NCBI GenBank assembly: GCA_003697085.1
Contig: RFFU01000034.1
Coordinates: 1 to 42,436, forward strand
Length of the DNA: 42,436 nucleotides
From: Candidatus Hydrogenedentota bacterium
GTDB taxonomy: Bacteria > UBA8481 > J006
Direction: 5' to 3'
The notes beneath the pieces are model-generated. The model was given only the letters and a program-made list of their open reading frames with translations, was not told the DNA's origin and ran no database searches. Numbering within the stretch: position 1 is the stretch's first letter; every line of letters begins with the position of its first letter. Below are positions 1 to 42,436 of this stretch, piece after piece. Made by a program: the position numbers and the translations under genes.

Positions 1-41
<41 letters not shown>

Positions 42-46
42 ATCTA

Positions 47-161
47 CCACGGAGAAAAGTGAAAAAGGCAAAAGGCTCCCTCTCCGCGAACTCCTTGGGA
101 CCCGTGGTTCTCCGTTCTCTGTATTTTCCGTGATCTCTCCGTGACCTCCGCGTCTTCGTGG
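47..161. repeat. low-complexity inverted repeat of CACGGAGA / TCTCCGTG type
   Basis: The left part contains CCACGGAGA and the right part contains several TCTCCGTG-like words ending in CGTGG, so the two ends are loosely inverted copies. The same words recur in the arms of the MITE-like element at 16092-16370 and in the strip near 13476-13590. It lies downstream of the PilZ gene and is not coding. The family is dispersed through this window; its function is unknown. Confidence 0.5.
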
Positions 162-197
162 TCTTCCAAACGCGATCCGCCTTTTTGCGGTTCCAAC

Positions 198-638
198 TCA
201 TCCCTGGCCCGCCGCGGCTCGCTTTCGAACGATGGCCATCACGCGTGACACCATCCGCGGATTCACGTCGGTGAACTGCATCGCGAAAAAGAGTTTGGTC
301 ATCGAACGAATCACGCGCACCAGACGCGCCTGGAATTCCCCCATCGAAAGCCCCATATAATACATTTGAAACGTGAACTCGTTTCCCACCATGTTGTTCA
401 ATACGAACTCCCTGTTCGATACTCCCTTGTGCCCCGTCCACTCCCTCACTTCTTCGTTCTCCCCCACCTCGTCGTCCAGTCGAATCCGAATCCCCCCCTC
501 CGAAATGTCCTCGACCGTCCCGATGAGACGCGGCCCCTCGCGGACCTGAAGAGCAAACCCGACGGGGAAGCGCCTGTGCTTCCGGCGCTCCCGGCCGGTC
601 GGCCCCGATTCCGGCCCCGCCGCCCCTCCGTCGGTCAT
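198..638 (-). CDS. PilZ domain protein (likely c-di-GMP receptor)
   Basis: A 146-residue soluble protein that is essentially one PilZ domain. The arginine-rich start of the domain, RRKHRRFPV at about residues 18-26, gives the RxxxR c-di-GMP contact. It is followed by DISEGG at 44-49, matching the D/NxSxxG half of the binding signature. PilZ proteins bind cyclic di-GMP and control motility, polysaccharide synthesis or surface behaviour by protein-protein contact. No transmembrane segment or second domain is seen, so the output partner is unknown. The ATG has a strong ribosome site (GAAGGAGGG) just upstream. It is the last gene of a minus-strand run behind gltX, 82 bases away, and could be co-transcribed. 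Family assignment is firm; the biological target is not. Confidence 0.88.
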   Translation of the reverse strand: MTDGGAAGPESGPTGRERRKHRRFPVGFALQVREGPRLIGTVEDISEGGIRIRLDDEVGENEEVREWTGHKGVSNREFVLNNMVGNEFTFQMYYMGLSMGEFQARLVRVIRSMTKLFFAMQFTDVNPRMVSRVMAIVRKRAAAGQG

Positions 639-720
639 ATTCCGCCCTCCTTCTCAGTCATCCTCCTTTCCCTCCCCCCTCGCTCCCCCGCGCGCGACTT
701 CGGGGAGGTTCGAATGGGGA

Positions 721-2235
721 TCACGAGACAGCGCCTCCCACGGGCGTCGTCTTTTCCAACAGCCTCTCCTCCAGCACCCGATCCATCCTGCGGATCGCGC
801 GCCTTCGCCCCACCAAGAAGACCGTTTCGAAGAGTCCCGGCGACGCCGCGCGGCCCGTCACCGCGACCCGAGTCGGATGCATCAGTTTCGGTGCCTTGAA
901 ACCGTGCTTCTCCGCCGCCGAACGGATCGCGGTCTCCAGCGCCTCTTCACTCCACGGCTCCACTTCCTCCAATACGCTCCGCACGAGACGCAATCGCTCA
1001 ATCAATCTCTCTCCGCGGAAATGCTTCTTCGCGGCCGCCTCCTCGATCTCGATCTCCTCGATCAAAAAGTACCGTACAATCTCTGCAATCTCTTCAAGCA
1101 CCTTGGCGCGATCCTTACCGAGAGAGGCGACCCGTTCCACGAACTCGTCCGGAGATAACGGCACGCCCCATTCCTTCAACCTCTCCTCCGTCAACCCGTA
1201 CTCCGCCTTCCAATCACCGAGGAACTCCAGGACCTCGTTCAGCGGCACCTTGGCGATATATTGTCCATTAAGCCAACGGAGTTTTTGTTCGTCGAAGACG
1301 GCCGCGCTCTTGTTCAGACGTTCCAACGTGAACGCCTCGACGATCTCCTCGCGACTCATCACCTCCCGGTCGTCGCCCGGGCTCCATCCCAACAGCGCCA
1401 GATAATTGAAGAGAGCCTCGGAAAGAAAACCCCGCTTTCGAAACTCGCTCACGGAGGTCGCGCCGTGCCTCTTCGAAAAACGTTTCCCGTCCGGCCCGAC
1501 GATCAACGGGAGGTGAACGAAGACCGGAAGGCGGAAACAGGATCGCCCCGTAGCCTCCGCCAGCGCCTCGATGACGCGTATCTGCTTCGGAGTATTCGAG
1601 AGATGATCGTCGCCGCGGATGACATGCGTGATCCCCATCAACGCGTCGTCCGCCGCCACGGCAAAGTGGAATGTCGGTGTTCCATCCGATTTTCGAATAA
1701 TGAAATCATCGATGATCCCCGCTTCGAAACGAACCGTTCCGCGAAGAACATCCTCTACCTCGATCTCTTCGTCTCCCCGCGCGTCAAGACGAACCACCGA
1801 AGTCCGCCCGGCGGCACGAAACGCTTCGCGTTGTTCCTCTGTAAGCCCGCGGCAGGTGCCCTCATAGCGGTAACCGATTCCCGATCGGCCGGTCGCCGCC
1901 CGTCTTGCTTCCAACTCCTCCGCCGTGCAGAAACATTCGTAGGCTCTTCCCGTTTCCAAAAGTTTCCTGATCAGGTCATCATGCATCTCTCGTCGTTCCG
2001 ACTGATAAAGCGGTCCCTCGTCCCAATCCAGCCCCAACCACTCCATCGCTTCCACGATCGCCGTGGCCAAGGTGGGATCGGAACGCACGGCATCGGTATC
2101 CTCGATTCGAAGAATGAATTCTCCACCGCAGTGGCGCGCAAAGGCCCAAGAAAAGAGAGCCGTCCGCGCCCCTCCGACGTGAAGATATCCCGTGGGTGAA
2201 GGTGCAAACCGCGTACGGACTCTCCCCTCCGTCAC
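721..2235 (-). CDS. gltX: glutamate--tRNA ligase
   Basis: A 504-residue class I aminoacyl-tRNA synthetase that charges tRNA-Glu (and possibly tRNA-Gln if the organism uses the amidotransferase route). The HIGH motif appears as HVGG at residues 19-22 inside FAPSPTGYLHVGGARTALF, and the KMSKS motif as KRFSK at 251-255. Cysteines in CFC at 101-103 and C128 resemble the zinc-binding insertion of bacterial GluRS, although the fourth ligand is unclear. Length is normal for the family. The start codon overlaps the accA stop (ATGA, 2232-2235), which indicates translational coupling. Discriminating versus non-discriminating specificity cannot be judged from the sequence alone. Confidence 0.97.
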   Translation of the reverse strand: MTEGRVRTRFAPSPTGYLHVGGARTALFSWAFARHCGGEFILRIEDTDAVRSDPTLATAIVEAMEWLGLDWDEGPLYQSERREMHDDLIRKLLETGRAYECFCTAEELEARRAATGRSGIGYRYEGTCRGLTEEQREAFRAAGRTSVVRLDARGDEEIEVEDVLRGTVRFEAGIIDDFIIRKSDGTPTFHFAVAADDALMGITHVIRGDDHLSNTPKQIRVIEALAEATGRSCFRLPVFVHLPLIVGPDGKRFSKRHGATSVSEFRKRGFLSEALFNYLALLGWSPGDDREVMSREEIVEAFTLERLNKSAAVFDEQKLRWLNGQYIAKVPLNEVLEFLGDWKAEYGLTEERLKEWGVPLSPDEFVERVASLGKDRAKVLEEIAEIVRYFLIEEIEIEEAAAKKHFRGERLIERLRLVRSVLEEVEPWSEEALETAIRSAAEKHGFKAPKLMHPTRVAVTGRAASPGLFETVFLVGRRRAIRRMDRVLEERLLEKTTPVGGAVS

Positions 2236-3203
2236 GCATCCACCTCGTGAAACACCCCCATCTTACGAAACTTCCGATAGCGTGCCTCAAGACGATCACT
2301 CTTCTTCATCCCCTCCATCTCTTCGAGGGCCTCCGCAAGGGCGTCACCGAGACGTTTCGCGGCTTCGTCGGGATTCCTGTGAGCACCTCCCGGCGGTTCC
2401 TCCACGATCCCGTCGATGACTCCGAGGCGACGGGCGTCCTGCGCCGTAACCTTCATCGCCGCGGCCGCCTCCGGAGCCCGAGCCGCATCACGAAAGAGGA
2501 TCGAGGCACATCCCTCGGGCGAAATCACGGAATAGATAGCATTCTCCATCATCAAAACCTTGTCGGCCACCCCCAGCGCCAACGCCCCTCCGGACCCTCC
2601 TTCGCCGATGACCGTCGCCAAAGTCACGCCGGGAAAGGCGAAGAAGCGCTCGATACTCGCCGCGATCGCCCACGCCTGGCCCCGCTCCTCCGCGCCGATT
2701 CCCGGATAAGCCCCGGGTGTATCAATCAACGAGATCACCGGACGGCCGAACCGCTCCGCCTGCGAGAGGAATCGCATCACCTTGCGATATCCCTCCGGGT
2801 GAGCCATCCCGAAATTGTGTCGGACCTTTTCCGCCGTCTCGCGCCCTTTCTCTTGAAGAATCAGAAGCACTTCTCGACCGCGAAAACGCGCCGGGCCCGC
2901 CAGAATGGCCGCATCGTCCCGAAATGACCGATCCCCGTGCAACTCGAGAAAATCCTCGAAGATCCGCTCCGCGAGATCCGTCGCGAGCGGGCGCGCGGGA
3001 TGGCGCGCCAACTGCGTTCTCTGCCACGGAGTCAGCCGGGACGCCAACTCCCGTAACGCCGTGTCCAATTTCCGCTCGACGTCTCGTATCTCCTCATCCA
3101 GAGACTCGATTCCCCCTTCCTGAGCGGCCGCCCGCAACTCCGCAATCTTCTTCTCCAACTCGATGATCGGCCTCTCGAAGTCCAAATACTTGTTCTCGAT
3201 CAT
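2232..3203 (-). CDS. accA: acetyl-CoA carboxylase carboxyltransferase subunit alpha
   Basis: Predicted 323 residues, close to the 319 of the E. coli protein. AccA pairs with AccD to move the carboxyl group from biotin on AccB to acetyl-CoA, the first committed step of fatty acid synthesis in the cytoplasm. The N-terminal LDFERPIIELEKKIAEL block is typical, as are the GGSGGALALGV oxyanion loop and the SPEGCASI segment. An in-frame ATG exists at 3257, but the start at 3203 is preferred because it matches the family N-terminus and follows GGAGGAGG. The gene follows the propeller gene by 34 bases and is coupled to gltX by a 4-base overlap. No accD lies in the window. Confidence 0.96.
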   Translation of the reverse strand: MIENKYLDFERPIIELEKKIAELRAAAQEGGIESLDEEIRDVERKLDTALRELASRLTPWQRTQLARHPARPLATDLAERIFEDFLELHGDRSFRDDAAILAGPARFRGREVLLILQEKGRETAEKVRHNFGMAHPEGYRKVMRFLSQAERFGRPVISLIDTPGAYPGIGAEERGQAWAIAASIERFFAFPGVTLATVIGEGGSGGALALGVADKVLMMENAIYSVISPEGCASILFRDAARAPEAAAAMKVTAQDARRLGVIDGIVEEPPGGAHRNPDEAAKRLGDALAEALEEMEGMKKSDRLEARYRKFRKMGVFHEVDA

Positions 3204-3237
3204 TTCGCCGCGGATCCTCCTCCCGGCTCGCTCTCTT

Positions 3238-5646
3238 TCATCTTCCGCCGTCCTCATCCTTCAGCTCCGCACGGCCGAACCCCACGTTTCCGGCCTCGTC
3301 GATCGCCTTGACCGTAAACCAACGGGTTCCGGTTTTCCCGCCCTTCTTTTTTTCTTCGCGCGCACGAAAGAGATGAAAGGTCTCCCGAGCCTGATCGCAG
3401 ATTCCGTCGTCGGGCAGAAATCTCCTCCAAACTCCGTCTGATTCAAAGAGCCAGAGATCCTTGATGGAGGTCCCGCCGTCCTCCGCGACGCCCTCGATGG
3501 CGTACCCGGCCCCGTCCTTCGAAACCCGGACCCTCACCTCGACCTCCGGCGGCGTGTTGTCCACAATGAACTCCTCCGTCTCCTCTTCCGCAATCCCCGG
3601 CTCTCCGAATCCGTTCTCCTCCTCCGCATCCGTGGCGCGCAAACGCACGCGATAACGCCCGTCAGGATAATTCCGAGTGTTGACAAGATAGGCTTCTCCC
3701 CGCACCTTCTCCGCCACAGGATGAACCTGCCCGGTTTGAACTTCGATCAATTCCAGTGTAAAGGTCAACTCGTCTTCATCCGGGTCCTCCGCCGACCACT
3801 CGACCTTCCACAATCCCGCCAACGGCGCAAGAAGTTCCGTAATCGCCGCTTTGTCCCGCTCGTTTCCCGGCTTTTTTCCCGCCGAAGAGGCCGCCTGGGC
3901 GATCTGCCCCACCACCATGCCCAACGGCCCCGCCGTGTTCAACTGAGTCATATTCTCGTTCTCCCAGTCCAAACGCTCAATGGAGATCGAGGAAATCTCG
4001 GGAGGCCGGTTCCACACTTGGTAACTCGCCTGCAGATCACGAACCTCATCCCTCTTTTTCGCCGCTTCCTCCGTTTCCCCTTTCTCCTTCCGATCCGCTG
4101 TATGACGAACTTCGATCTGTAAGTACCGCCCCGTCGGACTCTCGATCCGGGCTCCCGAGTTTCGGATCGGAAGACTCCATCCGGACCACCCGATTCCCGG
4201 CACACCCGTATTCCCGCTCCGCGTCCGGATTTCCCAAGACCCTTTCGCATCGAACCCCAACGTTCCCCACGTCGCCGGCCCGCCTGCATCCAAGGCCTCG
4301 GTCCGAAGCACCCCCTCCCCTTCCGCAGGAACCATCTCGTAGATCCGCGCCGGCGGGCCGGCCGCAACGTAACGCCCCGCAATCGTCAAAACGTTCGGCT
4401 CATCCAGATCCATAAGGAGGGAACTCCGCTTGACCCCGTCGATTCGGTACACGTTCCCGCTCTCGGCCGTCCCTACAAGAAATCCGAACGGCGTTCGTCC
4501 CGCGGCGCGAACGATGGTCCGCGACTGGATCCATTCCCGCGCGTCCCCGTTCTCCCATACTCGATAGATCGTCGCGCCGTTGGAGTTTCCCGAACCCTTG
4601 CTTGGAACGGGACCGGCGACCGCCTGATCCGCTCCCGTGCGCCGCTTCCTGGTCCCGTTTCCCTTGCTCTCCTTCTCCGAAGGCCTTCCCATCACAACCA
4701 CCATCAACGTTCCGTCTTCGTTCGGAACGACCGCCATCACCGCGTTCTGCTCCGGATCGAAAACGGGACGAACAACGGGCTCCCGCGCGTCCAACGCCGA
4801 AATCTTGAAGAGGTAACCGTCTCCCCCTTCCGTGCCCCCGAAAAGCCGCGGCTCCGTCCCCTCCTTCCCTTCCACGAGAACCAACGCCAATACGTGCTGG
4901 TCCGCCGTCCGGTAGATCTCTTCCAACCCGCCGTCCCGATATCGGTAAACCGCTCCACCACGGCCGATCTCGCCGCTTCCCGTCGCGATCCATAAATCCT
5001 GACCAACAACGACGATCTTCCAAACATAGGAATCCGGAACGGCGATCTCGTTTCGAACAACCCACGTCTCACCGGAACGTTCCAGGGCGAGAAGCACTCC
5101 CTTCGGCGAGATGCCCGCAAGCACGTGATCACGATCCAAAGCGGTCACCGCGTAAACCTCCGTCCCCTCGCCCCGCCAAACAGTACGCGCCTTCTCCTTC
5201 TTTCCTCCCTCCCCCGCCTTCCCTTCGTCTTCCCTCTCGAACGATTCCTCGGGAATCTCCAAAAGGCTTCCTCCATCTCCCGTTCCCACGAAGATTCTTC
5301 CCGGCAGGACGGAAATCGCCCATACGTAATCCGCATCGGGAACGTCCACGGGACGTCCCAAGATTCCTGGAACAAGCGCCCCCTCCGCGGTCACCTCGAT
5401 CCCGTTGATCTCGCTCTCCCGATAATCCGCTCTCTCCTTGAACTGAAACCTCCCCGGACGCAACGTCGCTGATACAAGGACCGTCGAGAAGACGGCGATG
5501 GCCGCCACCACGAGTGAAGATCGAATCGCCGCCGATCGAACGGCGCCTCTTTCCCGAAACGTCAAACACCGTAAGGCACGACCGCCCTCTCCCGAAAAAA
5601 CTTCGTCTTCCCGCGTCACTCTTTCTTCCTCTCTACCTCGATCCAT
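3238..5646 (-). CDS. membrane-anchored beta-propeller protein with C-terminal Ig-like part
   Basis: An 802-residue protein of unknown role. Residues about 43-61 form one hydrophobic segment (signal anchor or signal peptide), placing the rest outside the cytoplasm. The next ~400 residues repeat a blade-like pattern: GRIFVGTGDGGSLLEI, DLWIATGSGEIGRGG, PRLFGGTEGGDGYLFKI and PFGFLVGTAESGNVYRI, suggesting a WD40/PQQ-like propeller. The last ~300 residues look like Ig/fibronectin modules, with a VDNTPPEVEV linker usual in bacterial Ig-like domains. The start is either this ATG or a GTG at 5619 that overlaps the stop of the upstream S55 peptidase. The tight overlap with that gene suggests joint function, perhaps substrate or scaffold; this is inference. 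Confidence 0.75.
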   Translation of the reverse strand: MDRGREEERVTREDEVFSGEGGRALRCLTFRERGAVRSAAIRSSLVVAAIAVFSTVLVSATLRPGRFQFKERADYRESEINGIEVTAEGALVPGILGRPVDVPDADYVWAISVLPGRIFVGTGDGGSLLEIPEESFEREDEGKAGEGGKKEKARTVWRGEGTEVYAVTALDRDHVLAGISPKGVLLALERSGETWVVRNEIAVPDSYVWKIVVVGQDLWIATGSGEIGRGGAVYRYRDGGLEEIYRTADQHVLALVLVEGKEGTEPRLFGGTEGGDGYLFKISALDAREPVVRPVFDPEQNAVMAVVPNEDGTLMVVVMGRPSEKESKGNGTRKRRTGADQAVAGPVPSKGSGNSNGATIYRVWENGDAREWIQSRTIVRAAGRTPFGFLVGTAESGNVYRIDGVKRSSLLMDLDEPNVLTIAGRYVAAGPPARIYEMVPAEGEGVLRTEALDAGGPATWGTLGFDAKGSWEIRTRSGNTGVPGIGWSGWSLPIRNSGARIESPTGRYLQIEVRHTADRKEKGETEEAAKKRDEVRDLQASYQVWNRPPEISSISIERLDWENENMTQLNTAGPLGMVVGQIAQAASSAGKKPGNERDKAAITELLAPLAGLWKVEWSAEDPDEDELTFTLELIEVQTGQVHPVAEKVRGEAYLVNTRNYPDGRYRVRLRATDAEEENGFGEPGIAEEETEEFIVDNTPPEVEVRVRVSKDGAGYAIEGVAEDGGTSIKDLWLFESDGVWRRFLPDDGICDQARETFHLFRAREEKKKGGKTGTRWFTVKAIDEAGNVGFGRAELKDEDGGR

Positions 5647-7355
5647 GTCGTTAATTCTCCCGCCACAGGGATATCCAATCTTTTGCGGAGCAGAACCCGC
5701 TCCCCGGCCTCCGTCCTTCCTTCCTGAATCCCGCGCAAGCCTTGCGGCAGTTGAGGGAGCACCGCGTCGCCGACGATCTTTTCGTCCTTTTCGCTTCGGA
5801 AGATACGGACCACAAGCATATCCTGTGATTCGTAATTCGCCAACCGGTCCAAGAGATCTTTCAGATTTCGCGGTTCCGCGACGGAAGGCACGACTCCTCG
5901 ACCGCCGCTGATCGCCAAACCCACCTTTCCTTCCTCCAGGTCCGACGGAATCGGAACGCCGATCCGAACCTTCCGGCGCCCTTCCTCGTAAACATGCAAC
6001 GTCACCTCGATCGGAAGCGTCCCCCCCGCTTCGACCTTCGGTTCGAGATTCCGAACGCGGAGAATCTCTCCGTGCCTCAGATCGGTCCCGACGCGAACTC
6101 TGACGGCAATCGAATCGGGATGAAGACTTCGAAACGGATTCTCGTAGAGAATCTGGACCGGCAGCGTCGGCATTACCTCCGTGATGCTCTGCTTCACAAC
6201 TCCGCGATCCTTCAAGTGGATCGTTCGTCCCTCGACGACAATCGCAACCTCGACGTCCACCGACGCCGGACCGCGCGTGAACAATTCCTGTTCCGCCGAC
6301 GCGGACCAGACGGCGTTGATCAGACGCGCCGCAATCGTCCGCTCCCGGGCCACGAGATAATGGAGTCTCCTTTTCCTCCACGGGGCCTCGAGTGTCACGG
6401 TCACCGGAATCATTTTCGGCCGAGGCCCCAGCCGCCCCGAGATTCCGACGGCGGCGTCGCGAACGAGCGTTCCGACGTCGTTTGTGGCGCTTCCCATCTT
6501 GAATGAGATCTCCCGTGTCGGCATGATCGCCTCGATCCGCGCCCCCGTGATCGGCACGGGGTTGAACCCTCGATTCAAGAAAGAATGCCCGAAAGCCAAG
6601 ACGATGTCGCTGTCGAGCCACGTGACCGTCCCGATCGCCGTCGCCGAGAGGTCCCCGTCCACCAGACGGACTCCGATCGCCGACCCCGGCTTCAGTGGAC
6701 TCGGTTTTCGGGGGACCCGCCCTCCCGGCACCACGAGAAACCCCAGCCGTTCCAACCTCTCCCGGGTTTGCGAGGCGCCGTTCACGGGCAAGCCTGCCAC
6801 GGAGAGGGGTGTCGTTACGGGGACCCAACCGCGGGATCGGTGCCGGCTTCCTTCCTCCTCCGACCCCGAATCGAAGAACGGAAGCATCGCCCTCCAACCT
6901 TCCTCTTCCGCACGTCGCGTCTCCGGAATCAATTTTAACATCAAATCGATCGGCGTCACCCCCGCGATCGGCTCCCGCGCTCCCTGCCATCCGTACGCCA
7001 AGGCCCCCAGAAGCCGAGACCGGAAGAAAATCGGAGAACCGCTCATCCCCGCCACGATCCCCGATTTCTCCAGACGTTTTCCATGCAAGCGGATCAGAAC
7101 CATTTCCTGCCCCGGCCTCGTGTTCTCGAGCCGTCCGATATACGTTACAGGAAAGGTCTCCGGTTCCTCTCCGCGCAAGACGGTCAATCCGTACCCCGTC
7201 TCGCCGAACGTCAATTCCTCGGCTCGAATCGTCTCCGGCATCACCGCCGCGACGGGCGCCGCGCGAAAAAAGATCCCCGCGCAGGCCGCCGCAAGAAACG
7301 CGGCCCGCCAACGGAAACTCCCTTTATCCTTCCCTTGCCGCATTCCTTCGATCAT
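5616..7355 (-). CDS. SpoIVB-type peptidase S55 domain protein
   Basis: A 579-residue exported protein. Residues 14-38 are a basic and hydrophobic signal peptide (alanine-rich core, AAPVAA before the cleavage region). The S55 signature follows: GETGYGLTV near 51, then GIVAGMSGSPI at 99-109 with the candidate nucleophile serine in GMSGSP, then GALAYGW and REPIAGVTPIDLM. A second conserved block, DIVLAFGHSFLNRG around 250-263, supplies a histidine. SpoIVB of Bacillus is a sporulation signalling serine peptidase; long relatives like this occur in non-sporulating diderms with unknown substrates. No PDZ domain is obvious. It overlaps the propeller gene and heads the run toward accA and gltX. Family firm, substrate unknown. 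An alternative start lies four codons downstream. Confidence 0.85.
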   Translation of the reverse strand: MIEGMRQGKDKGSFRWRAAFLAAACAGIFFRAAPVAAVMPETIRAEELTFGETGYGLTVLRGEEPETFPVTYIGRLENTRPGQEMVLIRLHGKRLEKSGIVAGMSGSPIFFRSRLLGALAYGWQGAREPIAGVTPIDLMLKLIPETRRAEEEGWRAMLPFFDSGSEEEGSRHRSRGWVPVTTPLSVAGLPVNGASQTRERLERLGFLVVPGGRVPRKPSPLKPGSAIGVRLVDGDLSATAIGTVTWLDSDIVLAFGHSFLNRGFNPVPITGARIEAIMPTREISFKMGSATNDVGTLVRDAAVGISGRLGPRPKMIPVTVTLEAPWRKRRLHYLVARERTIAARLINAVWSASAEQELFTRGPASVDVEVAIVVEGRTIHLKDRGVVKQSITEVMPTLPVQILYENPFRSLHPDSIAVRVRVGTDLRHGEILRVRNLEPKVEAGGTLPIEVTLHVYEEGRRKVRIGVPIPSDLEEGKVGLAISGGRGVVPSVAEPRNLKDLLDRLANYESQDMLVVRIFRSEKDEKIVGDAVLPQLPQGLRGIQEGRTEAGERVLLRKRLDIPVAGELTTWIEVERKKE

Positions 7356-7495
7356 ACCGCCTCTTCCCGCTCCGTCCCTTCCCTCCCATTCGCTCCGTTC
7401 GTCTTCCGTAACATTCCCATACCGCCGGTCCGTCAGGATCGGGCTGATTCCGTCCCGTTAGACTCCGGCTTCTTGACATTCTATCCGTCTCCCGG

Positions 7496-7536
7496 AAAAA
7501 GAAAAAGGCGGCGACCAGCCTTCAGCCGACGCCGCC
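7496..7536 (-). terminator. intrinsic terminator after the histone gene
   Basis: Read on the minus strand, GGCGGCG (7536-7530) pairs with CGCCGCC (7513-7507), a perfect 7-bp GC stem with a 16-base loop, followed by TTTTTC and TTTTT. It begins 24 bases after the histone stop and separates that gene from the S55 peptidase run. Confidence 0.85.
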
Positions 7537-7559
7537 CTTCTCAGTCAGTTCCCGTCGGA

Positions 7560-7772
7560 TCAGATATCCTGCGGCCGAATCGTCTGCCGCCCGTTCGCCT
7601 TCGCGCGGGCCACAGCCTTCTTGATCAAATCGACAACCGCGTCGTTCGCTGCATCAACGAAATCTCCGGATACCCGAACCTTGGCGGAACGAGCCACTTC
7701 CTTGACGCGGGAAGCCAGAATCACCTGAACCCCTTTCTTCGCCGCCTTTTTCTTGGCCGCCTTCTTCGCCAT
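7560..7772 (-). CDS. bacterial histone-fold DNA-binding protein
   Basis: A 70-residue protein with a lysine/alanine N-terminal tail (MAKKAAKKKAAKKG) followed by what reads as a single histone fold: a short first helix (ILASRVKEVARS), then VRVSGDFVDAANDAVVDLI as the long central helix, then AKANGRQTIRPQDI, the GR(K/Q)T loop and D of archaeal and bacterial histones. Archaeal histones wrap DNA as dimers; bacterial single-fold histones such as that of Bdellovibrio bind DNA differently and act as nucleoid proteins. The ribosome site is near perfect (AGGAGGTGA, 8 bases from ATG), consistent with abundant expression. It is a stand-alone gene with its own candidate promoter and terminator. HU-family proteins are excluded by length and motif. 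Assignment by motif only. Confidence 0.85.
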   Translation of the reverse strand: MAKKAAKKKAAKKGVQVILASRVKEVARSAKVRVSGDFVDAANDAVVDLIKKAVARAKANGRQTIRPQDI

Positions 7773-7850
7773 CTTACTATCACCTCCTATCCCTCTCGTC
7801 TTGGTTTTCGCTCCGGTTGTTTCTCCTTTGAAAGCCCCGGAACGCCCCTG

Positions 7851-7879
7851 AAAGTACGTCTCCTGTCAAATAGCGTCAA
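7851..7879 (-). promoter_or_regulatory. candidate sigma-70 promoter of the histone gene
   Basis: On the minus strand, TTGACG (7879-7874) is followed after 17 bases by TACTTT (7856-7851). The -35 box is strong and the -10 weak. Transcription would begin near 7844, leaving about 70 bases of leader before the strong ribosome site. Confidence 0.45.
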
Positions 7880-7961
7880 TACCTTTTTTTCTCCTTCCCA
7901 ACAGTTTTTTTACGATCCTGCCGCGGATAGACGGCCTTTCGGTGATATCGCGCCAACGAAA

Positions 7962-9407
7962 TTATTCCTTGACACGATAAGGGTTCGGAAAGAATGAGAG
8001 ATAAACCGCGTCCTCGCGGGACAACAGGATCTTTTCGGGCCCTGCGCGCCGTCCTTGCCCCAAAATTAAAATTCGGTCCGCTTGTCTCAACCCGCAAAAG
8101 ACGATCTCCTTCCCGAAGAGAACCTTTGCGCGATGGGCCAACGACACGCGCCACTCGCGGTTTGCGAAATTGAGACTTCGGTCGGCGGCGAACCCCAGAA
8201 CAAGGTGATAAGAACCGTTTGGAAGCCGCAAAAGCACTTCGTCCGTGAAAACGTCTCCGGAAACAGTGATCGGCAGCCCGCGTTCCAAGCGCGTCTTCAT
8301 CCCCCCGGCAAGGGGATTGAGATACAGCGATTCGACCGGGGGGAGATGCCAGACGGCCGCCCCGCATTCGAAAATGAGCAGGACCACAAGAAACATCGCC
8401 GCCCCCGGACGCGCCGTCAAAAAATTCCCGATTCCGAATCCCGCCAAAAGAAGAAGCGTTCCGACCAGCGGAAGCAAATGCCGCGTCCCCTCGCGAAGAA
8501 ACCCGTGCGCACCGATTGCAACCAGAATTCCGAATCCCAGGTGCAATAGAAGGAGCCTGACGAACGGAGGAAAGGGCCGCTTCAAAGCCCCCAACGCCGT
8601 AATCAAGACCGAAACAGGAATCCCCGCGATCAACCAGAACAAAGCGTAATGCCACTCGGGACGTGGTTTCAACCCGAAATAAAGCACCGGCGGCCGCATC
8701 CGCGATGCTTGACCAAGAATATGATCCGCGAGATCTCCGGGAAAGACCAAAAGCGCCGGGTAGGCGATTATCAGGCCCACGAGGACCGCCAGGAGATAGA
8801 AAAGGGTATTCTTCCCGTCGAGCGGAAGATAACCGCGAAGAAACCGCGCCCAGAAAGGAAGGAGAAGAACCGCGGGCAGGAGGGTGATCTTCGTTCCGAT
8901 TCCGATACCGGCCAAAAGGCCGGTCACGATCCACTGGCGCCGTGCCGTCGCTTCTGCCCCATTTACCAAAACCAGCAGAAGAATGGCGGTCGCCGTCATA
9001 TCCGGACTCACCGTGACGGCCAGGCTCGACAACGGCGGCATTAGAACGAACAAAAACGCCGTCATCCATCCCGCAACCGTGCCTCGAACCATCGCCAGCG
9101 CTTCGCACACACGGCCGATCGCGAAGGCATTCAAAAGAATCGGAACAACGCGTAACCCTTCGAGCATTCCTCCGCTGAGAAACCATCCCAATCCCGCCAT
9201 CAACTTCGCGGGGCTGGCGTGTTCCATACCCGTCCACGCCGCCCGAAAGCCCCCTCTCCCCGCCATCCAGGCCAGAACCGCCTTCGCATTCGCGATTACC
9301 ACGCCCTCTTCGAACGTCAATCCGTAGTACTGCCCCCGCCAAAGAAGCACCGACAGAACGAAAAGTGGAACCAGCCTTACGCTCTTCACTTTTCCAAAAG
9401 GGGTCAT
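7962..9407 (-). CDS. GT-C / PMT-like membrane glycosyltransferase (ArnT-type family)
   Basis: A 481-residue polytopic membrane protein. About ten hydrophobic segments run from residue 10 to 340, with a short acidic first loop (TFEEG near 31-35) in the place where GT39/GT83-type enzymes carry their catalytic aspartate/glutamate. The last ~120 residues are soluble. Such enzymes use polyprenyl-phosphate sugars to glycosylate lipids or proteins on the outer face of the inner membrane. The ATG, and the encoded MTPF, lies inside a copy of the RAYT-associated repeat at 9398-9427; GTG at codon 7 is an alternative start. No good ribosome site is visible. Divergent from a GT4 gene, so an envelope polysaccharide role is likely but unproved. 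Confidence 0.72.
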   Translation of the reverse strand: MTPFGKVKSVRLVPLFVLSVLLWRGQYYGLTFEEGVVIANAKAVLAWMAGRGGFRAAWTGMEHASPAKLMAGLGWFLSGGMLEGLRVVPILLNAFAIGRVCEALAMVRGTVAGWMTAFLFVLMPPLSSLAVTVSPDMTATAILLLVLVNGAEATARRQWIVTGLLAGIGIGTKITLLPAVLLLPFWARFLRGYLPLDGKNTLFYLLAVLVGLIIAYPALLVFPGDLADHILGQASRMRPPVLYFGLKPRPEWHYALFWLIAGIPVSVLITALGALKRPFPPFVRLLLLHLGFGILVAIGAHGFLREGTRHLLPLVGTLLLLAGFGIGNFLTARPGAAMFLVVLLIFECGAAVWHLPPVESLYLNPLAGGMKTRLERGLPITVSGDVFTDEVLLRLPNGSYHLVLGFAADRSLNFANREWRVSLAHRAKVLFGKEIVFCGLRQADRILILGQGRRAGPEKILLSREDAVYLSFFPNPYRVKE

Positions 9408-9427
9408 TCTTACACTTTTTCACTTTC
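9398..9427 (-). repeat. solitary copy of the RAYT-associated 30-bp repeat
   Basis: Read on the minus strand it contains GTGTAAGAATGACCCCTT, matching the terminal repeats of the transposase unit at 22858-23932 with only a few changes. It covers the start codon and first codons of the glycosyltransferase gene ending at 7962. Confidence 0.7.
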
Positions 9428-9764
9428 GGATTTCTTCGATTTTCGATAATAATCCCTCTATGCCACCGGGTCCACGAATTCGGCCGTTGCCTGTTTTAAA
9501 ATTATTTTGTGCCGGATATGTTTTTCCTCCTATAAAATTCCCGCCTCATTCCGGACCGCGGAATGGAGCGCAGATTCTCGAATCCACGGATTGCCGATCC
9601 GAGTTTCTTCCGATGAGAGAATCCGTTCCCCTTTCCTTCGCTATGATGAAGCGCAGACTTTCCCGTCTACGCTTGAATGCAGACTCCCCAGTTCGCCGAC
9701 TTCTCGCCGAACGTTTCCCGATAAGACACTCCCCTCGCCTCCACCGGCCCGACATCGAGGAAAA
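9428..9764. other. divergent intergenic region between two glycosyltransferase genes
   Basis: About 340 bases without a convincing gene. The left third is AT-rich. A minus-strand TATTAT box, with no good -35, may serve the GT-C gene. A plus-strand promoter candidate lies at 9507-9536. An open frame continuing the GT4 gene upstream exists, but it lacks GT4 similarity and a ribosome site, so I treat it as leader. Confidence 0.5.
9507..9536 (+). promoter_or_regulatory. candidate promoter for the GT4 gene
   Basis: TTGTGC and TATAAA are separated by 18 bases within the most AT-rich part of the divergent spacer. Transcription would start near 9543 and leave a leader of roughly 220 bases. Confidence 0.45.
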
Positions 9765-10964
9765 ATGAATCCTCTCGTCATCGGCGAGGTCTTCTTTCCT
9801 GATACGGTTGGAGGAGCCGGGCGGGTGATGGCGGAGGAGGTGCGTTGGCTCACGAAGATGGGACACGATGTTCGAGTCATTACGCGGCAGACCTCCCGCC
9901 GCCAACCTCTGTATGAAAAACTTCCCGACGGAGCCGAAATCCATCGCTTCCCCGTCGATACGCGGACACCGCAGGGACTCTTTCGCACAACGCGTTCCGG
10001 GATCCACGAGTTGGTGTCCCGCGTCACGCGGGACTGGCATCCCACTCTCGTTCACTTCCACCAGCCTCACGTCGCTCATCACGCTTTGCAAGACCGATTG
10101 ATCCAGGGCCTCCCCACCCTCGCGACGTTTCACTCCAGTTGGGCGGACGAAATGAGGAATCGGGGCGGACTCTTTCCCCTGTTGGCTCCGATCGCGGCCC
10201 GGTTGGAGCGGTCCGCGCTGTCGTCCGTCGATCGAATCATCGTTCTGTCGGAATATTCCCGCCGCCGACTTCTCCGTATCGTGGATGAACCGAGCATGAT
10301 TCACAGGATTCCGGGAGGAGTCGATCCCGAACGATTCCCTTGCAAGACCGCGACTCCGGTCGGCAGACCTCCTCGCATCTTGACGATCCGAAATCTCGTT
10401 CCGCGAATGGGAATCGAATCCCTGATCGAGGCGGCTGTGATCCTGAAGATTCGCAACCGCCCCGTCCGCCTCACGATCGGCGGCGAGGGGCCGTTGAGAC
10501 CAACCCTGGAGAGCCGCGCCCGGGATTTGGGTGATCTCTGCCGGTTCGTCGGACACATTCCGGAACGAGAATTGGCAAGATTTTACCGTGAGGCGGACCT
10601 CTTCGTGATTCCGTCGAAGGCGATCGAAGGCTTCGGTCTGGTCATCCTCGAGTCTTTCGCCTCCGGTACCCCCGTTCTCGGCACACCCGTCGGCGCGATA
10701 CCCGAGCTGGTCGGACTGCAGGGCACGGGCTTCGTCACGGCGGGGGTGGGTGCGGAGGCTTTGGCGGACGGAATCGCGGCGTTGCTCGAACGCGGCCTTC
10801 CGGAACCACGATTCCTGCGGGCGATCGCCGAAAGCAAAACATGGCGTAAACGCTCTGAAAACCTTCTGACGGTCTTTTCCGAGTTGACCTCGCGGGGAAG
10901 GAAATCGATCCGCGACGGACGCGCTCCCGAGCGGGAAGCGAAGGACGGTGCTGTTGCCCCGTGA
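9765..10964 (+). CDS. glycosyltransferase family 4 (GT-B fold)
   Basis: A 399-residue retaining glycosyltransferase. The N-terminal acceptor domain opens with PDTVGGAGRV (12-21), the glycine loop of GT4 enzymes. In the C-terminal donor domain IPGGVD (182-187) and GGEGPLR (239-245) precede the ExxxxxxxE nucleotide-sugar motif, EGFGLVILE, with glutamates at 288 and 296. GT4 enzymes transfer sugars from UDP- or GDP-sugars at the inner face of the membrane, usually in LPS, exopolysaccharide or glycolipid synthesis; donor and acceptor cannot be read. The ATG follows GAGG by four bases, which decides the start over a longer frame upstream. The stop overlaps the next gene (GTGA). Confidence 0.92.
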   Translation: MNPLVIGEVFFPDTVGGAGRVMAEEVRWLTKMGHDVRVITRQTSRRQPLYEKLPDGAEIHRFPVDTRTPQGLFRTTRSGIHELVSRVTRDWHPTLVHFHQPHVAHHALQDRLIQGLPTLATFHSSWADEMRNRGGLFPLLAPIAARLERSALSSVDRIIVLSEYSRRRLLRIVDEPSMIHRIPGGVDPERFPCKTATPVGRPPRILTIRNLVPRMGIESLIEAAVILKIRNRPVRLTIGGEGPLRPTLESRARDLGDLCRFVGHIPERELARFYREADLFVIPSKAIEGFGLVILESFASGTPVLGTPVGAIPELVGLQGTGFVTAGVGAEALADGIAALLERGLPEPRFLRAIAESKTWRKRSENLLTVFSELTSRGRKSIRDGRAPEREAKDGAVAP

Positions 10965-11428
10965 AGCTTCAACGAATCATATCCGGGGGACAAACCGGGG
11001 TCGATCGCGCTGCGCTCGATGTCGCGAGGCTTCTGAAGATCGACCACGGAGGATGGTGCCCCGCGGGACGCCGGGCCGAGGATGGGCGGATTCCGGAGGA
11101 GTATAACCTTCGCGAGACGCGGGAGGAAGATTACTCCGTTCGAACCCAGCGGAATGTCGCCGATTCCGACGGGACTCTGATCCTCTTCTCTCCTCCGTTG
11201 TCCGGAGGCACCGCCTTTACGCTGAAATGCGCCCGCCAACTTCACAAATCTTGCCGAATAGTGAACCTGGATACCCCCGACCACCCCGCGGAGATCTGGA
11301 AGTGGATCGCGAAAAACGAGATAAAGGTACTCAACGTCGCCGGGCCTCGGGAAAGCCAGCGGCCGGGAATTTATGATCGCGCCCGGACATATCTTGAAGC
11401 GCTTCTGAAACCCCGCTCACCCCGATAA
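10961..11428 (+). CDS. YpsA/LOG-like Rossmann protein (putative molybdenum carrier family)
   Basis: A 155-residue single-domain protein beginning at GTG that overlaps the GT4 stop. RIISGGQTGVDRAALDVA (residues 5-22) is the nucleotide-binding glycine loop of the circularly permuted YpsA group, and GTLILFSPPLSGGTAFT (71-87) forms the second conserved strand-loop. The group is related to LOG/DprA Rossmann proteins and is often annotated as putative molybdenum carrier. That name derives from structural genomics of a relative; the in vivo role is unknown. Nucleotide or ADP-ribose-like ligand binding is a reasonable inference. Start chosen by translational coupling. Confidence 0.82.
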   Translation: MKLQRIISGGQTGVDRAALDVARLLKIDHGGWCPAGRRAEDGRIPEEYNLRETREEDYSVRTQRNVADSDGTLILFSPPLSGGTAFTLKCARQLHKSCRIVNLDTPDHPAEIWKWIAKNEIKVLNVAGPRESQRPGIYDRARTYLEALLKPRSPR

Positions 11429-11665
11429 CTCCGCCACGCACACCCGCCCGCGTTTTTTTCCACCGTCCTTGAATTACGGGGGAATGGCAAATTGTGAGCA
11501 GGGTCGAATATCGGCAGACAGGCCTTCCTGGGAGCACGCGCATCTTGCCCGCAAAAACGGGTTTGTAAAGGACCACCTTTCGGCCTCCCCGATCTTATCC
11601 GGGGTCTTGTCCGGGAGTGGACTGACACGATCCGACAAAAGACGCCCATTTTCTCCGTGCCCCCC
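11429..11665. other. intergenic strip with repeat-like sequence
   Basis: No gene is supported. It contains CCTTGAATTACGG at 11467-11479, repeated at 11664-11676 in the next promoter region. It also contains a GGGAGCACGCGCATCTTGCC block near 11530-11550 that resembles dispersed repeats I associate with environmental genomes, and a small hairpin around GCCCGCAAAAACGGG. A T-run at 11452-11458 follows GC-rich sequence, but I could not build a stem in front of it. Confidence 0.35.
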
Positions 11666-11694
11666 TTGAATTACGGCACCTTTTTTGCTAATTT
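11666..11694 (+). promoter_or_regulatory. candidate promoter for the DUF1573 operon
   Basis: TTGAAT and TAATTT are spaced by 17 bases, and an overlapping GCTAAT lies two bases earlier. The start of transcription would fall around 11700, a few bases before ATG 11705, which has no ribosome site; the message may be leaderless or nearly so. Confidence 0.4.
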
Positions 11695-11704
11695 CAACCT
11701 CGAA

Positions 11705-12442
11705 ATGATAAGGCCCTTCTTCAAGGAAAGAATTGCATTTCGCCGGAAGGCACCTCGCCGGATGCCGTCCCTTGCCTTTACTACTCTTCCTTCTCTCCTT
11801 CTTCTCGGCAGTTTCACCTTTTTCCTCGCACCTCCCGCCCGGGCTCGCCTGACATTTCACCCGACGATCTACGAGGAGAAAGCCGATTACCTCGATACCC
11901 AGACCGTCGCGGTCTATCATTTTCGAAACGAGGGAGACAAAACCGTCACGATAAGGAAAGTCAGAGCCTCCTGCGGGTGCACGGTTCCTCAACTCGACAA
12001 ACGCGTTTACCTTCCCGGCGAAACGGGTGTTCTGCGCGCTTTCTTCGCCTTCGGTTCCCGCTCCGGAAAGCAAGAAAAGAAGATACGCATCTGGACGAAT
12101 GAAAAAGACTTGAAAAAACCCTATGAGTTGATCCTGCGGACGGAAATCCCCCGAGCGGTCCGGTTCAGCCCGATTTTCCTCCATTGGGGGCGGGGAGATA
12201 CTCCGATCACGCGCACCGTGAACGCTTGGGTCGAGGCCGATTCGCCTGTAAAAATACTCTCCATCGACGAGCCCGCCCCGGATTTTTCGGTTCGCCTCCA
12301 GGTCCTAAAACCCGGCAGAGGCTACCTAATTCTCGTAACACCGCGTGATACCGCCAAACCGAAGATGAGGCGTATCGATATCCAGACAGATTTTCCGCGG
12401 AAAAAGCCGCTCTCTTACTCGATCTACTGCTCCATTCGTTGA
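11705..12442 (+). CDS. DUF1573 family exported protein
   Basis: A 245-residue protein with a hydrophobic segment at about 22-42 ending in PPARARL, a likely signal peptide or anchor. A DUF1573 domain follows, an immunoglobulin-like (ASPM/MSP-type) fold. Its hallmark is clear: FRNEGDKTVTIRKVRASCGC at 73-92, then PGETG. The CGC cysteine pair faces the periplasm. The role of DUF1573 is unknown; it is common in Bacteroidota, Planctomycetota and relatives. It lies 6 bases ahead of the rhodanese gene. Start 11705 is preferred for the leader; ATG 11762 would still retain the hydrophobic segment, so the exact N-terminus is unsure. Confidence 0.8.
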   Translation: MIRPFFKERIAFRRKAPRRMPSLAFTTLPSLLLLGSFTFFLAPPARARLTFHPTIYEEKADYLDTQTVAVYHFRNEGDKTVTIRKVRASCGCTVPQLDKRVYLPGETGVLRAFFAFGSRSGKQEKKIRIWTNEKDLKKPYELILRTEIPRAVRFSPIFLHWGRGDTPITRTVNAWVEADSPVKILSIDEPAPDFSVRLQVLKPGRGYLILVTPRDTAKPKMRRIDIQTDFPRKKPLSYSIYCSIR

Positions 12443-12448
12443 CCCGCG

Positions 12449-12910
12449 ATGTTTCTTCAACCTCTGCGAAGAAGCCTCACGGAAGCGCTGATTCTCCTTC
12501 TCGCCGCGTTCCCGCCCGCCGCTTTTGATCTCCTTTCCCTCGAATTTTCGTGGACGCCCGGGGCGCTCTCACGCGCCATGCCGGCTGAAACAACCGTCGT
12601 CCGATCTGGAGAGATGTCACTGAAGGAGATTCTCTCATCTGATACTCCCATCCTCTGGGTCGATGCCAGAAGGGAGATCGACTACGAGAAGGAGCACATC
12701 CCCGGCGCTCTTCTCCTCAACGAAGAGAACTGGAACGAGGCCGCCGGGCGTTTCTTCGAAGCCTGGTCGCCGGAAGTCCTCGTCGTCGTCTACTGTAACA
12801 GCGTTTCCTGCGGGCGAAGCCATCATATCGCAAAGCGTCTGAAGGAGGAGGCGGGTCTGGACAATGTGGTCGTCCTCGCCGGAGGTTGGCAGGCGTGGAA
12901 GAATCGCTGA
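12449..12910 (+). CDS. exported rhodanese-like domain protein
   Basis: A 153-residue protein. Residues 8-45 hold a hydrophobic leader that ends near SRAMPAE, so the domain is probably periplasmic. The rhodanese fold is shown by LWVDARREIDYEKEHIPGAL (69-88) and the active-site loop VYCNSVSCG with Cys116 as the expected persulfide carrier and Cys121 nearby, then LAGGWQAW near the C-terminus. Rhodaneses move sulfane sulfur or act as thiol redox modules. It stands between DUF1573 and a MauE-like membrane protein, an arrangement suggesting a thiol or persulfide relay at the membrane. A second cysteine in the loop is unusual for a plain sulfurtransferase. Confidence 0.86.
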   Translation: MFLQPLRRSLTEALILLLAAFPPAAFDLLSLEFSWTPGALSRAMPAETTVVRSGEMSLKEILSSDTPILWVDARREIDYEKEHIPGALLLNEENWNEAAGRFFEAWSPEVLVVVYCNSVSCGRSHHIAKRLKEEAGLDNVVVLAGGWQAWKNR

Positions 12911-13359
12911 ACACCCCCCGAACCGCCGGATTTCGGCGTCTCGTCAGCCGCTTCGGTTCCATGGCCGGAGCCGTCGTCGGAGCGGCTTTTCTGCTCGCCG
13001 GATTCTTGAAAACGCTCGATCCCGAATCGTTCCGCGCCTCTATCCTCTCTTTCCGCTTCGTCTCCGACACGACGGCCTTTACCGTCAGTCGAACGCTCCC
13101 TTGGGTCGAAATCGTCGTCGGCCTGGCGTTGCTTCTGAACTTTCTTCCCCGGGGCGCCCGGCTGATCTCCGCTATGCTGCTTCTCGTCTTCACGACGCTC
13201 TTCCTCCGCGCTCTCTTTTTGAAAATCGACATCAACTGCGGATGCTTCGGCCCCTCGAACAATCCCACCCCCGCCTACGGAGTCCTGCGTAATCTCCTTC
13301 TTCTCCTTCTTCTCTTCGTTCCCATTCCAAACGACGCTGGAGGTTCACCGGACCCCTGA
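12895..13359 (+). CDS. MauE/DoxX-like membrane protein
   Basis: A 154-residue integral membrane protein with four predicted helices (about 25-41, 69-85, 90-110, 128-145). The DoxX/MauE signature IDINCGCFG sits at 111-119 at the end of the third helix, with a cysteine pair. MauE takes part in disulfide handling for methylamine dehydrogenase maturation, but most relatives act outside that pathway. GTG at 12895 is selected because GGAGG lies nine bases upstream; an earlier in-frame TTG has no such site. The gene overlaps the rhodanese by 16 bases. Probably passes reducing equivalents to the exported rhodanese and DUF1573 partners; this is inference. Confidence 0.82.
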   Translation: MEESLNTPRTAGFRRLVSRFGSMAGAVVGAAFLLAGFLKTLDPESFRASILSFRFVSDTTAFTVSRTLPWVEIVVGLALLLNFLPRGARLISAMLLLVFTTLFLRALFLKIDINCGCFGPSNNPTPAYGVLRNLLLLLLLFVPIPNDAGGSPDP

Positions 13360-13469
13360 TCTTGACGGGAACCGGCTGAACGCAAGGCACAAGAGCAGGC
13401 GCGCCACGGGCGGGCAGGTACACCCGTCCCTCCATCCATCTCACCCCTCGTATTCGATTTCTTCCTCTT

Positions 13470-13680
13470 CCGTTCTTTCCGTGTATTTCGCGTCTTCCAT
13501 GTTTCCTTCCCTTCCGTGCCATTCCGTGTCTTCCGCGGTTCTTTTCCCTTCCGTCTCCTTCCGCGTGCTCCGTGGTTTTTCCAGCCGCGGCGTAGTCCGT
13601 CCGCTCCTCCTCTACCTCTTTATCCTTCCTTCTTCCCTTTGTCTTTTGCCTTTTTCCTTTTCCTTTTTTCGTGTCTTCCG
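13470..13680. repeat. dispersed low-complexity strip (TCCGTG and CCTTTTTCC words)
   Basis: A run of short words such as TTCCGTG, CTCCGTGG and TTTTGCCTTTTTCC. Matching words occur at 47-161, 16301-16342 and 40265-40335. It forms the spacer downstream of the MauE gene and continues into the last codons of the CobA-HemD gene from 13620, which explains that protein's lysine-rich tail. Confidence 0.55.
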
Positions 13681-15245
13681 TCATGGTGCCGTTCCGCCGC
13701 TTCGATGCACGTTTTCAGGATGTCCTCGATCCCCGGAGAAGCCGCGATCAACGGCTCGATTCCCCGCTTCTCGACGGCTTCCGCGGTCGTCTTGCCGATC
13801 GCGACGTACTCCGGTTCCGCCGGAAAAACATCCCCGTCGGACAACCGCAGATTTCGCGCCAATCCCTCGACGGCACTGGGCGAAGCGAGGAGAACGAGGT
13901 CGATTTCGTTCCGATCATAATACCCGAACACCTCCGGATCCTCTCGCGGTACCGTCTCATAACAGGCACAGAACGAAATCGCCTCGTCCGAAGCCTCCCG
14001 CAAGAGGGAAAGGAGGCGCGAGTTCCTTGCGCCGACGACGAGATACGACCGTTTCGAATTCCCTTTTTCCCTCTGCCACGTTTTCAGCAGGGACCGCGCC
14101 GAGGATTCGGGTGGTACAAGGTCCGCTTTGATCCGCATCGTTTCCCACAACGCGCGGCGGGTTCCGGCCCCGACCGCCGACACTCTCTTCCCCGACAAGA
14201 TTCTTCCGTCTTGTTCCCGCCGTTGGATTTCTTGGGCGAATATCTCGACCCCGGATCGAGACGTGAATGCAATGTCGGAAAAAGGTTCGAGTTGCCTGCG
14301 AAGGAATTCGTCGAGGACATCCGGAAACTCGATGCGTTCGACGACCGGGTGCGTCAATACCTGCGCTCCTTCTCGGCGAAAAGCCGCAAGCCACTCCCGC
14401 TGATGATTCGAGGGGCGGGTAAGGTGAATTCGTATTCCCTGGAGGCGGCGCCGGTGGAGCCAGTTCAACTTCTCGGCCTTGGCCGCCGCCTCGCCGACGA
14501 TAATAACCCCCGGCGACGCGATTCCCCGTTTCTGGACGATATTCGGAAGTGTCTCGAGCGTTCCCAAAGCCACGGTTTGCATCGGCCAGGTGGCCCACTG
14601 AACAACGGCCGCCGGCGTCGATGAAGGGCGGCCGCCCTTCATCAAGCGTTCGAAGATCGCCGGCATATTCTCCATTCCCATCAGGATCACCAACGTCCAG
14701 GACAGCCTTCCCAGCGCCTCGAAATCGGCGACGGGCGCACCCGATCCTCGGGAACTTCCGGTAATCACCAGAACTCCATCCGAAAGGCCGCGTTGAGTAA
14801 CGGGAATCCCGGCATAAGCCGGAGCCGCCAAGGCCGAAGAAATACCTGGAACGATCTCGAACGGAATTCCGGCTCTCTGGAGAAATTCCGCCTCGTCTCC
14901 CCCACGACCGAAAACGAGCGGATCGCCTCCCTTGAGCCGAACGATCACCGCTTCCTCACCGTATTCAAAATGCAAATCCCGAAGAAGTACGTTGATTTCT
15001 TCCTGCATCACGGCCCGATTCCGTTTTGTCGTAACGGTCCGACAGGATGGATTTCTTTGAAAAAGGGAACCATCGTAGGCCCGTTTTCCAACCGAGATTC
15101 GCCTCGCCTCCGCCCTTCCTAATGCAACTATCTCGGGATTCACCAACGCGTCGAATACCAGGACGTCGGCTTGCTGAATCAGTTCCAAGGCCCTGATTGT
15201 AAGCAGCCCCGGATCACCCGGGCCTGCACCGACAAGATAGATCAT
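13620..15245 (-). CDS. cobA-hemD: fused uroporphyrinogen-III C-methyltransferase / uroporphyrinogen-III synthase
   Basis: A 541-residue bifunctional enzyme. Residues 1-250 are SUMT (CobA): IYLVGAGPGDPGLLT at 2-16, RLKGGDPLVFGRGGDEAEF and PGISSALAAPAYAGIPVTQR. Residues ~265-520 are HemD, with the SRSG, VGAGT and LASPSAVEGL segments of that poorly conserved family. The pair closes the tetrapyrrole ring and methylates uroporphyrinogen III to precorrin-2, the branch point to siroheme and cobalamin. The siroheme product fits the nitrite/sulfite reductase in this window. The start at 15245 directly follows GAGGGAGGG. The last ~20 residues are lysine/arginine-rich and come from a dispersed low-complexity repeat, so they are probably not part of the fold. 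Confidence 0.93.
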   Translation of the reverse strand: MIYLVGAGPGDPGLLTIRALELIQQADVLVFDALVNPEIVALGRAEARRISVGKRAYDGSLFQRNPSCRTVTTKRNRAVMQEEINVLLRDLHFEYGEEAVIVRLKGGDPLVFGRGGDEAEFLQRAGIPFEIVPGISSALAAPAYAGIPVTQRGLSDGVLVITGSSRGSGAPVADFEALGRLSWTLVILMGMENMPAIFERLMKGGRPSSTPAAVVQWATWPMQTVALGTLETLPNIVQKRGIASPGVIIVGEAAAKAEKLNWLHRRRLQGIRIHLTRPSNHQREWLAAFRREGAQVLTHPVVERIEFPDVLDEFLRRQLEPFSDIAFTSRSGVEIFAQEIQRREQDGRILSGKRVSAVGAGTRRALWETMRIKADLVPPESSARSLLKTWQREKGNSKRSYLVVGARNSRLLSLLREASDEAISFCACYETVPREDPEVFGYYDRNEIDLVLLASPSAVEGLARNLRLSDGDVFPAEPEYVAIGKTTAEAVEKRGIEPLIAASPGIEDILKTCIEAAERHHDGRHEKRKRKKAKDKGKKEG

Positions 15246-15268
15246 CCCTCCCTCAAAACGATTCAAAA

Positions 15269-15327
15269 AAGAGGTCGTCAAAATATGTTCCCCACTCCAT
15301 TCTTCCAAATCTTCTGACCGACCTCTT
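15269..15327 (-). promoter_or_regulatory. promoter with flanking inverted repeat upstream of cobA-hemD
   Basis: On the minus strand TTGGAA (15308-15303) and TATTTT (15285-15280) are 17 bases apart. The pair is enclosed by a 9-bp inverted repeat, AAGAGGTCG at 15269-15277 and CGACCTCTT at 15319-15327. The repeat could be a regulator site bracketing the promoter or a transcript hairpin; I cannot tell which. Confidence 0.4.
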
Positions 15328-15427
15328 CGCATTCATCGTGCTCTCCAGTGTTTGGGGGCCAGGCATCATACGCCGCCAGCGAGATAAAATTCTTCAGGTA
15401 AAAAAAAACGGAACCTTCAGCAAATCT

Positions 15428-15772
15428 TCAGGGAAAATAGGGACCTCCCGGGCAACGACACTTCGCCCCCTTATGACCACACCGGTTGCAATAGTCCAGA
15501 AGGTCCGCCTGGCGCATTCCTTGCGCCTGCGCCTCATCCCGCACCTTTTGAATTCGCGCCTTCCGGGTCGCCGCGGGGATGGGGACAAGTAGTTTCTTCA
15601 ACTGTTTTTCCGTCGGAAGGTGATCCACGCAAAACCTCTGTCCGATGTATCGCCGACGTTTCTGCGTAACGACGGTCACCGCCCGTCCCGGCTTCTTACG
15701 GTTCAACTCGGCACCACACTTACTGCAAGTGCCGGCGGTCACGACGAGGGTTTTAAACAACTGAATCTTCAA
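15428..15772 (-). CDS. small zinc-ribbon protein of unknown function
   Basis: A 114-residue protein I do not recognise. It has four cysteine-containing knuckles: CSKC at 16-19, C48 with H51 (CVDH), CNRC at 95-98 and CRC at 105-107, fitting one or two structural zinc sites. Between them lies a basic linker. It has no signal peptide. The start appears to be TTG at 15772, nine bases after AGGGGA; no ATG or GTG is in frame nearby. It lies upstream of the CobA-HemD gene on the same strand, 182 bases before that start. Nucleic-acid or protein binding is possible but not shown. Confidence 0.6.
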   Translation of the reverse strand: MKIQLFKTLVVTAGTCSKCGAELNRKKPGRAVTVVTQKRRRYIGQRFCVDHLPTEKQLKKLLVPIPAATRKARIQKVRDEAQAQGMRQADLLDYCNRCGHKGAKCRCPGGPYFP

Positions 15773-16086
15773 TGGATTACATCCCCTTCCTATCTGGATT
15801 TTTTACACGTTCGGAATCGCTTCTCGACAAAGTAACCCGAACGATAAAAAGGGCATGGGAAACAAAGTTCTTCGCCGCCTTTTTGCTCCTCACCGTCACC
15901 CAAACTCCCGGATAAACACACCCCCATACTCTTTAAGAGACAATGATCTTATCTGACGATATCATTTCAGTCAAGGACAAAAACGACGTCGGAATGCATA
16001 AATTTCGGGTAAATCGGCTTTTTGTTCACAAACAACCGTTCCCCGATGCTCGATGGAAAGCATATTATTATTCAACATTCATGTAT

Positions 16087-16375
16087 TGTTCACCGGATTT
16101 CTGCAGGTTCCCGAAAAAAGGGATACACCACAGAGACACAGAGATCACAGAGGATGAAATGAAAAAAGGAAGAGATCCGAAAAAACCTGCGGATTCAACT
16201 CATTCGGGTTTTTCATTTCCTTTTCTCCGGGCGGGGTAAGCGTTTTTTTTAGGTTTTACGCTTTCAGAAAACGGCGTTCGCCGGTCTCTTCTTCCTTTCT
16301 TTCTCCGTGACTTCTCCGTGTCCTCCGTGTTCTCCGTGGTTTCCTCGTATGCGACTTGCAGAAGTCCGGTTGTTC
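16087..16375. mobile_element. MITE-like element with target-site duplication
   Basis: Positions 16092-16108 and 16354-16370 are 17-bp inverted ends differing at two bases (ACCGGATTTCTGCAGGT versus the complement of ACTTGCAGAAGTCCGGT). Both are flanked by TGTTC in direct orientation (16087-16091 and 16371-16375), a likely 5-bp target duplication. Just inside the ends are the CACAGAGA-rich and TCTCCGTG-rich strips, which are also roughly inverted. The element has no transposase gene; a 98-codon open frame inside is not credible. It lies in the btuB upstream region, before the riboswitch. Confidence 0.65.
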
Positions 16376-16486
16376 ATTGACTTTCTTCAGGCCGACTCAC
16401 AGTGAAATCGTAAACGCAGAAGCCCAAAAGAAATAGAAAGTAGATGACCGGATGCTGACTTGGAGCCCATTGGAAAGCCCCGCGCG

Positions 16487-16528
16487 GCCGCTTGCGAAGC
16501 CTCGGCAGGACGAGGGGCTTCGAGCGGC
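16487..16528. other. strong hairpin between the MITE and the riboswitch
   Basis: GCCGCT then CGAAGCC on the left (16487-16501, with a TG bulge) pair with GGCTTCG then AGCGGC on the right (16516-16528), giving 13 base pairs around a 14-base loop. No U-run follows on the plus strand, so it is not a standard terminator for plus-strand transcription. It may insulate the riboswitch promoter. Confidence 0.5.
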
Positions 16529-16544
16529 TATTGAAAAAAGTCTC

Positions 16545-16573
16545 TTGACGCACGCCTCCCTTTCTTGCAATCT
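16545..16573 (+). promoter_or_regulatory. weak promoter candidate for the btu operon
   Basis: TTGACG at 16545-16550 is followed after 17 bases by the poor -10 CAATCT. Its position would start transcription close to 16580, just before the riboswitch P1 stem at 16587, and that placement is the main support. Confidence 0.33.
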
Positions 16574-16586
16574 CCTCCTCGACAAT

Positions 16587-16817
16587 CGGTCGGTCAAGGG
16601 AAGTACGGTCCAGGAAACTTCGCCCACGGGAGAAGGTTCCGATTCCGTCGCGGTCCCGCCGCTGTAGTCCCGTTCGGCGCCGTCTTTTCCCGCGTTGAGC
16701 CCCCTCGATGCGGAAAAAGAGCGCCCTCCGGAAAGCCTCCGTGTGCCACTGCCGCCGTTCTTGCGCGGTGGGAAGGCCGCTTTCCGGGCGAGGGAGAGCC
16801 AGAAGACCTGCCGACCG
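16587..16817 (+). promoter_or_regulatory. cobalamin riboswitch
   Basis: The P1 stem pairs CGGTCGG (16587-16593) with CCGACCG (16811-16817) exactly. Between them are the conserved B12-box features: GCGGTCCCGCCGCTGT near 16650-16666, TGCCACTG near 16744-16751, GGGAAGGC near 16770, and GAGCCAGAAGACCTGCC just before the closing strand. It lies 155 bases ahead of btuB. Cobalamin or adenosylcobalamin binding should switch the operon off through the terminator at 16886-16933. Confidence 0.93.
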
Positions 16818-16833
16818 AAAAGAACGATTTCGC

Positions 16834-16933
16834 GGCCGCCTCGCGGATAAGGCGGACCGGCTGAAACCCGGGGACGAAATACGGCGGCCTCGGTGGGATT
16901 CTCTATTCTCCCGCCGGGGCCGTTTCTCTTTTT
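16834..16933 (+). terminator. riboswitch expression platform: antiterminator and intrinsic terminator
   Basis: GGCCTCGGTGGGA (16886-16898) pairs along all 13 bases with TCCCGCCGGGGCC (16909-16921), with two G-U pairs, and is followed by GTTTCTCTTTTT: a textbook intrinsic terminator. GGCCGCC at 16834-16840 is perfectly complementary to 16883-16889 and can pair with the terminator's left arm as antiterminator. A competing small hairpin (CCGCCT 16836-16841 with AGGCGG 16850-16855) could release the terminator when the ligand is bound. Confidence 0.85.
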
Positions 16934-16972
16934 CCTCTCCGATCGGACGGCCGGCAAAAGGAGGTTGTTCCG

Positions 16973-19009
16973 ATGAAGTCTTTTCTTCGGAAAATCGGGT
17001 ATTGGGCGACTGGCTTTTTTCTGATTGCGACGGCGCAGGCTTCTGTCACCGCCGCCGATACGGGACCGTCCCCCGCAACCGTCTCGGTTCCAAAGGGGGA
17101 ATCCGTCTCGGAAGAATCGGTGGCTGAATACACAATCACCGCCGCTCGACTGCCGGGTTATTCCCGGCCCTTGAATCAAACGGGGGCGAACGTGACCGTG
17201 ATTACGCGCGAGGAAATCTCTCGAAGCGGAGCCGTCACCCTTCCGCAAATTCTCCAGGATCGCGCGGGGTTCGTCGTCTTCGACGAGAATGGAAACGAAT
17301 ACGAAGGAAAAACTTCCCTGAGGGGATTTCGGAGCGGCAATGATCTCGTCGTCGTCGTGGACGGAATCCGCGTCAACGATCCCAATGGAAACGCGGTGGC
17401 CTGGAACCTCATCCCGCTCGAACGCATCGAAAAGATCGAGATCATCCGCGGCGGTTCGACCTCCCTCTACGGGCCGCATGCTCTCTCGGGAGTGATCCAG
17501 ATCTGGACGCGGGAAGGAACCGAAGAGAAAGGCTCAATCGAACTCGGTTACGGCTCTCACGCCGAACAACACCTCAACGCCTCCTGGGAAACTCTCCAGG
17601 ATGATTGGGATTTTTCCGGCGGCGCTGAACTGCGAAAAGGAAAAGGCTATCGCGTGAATTCCGACATCCGGTATGCCGACCTCTTCGGAACATTGGGACT
17701 GACTCGGGGAAGCGGTCGTTATACTCTGCAAATCCAGCGCCACGAGGATCGCTTGGGACGCGCGGGGGAACTGACGAACGGCGAGATGAATGGTGACAGG
17801 AGAACGACCGTAAAACCGGACGACTACGGCGATTTCGAGCAGACGCGTGCGGTGCTCGGGTATGAACGCGAACTCTTCTCCGGCGCCTTTCAAGCGAAGG
17901 GAGCCTACCGCGAACGGGACCGCATCACCAATTCCACCTCTCGTTTCTTCGGTTCGACTCTCACGACCGACGAACTCGCTTCGTACTCCGTCATCGCCCA
18001 GTGGTCGCGCTCCTTCGGTCCTCATGGTTTCACACTTCTCTTCGACGGAGCCGAAAAGCGCACGGACGTTCTTCAACAATCCGTTCCGACGCTCGCCGTA
18101 ACGACGAACCGCACGATCGAAGAGAAAACGCGCTCTGGTGCCGCCCGCCTCGACCTCTCCCTCGGACACGACGTCACACTCACGGGGACCGCGCGCTTCG
18201 ACCGATTCGAAATCTCGAATCGTGACAACCGCGGCGACACGACGGCTGACGGAACACGAACCTTCGATGCGTGGAGCCCCGGCGTCTCCCTGGTCTATCA
18301 TCCTTCCGGCCTCGGCCCGGACGGCCGCCTCTTCGTTTCCGCTTCCCGCACCTTCCGCCCGCCGAATATCTTTCAACTCTTCGCCTTCCCCGCCTTCGGC
18401 TCGAATCCCAACCTCGATGCCGAAAAATTGGAGACAATTGAAGCCGGGCTGTTTCTCGGTGGTGAAAAGTGGAAAGGAGGAGTGACGGCGTTCCAAATGG
18501 ACCTCAAGAATGAGATCCAGTTCGACTTCGCGGCGAACCTGAACCGGAACGTGGGAAAAACCCGCCGTCGGGGGATCGAAACGGAATTGGACTGGCACCC
18601 GCTCGATCATTTCCGCCTTCACGGGGAGTACACCTGGCTCGATGCGAAGGTCAAATCCAACCCCGTCGCCACGACTACGGAAGGGAAACGGATTCCCCAG
18701 GTGCCGAGGTTCTCCTCCGCCACGACGTTGACCTATGAAAACGGCCCGATTCGCACCGATCTCACCCATCGCCACGTCTCCTCCCGCCCGCTCGACTTCG
18801 ATTCCGACAACAACCGCCCTTTCCTTCCCGCTTATGACGTCTTCGACCTCGGCCTTCATTACTCCCTCCACGATCGATGGAAATTCCAGGCCCACATCTT
18901 CAATCTCTTCGACGAAAAGTACATCACGCGCGGAATTGACGCGGGCGGCGATTTCTTCGATCCCGCTCCGGAAAGATCCTTCTATGTCAGTATCGGAACG
19001 ACCTTCTGA
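16973..19009 (+). CDS. btuB: TonB-dependent cobalamin receptor
   Basis: A 678-residue outer-membrane receptor. A signal peptide covers about 1-29, followed by a TonB-box region (VAEYTITA, 50-57) and the plug domain, with LRGFRSGNDLVVVVDGIRVN and IEIIRGGSTSLYGPHALSGV. The rest is a beta-barrel ending in YVSIGTTF, with the terminal phenylalanine recognised by the BAM machinery. AAGGAGG precedes the ATG. Cobalamin as substrate is inferred from the riboswitch upstream and the BtuFCD genes downstream; the barrel alone would not distinguish B12 from other chelates. The 3' end overlaps tonB by 26 bases. The receptor imports B12 into the periplasm using energy passed by TonB. Confidence 0.95.
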   Translation: MKSFLRKIGYWATGFFLIATAQASVTAADTGPSPATVSVPKGESVSEESVAEYTITAARLPGYSRPLNQTGANVTVITREEISRSGAVTLPQILQDRAGFVVFDENGNEYEGKTSLRGFRSGNDLVVVVDGIRVNDPNGNAVAWNLIPLERIEKIEIIRGGSTSLYGPHALSGVIQIWTREGTEEKGSIELGYGSHAEQHLNASWETLQDDWDFSGGAELRKGKGYRVNSDIRYADLFGTLGLTRGSGRYTLQIQRHEDRLGRAGELTNGEMNGDRRTTVKPDDYGDFEQTRAVLGYERELFSGAFQAKGAYRERDRITNSTSRFFGSTLTTDELASYSVIAQWSRSFGPHGFTLLFDGAEKRTDVLQQSVPTLAVTTNRTIEEKTRSGAARLDLSLGHDVTLTGTARFDRFEISNRDNRGDTTADGTRTFDAWSPGVSLVYHPSGLGPDGRLFVSASRTFRPPNIFQLFAFPAFGSNPNLDAEKLETIEAGLFLGGEKWKGGVTAFQMDLKNEIQFDFAANLNRNVGKTRRRGIETELDWHPLDHFRLHGEYTWLDAKVKSNPVATTTEGKRIPQVPRFSSATTLTYENGPIRTDLTHRHVSSRPLDFDSDNNRPFLPAYDVFDLGLHYSLHDRWKFQAHIFNLFDEKYITRGIDAGGDFFDPAPERSFYVSIGTTF

Positions 19010-20057
19010 CTCCGGCCGAACCGAAACCCCGTCCTCCCCGCAAGTGTATTTTAAGGATGACCAGGGCCCGTTCTTCGGCGCCCTGGTCATTTCTTTTGTT
19101 CTTCATTCCTTTCTTCTCCTTCTCCGACCCGGACCTCCGGCAACAATCTCCCTCGATGACGTTCCAAGAGTCGCTTATCTGCTGCCGAACTCTCTTCCGA
19201 AAAGAACCTCGCCGGTGAACCAAAGACGGCATCCCGCCTCCCCCCGCAAGTATGTTTCGCGAAAAAGAATTCTTTCCGGCTCCAAAAACCCGTTCCCTCC
19301 CGAAAAAGAGAAAGCACCATCGCCCGCAACACCTCCGCGCATTGATGAGAACCCCTCTCCCCTCCCCTCTTCCCTCGACTGGAAGTCGATCTCATCCGTC
19401 CCAGAATTTCCTGCTGCCGCCCCTATTCCCAACCATCCCCGCGTTATTCGTGAGCGACCCGTTGATCCGGTGAACCCAACCCTTACGCCATCGCCCCTCA
19501 CCTTTTCTCCGCCGCCGGCCCCCTCTCCAATCCTCGATCCTCTCCCTGAAAACGCATCGACGGCGGCTTCCTCGAACCTTCCCGACGTTGCTCCCCAGAT
19601 GAGGATCGCCCTGTCCTCCGCCGGCTCTCCCAACACCTCGGCTTCAAACCCTGTTTCCCTTCCTGCCGGCTCCTCCACATGCCGGGATTCCCGAGCCGAA
19701 AATCCCGATCTTGTTGAATCAGGAAGAAACGTCGGCGGCGCACCAAAAAATCCCGGCAAATCCCTTGATTCGGCATCTCTCTTCTCTTCGTACCGCGATT
19801 TCGTCGGCCGACTCCTGCGGGAGGCCGCCGAAAAACGTTTTCGCCGACTCGGGAGACGCCGCGTTCCGGGCGATGTCAATTTTACCATTGAAATATCGTG
19901 CGATGGACGCGCCCGCATCCTCGATATCTCGGCAAAAATCCCCCTTTTGGAAACCATCGTCCGCCACGGTACGTCCGCAACGCATCTCCCTCCACCGCCC
20001 GAGACCTTAAATCCACCTCTTCGAATCCGATTCCGTTTCCATTTCCGCTTGACGTGA
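18984..20057 (+). CDS. tonB: TonB-like energy-transducing protein
   Basis: A 357-residue protein. The N-terminal anchor at 29-47 carries the SxxxH pattern of TonB (SFVLH, S37 and H41). It is followed by a long proline- and serine-rich spacer (about 50-260) that would cross the periplasm. The C-terminal ~90 residues (RDFVGRLLREAAEKRFRRLG, then a GDVNFTIEISCDGRARIL strand pair) match a TonB/TolA-type C-terminal domain that contacts the TonB box. The ATG lies within the end of btuB. No exbB or exbD is present here, so the motor must be encoded elsewhere. Being inside the B12 operon, it is probably dedicated to BtuB. It ends in a GTGA overlap with btuF. Confidence 0.83.
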   Translation: MSVSERPSDSGRTETPSSPQVYFKDDQGPFFGALVISFVLHSFLLLLRPGPPATISLDDVPRVAYLLPNSLPKRTSPVNQRRHPASPRKYVSRKRILSGSKNPFPPEKEKAPSPATPPRIDENPSPLPSSLDWKSISSVPEFPAAAPIPNHPRVIRERPVDPVNPTLTPSPLTFSPPPAPSPILDPLPENASTAASSNLPDVAPQMRIALSSAGSPNTSASNPVSLPAGSSTCRDSRAENPDLVESGRNVGGAPKNPGKSLDSASLFSSYRDFVGRLLREAAEKRFRRLGRRRVPGDVNFTIEISCDGRARILDISAKIPLLETIVRHGTSATHLPPPPETLNPPLRIRFRFHFRLT

Positions 20058-21019
20058 CGCGACTTCCCTCGCCCGCATCCATACCCTCTCCCTTCTGCAC
20101 CCTCACCCGCCCCGCACTCCTTTCCCTTGCTGCAGGCCTCTTTCTCCTCGGAATCGTTAACGCGCGCTCCGTACCTCTCCTCGATCAATACGAACCCACG
20201 GTTCTCTCCTTCGATACCGTCCCGCTCCCGCCGCCTCGACGAATCATCTCTCTTTCTCTCGAATCGGACGCCCTCTGTCTCGGGCTTGTTGGCGACACCG
20301 CCGTGCTGGCCGTCTCCTCCCTCTCCCGCGATTCGAATTATTCGAACTTTTATGAACTCGCGCGGCGCGTGCCTCACCAAGTCGGCCGACTCGAAAGCGC
20401 TGAACCGATCGTTCTTCTTGGAGGAGACCTCGTCGTCGTCAACGAGTTCAATAATTTCGCTGTCACGAATCTGATTGAATCAGCCGGTATCGAGGTCTTT
20501 CGTCTCCGTTTCCCAAGACATATCTCCGACATCGAAGCCAACATTCTCAACCTCGGTCGCCGCCTGCATCGCGCGGGAAAAGCCCACAGGTTCATTGCTC
20601 GGATCGAAGAAACCCGACGGCGGCTGAAGAATTTGACGGCCGATTCCCCGTCCCCGCGCGTCCTCTACCTCAGCGGCGGCTTCTGGGCCGAAGGCATCGA
20701 CTCCCTCGCGAACGAATTCATCACGGCCGCCGGCGGACAAAACGTCCTTCAGGAACCGTCCCGCTTCGTCTCCCTTGAAGAAATCCTCTTCTGGAATCCC
20801 GATGTGCTCGTCGTACGCCCCGGCCTGCTCTCCACCGTCAACGCCTCCTCCTTCCGAAAGACGCTCAAGGCGCGGATCGTCTCCGGAACTTGGGCGGAAC
20901 TTCAGCCCGGAACCCAGGCCGCCGGAAGAGCCCTTGAACGATGGTTTCGCATACTCCATCCTGAGGCGTTCGAGAAACGAGATCCCTTTGCCGGAACAGC
21001 CAGAGACCACCTCCCATGA
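20054..21019 (+). CDS. btuF: periplasmic cobalamin-binding protein
   Basis: A 321-residue class III solute-binding protein of the ABC transporter. GTG at 20054 overlaps the tonB stop; the following ~38 residues form a signal peptide with the core ALLSLAAGLFLLGIVNA. The binding fold starts at PPPRRIISLSLESDALCLGL, includes VGRLESAEPIVLLGGDLVVV and the helical linker before RVLYLSGGFWAEGIDSLANE, and ends in EILFWNPDVLVVRPG, all typical of BtuF/FhuD proteins. It would bind the B12 delivered by BtuB and pass it to BtuCD. It lacks a lipobox. It is translationally coupled at both ends (GTGA and ATGA). Specificity is inferred from the operon. Confidence 0.9.
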   Translation: MTRLPSPASIPSPFCTLTRPALLSLAAGLFLLGIVNARSVPLLDQYEPTVLSFDTVPLPPPRRIISLSLESDALCLGLVGDTAVLAVSSLSRDSNYSNFYELARRVPHQVGRLESAEPIVLLGGDLVVVNEFNNFAVTNLIESAGIEVFRLRFPRHISDIEANILNLGRRLHRAGKAHRFIARIEETRRRLKNLTADSPSPRVLYLSGGFWAEGIDSLANEFITAAGGQNVLQEPSRFVSLEEILFWNPDVLVVRPGLLSTVNASSFRKTLKARIVSGTWAELQPGTQAAGRALERWFRILHPEAFEKRDPFAGTARDHLP

Positions 21020-22023
21020 GAATTGTCGCGGTTCTTTCTCTTCTTCTCGTCGCGCTCTCTTTCGCCTCCCTTTCCTTCGGATCGCGAACTTTTTCCCCTT
21101 CCACCGTCGTGAATGCAGTCGCGGAAGAAACCGGTCTCGTTCGGGAAACTCCGCTTTCTCCCACCGAACGTATCGTCATCGCAAGAATCCGTCTCCCTCG
21201 GACGATTCTGGCTCTCCTCGTCGGAGCGGCCCTGGGGGTCTCCGGAGTTTTGATGCAGGGGCTTTTTCGGAACCCGTTGGCCGAACCCGGCGTCATCGGA
21301 ATCTCGGCGGGTGGCGGCTTCGCCGCCGTCGCGGTCCTTGCCTCCGGCGTAACTTCACATCTTCTCGTACTTCCCGCCGCCGCGCTCCTCGGCTCCTTCC
21401 TCGCCGCAATCCTCGCCGTTTTTCTTGCCTCCACCGGTGGCCGTATCTCGATCGTGACACTCCTCCTCTCTGGAATCGCCGTCAATACCTTCTTCGCCGC
21501 CGCCTCGTCCTTCGTTATGATCCAAAGCCACACCTTCCTCCTCCGAGATATCCTCGGGTGGCTGATGGGAAGTCTTGAGGCGCGTGGCTGGAATCATGTT
21601 GCCGTGGCCGCTCCGTTCATCCTGCTCGGCGTTCTCCCCGCACCCCTTCTGGCTCGCTCCCTCGACGCAATGAGCCTGGGCGAGGAGACCGCTCTCTCAC
21701 TCGGGGTCGATACCGCACGCCTCCGCCTTCTCGTTCTCTTGCTTACGACGGCGGCGACCGGAGGCGCTGTCGCCGTCTCGGGAACCATAGCCTTCGTCGG
21801 TATCATCGTTCCCCACCTCGCCCGACTCACCGTCGGCTCCCCGCACAGACTTCTCATCCCGGTTTCGGCGCTTGGTGGAGCAAGCCTTCTTCTCGCCGCG
21901 GACCTCGCCACCCGCGTCTTTCTCCCCGGCCAATTGCGCATCGGTATCGTGACCGCTTTCCTCGGTGTCCCCTTCTTCGCCTATTTGATTCGAAAGAGCA
22001 GCCGGAGAACCGACTATGAGTGA
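21016..22023 (+). CDS. btuC: cobalamin ABC transporter permease (FecCD family)
   Basis: A 335-residue inner-membrane permease with about nine to ten hydrophobic segments. FecCD family signatures are clear: RLPRTILALLVGAALGVSGVLMQGLFRNPLAEPGVIGISAGGG in the early part (shown in pieces: RLPRTILALLVGA at about residues 57-69 and NPLAEPGVIGISAG at about 85-98) and GTIAFVGIIVPHLAR near 255-270, the loop contacting the ATPase. It forms a homodimer with BtuD to pump B12 into the cytoplasm. The ATG overlaps the btuF stop (ATGA). A 117-base spacer separates it from btuD. Confidence 0.93.
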   Translation: MRIVAVLSLLLVALSFASLSFGSRTFSPSTVVNAVAEETGLVRETPLSPTERIVIARIRLPRTILALLVGAALGVSGVLMQGLFRNPLAEPGVIGISAGGGFAAVAVLASGVTSHLLVLPAAALLGSFLAAILAVFLASTGGRISIVTLLLSGIAVNTFFAAASSFVMIQSHTFLLRDILGWLMGSLEARGWNHVAVAAPFILLGVLPAPLLARSLDAMSLGEETALSLGVDTARLRLLVLLLTTAATGGAVAVSGTIAFVGIIVPHLARLTVGSPHRLLIPVSALGGASLLLAADLATRVFLPGQLRIGIVTAFLGVPFFAYLIRKSSRRTDYE

Positions 22024-22117
22024 TCGGAAAAGAAAGTTCTCTTTCCGCGCCGCTCTTCTTTACCCGCCCAAGGTCTCGGCTCCCGCACGACGGCTCCGCC
22101 ATCGAAGGTCACCGGAA

Positions 22118-22134
22118 CTTCCGACTTGCGGAAG
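22118..22134 (+). promoter_or_regulatory. hairpin covering the btuD ribosome site
   Basis: CTTCCG (22118-22123) pairs with CGGAAG (22129-22134) around a five-base loop. The right arm contains GGAAG, the only ribosome-site-like sequence ahead of the ATG at 22141. It could limit btuD translation; stem strength is modest. Confidence 0.35.
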
Positions 22135-22140
22135 CGCTCT

Positions 22141-22932
22141 ATGACACAAGCGGCGCTCTGTATTGAAAATGGTTCCGTTTTCCTCGGAAAACGCGAAATT
22201 CTTCATCAGGTATCGCACACCTTTCCGCGCGGAAAGATTACAGGGATCGCCGGGCCTAACGGCGCGGGAAAAACAACACTGCTCAAGGTCCTCGGAGGGC
22301 TTTTGCCGCTGAACGAGGGGAAAGTCACCATCGACGGCGTCGATCTCCAAGCCCTCCCTCGTAGGGAACGCGCGCGCCGTTGCGGTTTCGTCTTCCAACA
22401 GGTCCCGGAAACCTCCGGGTTTACCGTCGAAGAAATTGTGATGATGGGACGGTTCCCTCACATCGATCTCCTCTCCGGACCGAAAACGAAGGACTACGAA
22501 GCCGTCCACAAGGCCATCCGCGCCGCGGGAATCGAAGCCCTGGCTCAAAGAGCATACCGCGATCTCTCCGGCGGCGAACAACAATTGGTTCAGATCGCAC
22601 GCGTCTTTGCGCAGGAAACACCGATCCTTTTGCTCGATGAGCCGGCTGCGAATCTCGACCTTCACCATCAGTACGCTCTCGGGAATCTCCTCCGGCAGAT
22701 CACCAAGAACGACCGAACCGTAATCCTGACATCCCACGATCTTCACCACATCGCCGCCTGGTGCCACGAAATGATTCTTCTCGACTCCGGAAAGATCCTC
22801 GCGGCCGGTCCCTCCTCGGAAATTTTGTCCGATTATGACCTCCTGTCCCGCACCTTTAAGGTGTCATTCTTCCATTTTGACAATTTCAGGAAAGGACCTC
22901 TCGAAGAGCCTCCCTCGCCGCCTCTCCCATAG
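22141..22932 (+). CDS. btuD: cobalamin ABC transporter ATP-binding protein, C-terminus altered by a mobile element
   Basis: A 263-residue ABC ATPase. Walker A is GPNGAGKTT (38-46), the signature is LSGGEQQ (142-148), Walker B is ILLLDEP (162-168), and the switch histidine is in LTSHD (196-200). With BtuC it powers B12 uptake. From Lys240 onward the coding sequence lies in the left terminal repeat and interior of the RAYT unit (from 22858), so the last ~24 residues (VSFFHFDNF then a proline-rich end) are derived from the mobile element. Its stop at 22932 lies inside the transposase gene on the opposite strand, a 47-base tail-to-tail overlap. The catalytic core is intact, so it should still work. 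The start at 22141 is chosen by family alignment. Confidence 0.92.
   Translation: MTQAALCIENGSVFLGKREILHQVSHTFPRGKITGIAGPNGAGKTTLLKVLGGLLPLNEGKVTIDGVDLQALPRRERARRCGFVFQQVPETSGFTVEEIVMMGRFPHIDLLSGPKTKDYEAVHKAIRAAGIEALAQRAYRDLSGGEQQLVQIARVFAQETPILLLDEPAANLDLHHQYALGNLLRQITKNDRTVILTSHDLHHIAAWCHEMILLDSGKILAAGPSSEILSDYDLLSRTFKVSFFHFDNFRKGPLEEPPSPPLP
22858..22887 (-). repeat. left terminal copy of the RAYT-associated repeat
   Basis: On the minus strand it ends in ATGGAAGAATGACACCTT. It encodes BtuD residues 240-249 on the plus strand and covers the transposase stop codon region on the minus strand. It has TGTCA and TGACA words that can pair across 11 bases. Confidence 0.75.
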
Positions 22933-23878
22933 CACGTTTCTTCGGGTTCTTTCGAATCATACTGATGGCCATCGAGATTTTTGAATGTCCTCGACCCGGG
23001 CCCAAACACCTCCTCCGAATTTGCTCCAATGACCAGTGCCCTTCCGTAAAAAGCAAAAACCATACCAAATGAGATACGGCGGTTTCGGTACTCCTCCAGG
23101 CCCTCCCTAAATCGCGACGTTCATCCGCCACCCTTCGACAGATTTTTTCAACTATGTCCGCCGATTCCAACGGAACGGGAGCATCCGTCTTTCTTCGCCG
23201 AAGTGAGGCCTTCACTTCCCGCCGCCTCTCTTGGCGCCGCAGGACATCCTGTCGGAACGCTCGGCTCCCCAAAAACGACCCTCGGTGGTTCTCGCAAAAT
23301 GCCTTCTCGTTTGATTTGACATCGAGACTCTTGAGCCAGGCACGACAGACCGCCAATTCCCGCATCAAATCCGAACGATCAAACGAACGGCCGAATAAAT
23401 AGGGCCACATGCGTTCTCGATCCAAACGGGACCTCCCCTTTGTAAGAAGTTCCCCGACACTGTTCCACTCGTCTGAAAAGATGCTCCGGGCCAGTCCTGC
23501 CCGAACCCGATTCAAAAGAACATAGCCCATAACGGTTTCGAAATAACCGTCCGAATCCACAAGGAGTGTCTTGGTCCTCCCGGCAAAGAGATGGCCCGTA
23601 CGCCCGACGGAACGATTGAGATTCTGAGCGGCCCGCGAAAGAAAGCGCTGAAGAAACCGTGAAATGTTCCCCTCTCGTGTCTCGATCACCGTATGAAAGT
23701 GATTCGGAAGAAGATCATAGGCATAGACCGATATTCGAAACGTCTCCGCCTCCTCGAAAAAGATATCGAGAAACTGCTCATAATCCTTATCTTTTCGAAA
23801 AAAGGGATGACGATCCACAAAACGGTTCAACACGTGGAAAATTGCTCCCGGGAAACAGATTCGAGGACCACGCGCCAT
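22886..23878 (-). CDS. REP-associated tyrosine transposase (Y1/HUH family)
   Basis: A 330-residue RAYT. The HUH histidines are in PNHFHTVIE (H60 and H62), and the catalytic tyrosine is probably Y119 in YVLLNRVRAGL. Start-region residues GPRICFPGAIFHVLNR are typical. RAYTs are domesticated or semi-mobile IS200/IS605-like single-strand transposases associated with REP repeats. The C-terminal ~70 residues (TEGHWSLEQIRRRCLG then GRGHSKISMAISMIRK) resemble the DnaA domain IV helix-turn-helix, which may bind the repeats. ATG 23878 follows GGGAG by nine bases; an earlier GTG lies within the terminal repeat. The gene is intact. It converges on btuD and overlaps it by 47 bases. Confidence 0.88.
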   Translation of the reverse strand: MARGPRICFPGAIFHVLNRFVDRHPFFRKDKDYEQFLDIFFEEAETFRISVYAYDLLPNHFHTVIETREGNISRFLQRFLSRAAQNLNRSVGRTGHLFAGRTKTLLVDSDGYFETVMGYVLLNRVRAGLARSIFSDEWNSVGELLTKGRSRLDRERMWPYLFGRSFDRSDLMRELAVCRAWLKSLDVKSNEKAFCENHRGSFLGSRAFRQDVLRRQERRREVKASLRRRKTDAPVPLESADIVEKICRRVADERRDLGRAWRSTETAVSHLVWFLLFTEGHWSLEQIRRRCLGPGRGHSKISMAISMIRKNPKKRAMGEAAREALREVLS

Positions 23879-23902
23879 AAAAAAATTCTCCCAGACTTCC
23901 GC

Positions 23903-23932
23903 GAAACTGTCAAACTGTAAGAATGACACCTT
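23903..23932 (+). repeat. right terminal copy of the RAYT-associated repeat
   Basis: Contains AAACTGTAAGAATGACACC with TGTCA and TGACA words able to pair. Lies 25 bases upstream of the transposase start and just before the rhomboid promoter. Confidence 0.75.
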
Positions 23933-23937
23933 TTCTC

Positions 23938-23966
23938 TTGTTCTGGGGGAAAATTCTCTCTACGAT
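23938..23966 (+). promoter_or_regulatory. candidate promoter of the rhomboid/SDH pair
   Basis: TTGTTC and TACGAT are 17 bases apart; the same -10 (TACGAT) serves the superoxide dismutase gene. It begins six bases after the right terminal repeat of the RAYT unit, so the unit may have supplied or disturbed upstream promoter sequence. Confidence 0.45.
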
Positions 23967-24004
23967 GAAAACGCAATGGTTCTTCTCTCGTCAAAACGCC
24001 TAAA

Positions 24005-24763
24005 ATGATTCCCATCGCTGACTCAATTCCTCACAGGCGCCCGCCGGTGATGCTTTATCTCATCATAATCATCAACGTGGCCGTGTTTTTCTTCGAAATT
24101 CATCTCCCGTCGTCGTTGCAAAAAGCATTTTTCCTCAACTACGGCTTCGTCTCCGCCCGTTGGACATTGGCCGTTCAAATTTTTCACATTCCTTGGCTGA
24201 CCTGGGCAACAACCACCATCTTTACCAGTATGTTTATGCACGGAGGCTGGGTGCATCTTCTGGGAAATATGTGGATGTTATGGATTTTCGGAGACAACGT
24301 TGAAGACCGTATGGGCCCCTTTGGGTTCCTTACCTTCTATCTTTTTTGCGGCACAATTGCCGCCTTGACGCAGGCATACTTCTATCCGACCGCCCACATC
24401 CCCACCGTGGGCGCTTCCGGAGCCATTTCCGGCGTGCTCGGAGCCTACTTTATGCTCTACCCTTTTTCGAGGGTCGTTACTCTCATTCCCCTCTTTATTT
24501 GGCCGCTCTTCATCGAATTACCCGCGGTTCTGTTCATCGGAATCTGGGCCTGGTTGCAGTTCTATTCCGGAACCCTCGATCTCGCTTTTCCGGGGCTGGT
24601 CGGAAACGTTGCTTGGTGGGCCCACGTGGGAGGCTTTGCGGCCGGATTGATTTCTTATCGATGGTTTGTTTCGCGTCGAAATCTCCGGAGCCCTTACATC
24701 GATGAATGGGGTCCCAGCGGATCCTTTGTGAAACACAGAAATCCGTGGAGGTGCCTTCTATGA
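24005..24763 (+). CDS. rhomboid family intramembrane serine protease
   Basis: A 252-residue inner-membrane protein with about six to seven helices. The catalytic serine is in GASGAISG (S138) and the catalytic histidine in AHVGGFAAG (H207). The FMHGGWVHLLGNMWMLW block (77-93) supplies the HxxxN oxyanion region (H84, N88). Rhomboids cleave membrane proteins within or next to their membrane segments. No good ribosome site is visible before the ATG, and the leader would be about 30 bases. The stop overlaps the next gene, a membrane-linked Clp-fold protease (ATGA), so the two probably act together in membrane protein quality control; the substrate is unknown. Confidence 0.93.
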   Translation: MIPIADSIPHRRPPVMLYLIIIINVAVFFFEIHLPSSLQKAFFLNYGFVSARWTLAVQIFHIPWLTWATTTIFTSMFMHGGWVHLLGNMWMLWIFGDNVEDRMGPFGFLTFYLFCGTIAALTQAYFYPTAHIPTVGASGAISGVLGAYFMLYPFSRVVTLIPLFIWPLFIELPAVLFIGIWAWLQFYSGTLDLAFPGLVGNVAWWAHVGGFAAGLISYRWFVSRRNLRSPYIDEWGPSGSFVKHRNPWRCLL

Positions 24764-25593
24764 CAATTCTCGATTTCTTTTGGTTCTTCTTTATGATCAG
24801 TGCTGTTCAACCGGTTCTCCATCGCCGCTTTCTTGAATATTCTCGCCAACGATTGCTCGAAAGAATCGAAGAACAGCGAGGATCCCGCGTCATTCTTATG
24901 GTCCATCGCCAGGAGACAATGAGCCTTCTCGGATTTCCTCTCTACCGTTACATCGATATGCAGGATTCGGAGGAAGTCATTCGTGCCATTCATATGACAG
25001 ACAAAAATGTTCCCCTCGATATCATCCTCCATACTCCTGGAGGTCTTGTACTGGCCTCCACTCAAATCGCTCGCGCCATCCACCAGCATCCCGCGAAGGT
25101 GACTGTCATCGTTCCCCATATGGCTATGTCGGGAGGAACTTTGATTGCCCTCGCCGCCGACGAAATCCTGATGTGCCGCCACGCCGTTCTTGGGCCCGTC
25201 GATCCTCAATTAGGTCAATTCCCGGCTCAATCGCTTTTGCGGGCACGGGAACGGAAGCCGATCGAACGCATTGAAGACCAGACCTTGATCCTCGCCGACC
25301 AAGCGGAAAAGGCCGTCAGACAAGTCCGGACCTTCGTTTTTTCACTTCTTCGCGAAAAATTGGGAGACTCTCGGGCTCAAGAAACCGCCGATCGCCTCGC
25401 CTCAGGGCGCGATTGGACGCATGACTTTCCCATTACTCCCGAATTCGCCTTGGAATTGGGCCTTCCAGTATCGACCGATGTCCCCGAAGAAGTGCTCCGA
25501 TTGATGAGCCTCTATCCCCAACCCCTCCGGCAAGTACCTACCGTCGAATACCTACCGGTTCCGAAAAGAACTCATCCCTCTCGAACAAATTAA
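24760..25593 (+). CDS. SDH-type (Clp-fold) membrane-anchored serine protease
   Basis: A 277-residue protein with an N-terminal hydrophobic segment (LDFFWFFFMISAV, 4-16) and a ClpP/SppA-like fold. DIILHTPGG (87-95) is the first conserved loop, and MAMSGGTLIALAADEI (121-136) carries the nucleophile Ser124. GPVDPQLGQ (145-153) matches the serine dehydrogenase proteinase (SDH) family. These enzymes use a Ser-Lys or Ser-His-Asp centre, and a lysine cannot be assigned here with confidence. GGAGGT lies eight bases ahead of the ATG, and the gene overlaps the rhomboid stop. The anchor places it on the membrane, probably facing the cytoplasm. The pairing with a rhomboid suggests sequential cleavage of membrane substrates; this is inference. 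Confidence 0.85.
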   Translation: MTILDFFWFFFMISAVQPVLHRRFLEYSRQRLLERIEEQRGSRVILMVHRQETMSLLGFPLYRYIDMQDSEEVIRAIHMTDKNVPLDIILHTPGGLVLASTQIARAIHQHPAKVTVIVPHMAMSGGTLIALAADEILMCRHAVLGPVDPQLGQFPAQSLLRARERKPIERIEDQTLILADQAEKAVRQVRTFVFSLLREKLGDSRAQETADRLASGRDWTHDFPITPEFALELGLPVSTDVPEEVLRLMSLYPQPLRQVPTVEYLPVPKRTHPSRTN

Positions 25594-25645
25594 AACTTCT
25601 TATCTGAAACACCTCTTTCGAATGTTGAACCATCCAAAACCTTTT

Positions 25646-26281
25646 TTATACCCGTTCGTAACGAAACCGCCGGTAAGGGCGCGCCGTCGTGTCACAGTGA
25701 ATCTGCCAATGGGAACGAGCCGGAAGCGGGAGAGGAGACGCTCCGCGAAACGCTTCGCTCTCTGCAAACACTTCCTCGATCCATTCCGCCATTCCGGCGT
25801 GATCCGTCATGAGTTCGATCCCCGCTCCCGGGTCCATAAGACTCTCCAGTTCCTCCAATAACTCCGGCTGGACGATCCTCCGCTTTCTGTGCCGCTTTTT
25901 CGGCCAAGGGTCCGGAAATAAAATATAGACTCCGGCGATCCTTCCGCCGGGAGTGAACTCCGCTATCCGTCCCGCGATGTTTCCATAAACGACCGCTGCG
26001 TTTCGAATAGGCGTCTCGCGAATAATTTTCTCGAGCCGATCCACGAGTGGTTTTCTTACCTCCGTCCCGAGAATATTCGCGCTCGGATGGTTCCGTGCAT
26101 GTCCGAGAAGAAAGACGCCTTTCGACGAACCAAATTCGAGAAAGAAGGGCCGCGAAGGATCTTCGAAAACCTCACTCCAATCCGGAGGCTCGAGGTTCGG
26201 AAAGCGCTTCAATGGATTCGTATGCGTCCGAACGCGCCTCCCACGCCGCGACCCCGGATTTCCGCAAGCCACCTCCCTCAC
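25646..26281 (-). CDS. trmB: tRNA (guanine-N7-)-methyltransferase
   Basis: A 211-residue SAM-dependent enzyme forming m7G46 in tRNA. The SAM-binding loop is FFLEFGSSKGVFLL (47-60), a variant of the usual E.G.GkG loop. The family signature FPDPWPKKRHRKRRI (122-136) binds tRNA and carries catalytic residues. RTHTNPL at 18-24 is the usual N-terminal strip. Length is typical. It starts at GTG overlapping the permease stop (GTGA). It is convergent with the SDH protease gene, with a 52-base gap. Confidence 0.93.
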   Translation of the reverse strand: MREVACGNPGSRRGRRVRTHTNPLKRFPNLEPPDWSEVFEDPSRPFFLEFGSSKGVFLLGHARNHPSANILGTEVRKPLVDRLEKIIRETPIRNAAVVYGNIAGRIAEFTPGGRIAGVYILFPDPWPKKRHRKRRIVQPELLEELESLMDPGAGIELMTDHAGMAEWIEEVFAESEAFRGASPLPLPARSHWQIHCDTTARPYRRFRYERV

Positions 26282-27654
26282 AATTCGCCCTGGAGACTCT
26301 CCGCGGAAATCTCCGCTTCTCCGCGTTTTTTCCGTCCTCGAAACTCTCCGCCGGGAAATACAAGGTTCAAAAGAATCGCTACGGAGCCGCCCGTGGCGAT
26401 TCCGGACGAAAAGAGGTTTCGTGCAAAATCCGGAAGATGATCAAAGATCTCGGGAAAGAAAGAGACACCCAACCCCGTTCCCAAAGCACCGGCGATCACG
26501 AGCATATCGCGATGGGTCAACTTCGTCCCGAGAAGAATCCTGATCCCGGCCGCCGCAATGATACCGAAGAGGACGACCGTGGCTCCCCCAATGACACAAT
26601 TCGGAATCGTCGTCACGAATGCGGCGACCGGCGGACACAAGCCCAAAAGCACCAACAGGACCGCCACATGATAGCCTACGCGCCGCGAGGCTGTCCCCGT
26701 TAATTGAATGATTCCGTTGTTCTGACTGAAGGTCGTATTCGGGGGAGAATTGAGAATCGCCGCAAGCATACTGTTGAGCGAATCGGCCAAGATTCCTCCC
26801 GCCAGTCTTCGCTCGTAGACCTCCCCGCTCACCGGCTCCCCGGATACCTCGCTCGTCGCAGTTATGTCTCCGATCGTCTCGACGGTCGTTACAAGATATA
26901 TGACCGCGAACGGAAAGACGTAGTCCCAACCGAACCGAAGGCCGAAACGCAAGGGAATGGGCACCGTGAAAAATCCTCCCGCAAACGACCCCCGGAAAGC
27001 CGAAAAGTTGATCATTCCGAGAAAAGCGGCGACGGAGTAACCAATCAAGATTCCAATGATGATCGCAAGACTTCGTACCATCGGCCGGCGCGAGACACTC
27101 AGGACCAATATCACCGCCATCACAAAGAGCCCAAGGAGAAGGTTTTGAGCCGAGCCGAAGTCCGCACTCCCGAACCCGCCCGCCAAATTCGCCGCACCGA
27201 CCCGAATCAAGGTCAGCCCAATTAAAAGTACCACGGAGCCCGTAACGACCGGAGGAAAAATCCGGCGGGCGTGAAATGAAAAACGGCTCACCAACGCCTC
27301 GACCGGAGCGGTCACAAGAGAAGTTCCCAGCGCCAAGGGCAGCCCCCCTGTCTTTACCGCCGCTGTAAAGACCTGAAGAAACGAAAAGGACGTCCCTTGA
27401 ACGCTGAGCAACCCCGAGCCAACCGGCCCGAAACGACGAACTTGAATGAAGGTGGAAATTCCCGACGCCACTAACCCCATACTCACGAAAAAGGCCAGTA
27501 CCCTGTCCGGCATCCCGACTGCCTTGCCGACAAGATACGGAACGGTGACAATGGAAACGAACATCGCCAACACATGTTGTATCCCGAGAAGAACGCAGGT
27601 GAGAAACCCCGGATCGTCCTCTAATCGGTACAAAACCTCGCCACTCCGATTCAC
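26278..27654 (-). CDS. NCS2 family purine (xanthine/uric acid type) permease
   Basis: A 458-residue membrane protein with about 12-14 helices. It belongs to the nucleobase-cation symporter-2 family: QHVLAMFVSIVTVP in the first helix, VETIGDITATSEVSG (the substrate-binding ExxGD) and FSQNNGIIQLTGTASR (the QNNGxIxxT motif of xanthine and uric acid transporters, different from uracil permeases). It imports purine with protons or sodium. Exact substrate cannot be given. The start is taken as GTG 27654 because a GGGAGGGAGGCGG ribosome site lies just upstream; a longer in-frame start exists at 27726. It overlaps trmB. No purine catabolic gene lies nearby. Confidence 0.9.
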   Translation of the reverse strand: MNRSGEVLYRLEDDPGFLTCVLLGIQHVLAMFVSIVTVPYLVGKAVGMPDRVLAFFVSMGLVASGISTFIQVRRFGPVGSGLLSVQGTSFSFLQVFTAAVKTGGLPLALGTSLVTAPVEALVSRFSFHARRIFPPVVTGSVVLLIGLTLIRVGAANLAGGFGSADFGSAQNLLLGLFVMAVILVLSVSRRPMVRSLAIIIGILIGYSVAAFLGMINFSAFRGSFAGGFFTVPIPLRFGLRFGWDYVFPFAVIYLVTTVETIGDITATSEVSGEPVSGEVYERRLAGGILADSLNSMLAAILNSPPNTTFSQNNGIIQLTGTASRRVGYHVAVLLVLLGLCPPVAAFVTTIPNCVIGGATVVLFGIIAAAGIRILLGTKLTHRDMLVIAGALGTGLGVSFFPEIFDHLPDFARNLFSSGIATGGSVAILLNLVFPGGEFRGRKKRGEAEISAESLQGEL

Positions 27655-27775
27655 GCTTTTACCGCCTCCCTCCCTCTGTCTCTCCGGCTCGAGACATTTT
27701 CCGCCGCCGCCCCGTTTGTATCTCACCGGGTTACGGCCCGGCTTCTTCCCTTAACTTCAATATTCCCAGGGGGCC

Positions 27776-27805
27776 GAAATTGACAAATTGGAAGAATGAC
27801 ACCTT
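27776..27805 (+). repeat. solitary copy of the RAYT-associated 30-bp repeat
   Basis: Contains AATTGGAAGAATGACACCTT, identical over the last 18 bases to the left terminal repeat of the RAYT unit. It lies two bases beyond the nfuA-like stop codon, between that gene and the permease gene. On the minus strand its TTGTCA could act as a -35 for the permease with a weak TATTGA 18 bases on. Confidence 0.75.
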
Positions 27806-27807
27806 TT

Positions 27808-28341
27808 CTATCCGGGGAGGACGTTGATTTCGCGGCCGAGTTCGTTGCGCAAAAGGTTCTGAATCGCAAAGAGTGTTCCCGAAATCGCACTCGGGCAGGT
27901 TCCGCAGGCGCCTTCGTACCGGATGAAGAGATCTTCTCCTTCGAGGCCGAGCACCTGCAAGCCGCCGCCGTCTCCCGCAAGCGCCGGCCGGACATAGGTA
28001 TCAATCACCGCATTGATCTTGGAAAGCAAATCGCCTGCGTCGCTTCCTTCGTCCTTCGAGACAGCCTCCGGTTCCGCGGCCTCCCGATCCGCGACCAGTT
28101 CCTCCAGCCTTGCCTGCAGCAATCTCCAGTCCGGTTCCGATTCCGTTGTGATCGTTACGAAATTGTCGTTGTAAAAGACGGAGAGAACTCCCGGGACGGT
28201 GAAGAGCCCGGCCGCCAACGGATCCTCTTCTTCGGCCGGCGGCCTGTCGAAGTGACGTGACCCCGCCCCGATAATTCGGCCATCGAGCACAAACTTCACC
28301 GCATTGGGATTCGGTGTTCCCTCGGCATACAAAACCTCCAC
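27808..28341 (-). CDS. nfuA: NfuA/NifU-type iron-sulfur carrier
   Basis: A 177-residue protein with two domains. The N-terminal Nfu_N scaffold domain (AEGTPNPNAVKFVLDGRII at 6-24, GVLSVFYNDNFVTI at 51-64) is joined by an acidic linker to a C-terminal NifU-like domain. That domain has the cluster-binding pair in GACGTCPSAISGTL (C146, C149). It carries and delivers [4Fe-4S] clusters to apo-enzymes, and IlvD next door is an obvious cluster client. GTG at 28341 has GGAGGT seven bases upstream; a longer frame would run into ilvD. It lies 26 bases behind ilvD on the same strand, so co-transcription is likely. Confidence 0.88.
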   Translation of the reverse strand: MEVLYAEGTPNPNAVKFVLDGRIIGAGSRHFDRPPAEEEDPLAAGLFTVPGVLSVFYNDNFVTITTESEPDWRLLQARLEELVADREAAEPEAVSKDEGSDAGDLLSKINAVIDTYVRPALAGDGGGLQVLGLEGEDLFIRYEGACGTCPSAISGTLFAIQNLLRNELGREINVLPG

Positions 28342-28367
28342 GATCTCGACCTCCTTCCCGTATCCGA

Positions 28368-30032
28368 TCAGACCAGAACAGCGCCGCGGCTTCCCGATGT
28401 CACCATCCGCGAATAACGGGCAAGCCAGCCGGTCTTGTACCGCGGCTCCGGCGGCGTCCATTCCTTGCGCCGCCGCTCCAACTCCTCTTCCGAAAGCAGC
28501 ACCTCGAGGCGGCGGTTCGGGATGTCAATCCGAACAACGTCCCCGTTTCGAAGAAGACCGATCGGCCCGCCCGCCGCCGCTTCCGGCGAAACATGCCCGA
28601 TGCAGGCTCCGCGTGTTCCTCCCGAAAAGCGTCCGTCGGTGATCAAGGCACAGCGGGAACCAAGGCCCATTCCCATGATATGCGAGGTCGGAGCCAACAT
28701 CTCCTGCATCCCGGGACCGCCGCGCGGGCCTTCGTATCGAATTACGACAACGTCACCTTCTTTCACTCTCCCTCCAAGAATCCCCTCGCACGCCTCCTCC
28801 TGTGACTCGAAGATCACGGCCGGACCTTCGTGTACCATCATCTCCGGATCGACCCCCCCCGTCTTCACAACCGACCCTTCCGGCGCAAGATTCCCGTATA
28901 GGATCGCCAACCCCCCGTCTTGACTGTACGCGTTTTCCGCGGTGCGGATTACTTCCTTGTCCCGCGATTCCTTTCCGGCGATATTCTCACCGAGAGTCCT
29001 CCCCGTCACCGTCTTTTCCCCGGTATTGAGCCGTCCGGTCGCCGCTGATACCTCGTGAAGAATCGCGCTCACTCCTCCCGCGCGGTCCACGTCCTCCATA
29101 TGCCACTTCGACGCCGGACTGACCTTACAGACCTGGGGAACGATCCCCGCCAACTCATTGAGGCGCGCCAAGGGAAATTCGACCCCCGCTTCGTGAGCGA
29201 GAGCCAAGGTGTGAAGAACCGTGTTCGTCGAACCTCCCATCGCCATATCCAAAATAAACGCATTCTCGATGCTCTTTTCCGTAATGAGGTCACGCGGTTT
29301 GAGATCCTCTTGAACCATCTCGAGAATCCGCTCCGCGGCCCTCCGCAATAACTGATCACGCCGCTCGTCCGTGGCCAGAATCGTTCCGTTTCCCGGAAGG
29401 GCGATGCCCAGCGCTTCGCAGAGACAATTCATCGAGTTTGCGGTGAAGAGCCCCGAGCAGGAGCCGCAAGCGGGACAGCCGTGGTCCTCGAGAACCTTCA
29501 ACTCCTCCTCCGAAATCCGGCCTGATTTGTATTGGCCGACGCCCTCGAAAACCGAGATCAGATCCACGGTTTTTCCATCCGGAGTCCTCCCCGCCGGCAT
29601 CGGCCCGCCCGAAACGAAGATCGTCGGAATGTTGCACCGCACCGCCGCCATCAGCATTCCCGGCACGATCTTGTCGCAGTTCGGAACGCAGATCATTCCG
29701 TCGAAACAATGCGCCCGGACCATACTCTCAACGGAGTCGGCGATGAGTTCGCGGCTCGGCAGCGAAAATTTCATTCCCTCATGCCCCATCGCGATCCCGT
29801 CATCGACTCCGATGGTGTTGAACTCGAACGGAACTCCGCCCGCGGCCCGAACATATTCCTTCAAGCGTCTTCCGTACTCCTGCAGATGAACATGGCCAGG
29901 AATGATCTCGACAAACGAGTTGCAAATGGCGATGAACGGTTTATCAAAATCTTCGTCCCGCACTCCCGTCGCCTTCAAAAGCGAACGGTGCGGCGCCCGC
30001 TCGAACCCTTTCTTGATCGTATCGCTCCGCAT
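28368..30032 (-). CDS. ilvD: dihydroxy-acid dehydratase
   Basis: A 554-residue iron-sulfur dehydratase of branched-chain amino acid and pantothenate synthesis, converting dihydroxy-isovalerate and dihydroxy-methylvalerate to keto acids. Signatures are [20 protein letters not shown] (31-50), [15 protein letters not shown] (113-127) and [20 protein letters not shown], whose cysteines bind the cluster, and the C-terminal [23 protein letters not shown] 30032 matches the family N-terminus ([19 protein letters not shown]) and follows GAGGTGGG; upstream in-frame codons are leader. Divergent from the siroheme reductase. No other ilv gene is in the window. Confidence 0.97.
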
Positions 30033-30182
30033 CTTTCCCACCTCGATTCCTCTTTCTTCCCGGTTCCGGTCACCCCGAAACTTGACGACCCAGGAAAAGT
30101 CCTTCCTCGAGCACGCCGTTCTTCGGAAGAGGAGAGACTTCCTTCGACGTGTCGCTCCCCGGAAACCGGCTGATTCGTTTTC

Positions 30183-30211
30183 TGGACTTCGCAAGTCCGT
30201 TTTGTTATCAT
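30183..30211 (+). promoter_or_regulatory. promoter and palindrome ahead of the nitrite/sulfite reductase
   Basis: TGGACT and TATCAT are 17 bases apart. A palindrome, GGACTT-CGC-AAGTCC (30184-30198), overlaps the -35 box and may be a regulator site. The predicted start falls at about 30218-30219, the A of the ATG, and no ribosome site is present, so the message may be leaderless. Confidence 0.45.
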
Positions 30212-30218
30212 ATCACCG

Positions 30219-32504
30219 ATGAGCGACAAGGACACCAAAACTTTGAGTTGGAAGACACATCTCTTCGAAAAAATCCGCCCCGATTGGCGTGAAGAGATCG
30301 ACGACTACGAAAAGGCCCTTCTCTTGAGAAGAGAAGGCCGGATGGACGAAAAGGTCTTCATGGAGACGCGTCTGCGGCGGGGCGCTTACGGCCAGCGTTA
30401 CGACAACGGCCGCCGGCACGACGGCACGGCTTCGCGGGAACTTCCGCTTCCCGAACGGGAAGTACGGAAAGGGCCCGACACGCTCTGGCACGCCCCGGGA
30501 ATGCAACGGATCAAAATTCCCTTCGGGCGGCTCACGGCAAGACAGCTCGAGGTATTGGCGGACTTGGCGGAGGAGTATTCGGACGGCATCTGCCACGTCA
30601 CCACCCGTCAGGACATCCAACTCCATTATGTCCATATCGAGGATACACCGGACATCATGCGCCGCCTGGCGGCGGTCGGCGTCACGACGAGGGAAGCCTG
30701 CGGAAACACGGTCCGGAACGTCACGGCTTGTCCACGGGCGGGGATCTGCCGCGATGCGCCGTTCGATGTAACCCCCGCCGCGCACGCTCTGGCCTTCTAT
30801 CTTCTCGGTCACCCGGACACCCAAAACTTCGGCCGGAAGTTCAAGGTCTCTTTCTCGGGTTGCTCGGAGCATGCCTGCGGCCTGGCCTTTATGCACGACC
30901 TCGGTATCGTCGCCGCCGTACGCGAACAAGAGGGAAGGATCGAGGAGGGATTCCATGTGTATGCGGGCGGCGGACTCGGCCCCGTCCCGTACCAAGCAAA
31001 GCTGCTCGAGGAATTTCTTCCTCCGGAGGAACTTCTTCCCACGGCTCAAGCCGTCGGACGCATCTTCGCAAGGCTCGGGGAAAAACGGGATCGCAGCCGG
31101 GCCCGCCTCAAGTTTCTCGTGGATCGGCTCGGCATAGACGAATTCCGCCGCCTGGTGAAAGAAGAGCGGGAAGGTTTGACCGAAGACGAACGCTGGAAGG
31201 ACTGGTCGGGAGCGCGCGAGGCCGCCTCCGAAGAACCCCTGAAGGCCCCGGGTGAATTTCCCGATCCGGACCCGAACTCCGATTTCGGCCGTTGGATTTC
31301 CTCGAATGTCTATCGCCAGAAACAGCACGGATACGCCGCCGTCACTGTCGCTCTCCCTCTCGGTGACATCACGGCGCGACAATGCCGGCTTCTGGCCGAT
31401 ATCGTCCGGAAATACACGAAGGAGACGCTGCGGCTGACGGTCGAACAGAATATCTTCCTCCGCTGGATCAGTGCCTCCGATCTCGAATCCCTCTTTCATG
31501 ATCTCCAGAGCGCGGGCTTGGCGGAAACGGGAGCGGAAACGATTGAAGACGTGACGGCGTGCCCCGGTACCGATACCTGCAAACTCGGAATCGCTTCCTC
31601 GCGAGGGCTGGCCGCCGAACTCGGCCGCCGCCTCCGGAAACGCGGCTCCGGTTTCGATGAAATCATCGGCTCTCTTCGAATCAAGATCAGCGGATGCTTC
31701 AATTCCTGCGGCCAACATCATCTCGCCGATATCGGCTATTACGGAACGAATCGAAAGGTCTCCGGTTACAGCGTTCCGCATTTCCGCGTGGTCTTGGGCG
31801 GGCATTGGAAAGAAAACGGAAGCGCGTACGGTCTTGCCGTCGGCGCGGTTCCTTCCCGGAGGATTCCCGAGACGACGGAACGGCTCTTGGAAAAGTACCG
31901 AGAACGCCGGAGGGAAGGCGAATCGTTCCGCGATTACGTCTTTCGCGTGGGGAAGACCACGATCACGAAGGATCTCGAGGATCTCCTGACCGTTCCGCCG
32001 CACGACGTCGATCCCTCCTTTTATGTTGATTGGGCCGATGCACGCGAATTCACGATCGGGGACCTCGGACACGGAGAATGTGCCGGAGATGTCGTCTCGG
32101 CCGTCGATTTCGGGCTTGCCGAGGCGGAACGAATCGTTTTCGACGCGCAGGTCACACTCGATTCCGGTGATTTCAGGAAGGCCGGAAAACTGGCCTACCG
32201 CGCGATGATCACGACGGCGCGGGCACTTTTGCGCCTGCCGCTTCCGGATATCGGTACGAATCCGGACGAGATCGTGCGCGAGTTTCGATCTCATTTCATT
32301 GAGCCGGGGCGTTTCAATCTCAATTTTGCGAAATATCTCATCGGTTTCCACGAGGCCGCCGGGGAGACCTCGACCCCGGAACACGCCCATCAACGGATCG
32401 AAGAAGCGCAGTTATTGATTGAAGCGGCGCACCGCGCGCACCAGGATCATCTCGAACGGGAAGCCGCCGCCAAACGCCGCCCTGTCACGAAGGGAGCCTC
32501 TTGA
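30219..32504 (+). CDS. siroheme nitrite/sulfite reductase with extra C-terminal helical domain
   Basis: A 761-residue enzyme with the two pseudo-repeated halves of ferredoxin-dependent sulfite/nitrite reductases. The siroheme-[4Fe-4S] site is complete: TACPGTDTC (C448, C454) and SGCFNSCG (C493, C497). The first half has its own cysteine set, TACPRAGIC (C171, C177) and SGCSEHACG (C215, C220), more than the usual degenerate copy. After residue ~620 comes a ~130-residue all-helical tail (FGLAEAERIVFDAQVTLDSG, then AGKLAYRAMITTARALL) resembling HEPN domains but lacking their RxxxxH nuclease motif. Sulfite and nitrite cannot be told apart from sequence. A TGATG overlap joins it to the next gene. 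CobA-HemD in this window supplies the siroheme precursor. Confidence 0.92.
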   Translation: MSDKDTKTLSWKTHLFEKIRPDWREEIDDYEKALLLRREGRMDEKVFMETRLRRGAYGQRYDNGRRHDGTASRELPLPEREVRKGPDTLWHAPGMQRIKIPFGRLTARQLEVLADLAEEYSDGICHVTTRQDIQLHYVHIEDTPDIMRRLAAVGVTTREACGNTVRNVTACPRAGICRDAPFDVTPAAHALAFYLLGHPDTQNFGRKFKVSFSGCSEHACGLAFMHDLGIVAAVREQEGRIEEGFHVYAGGGLGPVPYQAKLLEEFLPPEELLPTAQAVGRIFARLGEKRDRSRARLKFLVDRLGIDEFRRLVKEEREGLTEDERWKDWSGAREAASEEPLKAPGEFPDPDPNSDFGRWISSNVYRQKQHGYAAVTVALPLGDITARQCRLLADIVRKYTKETLRLTVEQNIFLRWISASDLESLFHDLQSAGLAETGAETIEDVTACPGTDTCKLGIASSRGLAAELGRRLRKRGSGFDEIIGSLRIKISGCFNSCGQHHLADIGYYGTNRKVSGYSVPHFRVVLGGHWKENGSAYGLAVGAVPSRRIPETTERLLEKYRERRREGESFRDYVFRVGKTTITKDLEDLLTVPPHDVDPSFYVDWADAREFTIGDLGHGECAGDVVSAVDFGLAEAERIVFDAQVTLDSGDFRKAGKLAYRAMITTARALLRLPLPDIGTNPDEIVREFRSHFIEPGRFNLNFAKYLIGFHEAAGETSTPEHAHQRIEEAQLLIEAAHRAHQDHLEREAAAKRRPVTKGAS

Positions 32505-33106
32505 TGCCGAACGACGATACCTTGATCGGAATAATTCCGACAAAACTCGGCGTTCGGCTCTTCCCCGGAGAAACCTTCGAATGGAAATCGGAGGTTCTCA
32601 TTCCTCTCTTCCACGAATGGATCCGGCGGGGAATTCCGGAGGGAATACCGATCGATGTCGCCGACTACTCCCATCTCCCCGAGGGACCGGTCACGATGAT
32701 CGTCGGCCACGAAGGGGACCTCATCTGTGAACGCCAGCCGGGGCGCTCTTCGTTGGTTTATCTCCTAAAACGTTCAACCTCCGGAGAAACTCGAACGAGT
32801 GACGCGCTCGGCACGGCCCTGGAGCGGGCTTTCCAATGCGCTGCTTCGTTGGAAAAGGAATACCCGGTGGAACCCCGGCCGCACTTCAACGCCGCGCGCC
32901 TCGAGATCTTCTTCAACGATCGTTTGAACGCCCCTAACACGGCCGAATTCTACGAAACAATCGAGCCAGCCGTCCAAAATGCCTTCGTGTCCTATCCTGG
33001 TTTAGGGATTCTTGCAATCGGCCGCGTCGAAAACGATCCCCGCGAACGTCTGACCGTCTCCGTCGAAAGCGTGAATCACTCGCAAATTTCCCTCGACGCG
33101 TTGTAA
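32504..33106 (+). CDS. unknown protein coupled to the siroheme reductase
   Basis: A 200-residue soluble protein I do not recognise. No signal peptide, membrane segment or cysteine motif is seen (two isolated cysteines). Its first part reads TLIGIIPTKLGVRLFPGETF with GPVTMIVGHEGDLICERQPG near 63-82. ATG overlaps the reductase stop (TGATG) and AGGGAG lies eight bases upstream, so the two are translationally coupled and probably function together, for example in electron delivery, assembly or regulation. No ferredoxin-like cluster motif is present, which argues against it being the electron donor. Confidence 0.65.
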   Translation: MPNDDTLIGIIPTKLGVRLFPGETFEWKSEVLIPLFHEWIRRGIPEGIPIDVADYSHLPEGPVTMIVGHEGDLICERQPGRSSLVYLLKRSTSGETRTSDALGTALERAFQCAASLEKEYPVEPRPHFNAARLEIFFNDRLNAPNTAEFYETIEPAVQNAFVSYPGLGILAIGRVENDPRERLTVSVESVNHSQISLDAL

Positions 33107-33159
33107 AAAGAGAAAGAGGAAACAGGAGAACAACGGGTCAATTCCTCGTTCTCGTTTCC
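33104..33159 (-). terminator. intrinsic terminator after the TPR gene
   Basis: On the minus strand GGAAAC-GAGAAC (33159-33148) pairs with GTTCTC and GTTTCC (33131-33118, with a two-base bulge), 12 pairs in all, followed by TCTTTCTCTTTTT. It lies about 70 bases beyond the TPR stop. Confidence 0.55.
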
Positions 33160-33229
33160 AGGATTTCACATAGGAACGCCTCCCTACTGAAACTTTCTCA
33201 GATTCGGCGGAGCCGGGAAGACATCGGGA

Positions 33230-35026
33230 TCAGCGGAACCAGTCTGGAAAATCCGTTGCGGGAATCCGCGGGTCCTCCGCCTTCGCTCTCTCAAAATCCT
33301 TCAAGGCCGCCGAATACCGTCCCTCACGGCTGAATTTCCAACCCCTGCGAAGATAATACTGCGCTTTTTCGACCCCGTTTTTCAAAAGCCAGTCGATCTC
33401 CGCCAAGGCCTCCTCTTCACGCCCGAGATTCGTCAAGAGTTCCACGCGCTTCTGGCGCAACTTAAGCGCGTTTTGATAAGAGGCTTCGGAGAGAAGGCGC
33501 GTAATCAACCGCAACGCGGTGTCAATGTCACCTTGCTGTTCCGCCAAATCCGCATATCGATGAATTTCCTCGCGGGACAACACGTCGGCCCGCAACGCTC
33601 GTTCATACTCACGAAGCGCTTCTGGATACCGCCCCGCACGATCATAGGCCATGGCTCGTACGCGAAGGACTTCGCGTTCCTCCTCACCCGGCAGCGCCGC
33701 ACGATCGAAATCCTCAGCGGCCTCCTTCCACCGCTCTCGTCCGGCAAAAAGCAACGCCCTCGCCGCGGCCACTTCCGGAACCCGAATCCCCCTCTCCAAC
33801 AGGTCGCTGGCCGTCTCCAGTTTCTCCTCTTCGTCTCCGGCGGAACGCACGAGTTCCCAGCGGCGCCACAACAAACTCTCCTCGCCTCCCCCCAACCGTC
33901 GGTAGCGATCCAGTTCCTTCCTCTCGCGCTCCGAATCACCTTCTTCGCGCCAGAGCAGCGCCAGCCGCCGCGCCCATTCGGGATTCCGCGGTTCCAATTC
34001 CGAAAGCCGCTCGTAGTCGGCGATGGCCTCGGTATTTCGCCCCTGCTTTTCGTAAGATTCCGCGCGAACACGGTAAACGGTGACCAGGGTCGAATCGATA
34101 GACAGCAAGTCTTCCGCGGTCCGATAGAGGATTTCGCGGCGGTCGAGACCCGCCGCGGCAAGCAACCTGGCCATCATCCCCTTCGTTCCCAGAACCACTC
34201 CCTGCCGCTCAGCCTCCTCCAGATCCTTCAGCGCGGCCTCGTTTTCTCCCGTCCGCTGGAATGCGATCCCCCGCGCCAAATAGGCCAAGGGAAGGTCCGG
34301 TCTCGCGGAAACCGCCGTCGTGAGATACCGTATTCCCGCTTGATCTTCCCCCAACCGCACCGAAGCAATTCCCTGCATCCGAAGAACCTCGACGTCGCCG
34401 GGTCGTTCGGCGAGCACAAGCGCCAAATCCTTTCGCGCGGCCGCATACTTCGCCTGAGCGAAATACGCCTTCCCCCGCTCGAACAGCGCTTCCGTGTTGC
34501 CGGTCTGGACAGAAAGAATCCGTGTCAGTTCCTCGATCGCTTCCTCGTGCTTCCCCAGCCGGTTGAGGACACGCGCGTGGAGTAGAGCCACATCGAAATC
34601 GTCCTTCTTCAGCGCCAAAGCCTTTTCGAAATCGAACCGGGCTTCTTCGTAACGCTTGAATCGTTCCAGCAATTTGCCTCGCGCAATGAACGCCCGGCGG
34701 TGCCGGTGGTCCCGCTGCAACACCTCGTCGTAATCCCGCAACGCATCGTTCCACCGTTCCAGTTTTTCATAGAGCGCCGCGCGCTCCATCAAGAGCGCCG
34801 TGCTGCGCGGCCCCTCCGCCAAAGCCTTATCCACCGCCCCCAGCGCGTCCCGATAACGCCCCTGATCAAGAAAGTTCTTGCTTTGTTCATAGTATTGAGG
34901 CGAAAAACAGCCGGTCGGAAGAAGAAGGGAAACCGCCAGAGATAAAAGAAACACCTGCCGGGAACAGCAGACGGAAGGACAACCGCGAATCTCCTCTTCC
35001 TGGATTCGTGAAGCCGTCGCGCTCAT
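33230..35026 (-). CDS. TPR repeat lipoprotein
   Basis: A 598-residue protein. A signal peptide with lipobox LPTGC places the lipidated cysteine at residue 40, so it is anchored to a membrane from the periplasmic side. The rest is a long array of tetratricopeptide repeats, about 14-15 units, with the usual A/G/Y/A/P pattern (for example YRDALGAVDKALAEGP, WNDALRDYDEVLQRDH and YEEARFDFEKALALKK). Such proteins scaffold envelope complexes. No enzymatic domain is seen. GGAGGAG precedes the ATG by nine bases. The 17-bp motif at 35050-35066 lies upstream and is shared with miaA. Partner unknown. Confidence 0.88.
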   Translation of the reverse strand: MSATASRIQEEEIRGCPSVCCSRQVFLLSLAVSLLLPTGCFSPQYYEQSKNFLDQGRYRDALGAVDKALAEGPRSTALLMERAALYEKLERWNDALRDYDEVLQRDHRHRRAFIARGKLLERFKRYEEARFDFEKALALKKDDFDVALLHARVLNRLGKHEEAIEELTRILSVQTGNTEALFERGKAYFAQAKYAAARKDLALVLAERPGDVEVLRMQGIASVRLGEDQAGIRYLTTAVSARPDLPLAYLARGIAFQRTGENEAALKDLEEAERQGVVLGTKGMMARLLAAAGLDRREILYRTAEDLLSIDSTLVTVYRVRAESYEKQGRNTEAIADYERLSELEPRNPEWARRLALLWREEGDSERERKELDRYRRLGGGEESLLWRRWELVRSAGDEEEKLETASDLLERGIRVPEVAAARALLFAGRERWKEAAEDFDRAALPGEEEREVLRVRAMAYDRAGRYPEALREYERALRADVLSREEIHRYADLAEQQGDIDTALRLITRLLSEASYQNALKLRQKRVELLTNLGREEEALAEIDWLLKNGVEKAQYYLRRGWKFSREGRYSAALKDFERAKAEDPRIPATDFPDWFR

Positions 35027-35049
35027 CCAAGTCTCCTCCTCCCGTTCTC

Positions 35050-35066
35050 GAAGAGAATCCTATCGA
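35050..35066 (-). repeat. 17-bp exact motif upstream of the TPR gene (copy 1)
   Basis: TCGATAGGATTCTCTTC on the minus strand, identical to 36039-36055 ahead of miaA. Both lie immediately upstream of genes on the same strand and contain a -10-like TAGGAT. Confidence 0.7.
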
Positions 35067-35138
35067 AAAATCCCGTTGGTGCCAGAAAAACCGCACTCTC
35101 GTTCCACGAGAAAAGCGCCTCCGGCTTCCCGCCTCCCG

Positions 35139-36038
35139 TCACTGAAACCGGTTTCGAAACCAGGTCAACTGCCGCTTCGCATACCGCCGTGTGTTGCGCT
35201 TTACAAGGCGGAGCATCTCCTCCTCCGTGATCCTCCCCTCGAGAAAGGAATGAACCTCACGATAACCGATCGCCTTCTGGGAAGGCATCTCCTCCGTGAC
35301 ACCCTTTTCCCGCAAACAGCGGACCTCCTCCACGAACCCCTGTTTGAACATTTCATCGACACGAGCATCGATTCGTTCGTAGAGGAGAGGACGAGGGAGA
35401 TCGAGGAGGAAGAGTTCAAAAGAGAAAGGCGGCCTGACGCGCGCACCGCTTTGTATTTCGCTCAGCGGTCGCCCTTCTTTTCGAACGATCTCGAGCGCGC
35501 GCTGGATCCGCCGGCGCGGGGCGTCCTTCATCCTCGCCGCCGCCTCAGGATCGAGGTCCGAAAGTCTTTCGAGAAGCATCTCTCGCGAAAGCCTCTCGGC
35601 GCGCAAAGCCTCATCCGGCCCCGTCTTCGTGTGAAATCCTTTCGTCAGAGCCTCCAGATAGAGACCGCTCCCTCCTACGACCAAAATCGCCACACCGCGC
35701 TCCCGAGCCTCCTCCAAAACCCTCCACGCCATCCTCTGGAACTCCCCCGCGCTGAAACCTTCCGCCGGATCCTTGACGTCGATGAGATGATGAGGCACGA
35801 TTTCGCGGATCCGTCGGGACGGCTTCGCCGTTCCGATATCCATCCCGCGATACACCTGAAAAGCATCCGCTGATAGAATCTCAACGGGAACGGGCCTCGA
35901 GGCCCGAACCAGTTCAACGGCCATACTGCTCTTGCCCACGGCCGTTGGACCGGCAAGAATCGGGATCACGGCACGATCCTTGCTCAACAGGAGTCGTCGA
36001 ATCCTTGGAAACGTTTCATCAAAGGTGTCTTTTGTCAT
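35139..36038 (-). CDS. miaA: tRNA dimethylallyltransferase
   Basis: A 299-residue enzyme that adds a dimethylallyl group to A37 of tRNAs reading UNN codons. The P-loop is AGPTAVGKSS (29-38), with SADAFQVYRGMDIGTAKP (58-75), HHLIDVKDP and GGSGLYLEAL downstream. The zinc-free C-terminal helices end in RRYAKRQLTWFRNRF, the conserved tRNA-binding strip. ATG 36038 is preferred over longer starts because it gives the family length; upstream it has only AGGA, in the motif shared with the TPR gene. The TPR gene lies downstream on the same strand. Divergent from the AsmA gene. Confidence 0.96.
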   Translation of the reverse strand: MTKDTFDETFPRIRRLLLSKDRAVIPILAGPTAVGKSSMAVELVRASRPVPVEILSADAFQVYRGMDIGTAKPSRRIREIVPHHLIDVKDPAEGFSAGEFQRMAWRVLEEARERGVAILVVGGSGLYLEALTKGFHTKTGPDEALRAERLSREMLLERLSDLDPEAAARMKDAPRRRIQRALEIVRKEGRPLSEIQSGARVRPPFSFELFLLDLPRPLLYERIDARVDEMFKQGFVEEVRCLREKGVTEEMPSQKAIGYREVHSFLEGRITEEEMLRLVKRNTRRYAKRQLTWFRNRFQ

Positions 36039-36055
36039 GAAGAGAATCCTATCGA
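36039..36055 (-). repeat. 17-bp exact motif upstream of miaA (copy 2)
   Basis: Identical to 35050-35066 and directly abutting the miaA ATG. If TAGGAT is a -10 box, transcription would start at or next to the A of the ATG. Confidence 0.7.
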
Positions 36056-36173
36056 GAAGAGCCATCGACGGGAACCAAATCCCTCGCCTTCCCACCTCCT
36101 CTCCCCTGCGGCATATCTCCGGTTCCTCTCTTACGTCTTCCGGTTCGGACGTCTCACCACGCTCGCCGTCACC

Positions 36174-39100
36174 GTGATTCACTCTTCCCAAAAGAAAACA
36201 GTCCGCCTCGTCCGCGGGATTGCCTTCGTAGTCGGTCTTCTTATCCTTTTGGCCGGCTGGTGGGCCTGGCCGCTCGATCCACATTTCGTTGGAGATAAAA
36301 TTTCATCCGAGACGGGACTGCCCGTCACGGTCCGTAAAGCGGGCTTTTCTTTCTTTCGCGGCTTGATACTCGAAGACGTTGGAACCGGATTGTCCTCCGA
36401 ATTCTTCGACTCCGAACCGTTTTTCCACGGAAAGCGCATCGTTTTCCGCGCTCACTTACGCCACCTCCTCTCAGGAGAATTCCGCCCGCGTTCGGTTCTG
36501 CTTGACGGCGGGCAACTCCGACTCGTCGAAATCACCTCCCATGGACAACGTCTCTGGAATGTCTCCTATGTCCTTCAAAACGCGGTCGGGGCTGCTTCCG
36601 GCCCCCTCCCCGAGGAATTCCGCGCCCGCAACATTCAGATCGAAATTCTCCCCGCGGAAAAAATTTTTATTCCGAGAACACTTGTATGCCGGACCTTTCT
36701 CCTGCAACCGGAAGAAGAACGATTTTCCATCGAGATCTTGCTTCCCTCCCGCTCGGGATTGCTTTCGTTTGAATGGGAGGGAACGGAGAAACGAGCCGAG
36801 GTTGATGCCGCGATCTCCCGCCCTCTCGAGGGGAATCTTGGAGGCCTTCGCTACCACTTCGACGCCGCAAGACTCTCCGGTTCCCTCGAACCCGTCTCAC
36901 TTCCTCTCGCTTCCCTGCTCCGAAATCTCTCCTCGGAACCCGAGGAATTGTTCCGCCTTTTCCGCAAAACACGTCTCCGCCTCGATCTTCAAGGGGCCGG
37001 CATCGCGCGCGGATCAGAAAAGCTCGTCGTGATCCCGTCACTTCGTGTCGGAACACTCGCGCTTTCCAGCGACGGTGATACCTGGACACTCGCGGTCTCC
37101 GGAATTCGCGTGGCCGAAAGGACAGCGGAATCCCCGGCGGCGGCCACGGGAACGATCCGCCTCTTCGGCCGCGACACTGTCGTCTTTTTTGGAAATACCG
37201 AATGGGATCTGGAGGTCGGAACGATTTCGAGATTCTTCCCGGGACTTGTTCCGACGCGTCTTGCTTCTCTTCTTAAGATTCTTCAGCCCGGCGGCCGCGC
37301 TACGATCGCCGCCCGGTTTCGCCGAACCCCTTCCTTCCGCTGGAATGCCTCCGCTGAGGTCGCATGTCGAGGAATCTCCCTTCACCTTCCCCCTCTCCCG
37401 GCGCTTCCTCGCCCGTGGTGGGGAACCGCCGTCACGGGAATCAACGGAACGATCGAATTCGACTCCGAAACCGCCCGCACGAACTCTCTTCGCTTCGAAT
37501 GGGCTCACGCGCCCGGCGTTCTCGCCGGCTCGGTTTGGCTCGACGCCCCCGAACAAAAATACGATCTCGTTCTCTCATCGGCGCAACTGGACGCCGCTTT
37601 GCTCTCGCCGTTCCTTCCCGAAGGCTTCACGGCCCGGGGAACGTTGCAGGCCAAGGCCGAGATCCATAACGGCGCGATGACGGCGATGCTTTTCCCGAAC
37701 CGCTTCCTGCTTCGCCATCGATCCTGGGGCCAGGTTGAATTCCGATCCGGCTCCGTTATCGCAAATCCGGATGGAAGTTTGCGGATCCGCGCCCTCGTGG
37801 CGGAACAGGAACGAGGGCGATTGCGCCTGGCCGGCGTTGTTGAGCCCTCCGATGATTCCGCACCCCGGCGAATCGCGCTCACGGCCGAACTCGAAAACTT
37901 TCCTGCCCGACCGATCCGAGGGCTCTTCAACGCCGCTACACCTTCCGATCTGCCGGTTTTGATTCAACAGGGCCGCGTCTCCGGCCGCGTCCTCGTCCGA
38001 AACACGACCGATTCCCCGACACTCTCGGGAGAAGTCCGTTTTCAGAAGGCGCTGCTGACGATCTCCGGACACAAGGTGCGCCGGGCCTCCCTGAAGACGT
38101 CGCTTTCCAATAACTTCCTTTCGCGTCTCGAATGCGCCGGTTCCGTAGGCGATCACGGAGCCTTCTCGCTCGTCGGAAGGCGTTCGCGGAAATTCGAGGA
38201 TTGGTCACTCGATTTCGAGGATTTCCCGACGGAGATTCTCAATCCCTTCCTCCGCCACCTCGAACAACCCCTTCAAACGCAAGGTCCCGCCCGGGCACAA
38301 GTCCATCTCACCTCCGATCAAAACGGCGTGCGCGCGCAAGGCACTGTGCGTTTCGCGGGAAATCGTCTTTCCTTCAACGACAAACTGGTATTGGAGGAAA
38401 CGCAGGGGGATCTCTCCTTCTCTCCTGATTCAATCTCCTTCCGAAGTCTCTCCGGAAAAACGCGCGACGGGAGCATCACTCTCGATGGAACGATCCCCTT
38501 GAAGGATGAACTGCGCTATTCCCTATCGCTGAAAACGGACGCCTTCCGCCTCGATGGGCTCAAACCGTTTCTTCCCCCGAAGATGCTTCTTTCAGGAACG
38601 ATCCGAAATCTCTCCGCCCGCATTTCCGGAACGGCCGGCGCCCCCAACGCAGACGGATTCTGCGCCGTCGAGAATCTCTCTTTTCGCCTCCCCTCCTGGC
38701 CCGTTCCGCTCCGGAAACTCTCCGGAGAACTTGCCTTCTCGCCCGATTCCTTCGCGGCCGATCATCTCACCGGCCTTCTGGGTTCCGGGGCCTTTCGCAT
38801 CGACGGGTCTCTGACGAGCCGGCCTGTCTTTGCGGCCGAGAACCTCGTCGTCGAAGCACAATCTCTTCAACTCGCTCACCTCCTTCCCCTGCTTCCCGAT
38901 ACTTTTCACGTCTTTCCCGCCGGAACAAAGATCGCCGGAAGACTGAGCCTCGACGATTTCACCGCCGATGGTGTTTTTCCTCGAATCCGTTTCGCCGGGA
39001 CGGCGCGCCTCGAACAAGGAGCGATGGCGATAAAAGGGTTGAATTACGGTGTCGAGGATCTTCACGGTCGGCTTGCTTTCTCTGGGGACTCGCTCCTCGT

Positions 39101-40070
39101 ACGAGAACTGTCGGGAACGATCGGCCGCTCACCACTGCACCTCGAAGGCGACATCCGCCTCGTCCCCCCCTTCGCCGTAACGATGAACCTCGCGGGTCAG
39201 GGAATCGAACTGCGGGATCTCTATGATGCGGTCGCTCGGCCGGATTCGAGCGATCCGCTGAGGCTCTCGGGAACGGCGACGCCGATCGCCAAAGTCACCT
39301 ACGACGGACGACTCCTCAAAGCGGAAGGAACGATCACCGAGGGGAACCTTTCGTCGTTCGGTATGCCGTTCGAAAACGTCACCGGTCGCTTCACGTATCT
39401 TTGGCCGGGTTCACGTTTGGTGTTGGAGGATCTCGAATCGAAGTGGGCGGGGGGAAAAGCGACAGAAGGAAGAATCTTGCTCAACTTCTCTTCAACACCC
39501 GTAAGAATCTATGTCAGCGGAATGATCGAACGAGCGAGACTCGAACGAATTCTTGAACTCAATGGCATTGCTCCTCGCAAATATCGCGGAAGTGTTGATG
39601 GAGAATTCGAGATCGAGGGACCGCTCGTCGATACGACAACGCTTACGGGAACCGGTCACTTCGTTATCCGAAACGGCCTCTTCCCCGATCTGGCCCCCCT
39701 CGAACGACTCTCCAGAATCCTCCGCTTCGATCCCTTCTCCCGTTCGACCTACCAAACCGTCACGGCGGACTTCTCCCTGAAGAACGGCGTTCTCCGGACC
39801 ACGCCGCCGGCTCATATAACCTTCCGGGGGCACAAGTTTCTCCTCCGAGCGCGTGGAACCACGAACCTCAACGGAAAGATCCACTACGACTACGTCGCGG
39901 TCGTGCCCGAGGGTGTCCTCGGAAAAGTACTCAATGTTACACGCCTCGGCCGCCTCTTTTCCCTCGAACCCGGAAAAAAGAAGACCGTCAAGACCGCGGG
40001 AAGGATTATCGGAACCCTGACGAAGCCGCGCGTCGAACCGGATCTGGGAATTCTCAACACCTTTCGGTAG
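36174..40070 (+). CDS. AsmA-family large envelope protein (YhdP/TamB-like)
   Basis: A 1298-residue protein anchored by one N-terminal transmembrane helix (IAFVVGLLILLAGWWAW, 16-32). It is followed by a very long beta-rich region of repeated amphipathic strands, for example LRLSGTATPIAKVTYDGRLL and VSGRVLVRNTTDSPTLSGEV. The last ~250 residues carry an AsmA-like C-terminal block (YRGSVDGEFEIEGPL, GTGHFVIRNGLF, IIGTLTKPRVEPDLG). Relatives form a hydrophobic groove bridging inner and outer membranes and move phospholipids. This is consistent with a diderm envelope. The only suitable start is GTG 36174, without a clear ribosome site. The precise subfamily is unsure. Confidence 0.85.
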   Translation: MIHSSQKKTVRLVRGIAFVVGLLILLAGWWAWPLDPHFVGDKISSETGLPVTVRKAGFSFFRGLILEDVGTGLSSEFFDSEPFFHGKRIVFRAHLRHLLSGEFRPRSVLLDGGQLRLVEITSHGQRLWNVSYVLQNAVGAASGPLPEEFRARNIQIEILPAEKIFIPRTLVCRTFLLQPEEERFSIEILLPSRSGLLSFEWEGTEKRAEVDAAISRPLEGNLGGLRYHFDAARLSGSLEPVSLPLASLLRNLSSEPEELFRLFRKTRLRLDLQGAGIARGSEKLVVIPSLRVGTLALSSDGDTWTLAVSGIRVAERTAESPAAATGTIRLFGRDTVVFFGNTEWDLEVGTISRFFPGLVPTRLASLLKILQPGGRATIAARFRRTPSFRWNASAEVACRGISLHLPPLPALPRPWWGTAVTGINGTIEFDSETARTNSLRFEWAHAPGVLAGSVWLDAPEQKYDLVLSSAQLDAALLSPFLPEGFTARGTLQAKAEIHNGAMTAMLFPNRFLLRHRSWGQVEFRSGSVIANPDGSLRIRALVAEQERGRLRLAGVVEPSDDSAPRRIALTAELENFPARPIRGLFNAATPSDLPVLIQQGRVSGRVLVRNTTDSPTLSGEVRFQKALLTISGHKVRRASLKTSLSNNFLSRLECAGSVGDHGAFSLVGRRSRKFEDWSLDFEDFPTEILNPFLRHLEQPLQTQGPARAQVHLTSDQNGVRAQGTVRFAGNRLSFNDKLVLEETQGDLSFSPDSISFRSLSGKTRDGSITLDGTIPLKDELRYSLSLKTDAFRLDGLKPFLPPKMLLSGTIRNLSARISGTAGAPNADGFCAVENLSFRLPSWPVPLRKLSGELAFSPDSFAADHLTGLLGSGAFRIDGSLTSRPVFAAENLVVEAQSLQLAHLLPLLPDTFHVFPAGTKIAGRLSLDDFTADGVFPRIRFAGTARLEQGAMAIKGLNYGVEDLHGRLAFSGDSLLVRELSGTIGRSPLHLEGDIRLVPPFAVTMNLAGQGIELRDLYDAVARPDSSDPLRLSGTATPIAKVTYDGRLLKAEGTITEGNLSSFGMPFENVTGRFTYLWPGSRLVLEDLESKWAGGKATEGRILLNFSSTPVRIYVSGMIERARLERILELNGIAPRKYRGSVDGEFEIEGPLVDTTTLTGTGHFVIRNGLFPDLAPLERLSRILRFDPFSRSTYQTVTADFSLKNGVLRTTPPAHITFRGHKFLLRARGTTNLNGKIHYDYVAVVPEGVLGKVLNVTRLGRLFSLEPGKKKTVKTAGRIIGTLTKPRVEPDLGILNTFR

Positions 40071-40377
40071 GTAGGGATACCTCTATTGAAAGCGGCGGGC
40101 TGTGCCTCCAGATCTTTCCCATCCTCCCGTATTTCCGGGAGCATTTCGTTTATCGTTTTCCGTTTATCGTCCTTCGTTTTTCGTTTTCCAAGGTTGAACG
40201 GCATGCTTGAACCCGTCAGTGGTAAGGAGCGAACAGTGAACGTTGGCCGATCATTTCTTTTTTGTTCCCTTTTTCCTTTTGCCTTTTTCCTTTTGCCTTT
40301 TGCCTTTTCTTTTGCCTTTCTCTTTCCTTCCGTGGTTCTGTTCGGCCAGCCCCTCTTCGTGTGATCGATACGCGAAT
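40071..40377. repeat. intergenic low-complexity repeat strip
   Basis: About 300 bases between convergent genes. It contains a small hairpin (40124-40141), then CGTTTATCGTT-type words at 40146-40190 and a pyrimidine strip of CCTTTTTCCTTTTGCC words at 40265-40335 that also occur at 13620-13675 and, inverted, near 60-78. No gene is supported. Confidence 0.6.
40124..40141 (+). terminator. possible terminator after the AsmA gene
   Basis: CTCCCG pairs with CGGGAG around a six-base loop, followed by T-rich but interrupted sequence. It lies 54 bases after the stop. Weak by itself. Confidence 0.35.
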
Positions 40378-41223
40378 TCAATACGGCTCGATCCGGCGGG
40401 GTTCGATCGTTCGCGGTTCGTATTTCTTCGGGTGATAATACCGCCCCGGAGAATCCCGCTCCTCCGAAACGGCTGCCCTTGTCGTGCCGGAAGGCGTCGC
40501 CGCCGTAAATCCACCAGAGGAAGCCGTCCCTTCGACACCCGCCCCTTTTTCTCCGGAATATTCCCCTTCCCTTCCAAATTCACTTCCGAAACTCCCGCTG
40601 GATGTTCCCATCCCCGAAAACTCTTTCGAACCGGTAACGTCTGGATTCGGCGCGGTCGTTGAGGAAGAACGCTCATCCCAGAATTCGCTTCCCTCGTCCG
40701 AATACTTCACCTCTGTATCGTGTTCCGCTAAGACCTCGATCACCTCCGGCGTCAACTCGTCCTTCCACTCCGGCGGTTCCCCTTCCCGATAAAACGACGG
40801 CATCCGCCCGCCGTACTTTTCAGGATTCTCCTTCACTCCCGCCAGGAGAGAGTCGTTGTAGCTTTGCCGGGCCTCGCGTTCCAACTGCGCCGCCCATTGC
40901 TTCACATCTTCGAGCGTCTCGGGCTTCCTCTTTCCGCTCCCGGTAAGGCCCGGGAGGCGTTTAATGAGTTCCTCGGGTGGCACTTCGATCTCCGAATTCT
41001 TCACCGATTTTTTCGCATACTCCGGAGTCCGAACGAAATAGATATAAAAGGTCAAGGGAAGAGAAAGCACGAGGAGTATTGCAACGGTGACTTTAAGCCG
41101 GCGAACCTTGAGGACCTCTTCGCCGACGGCCGCCTCCTTTTCGGATTGGTACTCCGCATATTGCGGATAAGCCGGAGGAAATATCCGCTCCAAAAGATAA
41201 CGAAATGTCTCCTTGAAACCCAT
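40378..41223 (-). CDS. single-TM protein with low-complexity C-terminus, function unknown
   Basis: A 281-residue protein I do not recognise. A ~45-residue charged N-terminus precedes one transmembrane helix (VTVAILLVLSLPLTFYIYFV, 45-64). Then come a charged helical stretch (about 70-160), a serine/glycine/threonine-rich region (about 180-255), and a basic end built on an EPR(T/R)IEP repeat. The arrangement suggests a bitopic protein with a flexible extracytoplasmic tail. AGAGGAAG lies just ahead of the ATG. The SOD gene lies upstream on the same strand, separated by a strong hairpin, so it is probably transcribed separately. Confidence 0.65.
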   Translation of the reverse strand: MGFKETFRYLLERIFPPAYPQYAEYQSEKEAAVGEEVLKVRRLKVTVAILLVLSLPLTFYIYFVRTPEYAKKSVKNSEIEVPPEELIKRLPGLTGSGKRKPETLEDVKQWAAQLEREARQSYNDSLLAGVKENPEKYGGRMPSFYREGEPPEWKDELTPEVIEVLAEHDTEVKYSDEGSEFWDERSSSTTAPNPDVTGSKEFSGMGTSSGSFGSEFGREGEYSGEKGAGVEGTASSGGFTAATPSGTTRAAVSEERDSPGRYYHPKKYEPRTIEPRRIEPY

Positions 41224-41363
41224 TTCTTCCTCTTCCCATTCTCGTCACCGAGACCTTTTCCTTTACGCGAGAAAAGGTCTCCCGAAAAAATCCCTTCAAC
41301 GGATATTATATCGGCTGAACGAACGAGAAGATTCAGAAAAGAACCGGATCGCCGCCACGCGGC

Positions 41364-41398
41364 GGGCGGCGTGACGAGAACATGCCGTCACGCCGCCC
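41364..41398 (-). terminator. strong hairpin after the SOD gene, probable terminator
   Basis: GGGCGGCGTGACG (41364-41376) and CGTCACGCCGCCC (41386-41398) form a perfect 13-bp stem with a nine-base loop, starting 10 bases after the stop. A clean U-run is missing; TTCTTTTC appears about 22 bases further on, so it may instead protect the 3' end. Confidence 0.6.
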
Positions 41399-41407
41399 CG
41401 AGATCAT

Positions 41408-42010
41408 TCAGGCCGCGAAGAACTCCCCCACCTTCTTCCAGTTGACTACGTTCCACCACGCCGCGATGTAATCCGGACGCCGGTTCTGATACTTGAGATA
41501 GTAGGCGTGCTCCCAAACATCGAGCCCGAGGATCGGACGAGCCCCTTCCGAGAGAGGCGTATCCTGATTGGGCGTGCTGGTTATCTCCAGGGAATCACCT
41601 TTGCGAACGAGCCACGCCCAGCCGCTTCCAAAACGGCCGGCGGCCGCGGCCGAGAAGGCCTCCTTGAACGCCGCAAAACTCCCGAAGGCTCCGTCGATCG
41701 CCGCGGCCAGTTCTCCCGTCGGAGCGCCACCGCACCCCGGGCCCATTACCTGCCAGAACAGGGTATGGTTCGCGTGCCCCCCGCCGTTGTTTCTTACCGC
41801 CGTCCGTATCTCCTCCGGAATCGCATTCAGATCCTTCAAGAGGTCCTCGACGGGTTTCGCCGCGAGATCCGAGTGGCCCTCCAGAGCCGCATTCAGCTTC
41901 GAGACGTATCCCGCATGGTGTTTGTCGTGATGAATCCTCATCGTTTGTTCGTCGATAAACGGTTCCAACGCATCGTAGGCGTATGGCAACGCCGGACATT
42001 CAAAAGCCAT
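41408..42010 (-). CDS. sodA: superoxide dismutase, Mn type by motif
   Basis: A 200-residue Fe/Mn superoxide dismutase, cytoplasmic (no signal peptide). Metal ligands are H27 in RIHHDKHH, H82 in NHTLFW, and D164 and H168 in [18 protein letters not shown] (74-82) and NQDTPL (148-153) are as in manganese enzymes, where iron enzymes have AAQVWNH and NAGTPL-type residues, so Mn (or cambialistic) use is favoured. AGGAG precedes the ATG by nine bases. The gene has its own promoter, a palindromic operator next to the transcription start and a strong 3' hairpin, so it is a single-gene unit. It disposes of superoxide, fitting an oxygen-exposed life with iron-sulfur enzymes such as IlvD. Confidence 0.96.
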
Positions 42011-42033
42011 TGTTCGTCACTCCTTTCCTTTTC

Positions 42034-42058
42034 AAATAGGATTTTCAAAGTCCTATTT
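42034..42058 (-). promoter_or_regulatory. 25-bp palindromic operator of the SOD gene
   Basis: AAATAGGA and TCCTATTT flank CTTTGAAAA on the minus strand; 11 of 12 pairs match around a central base. It begins just downstream of the -10 box, where a bound repressor would block transcription. A further half site (TCCTAT on the plus strand, 42060-42065) overlaps the -10. Size and symmetry suit an Rrf2- or Fur-like dimer; the regulator is unidentified. Confidence 0.6.
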
Positions 42059-42063
42059 TTCCT

Positions 42064-42093
42064 ATCGTAAAACAAACCTTCCTCCAGCGTCAA
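42064..42093 (-). promoter_or_regulatory. SOD promoter
   Basis: On the minus strand TTGACG (42093-42088), 18 bases, TACGAT (42069-42064). Transcription would begin near 42057, within the palindromic operator. Confidence 0.6.
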
Positions 42094-42385
42094 CGAAAAA
42101 TTCACTTTAATTCAACTGGAGGCGTCGATCTCCGACGGCTGGACCTCACTCTACCTTCCCACCTCTTTCGAACGGCTGAGGCGCTTTCCGAAATCACACG
42201 GTCGCGGCCTTCGAATCCCGGTTTATTTTTCTTTGGAATCTCGGAGAGGGGGGGATTCGCCCTTCGCTCGTCGGCATCCTGCCTCCTCCCTCCGGGTCTG
42301 GCCGCTCGCCTCGCGCGGCTTCCCTGCCGCGCGTTCTGCTTGTGCGGAACCGGCTCACGCCCGTTCGAATCCCAACATTTCAAAC

Positions 42386-42415
42386 AAAAAGCCGCCGTCC
42401 CTTCGGGACGCCGCC
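42386..42415 (-). terminator. intrinsic terminator of a minus-strand gene beyond the right edge
   Basis: CGTCCC (42396-42401) and GGGACG (42405-42410) form a six-bp stem, extended imperfectly, and the minus strand continues into TTTTTG. It directly follows the tRNA-like word at the window edge when read on the minus strand. Confidence 0.7.
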
Positions 42416-42422
42416 TTTCCGT

Positions 42423-42436
42423 TCGGAGAGGGGGGG
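42423..42436 (-). tRNA. possible 3' end of a tRNA-Ser gene running off the window
   Basis: On the minus strand the window begins with CCCCCCCTCTCCGA, which matches the acceptor end of many serine tRNAs (CCTCTCCG), and is followed by a terminator. Only about 14 bases are visible, so this is a guess that needs the adjacent sequence. Confidence 0.3.

Follow-up and report, generated by a model that had tools for sequence, protein, structure and literature searches.

A TIRtron with dispersed terminal repeats built of tandem octamers and a transposase that models with a DnaA domain IV-like tail

In a contig of Candidatus Hydrogenedentota, a single Y1 transposase gene lies between inverted copies of a short repeat. 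What is this repeat, and how might its enzyme recognize it? The window, by which we mean the whole 42,436-nt stretch analyzed, is contig G000:C64 of a 3.2 Mb draft genome that is 94.6% complete. An original prediction, made from the sequence alone, described the unit as an active or recently active REP/RAYT system, with an intact gene between 30-bp ends differing at three positions. The arms and the open frame were both confirmed (Table 1). The arms at 22858–22887 and 23903–23932 differ at 3 of 30 positions, and these three correspond to free positions of the repeat (5, 13 and 16; see below). The ORF is intact, running for 330 aa from an ATG at 23878 to a stop codon at 22886–22888; farther upstream, a GTG in the same frame (23929) falls within the right terminal inverted repeat (TIR). 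The ORF scores 30.8 bits against PF01797 (cut-off 23), and its HxH and Tyr motifs are intact and invariant in the family comparison. A genome-wide search found one Y1 gene, the window's own. By our estimate, at a density of one repeat per ∼50 kb, the probability that a pair of outward-facing copies lies within ∼30 bp of the gene's two ends is below 1e-5, and hence such an arrangement is not expected by chance. Separately, an ORF for an ABC transporter ATPase (22141–22932) reads through the left TIR, its last ∼25 residues being encoded by the TIR and transposase-side DNA.

Table 1. Positions of the transposase gene and of the terminal inverted repeats in the window
Feature	Position	Strand	Remarks
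Solitary TIR, divergent variant GAAAGTGAAAAAGTGTAAGAATGACCCCTTTT	9396..9427	-	
Left TIR, 32-mer	22856..22887	-	Outer end on the side of 22856; inner end shares bases with the stop codon of the transposase gene
TIRYT gene, 330 aa	22886..23878	-	HUH/Y1 core and DnaA domain IV-like C-terminal tail
Right TIR, 32-mer	23903..23934	+	T run at the outer end (23934); 24 bp upstream of the transposase ATG
Solitary TIR	27776..27807	+	Outer end directly after the TAG stop of the minus-strand gene 27808–28461

The repeat proved to be multicopy and tied to the transposase, as predicted, and the two solitary copies expected near 9398 and 27776 were recovered, on the minus and plus strands, respectively. Genome-wide, a 14-mer core with at most one mismatch gave 57 matches versus 1 for the reversed control. 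An independent, tolerant pattern gave 64 versus 2, with ∼61 clear copies and almost no matches intermediate between perfect and noise. Besides the one transposase unit, there are ∼59 solitary TIRs. In a weight-matrix scan of the retrieved loci, neither decayed copies nor a second inverted end beside solitary copies was found, although the matrix is strict and very decayed ends could escape it. Such a lack of decayed copies would be consistent with the repeat having spread recently or being maintained. Present or recent activity is thus only suggested, and the unit itself is single-copy. As a side observation, the divergent TIR at 9396–9427 supplies an ATG (AAGAATGACC) in frame with ORF 7962–9407, which has a weak PMT_2 match and whose true start is uncertain.

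We then compared 56 copies with one another. The consensus, GAAAnTGw CAAAnTGn AAGAATGA CACCTTTT, consists of three tandem 8-mers followed by an outer CACC with a T run. The outer end reads GGTGTCAT, or GGGGTCAT in a minority of copies, and the flanks lack conservation. Variation is concentrated at positions 5, 8, 13 and 16, which show 99 deviations from the commonest base in 224 (19 combinations among the copies), compared with 4 in 1232 at 22 other positions, where conservation is partly a matter of ascertainment in that positions 17–30 were used to find the copies. At the 11 constrained positions within 1–16, outside the search core, 2 of 616 bases deviate. Because the free positions form two pairs whose members are 8 apart, the contacts made to the first and the second octamer seem to be alike.

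Could the 32-mer instead be a conventional REP, that is, a small single-strand hairpin recognized by the Y1 core, its direct repeats being incidental? The core is TnpA_REP-like, some copies can pair TGTCA with TGACA (–2.5 to –3.0 kcal/mol), and the flanks of some other Y1 genes in our set are foldable. Yet this stem is weak and limited to a minority of copies, an A at position 8 breaking it in 37 of 56. TIR strands fold no better than shuffles, with most copies having no fold, and folding is not a property of the TGACMCC-type TIRs taken as a class (see below). The repeat is non-palindromic, and the GTAG/GTGG tetranucleotide at the hairpin foot is absent from the 56-copy consensus, in keeping with the predicted difference from GTAG-type REPs. 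REPINs (close inverted pairs) are absent from the genome except for the transposase unit. We consider the REP/RAYT reading unlikely. The original assignment holds for the gene, which can rightly be called a RAYT, and fails for the repeat, which is the terminal inverted repeat of a TIRtron and not a REP.

For comparison, we similarly analyzed G001, the sole other genome of the phylum in the data set. The window's 14-mer gave 3 one-mismatch matches in G001 versus 3 for the control, showing no enrichment. G001 has three Y1 homologues, two of which lie between inverted repeats that keep this grammar but differ in their letters. The first of these TIRs, ATAACTAT ATAACTAT AAGACAGG CACC, occurs in 4 exact copies; the second, nAAAAAGT AAAAAAGT TCAAGCCTGACCCC, occurs in 29 copies versus 0 for the control. 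Since the G001 TIRYT has its own TIR and the window repeat is not enriched there, the repeat goes with the enzyme rather than being a conserved motif of the host. The original prediction had singled out a host motif unlinked to RAYT genes as the finding that would undo it; the sister genome offered a different TIRYT with a different TIR, and so no refutation. Several copies of the second G001 TIR (L202–L209) occur as inverted pairs ∼106 bp apart, forming a MITE-like element of ∼130 bp.

These data also bear on whether the repeat is a host regulatory or architectural site, such as a promoter element or a global regulator box, that flanks the transposase by happenstance. Its extreme conservation with fixed free positions does resemble a protein-binding site, and many copies lie 25–170 bp upstream of genes. 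However, the sister genome lacks the repeat and has its own TIRYT's TIR instead, the same end grammar surrounds TIRYTs in many phyla, and copies facing gene ends are nearly as many as those facing gene starts. We regard a host site as quite improbable. Promoter activity as the main function, considered for the TTGACA within many copies, was rejected: position 8 varies, and there is no –10 element at a fixed distance. Least probable of the three is an ordinary insertion sequence whose solitary copies are remnants of deleted elements, which would suit the clean terminal inverted repeats around an intact gene but is at odds with one unit against ∼59 solitary ends, beside which no second inverted end was found in the retrieved loci, with the absence from the genome of a second or partial transposase copy, and with the lack of any visible target duplication.

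If the repeat does not fold, the protein may hold the key to its recognition. Among 45 aligned relatives, all match Y1_Tnp and 24 match Bac_DnaA_C. The tail of the window protein gave no match to Pfam; the family profile matches both TnpA_REP (4er8) and chains of DnaA domain IV, among them 1j1v, a complex with the DnaA box (E 1.3e-9). The predicted structure of the window protein, in which residue 1 is the codon before the ATG, has a mean pLDDT of 87.5. Residues 2–196 of this model superimpose on TnpA_REP 4er8 over 155 residues (Z 17.6, rmsd 2.1), and residues 242–328 on DnaA domain IV of 1j1v over 83 residues (rmsd 3.3), with a middling Z of 7.9. We credit the latter match mainly because the family profile agrees. 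The protein thus models as a TnpA_REP core joined to a DnaA domain IV-like tail.

An alignment query brought up 79 homologous loci from many phyla; a single-sequence contig scan gave none. In 62 of 78 loci, the best flanking inverted repeat exceeded the best of 30 shuffles, and the outer ends at most loci were GGGGTCAGG, GGTGTCAGG or GGTGCC. Internal direct repeats were scored in the 41 TIRs with a clear core. Offsets of 7, 8 and 9 nt were seen in 12, 6 and 5 TIRs, respectively, versus ∼1 expected for each. The direct repeats were individually significant in 39% of the 41 TIRs, with a combined p of 6e-11 that is optimistic, as some loci are related. Folding and direct repeats were distributed differently between the two kinds of end. 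Of TGACMCC-ended TIRs, 1/31 folds and 13/31 have direct repeats, whereas for TIRs with CGTCCC or similar ends the counts are 9/17 and 1/17. This second kind of Y1 flank, with a CGTCCC end and often foldable, occurs with shorter Y1 proteins (L073, L088, L130, L136 and L139). In other genomes, the TIR core occurs singly or as inverted pairs ∼40 bp apart.

The position of the TIRs relative to genes is polar. Judged by a crude codon model of our own, the 500 bp past the outer end are coding for 81% of their length, versus 32% past the inner end (44 copies versus 6), and no ORF end abuts an inner end. Because that model is crude, the placing of stop codons was checked again using plain ORFs. Of 23 ORFs running towards an outer end, 13 have their stop between –7 and +3 of it, and another three end within the repeat. 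Gene 27808–28461, abutted at its stop codon by the solitary plus-strand TIR of the window, encodes a complete Nfu protein, and others, recognized by eye only (e.g. L21-like and RNase Y-like), look full-length. One L006 TIR has its outer end directly after the 3' end of a tRNA-Leu. In TIRtrons of other phyla, an incoming ORF stops within –60 to +120 of 38 of 91 outer ends, versus 17% of control points, and 21 stops fall within –13 to +2, against 1 to 2 expected by our estimate. Gene 3' ends therefore often lie directly against the outer end of a TIR, and in a single orientation, through either target choice or selection.

We favor, as the probable reading, a TIRtron in which one TIRYT gene sits between outward-facing TIRs and ∼59 solitary TIRs have been spread or maintained in trans, with recognition of the boxes by the tail as our proposal. 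This builds on what was observed: the anatomy, the copy number, an enzyme-specific repeat, the domain make-up, the periodicity and the polarity relative to genes. The DnaA-like tail would bind the tandem 8-bp boxes (GAAAnTGw CAAAnTGn AAGAATGA) on double-stranded DNA and so position the HUH core at TGACACC, the outer end that is conserved. There, the catalytic tyrosine would cut and rejoin one strand, the putative cleavage site lying near TGACACC. Reading of the boxes by the tail would replace the hairpin and guide tetranucleotide of REP/RAYT and IS200/IS605 systems. Single TIRs could be mobilized in trans, new TIRs settling so that their outer end adjoins the 3' end of a gene. More tentatively, the same may apply to TGACMCC-type TIRYTs at large, a generalization we consider slightly less likely than not: their ends would be found via tandem duplex boxes of 7–9 bp, which the DnaA domain IV-like tail would read in an iteron-like manner that needs no hairpin. 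The box sequence would then serve as a lineage specificity code, and the outer end would be placed at gene 3' ends.

How does this compare with known systems? The names TIRtron and TIRYT date from 2013 (PMC3733652), and in 2018 the class was tentatively equated with TnpA_Y1 subclass 2.1, which has a DnaA-like C-terminal HTH (PMC6006769). Our unit shares with these a Y1/HUH gene enclosed by long inverted repeats that have no relation to GTAG REPs, and TIRs dispersed in the genome, a dispersed TIR family being a feature of some TIRtrons (PMC3733652). For a DnaA-type C-terminal HTH, the family profile and the predicted fold agree, while the window protein alone has no Pfam match for its tail. It differs from TIRtrons with GGGGWSAS at the TIR outer end, a motif common to some, though not all, TIRs in that study (PMC3733652), in that its outer end is GGTGTCAT; and its dispersed copies are almost all single. 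With REP/RAYT systems (REPtron, REPIN; E. coli TnpA_REP) it has in common a homologous HUH/Y1 core and the layout of the unit, in which a lone transposase gene has inverted copies of a dispersed intergenic repeat on either side. It departs from them in its non-palindromic repeat without GTAG/GTGG tag or REPIN doublets, and in the extra DnaA-like tail. IS200/IS605 elements have the same HUH/Y1 core fold, but here there are no subterminal hairpins at either end, no tnpB was found adjoining the Y1 gene, and the unit is single-copy. DnaA domain IV resembles the C-terminal domain (1j1v) and likewise has boxes of ∼8–9 bp, possibly tandem. Yet in the window protein the DnaA-like domain is fused to an HUH nuclease, and the box sequence is unrelated to the DnaA box TTATNCACA, an unlikeness already remarked on (PMC6006769).

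Subclass 2.1 enzymes occur in ∼15% of strains, with C-terminal HTH types Bac_DnaA_C, HTH_23 or HTH_28, and their DNA recognition was left open there, the TIRs being neither foldable nor similar to DnaA boxes (PMC6006769). Iterated boxes, free positions spaced by 8 and a tail resembling DnaA domain IV would provide a concrete, testable answer. The ∼61 copies are a ready set of substrates in which the seemingly uncontacted positions already vary. We found no description of the tandem 8-mer structure or of the gene-end preference in the main texts of PMC3733652 and PMC6006769, from which the phrase 'direct repeat' is absent. Full-text searches, with subscription papers, figures and supplements outside their reach, turned up no further TIRYT paper.

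Several copies have neighbors or flanks of their own. Two TIRs at L006 (1413–1570) lie on the same strand, 46 bp apart. Five copies on C53 and C124 (L012, L039) have a further ∼40 bp on the inner flank in common (GAAGAATCGTGnAGG...TTGAACAT), and are on the same strand at a spacing of ∼1.3 kb. Such same-strand pairs on C53, C60 and C124 raised the idea of integron cassettes, which was dropped: spacing is irregular, the genes are unrelated, and no attC-like core was seen by eye. At L039 (540–640), an intergenic repeat, GTCATTCCGAGG...GAGGAATCC, adjoins a TIR copy; repeats of its type are widespread in other bacteria. Low-complexity intergenic repeats (TTCCGTGnnTTCCGTGGTT, TTTTGCCTTTTTCC) occur in the window at 13434–13680, 16315–16342 and 40145–40326, and many TIR copies in other parts of the genome have them on their inner side.
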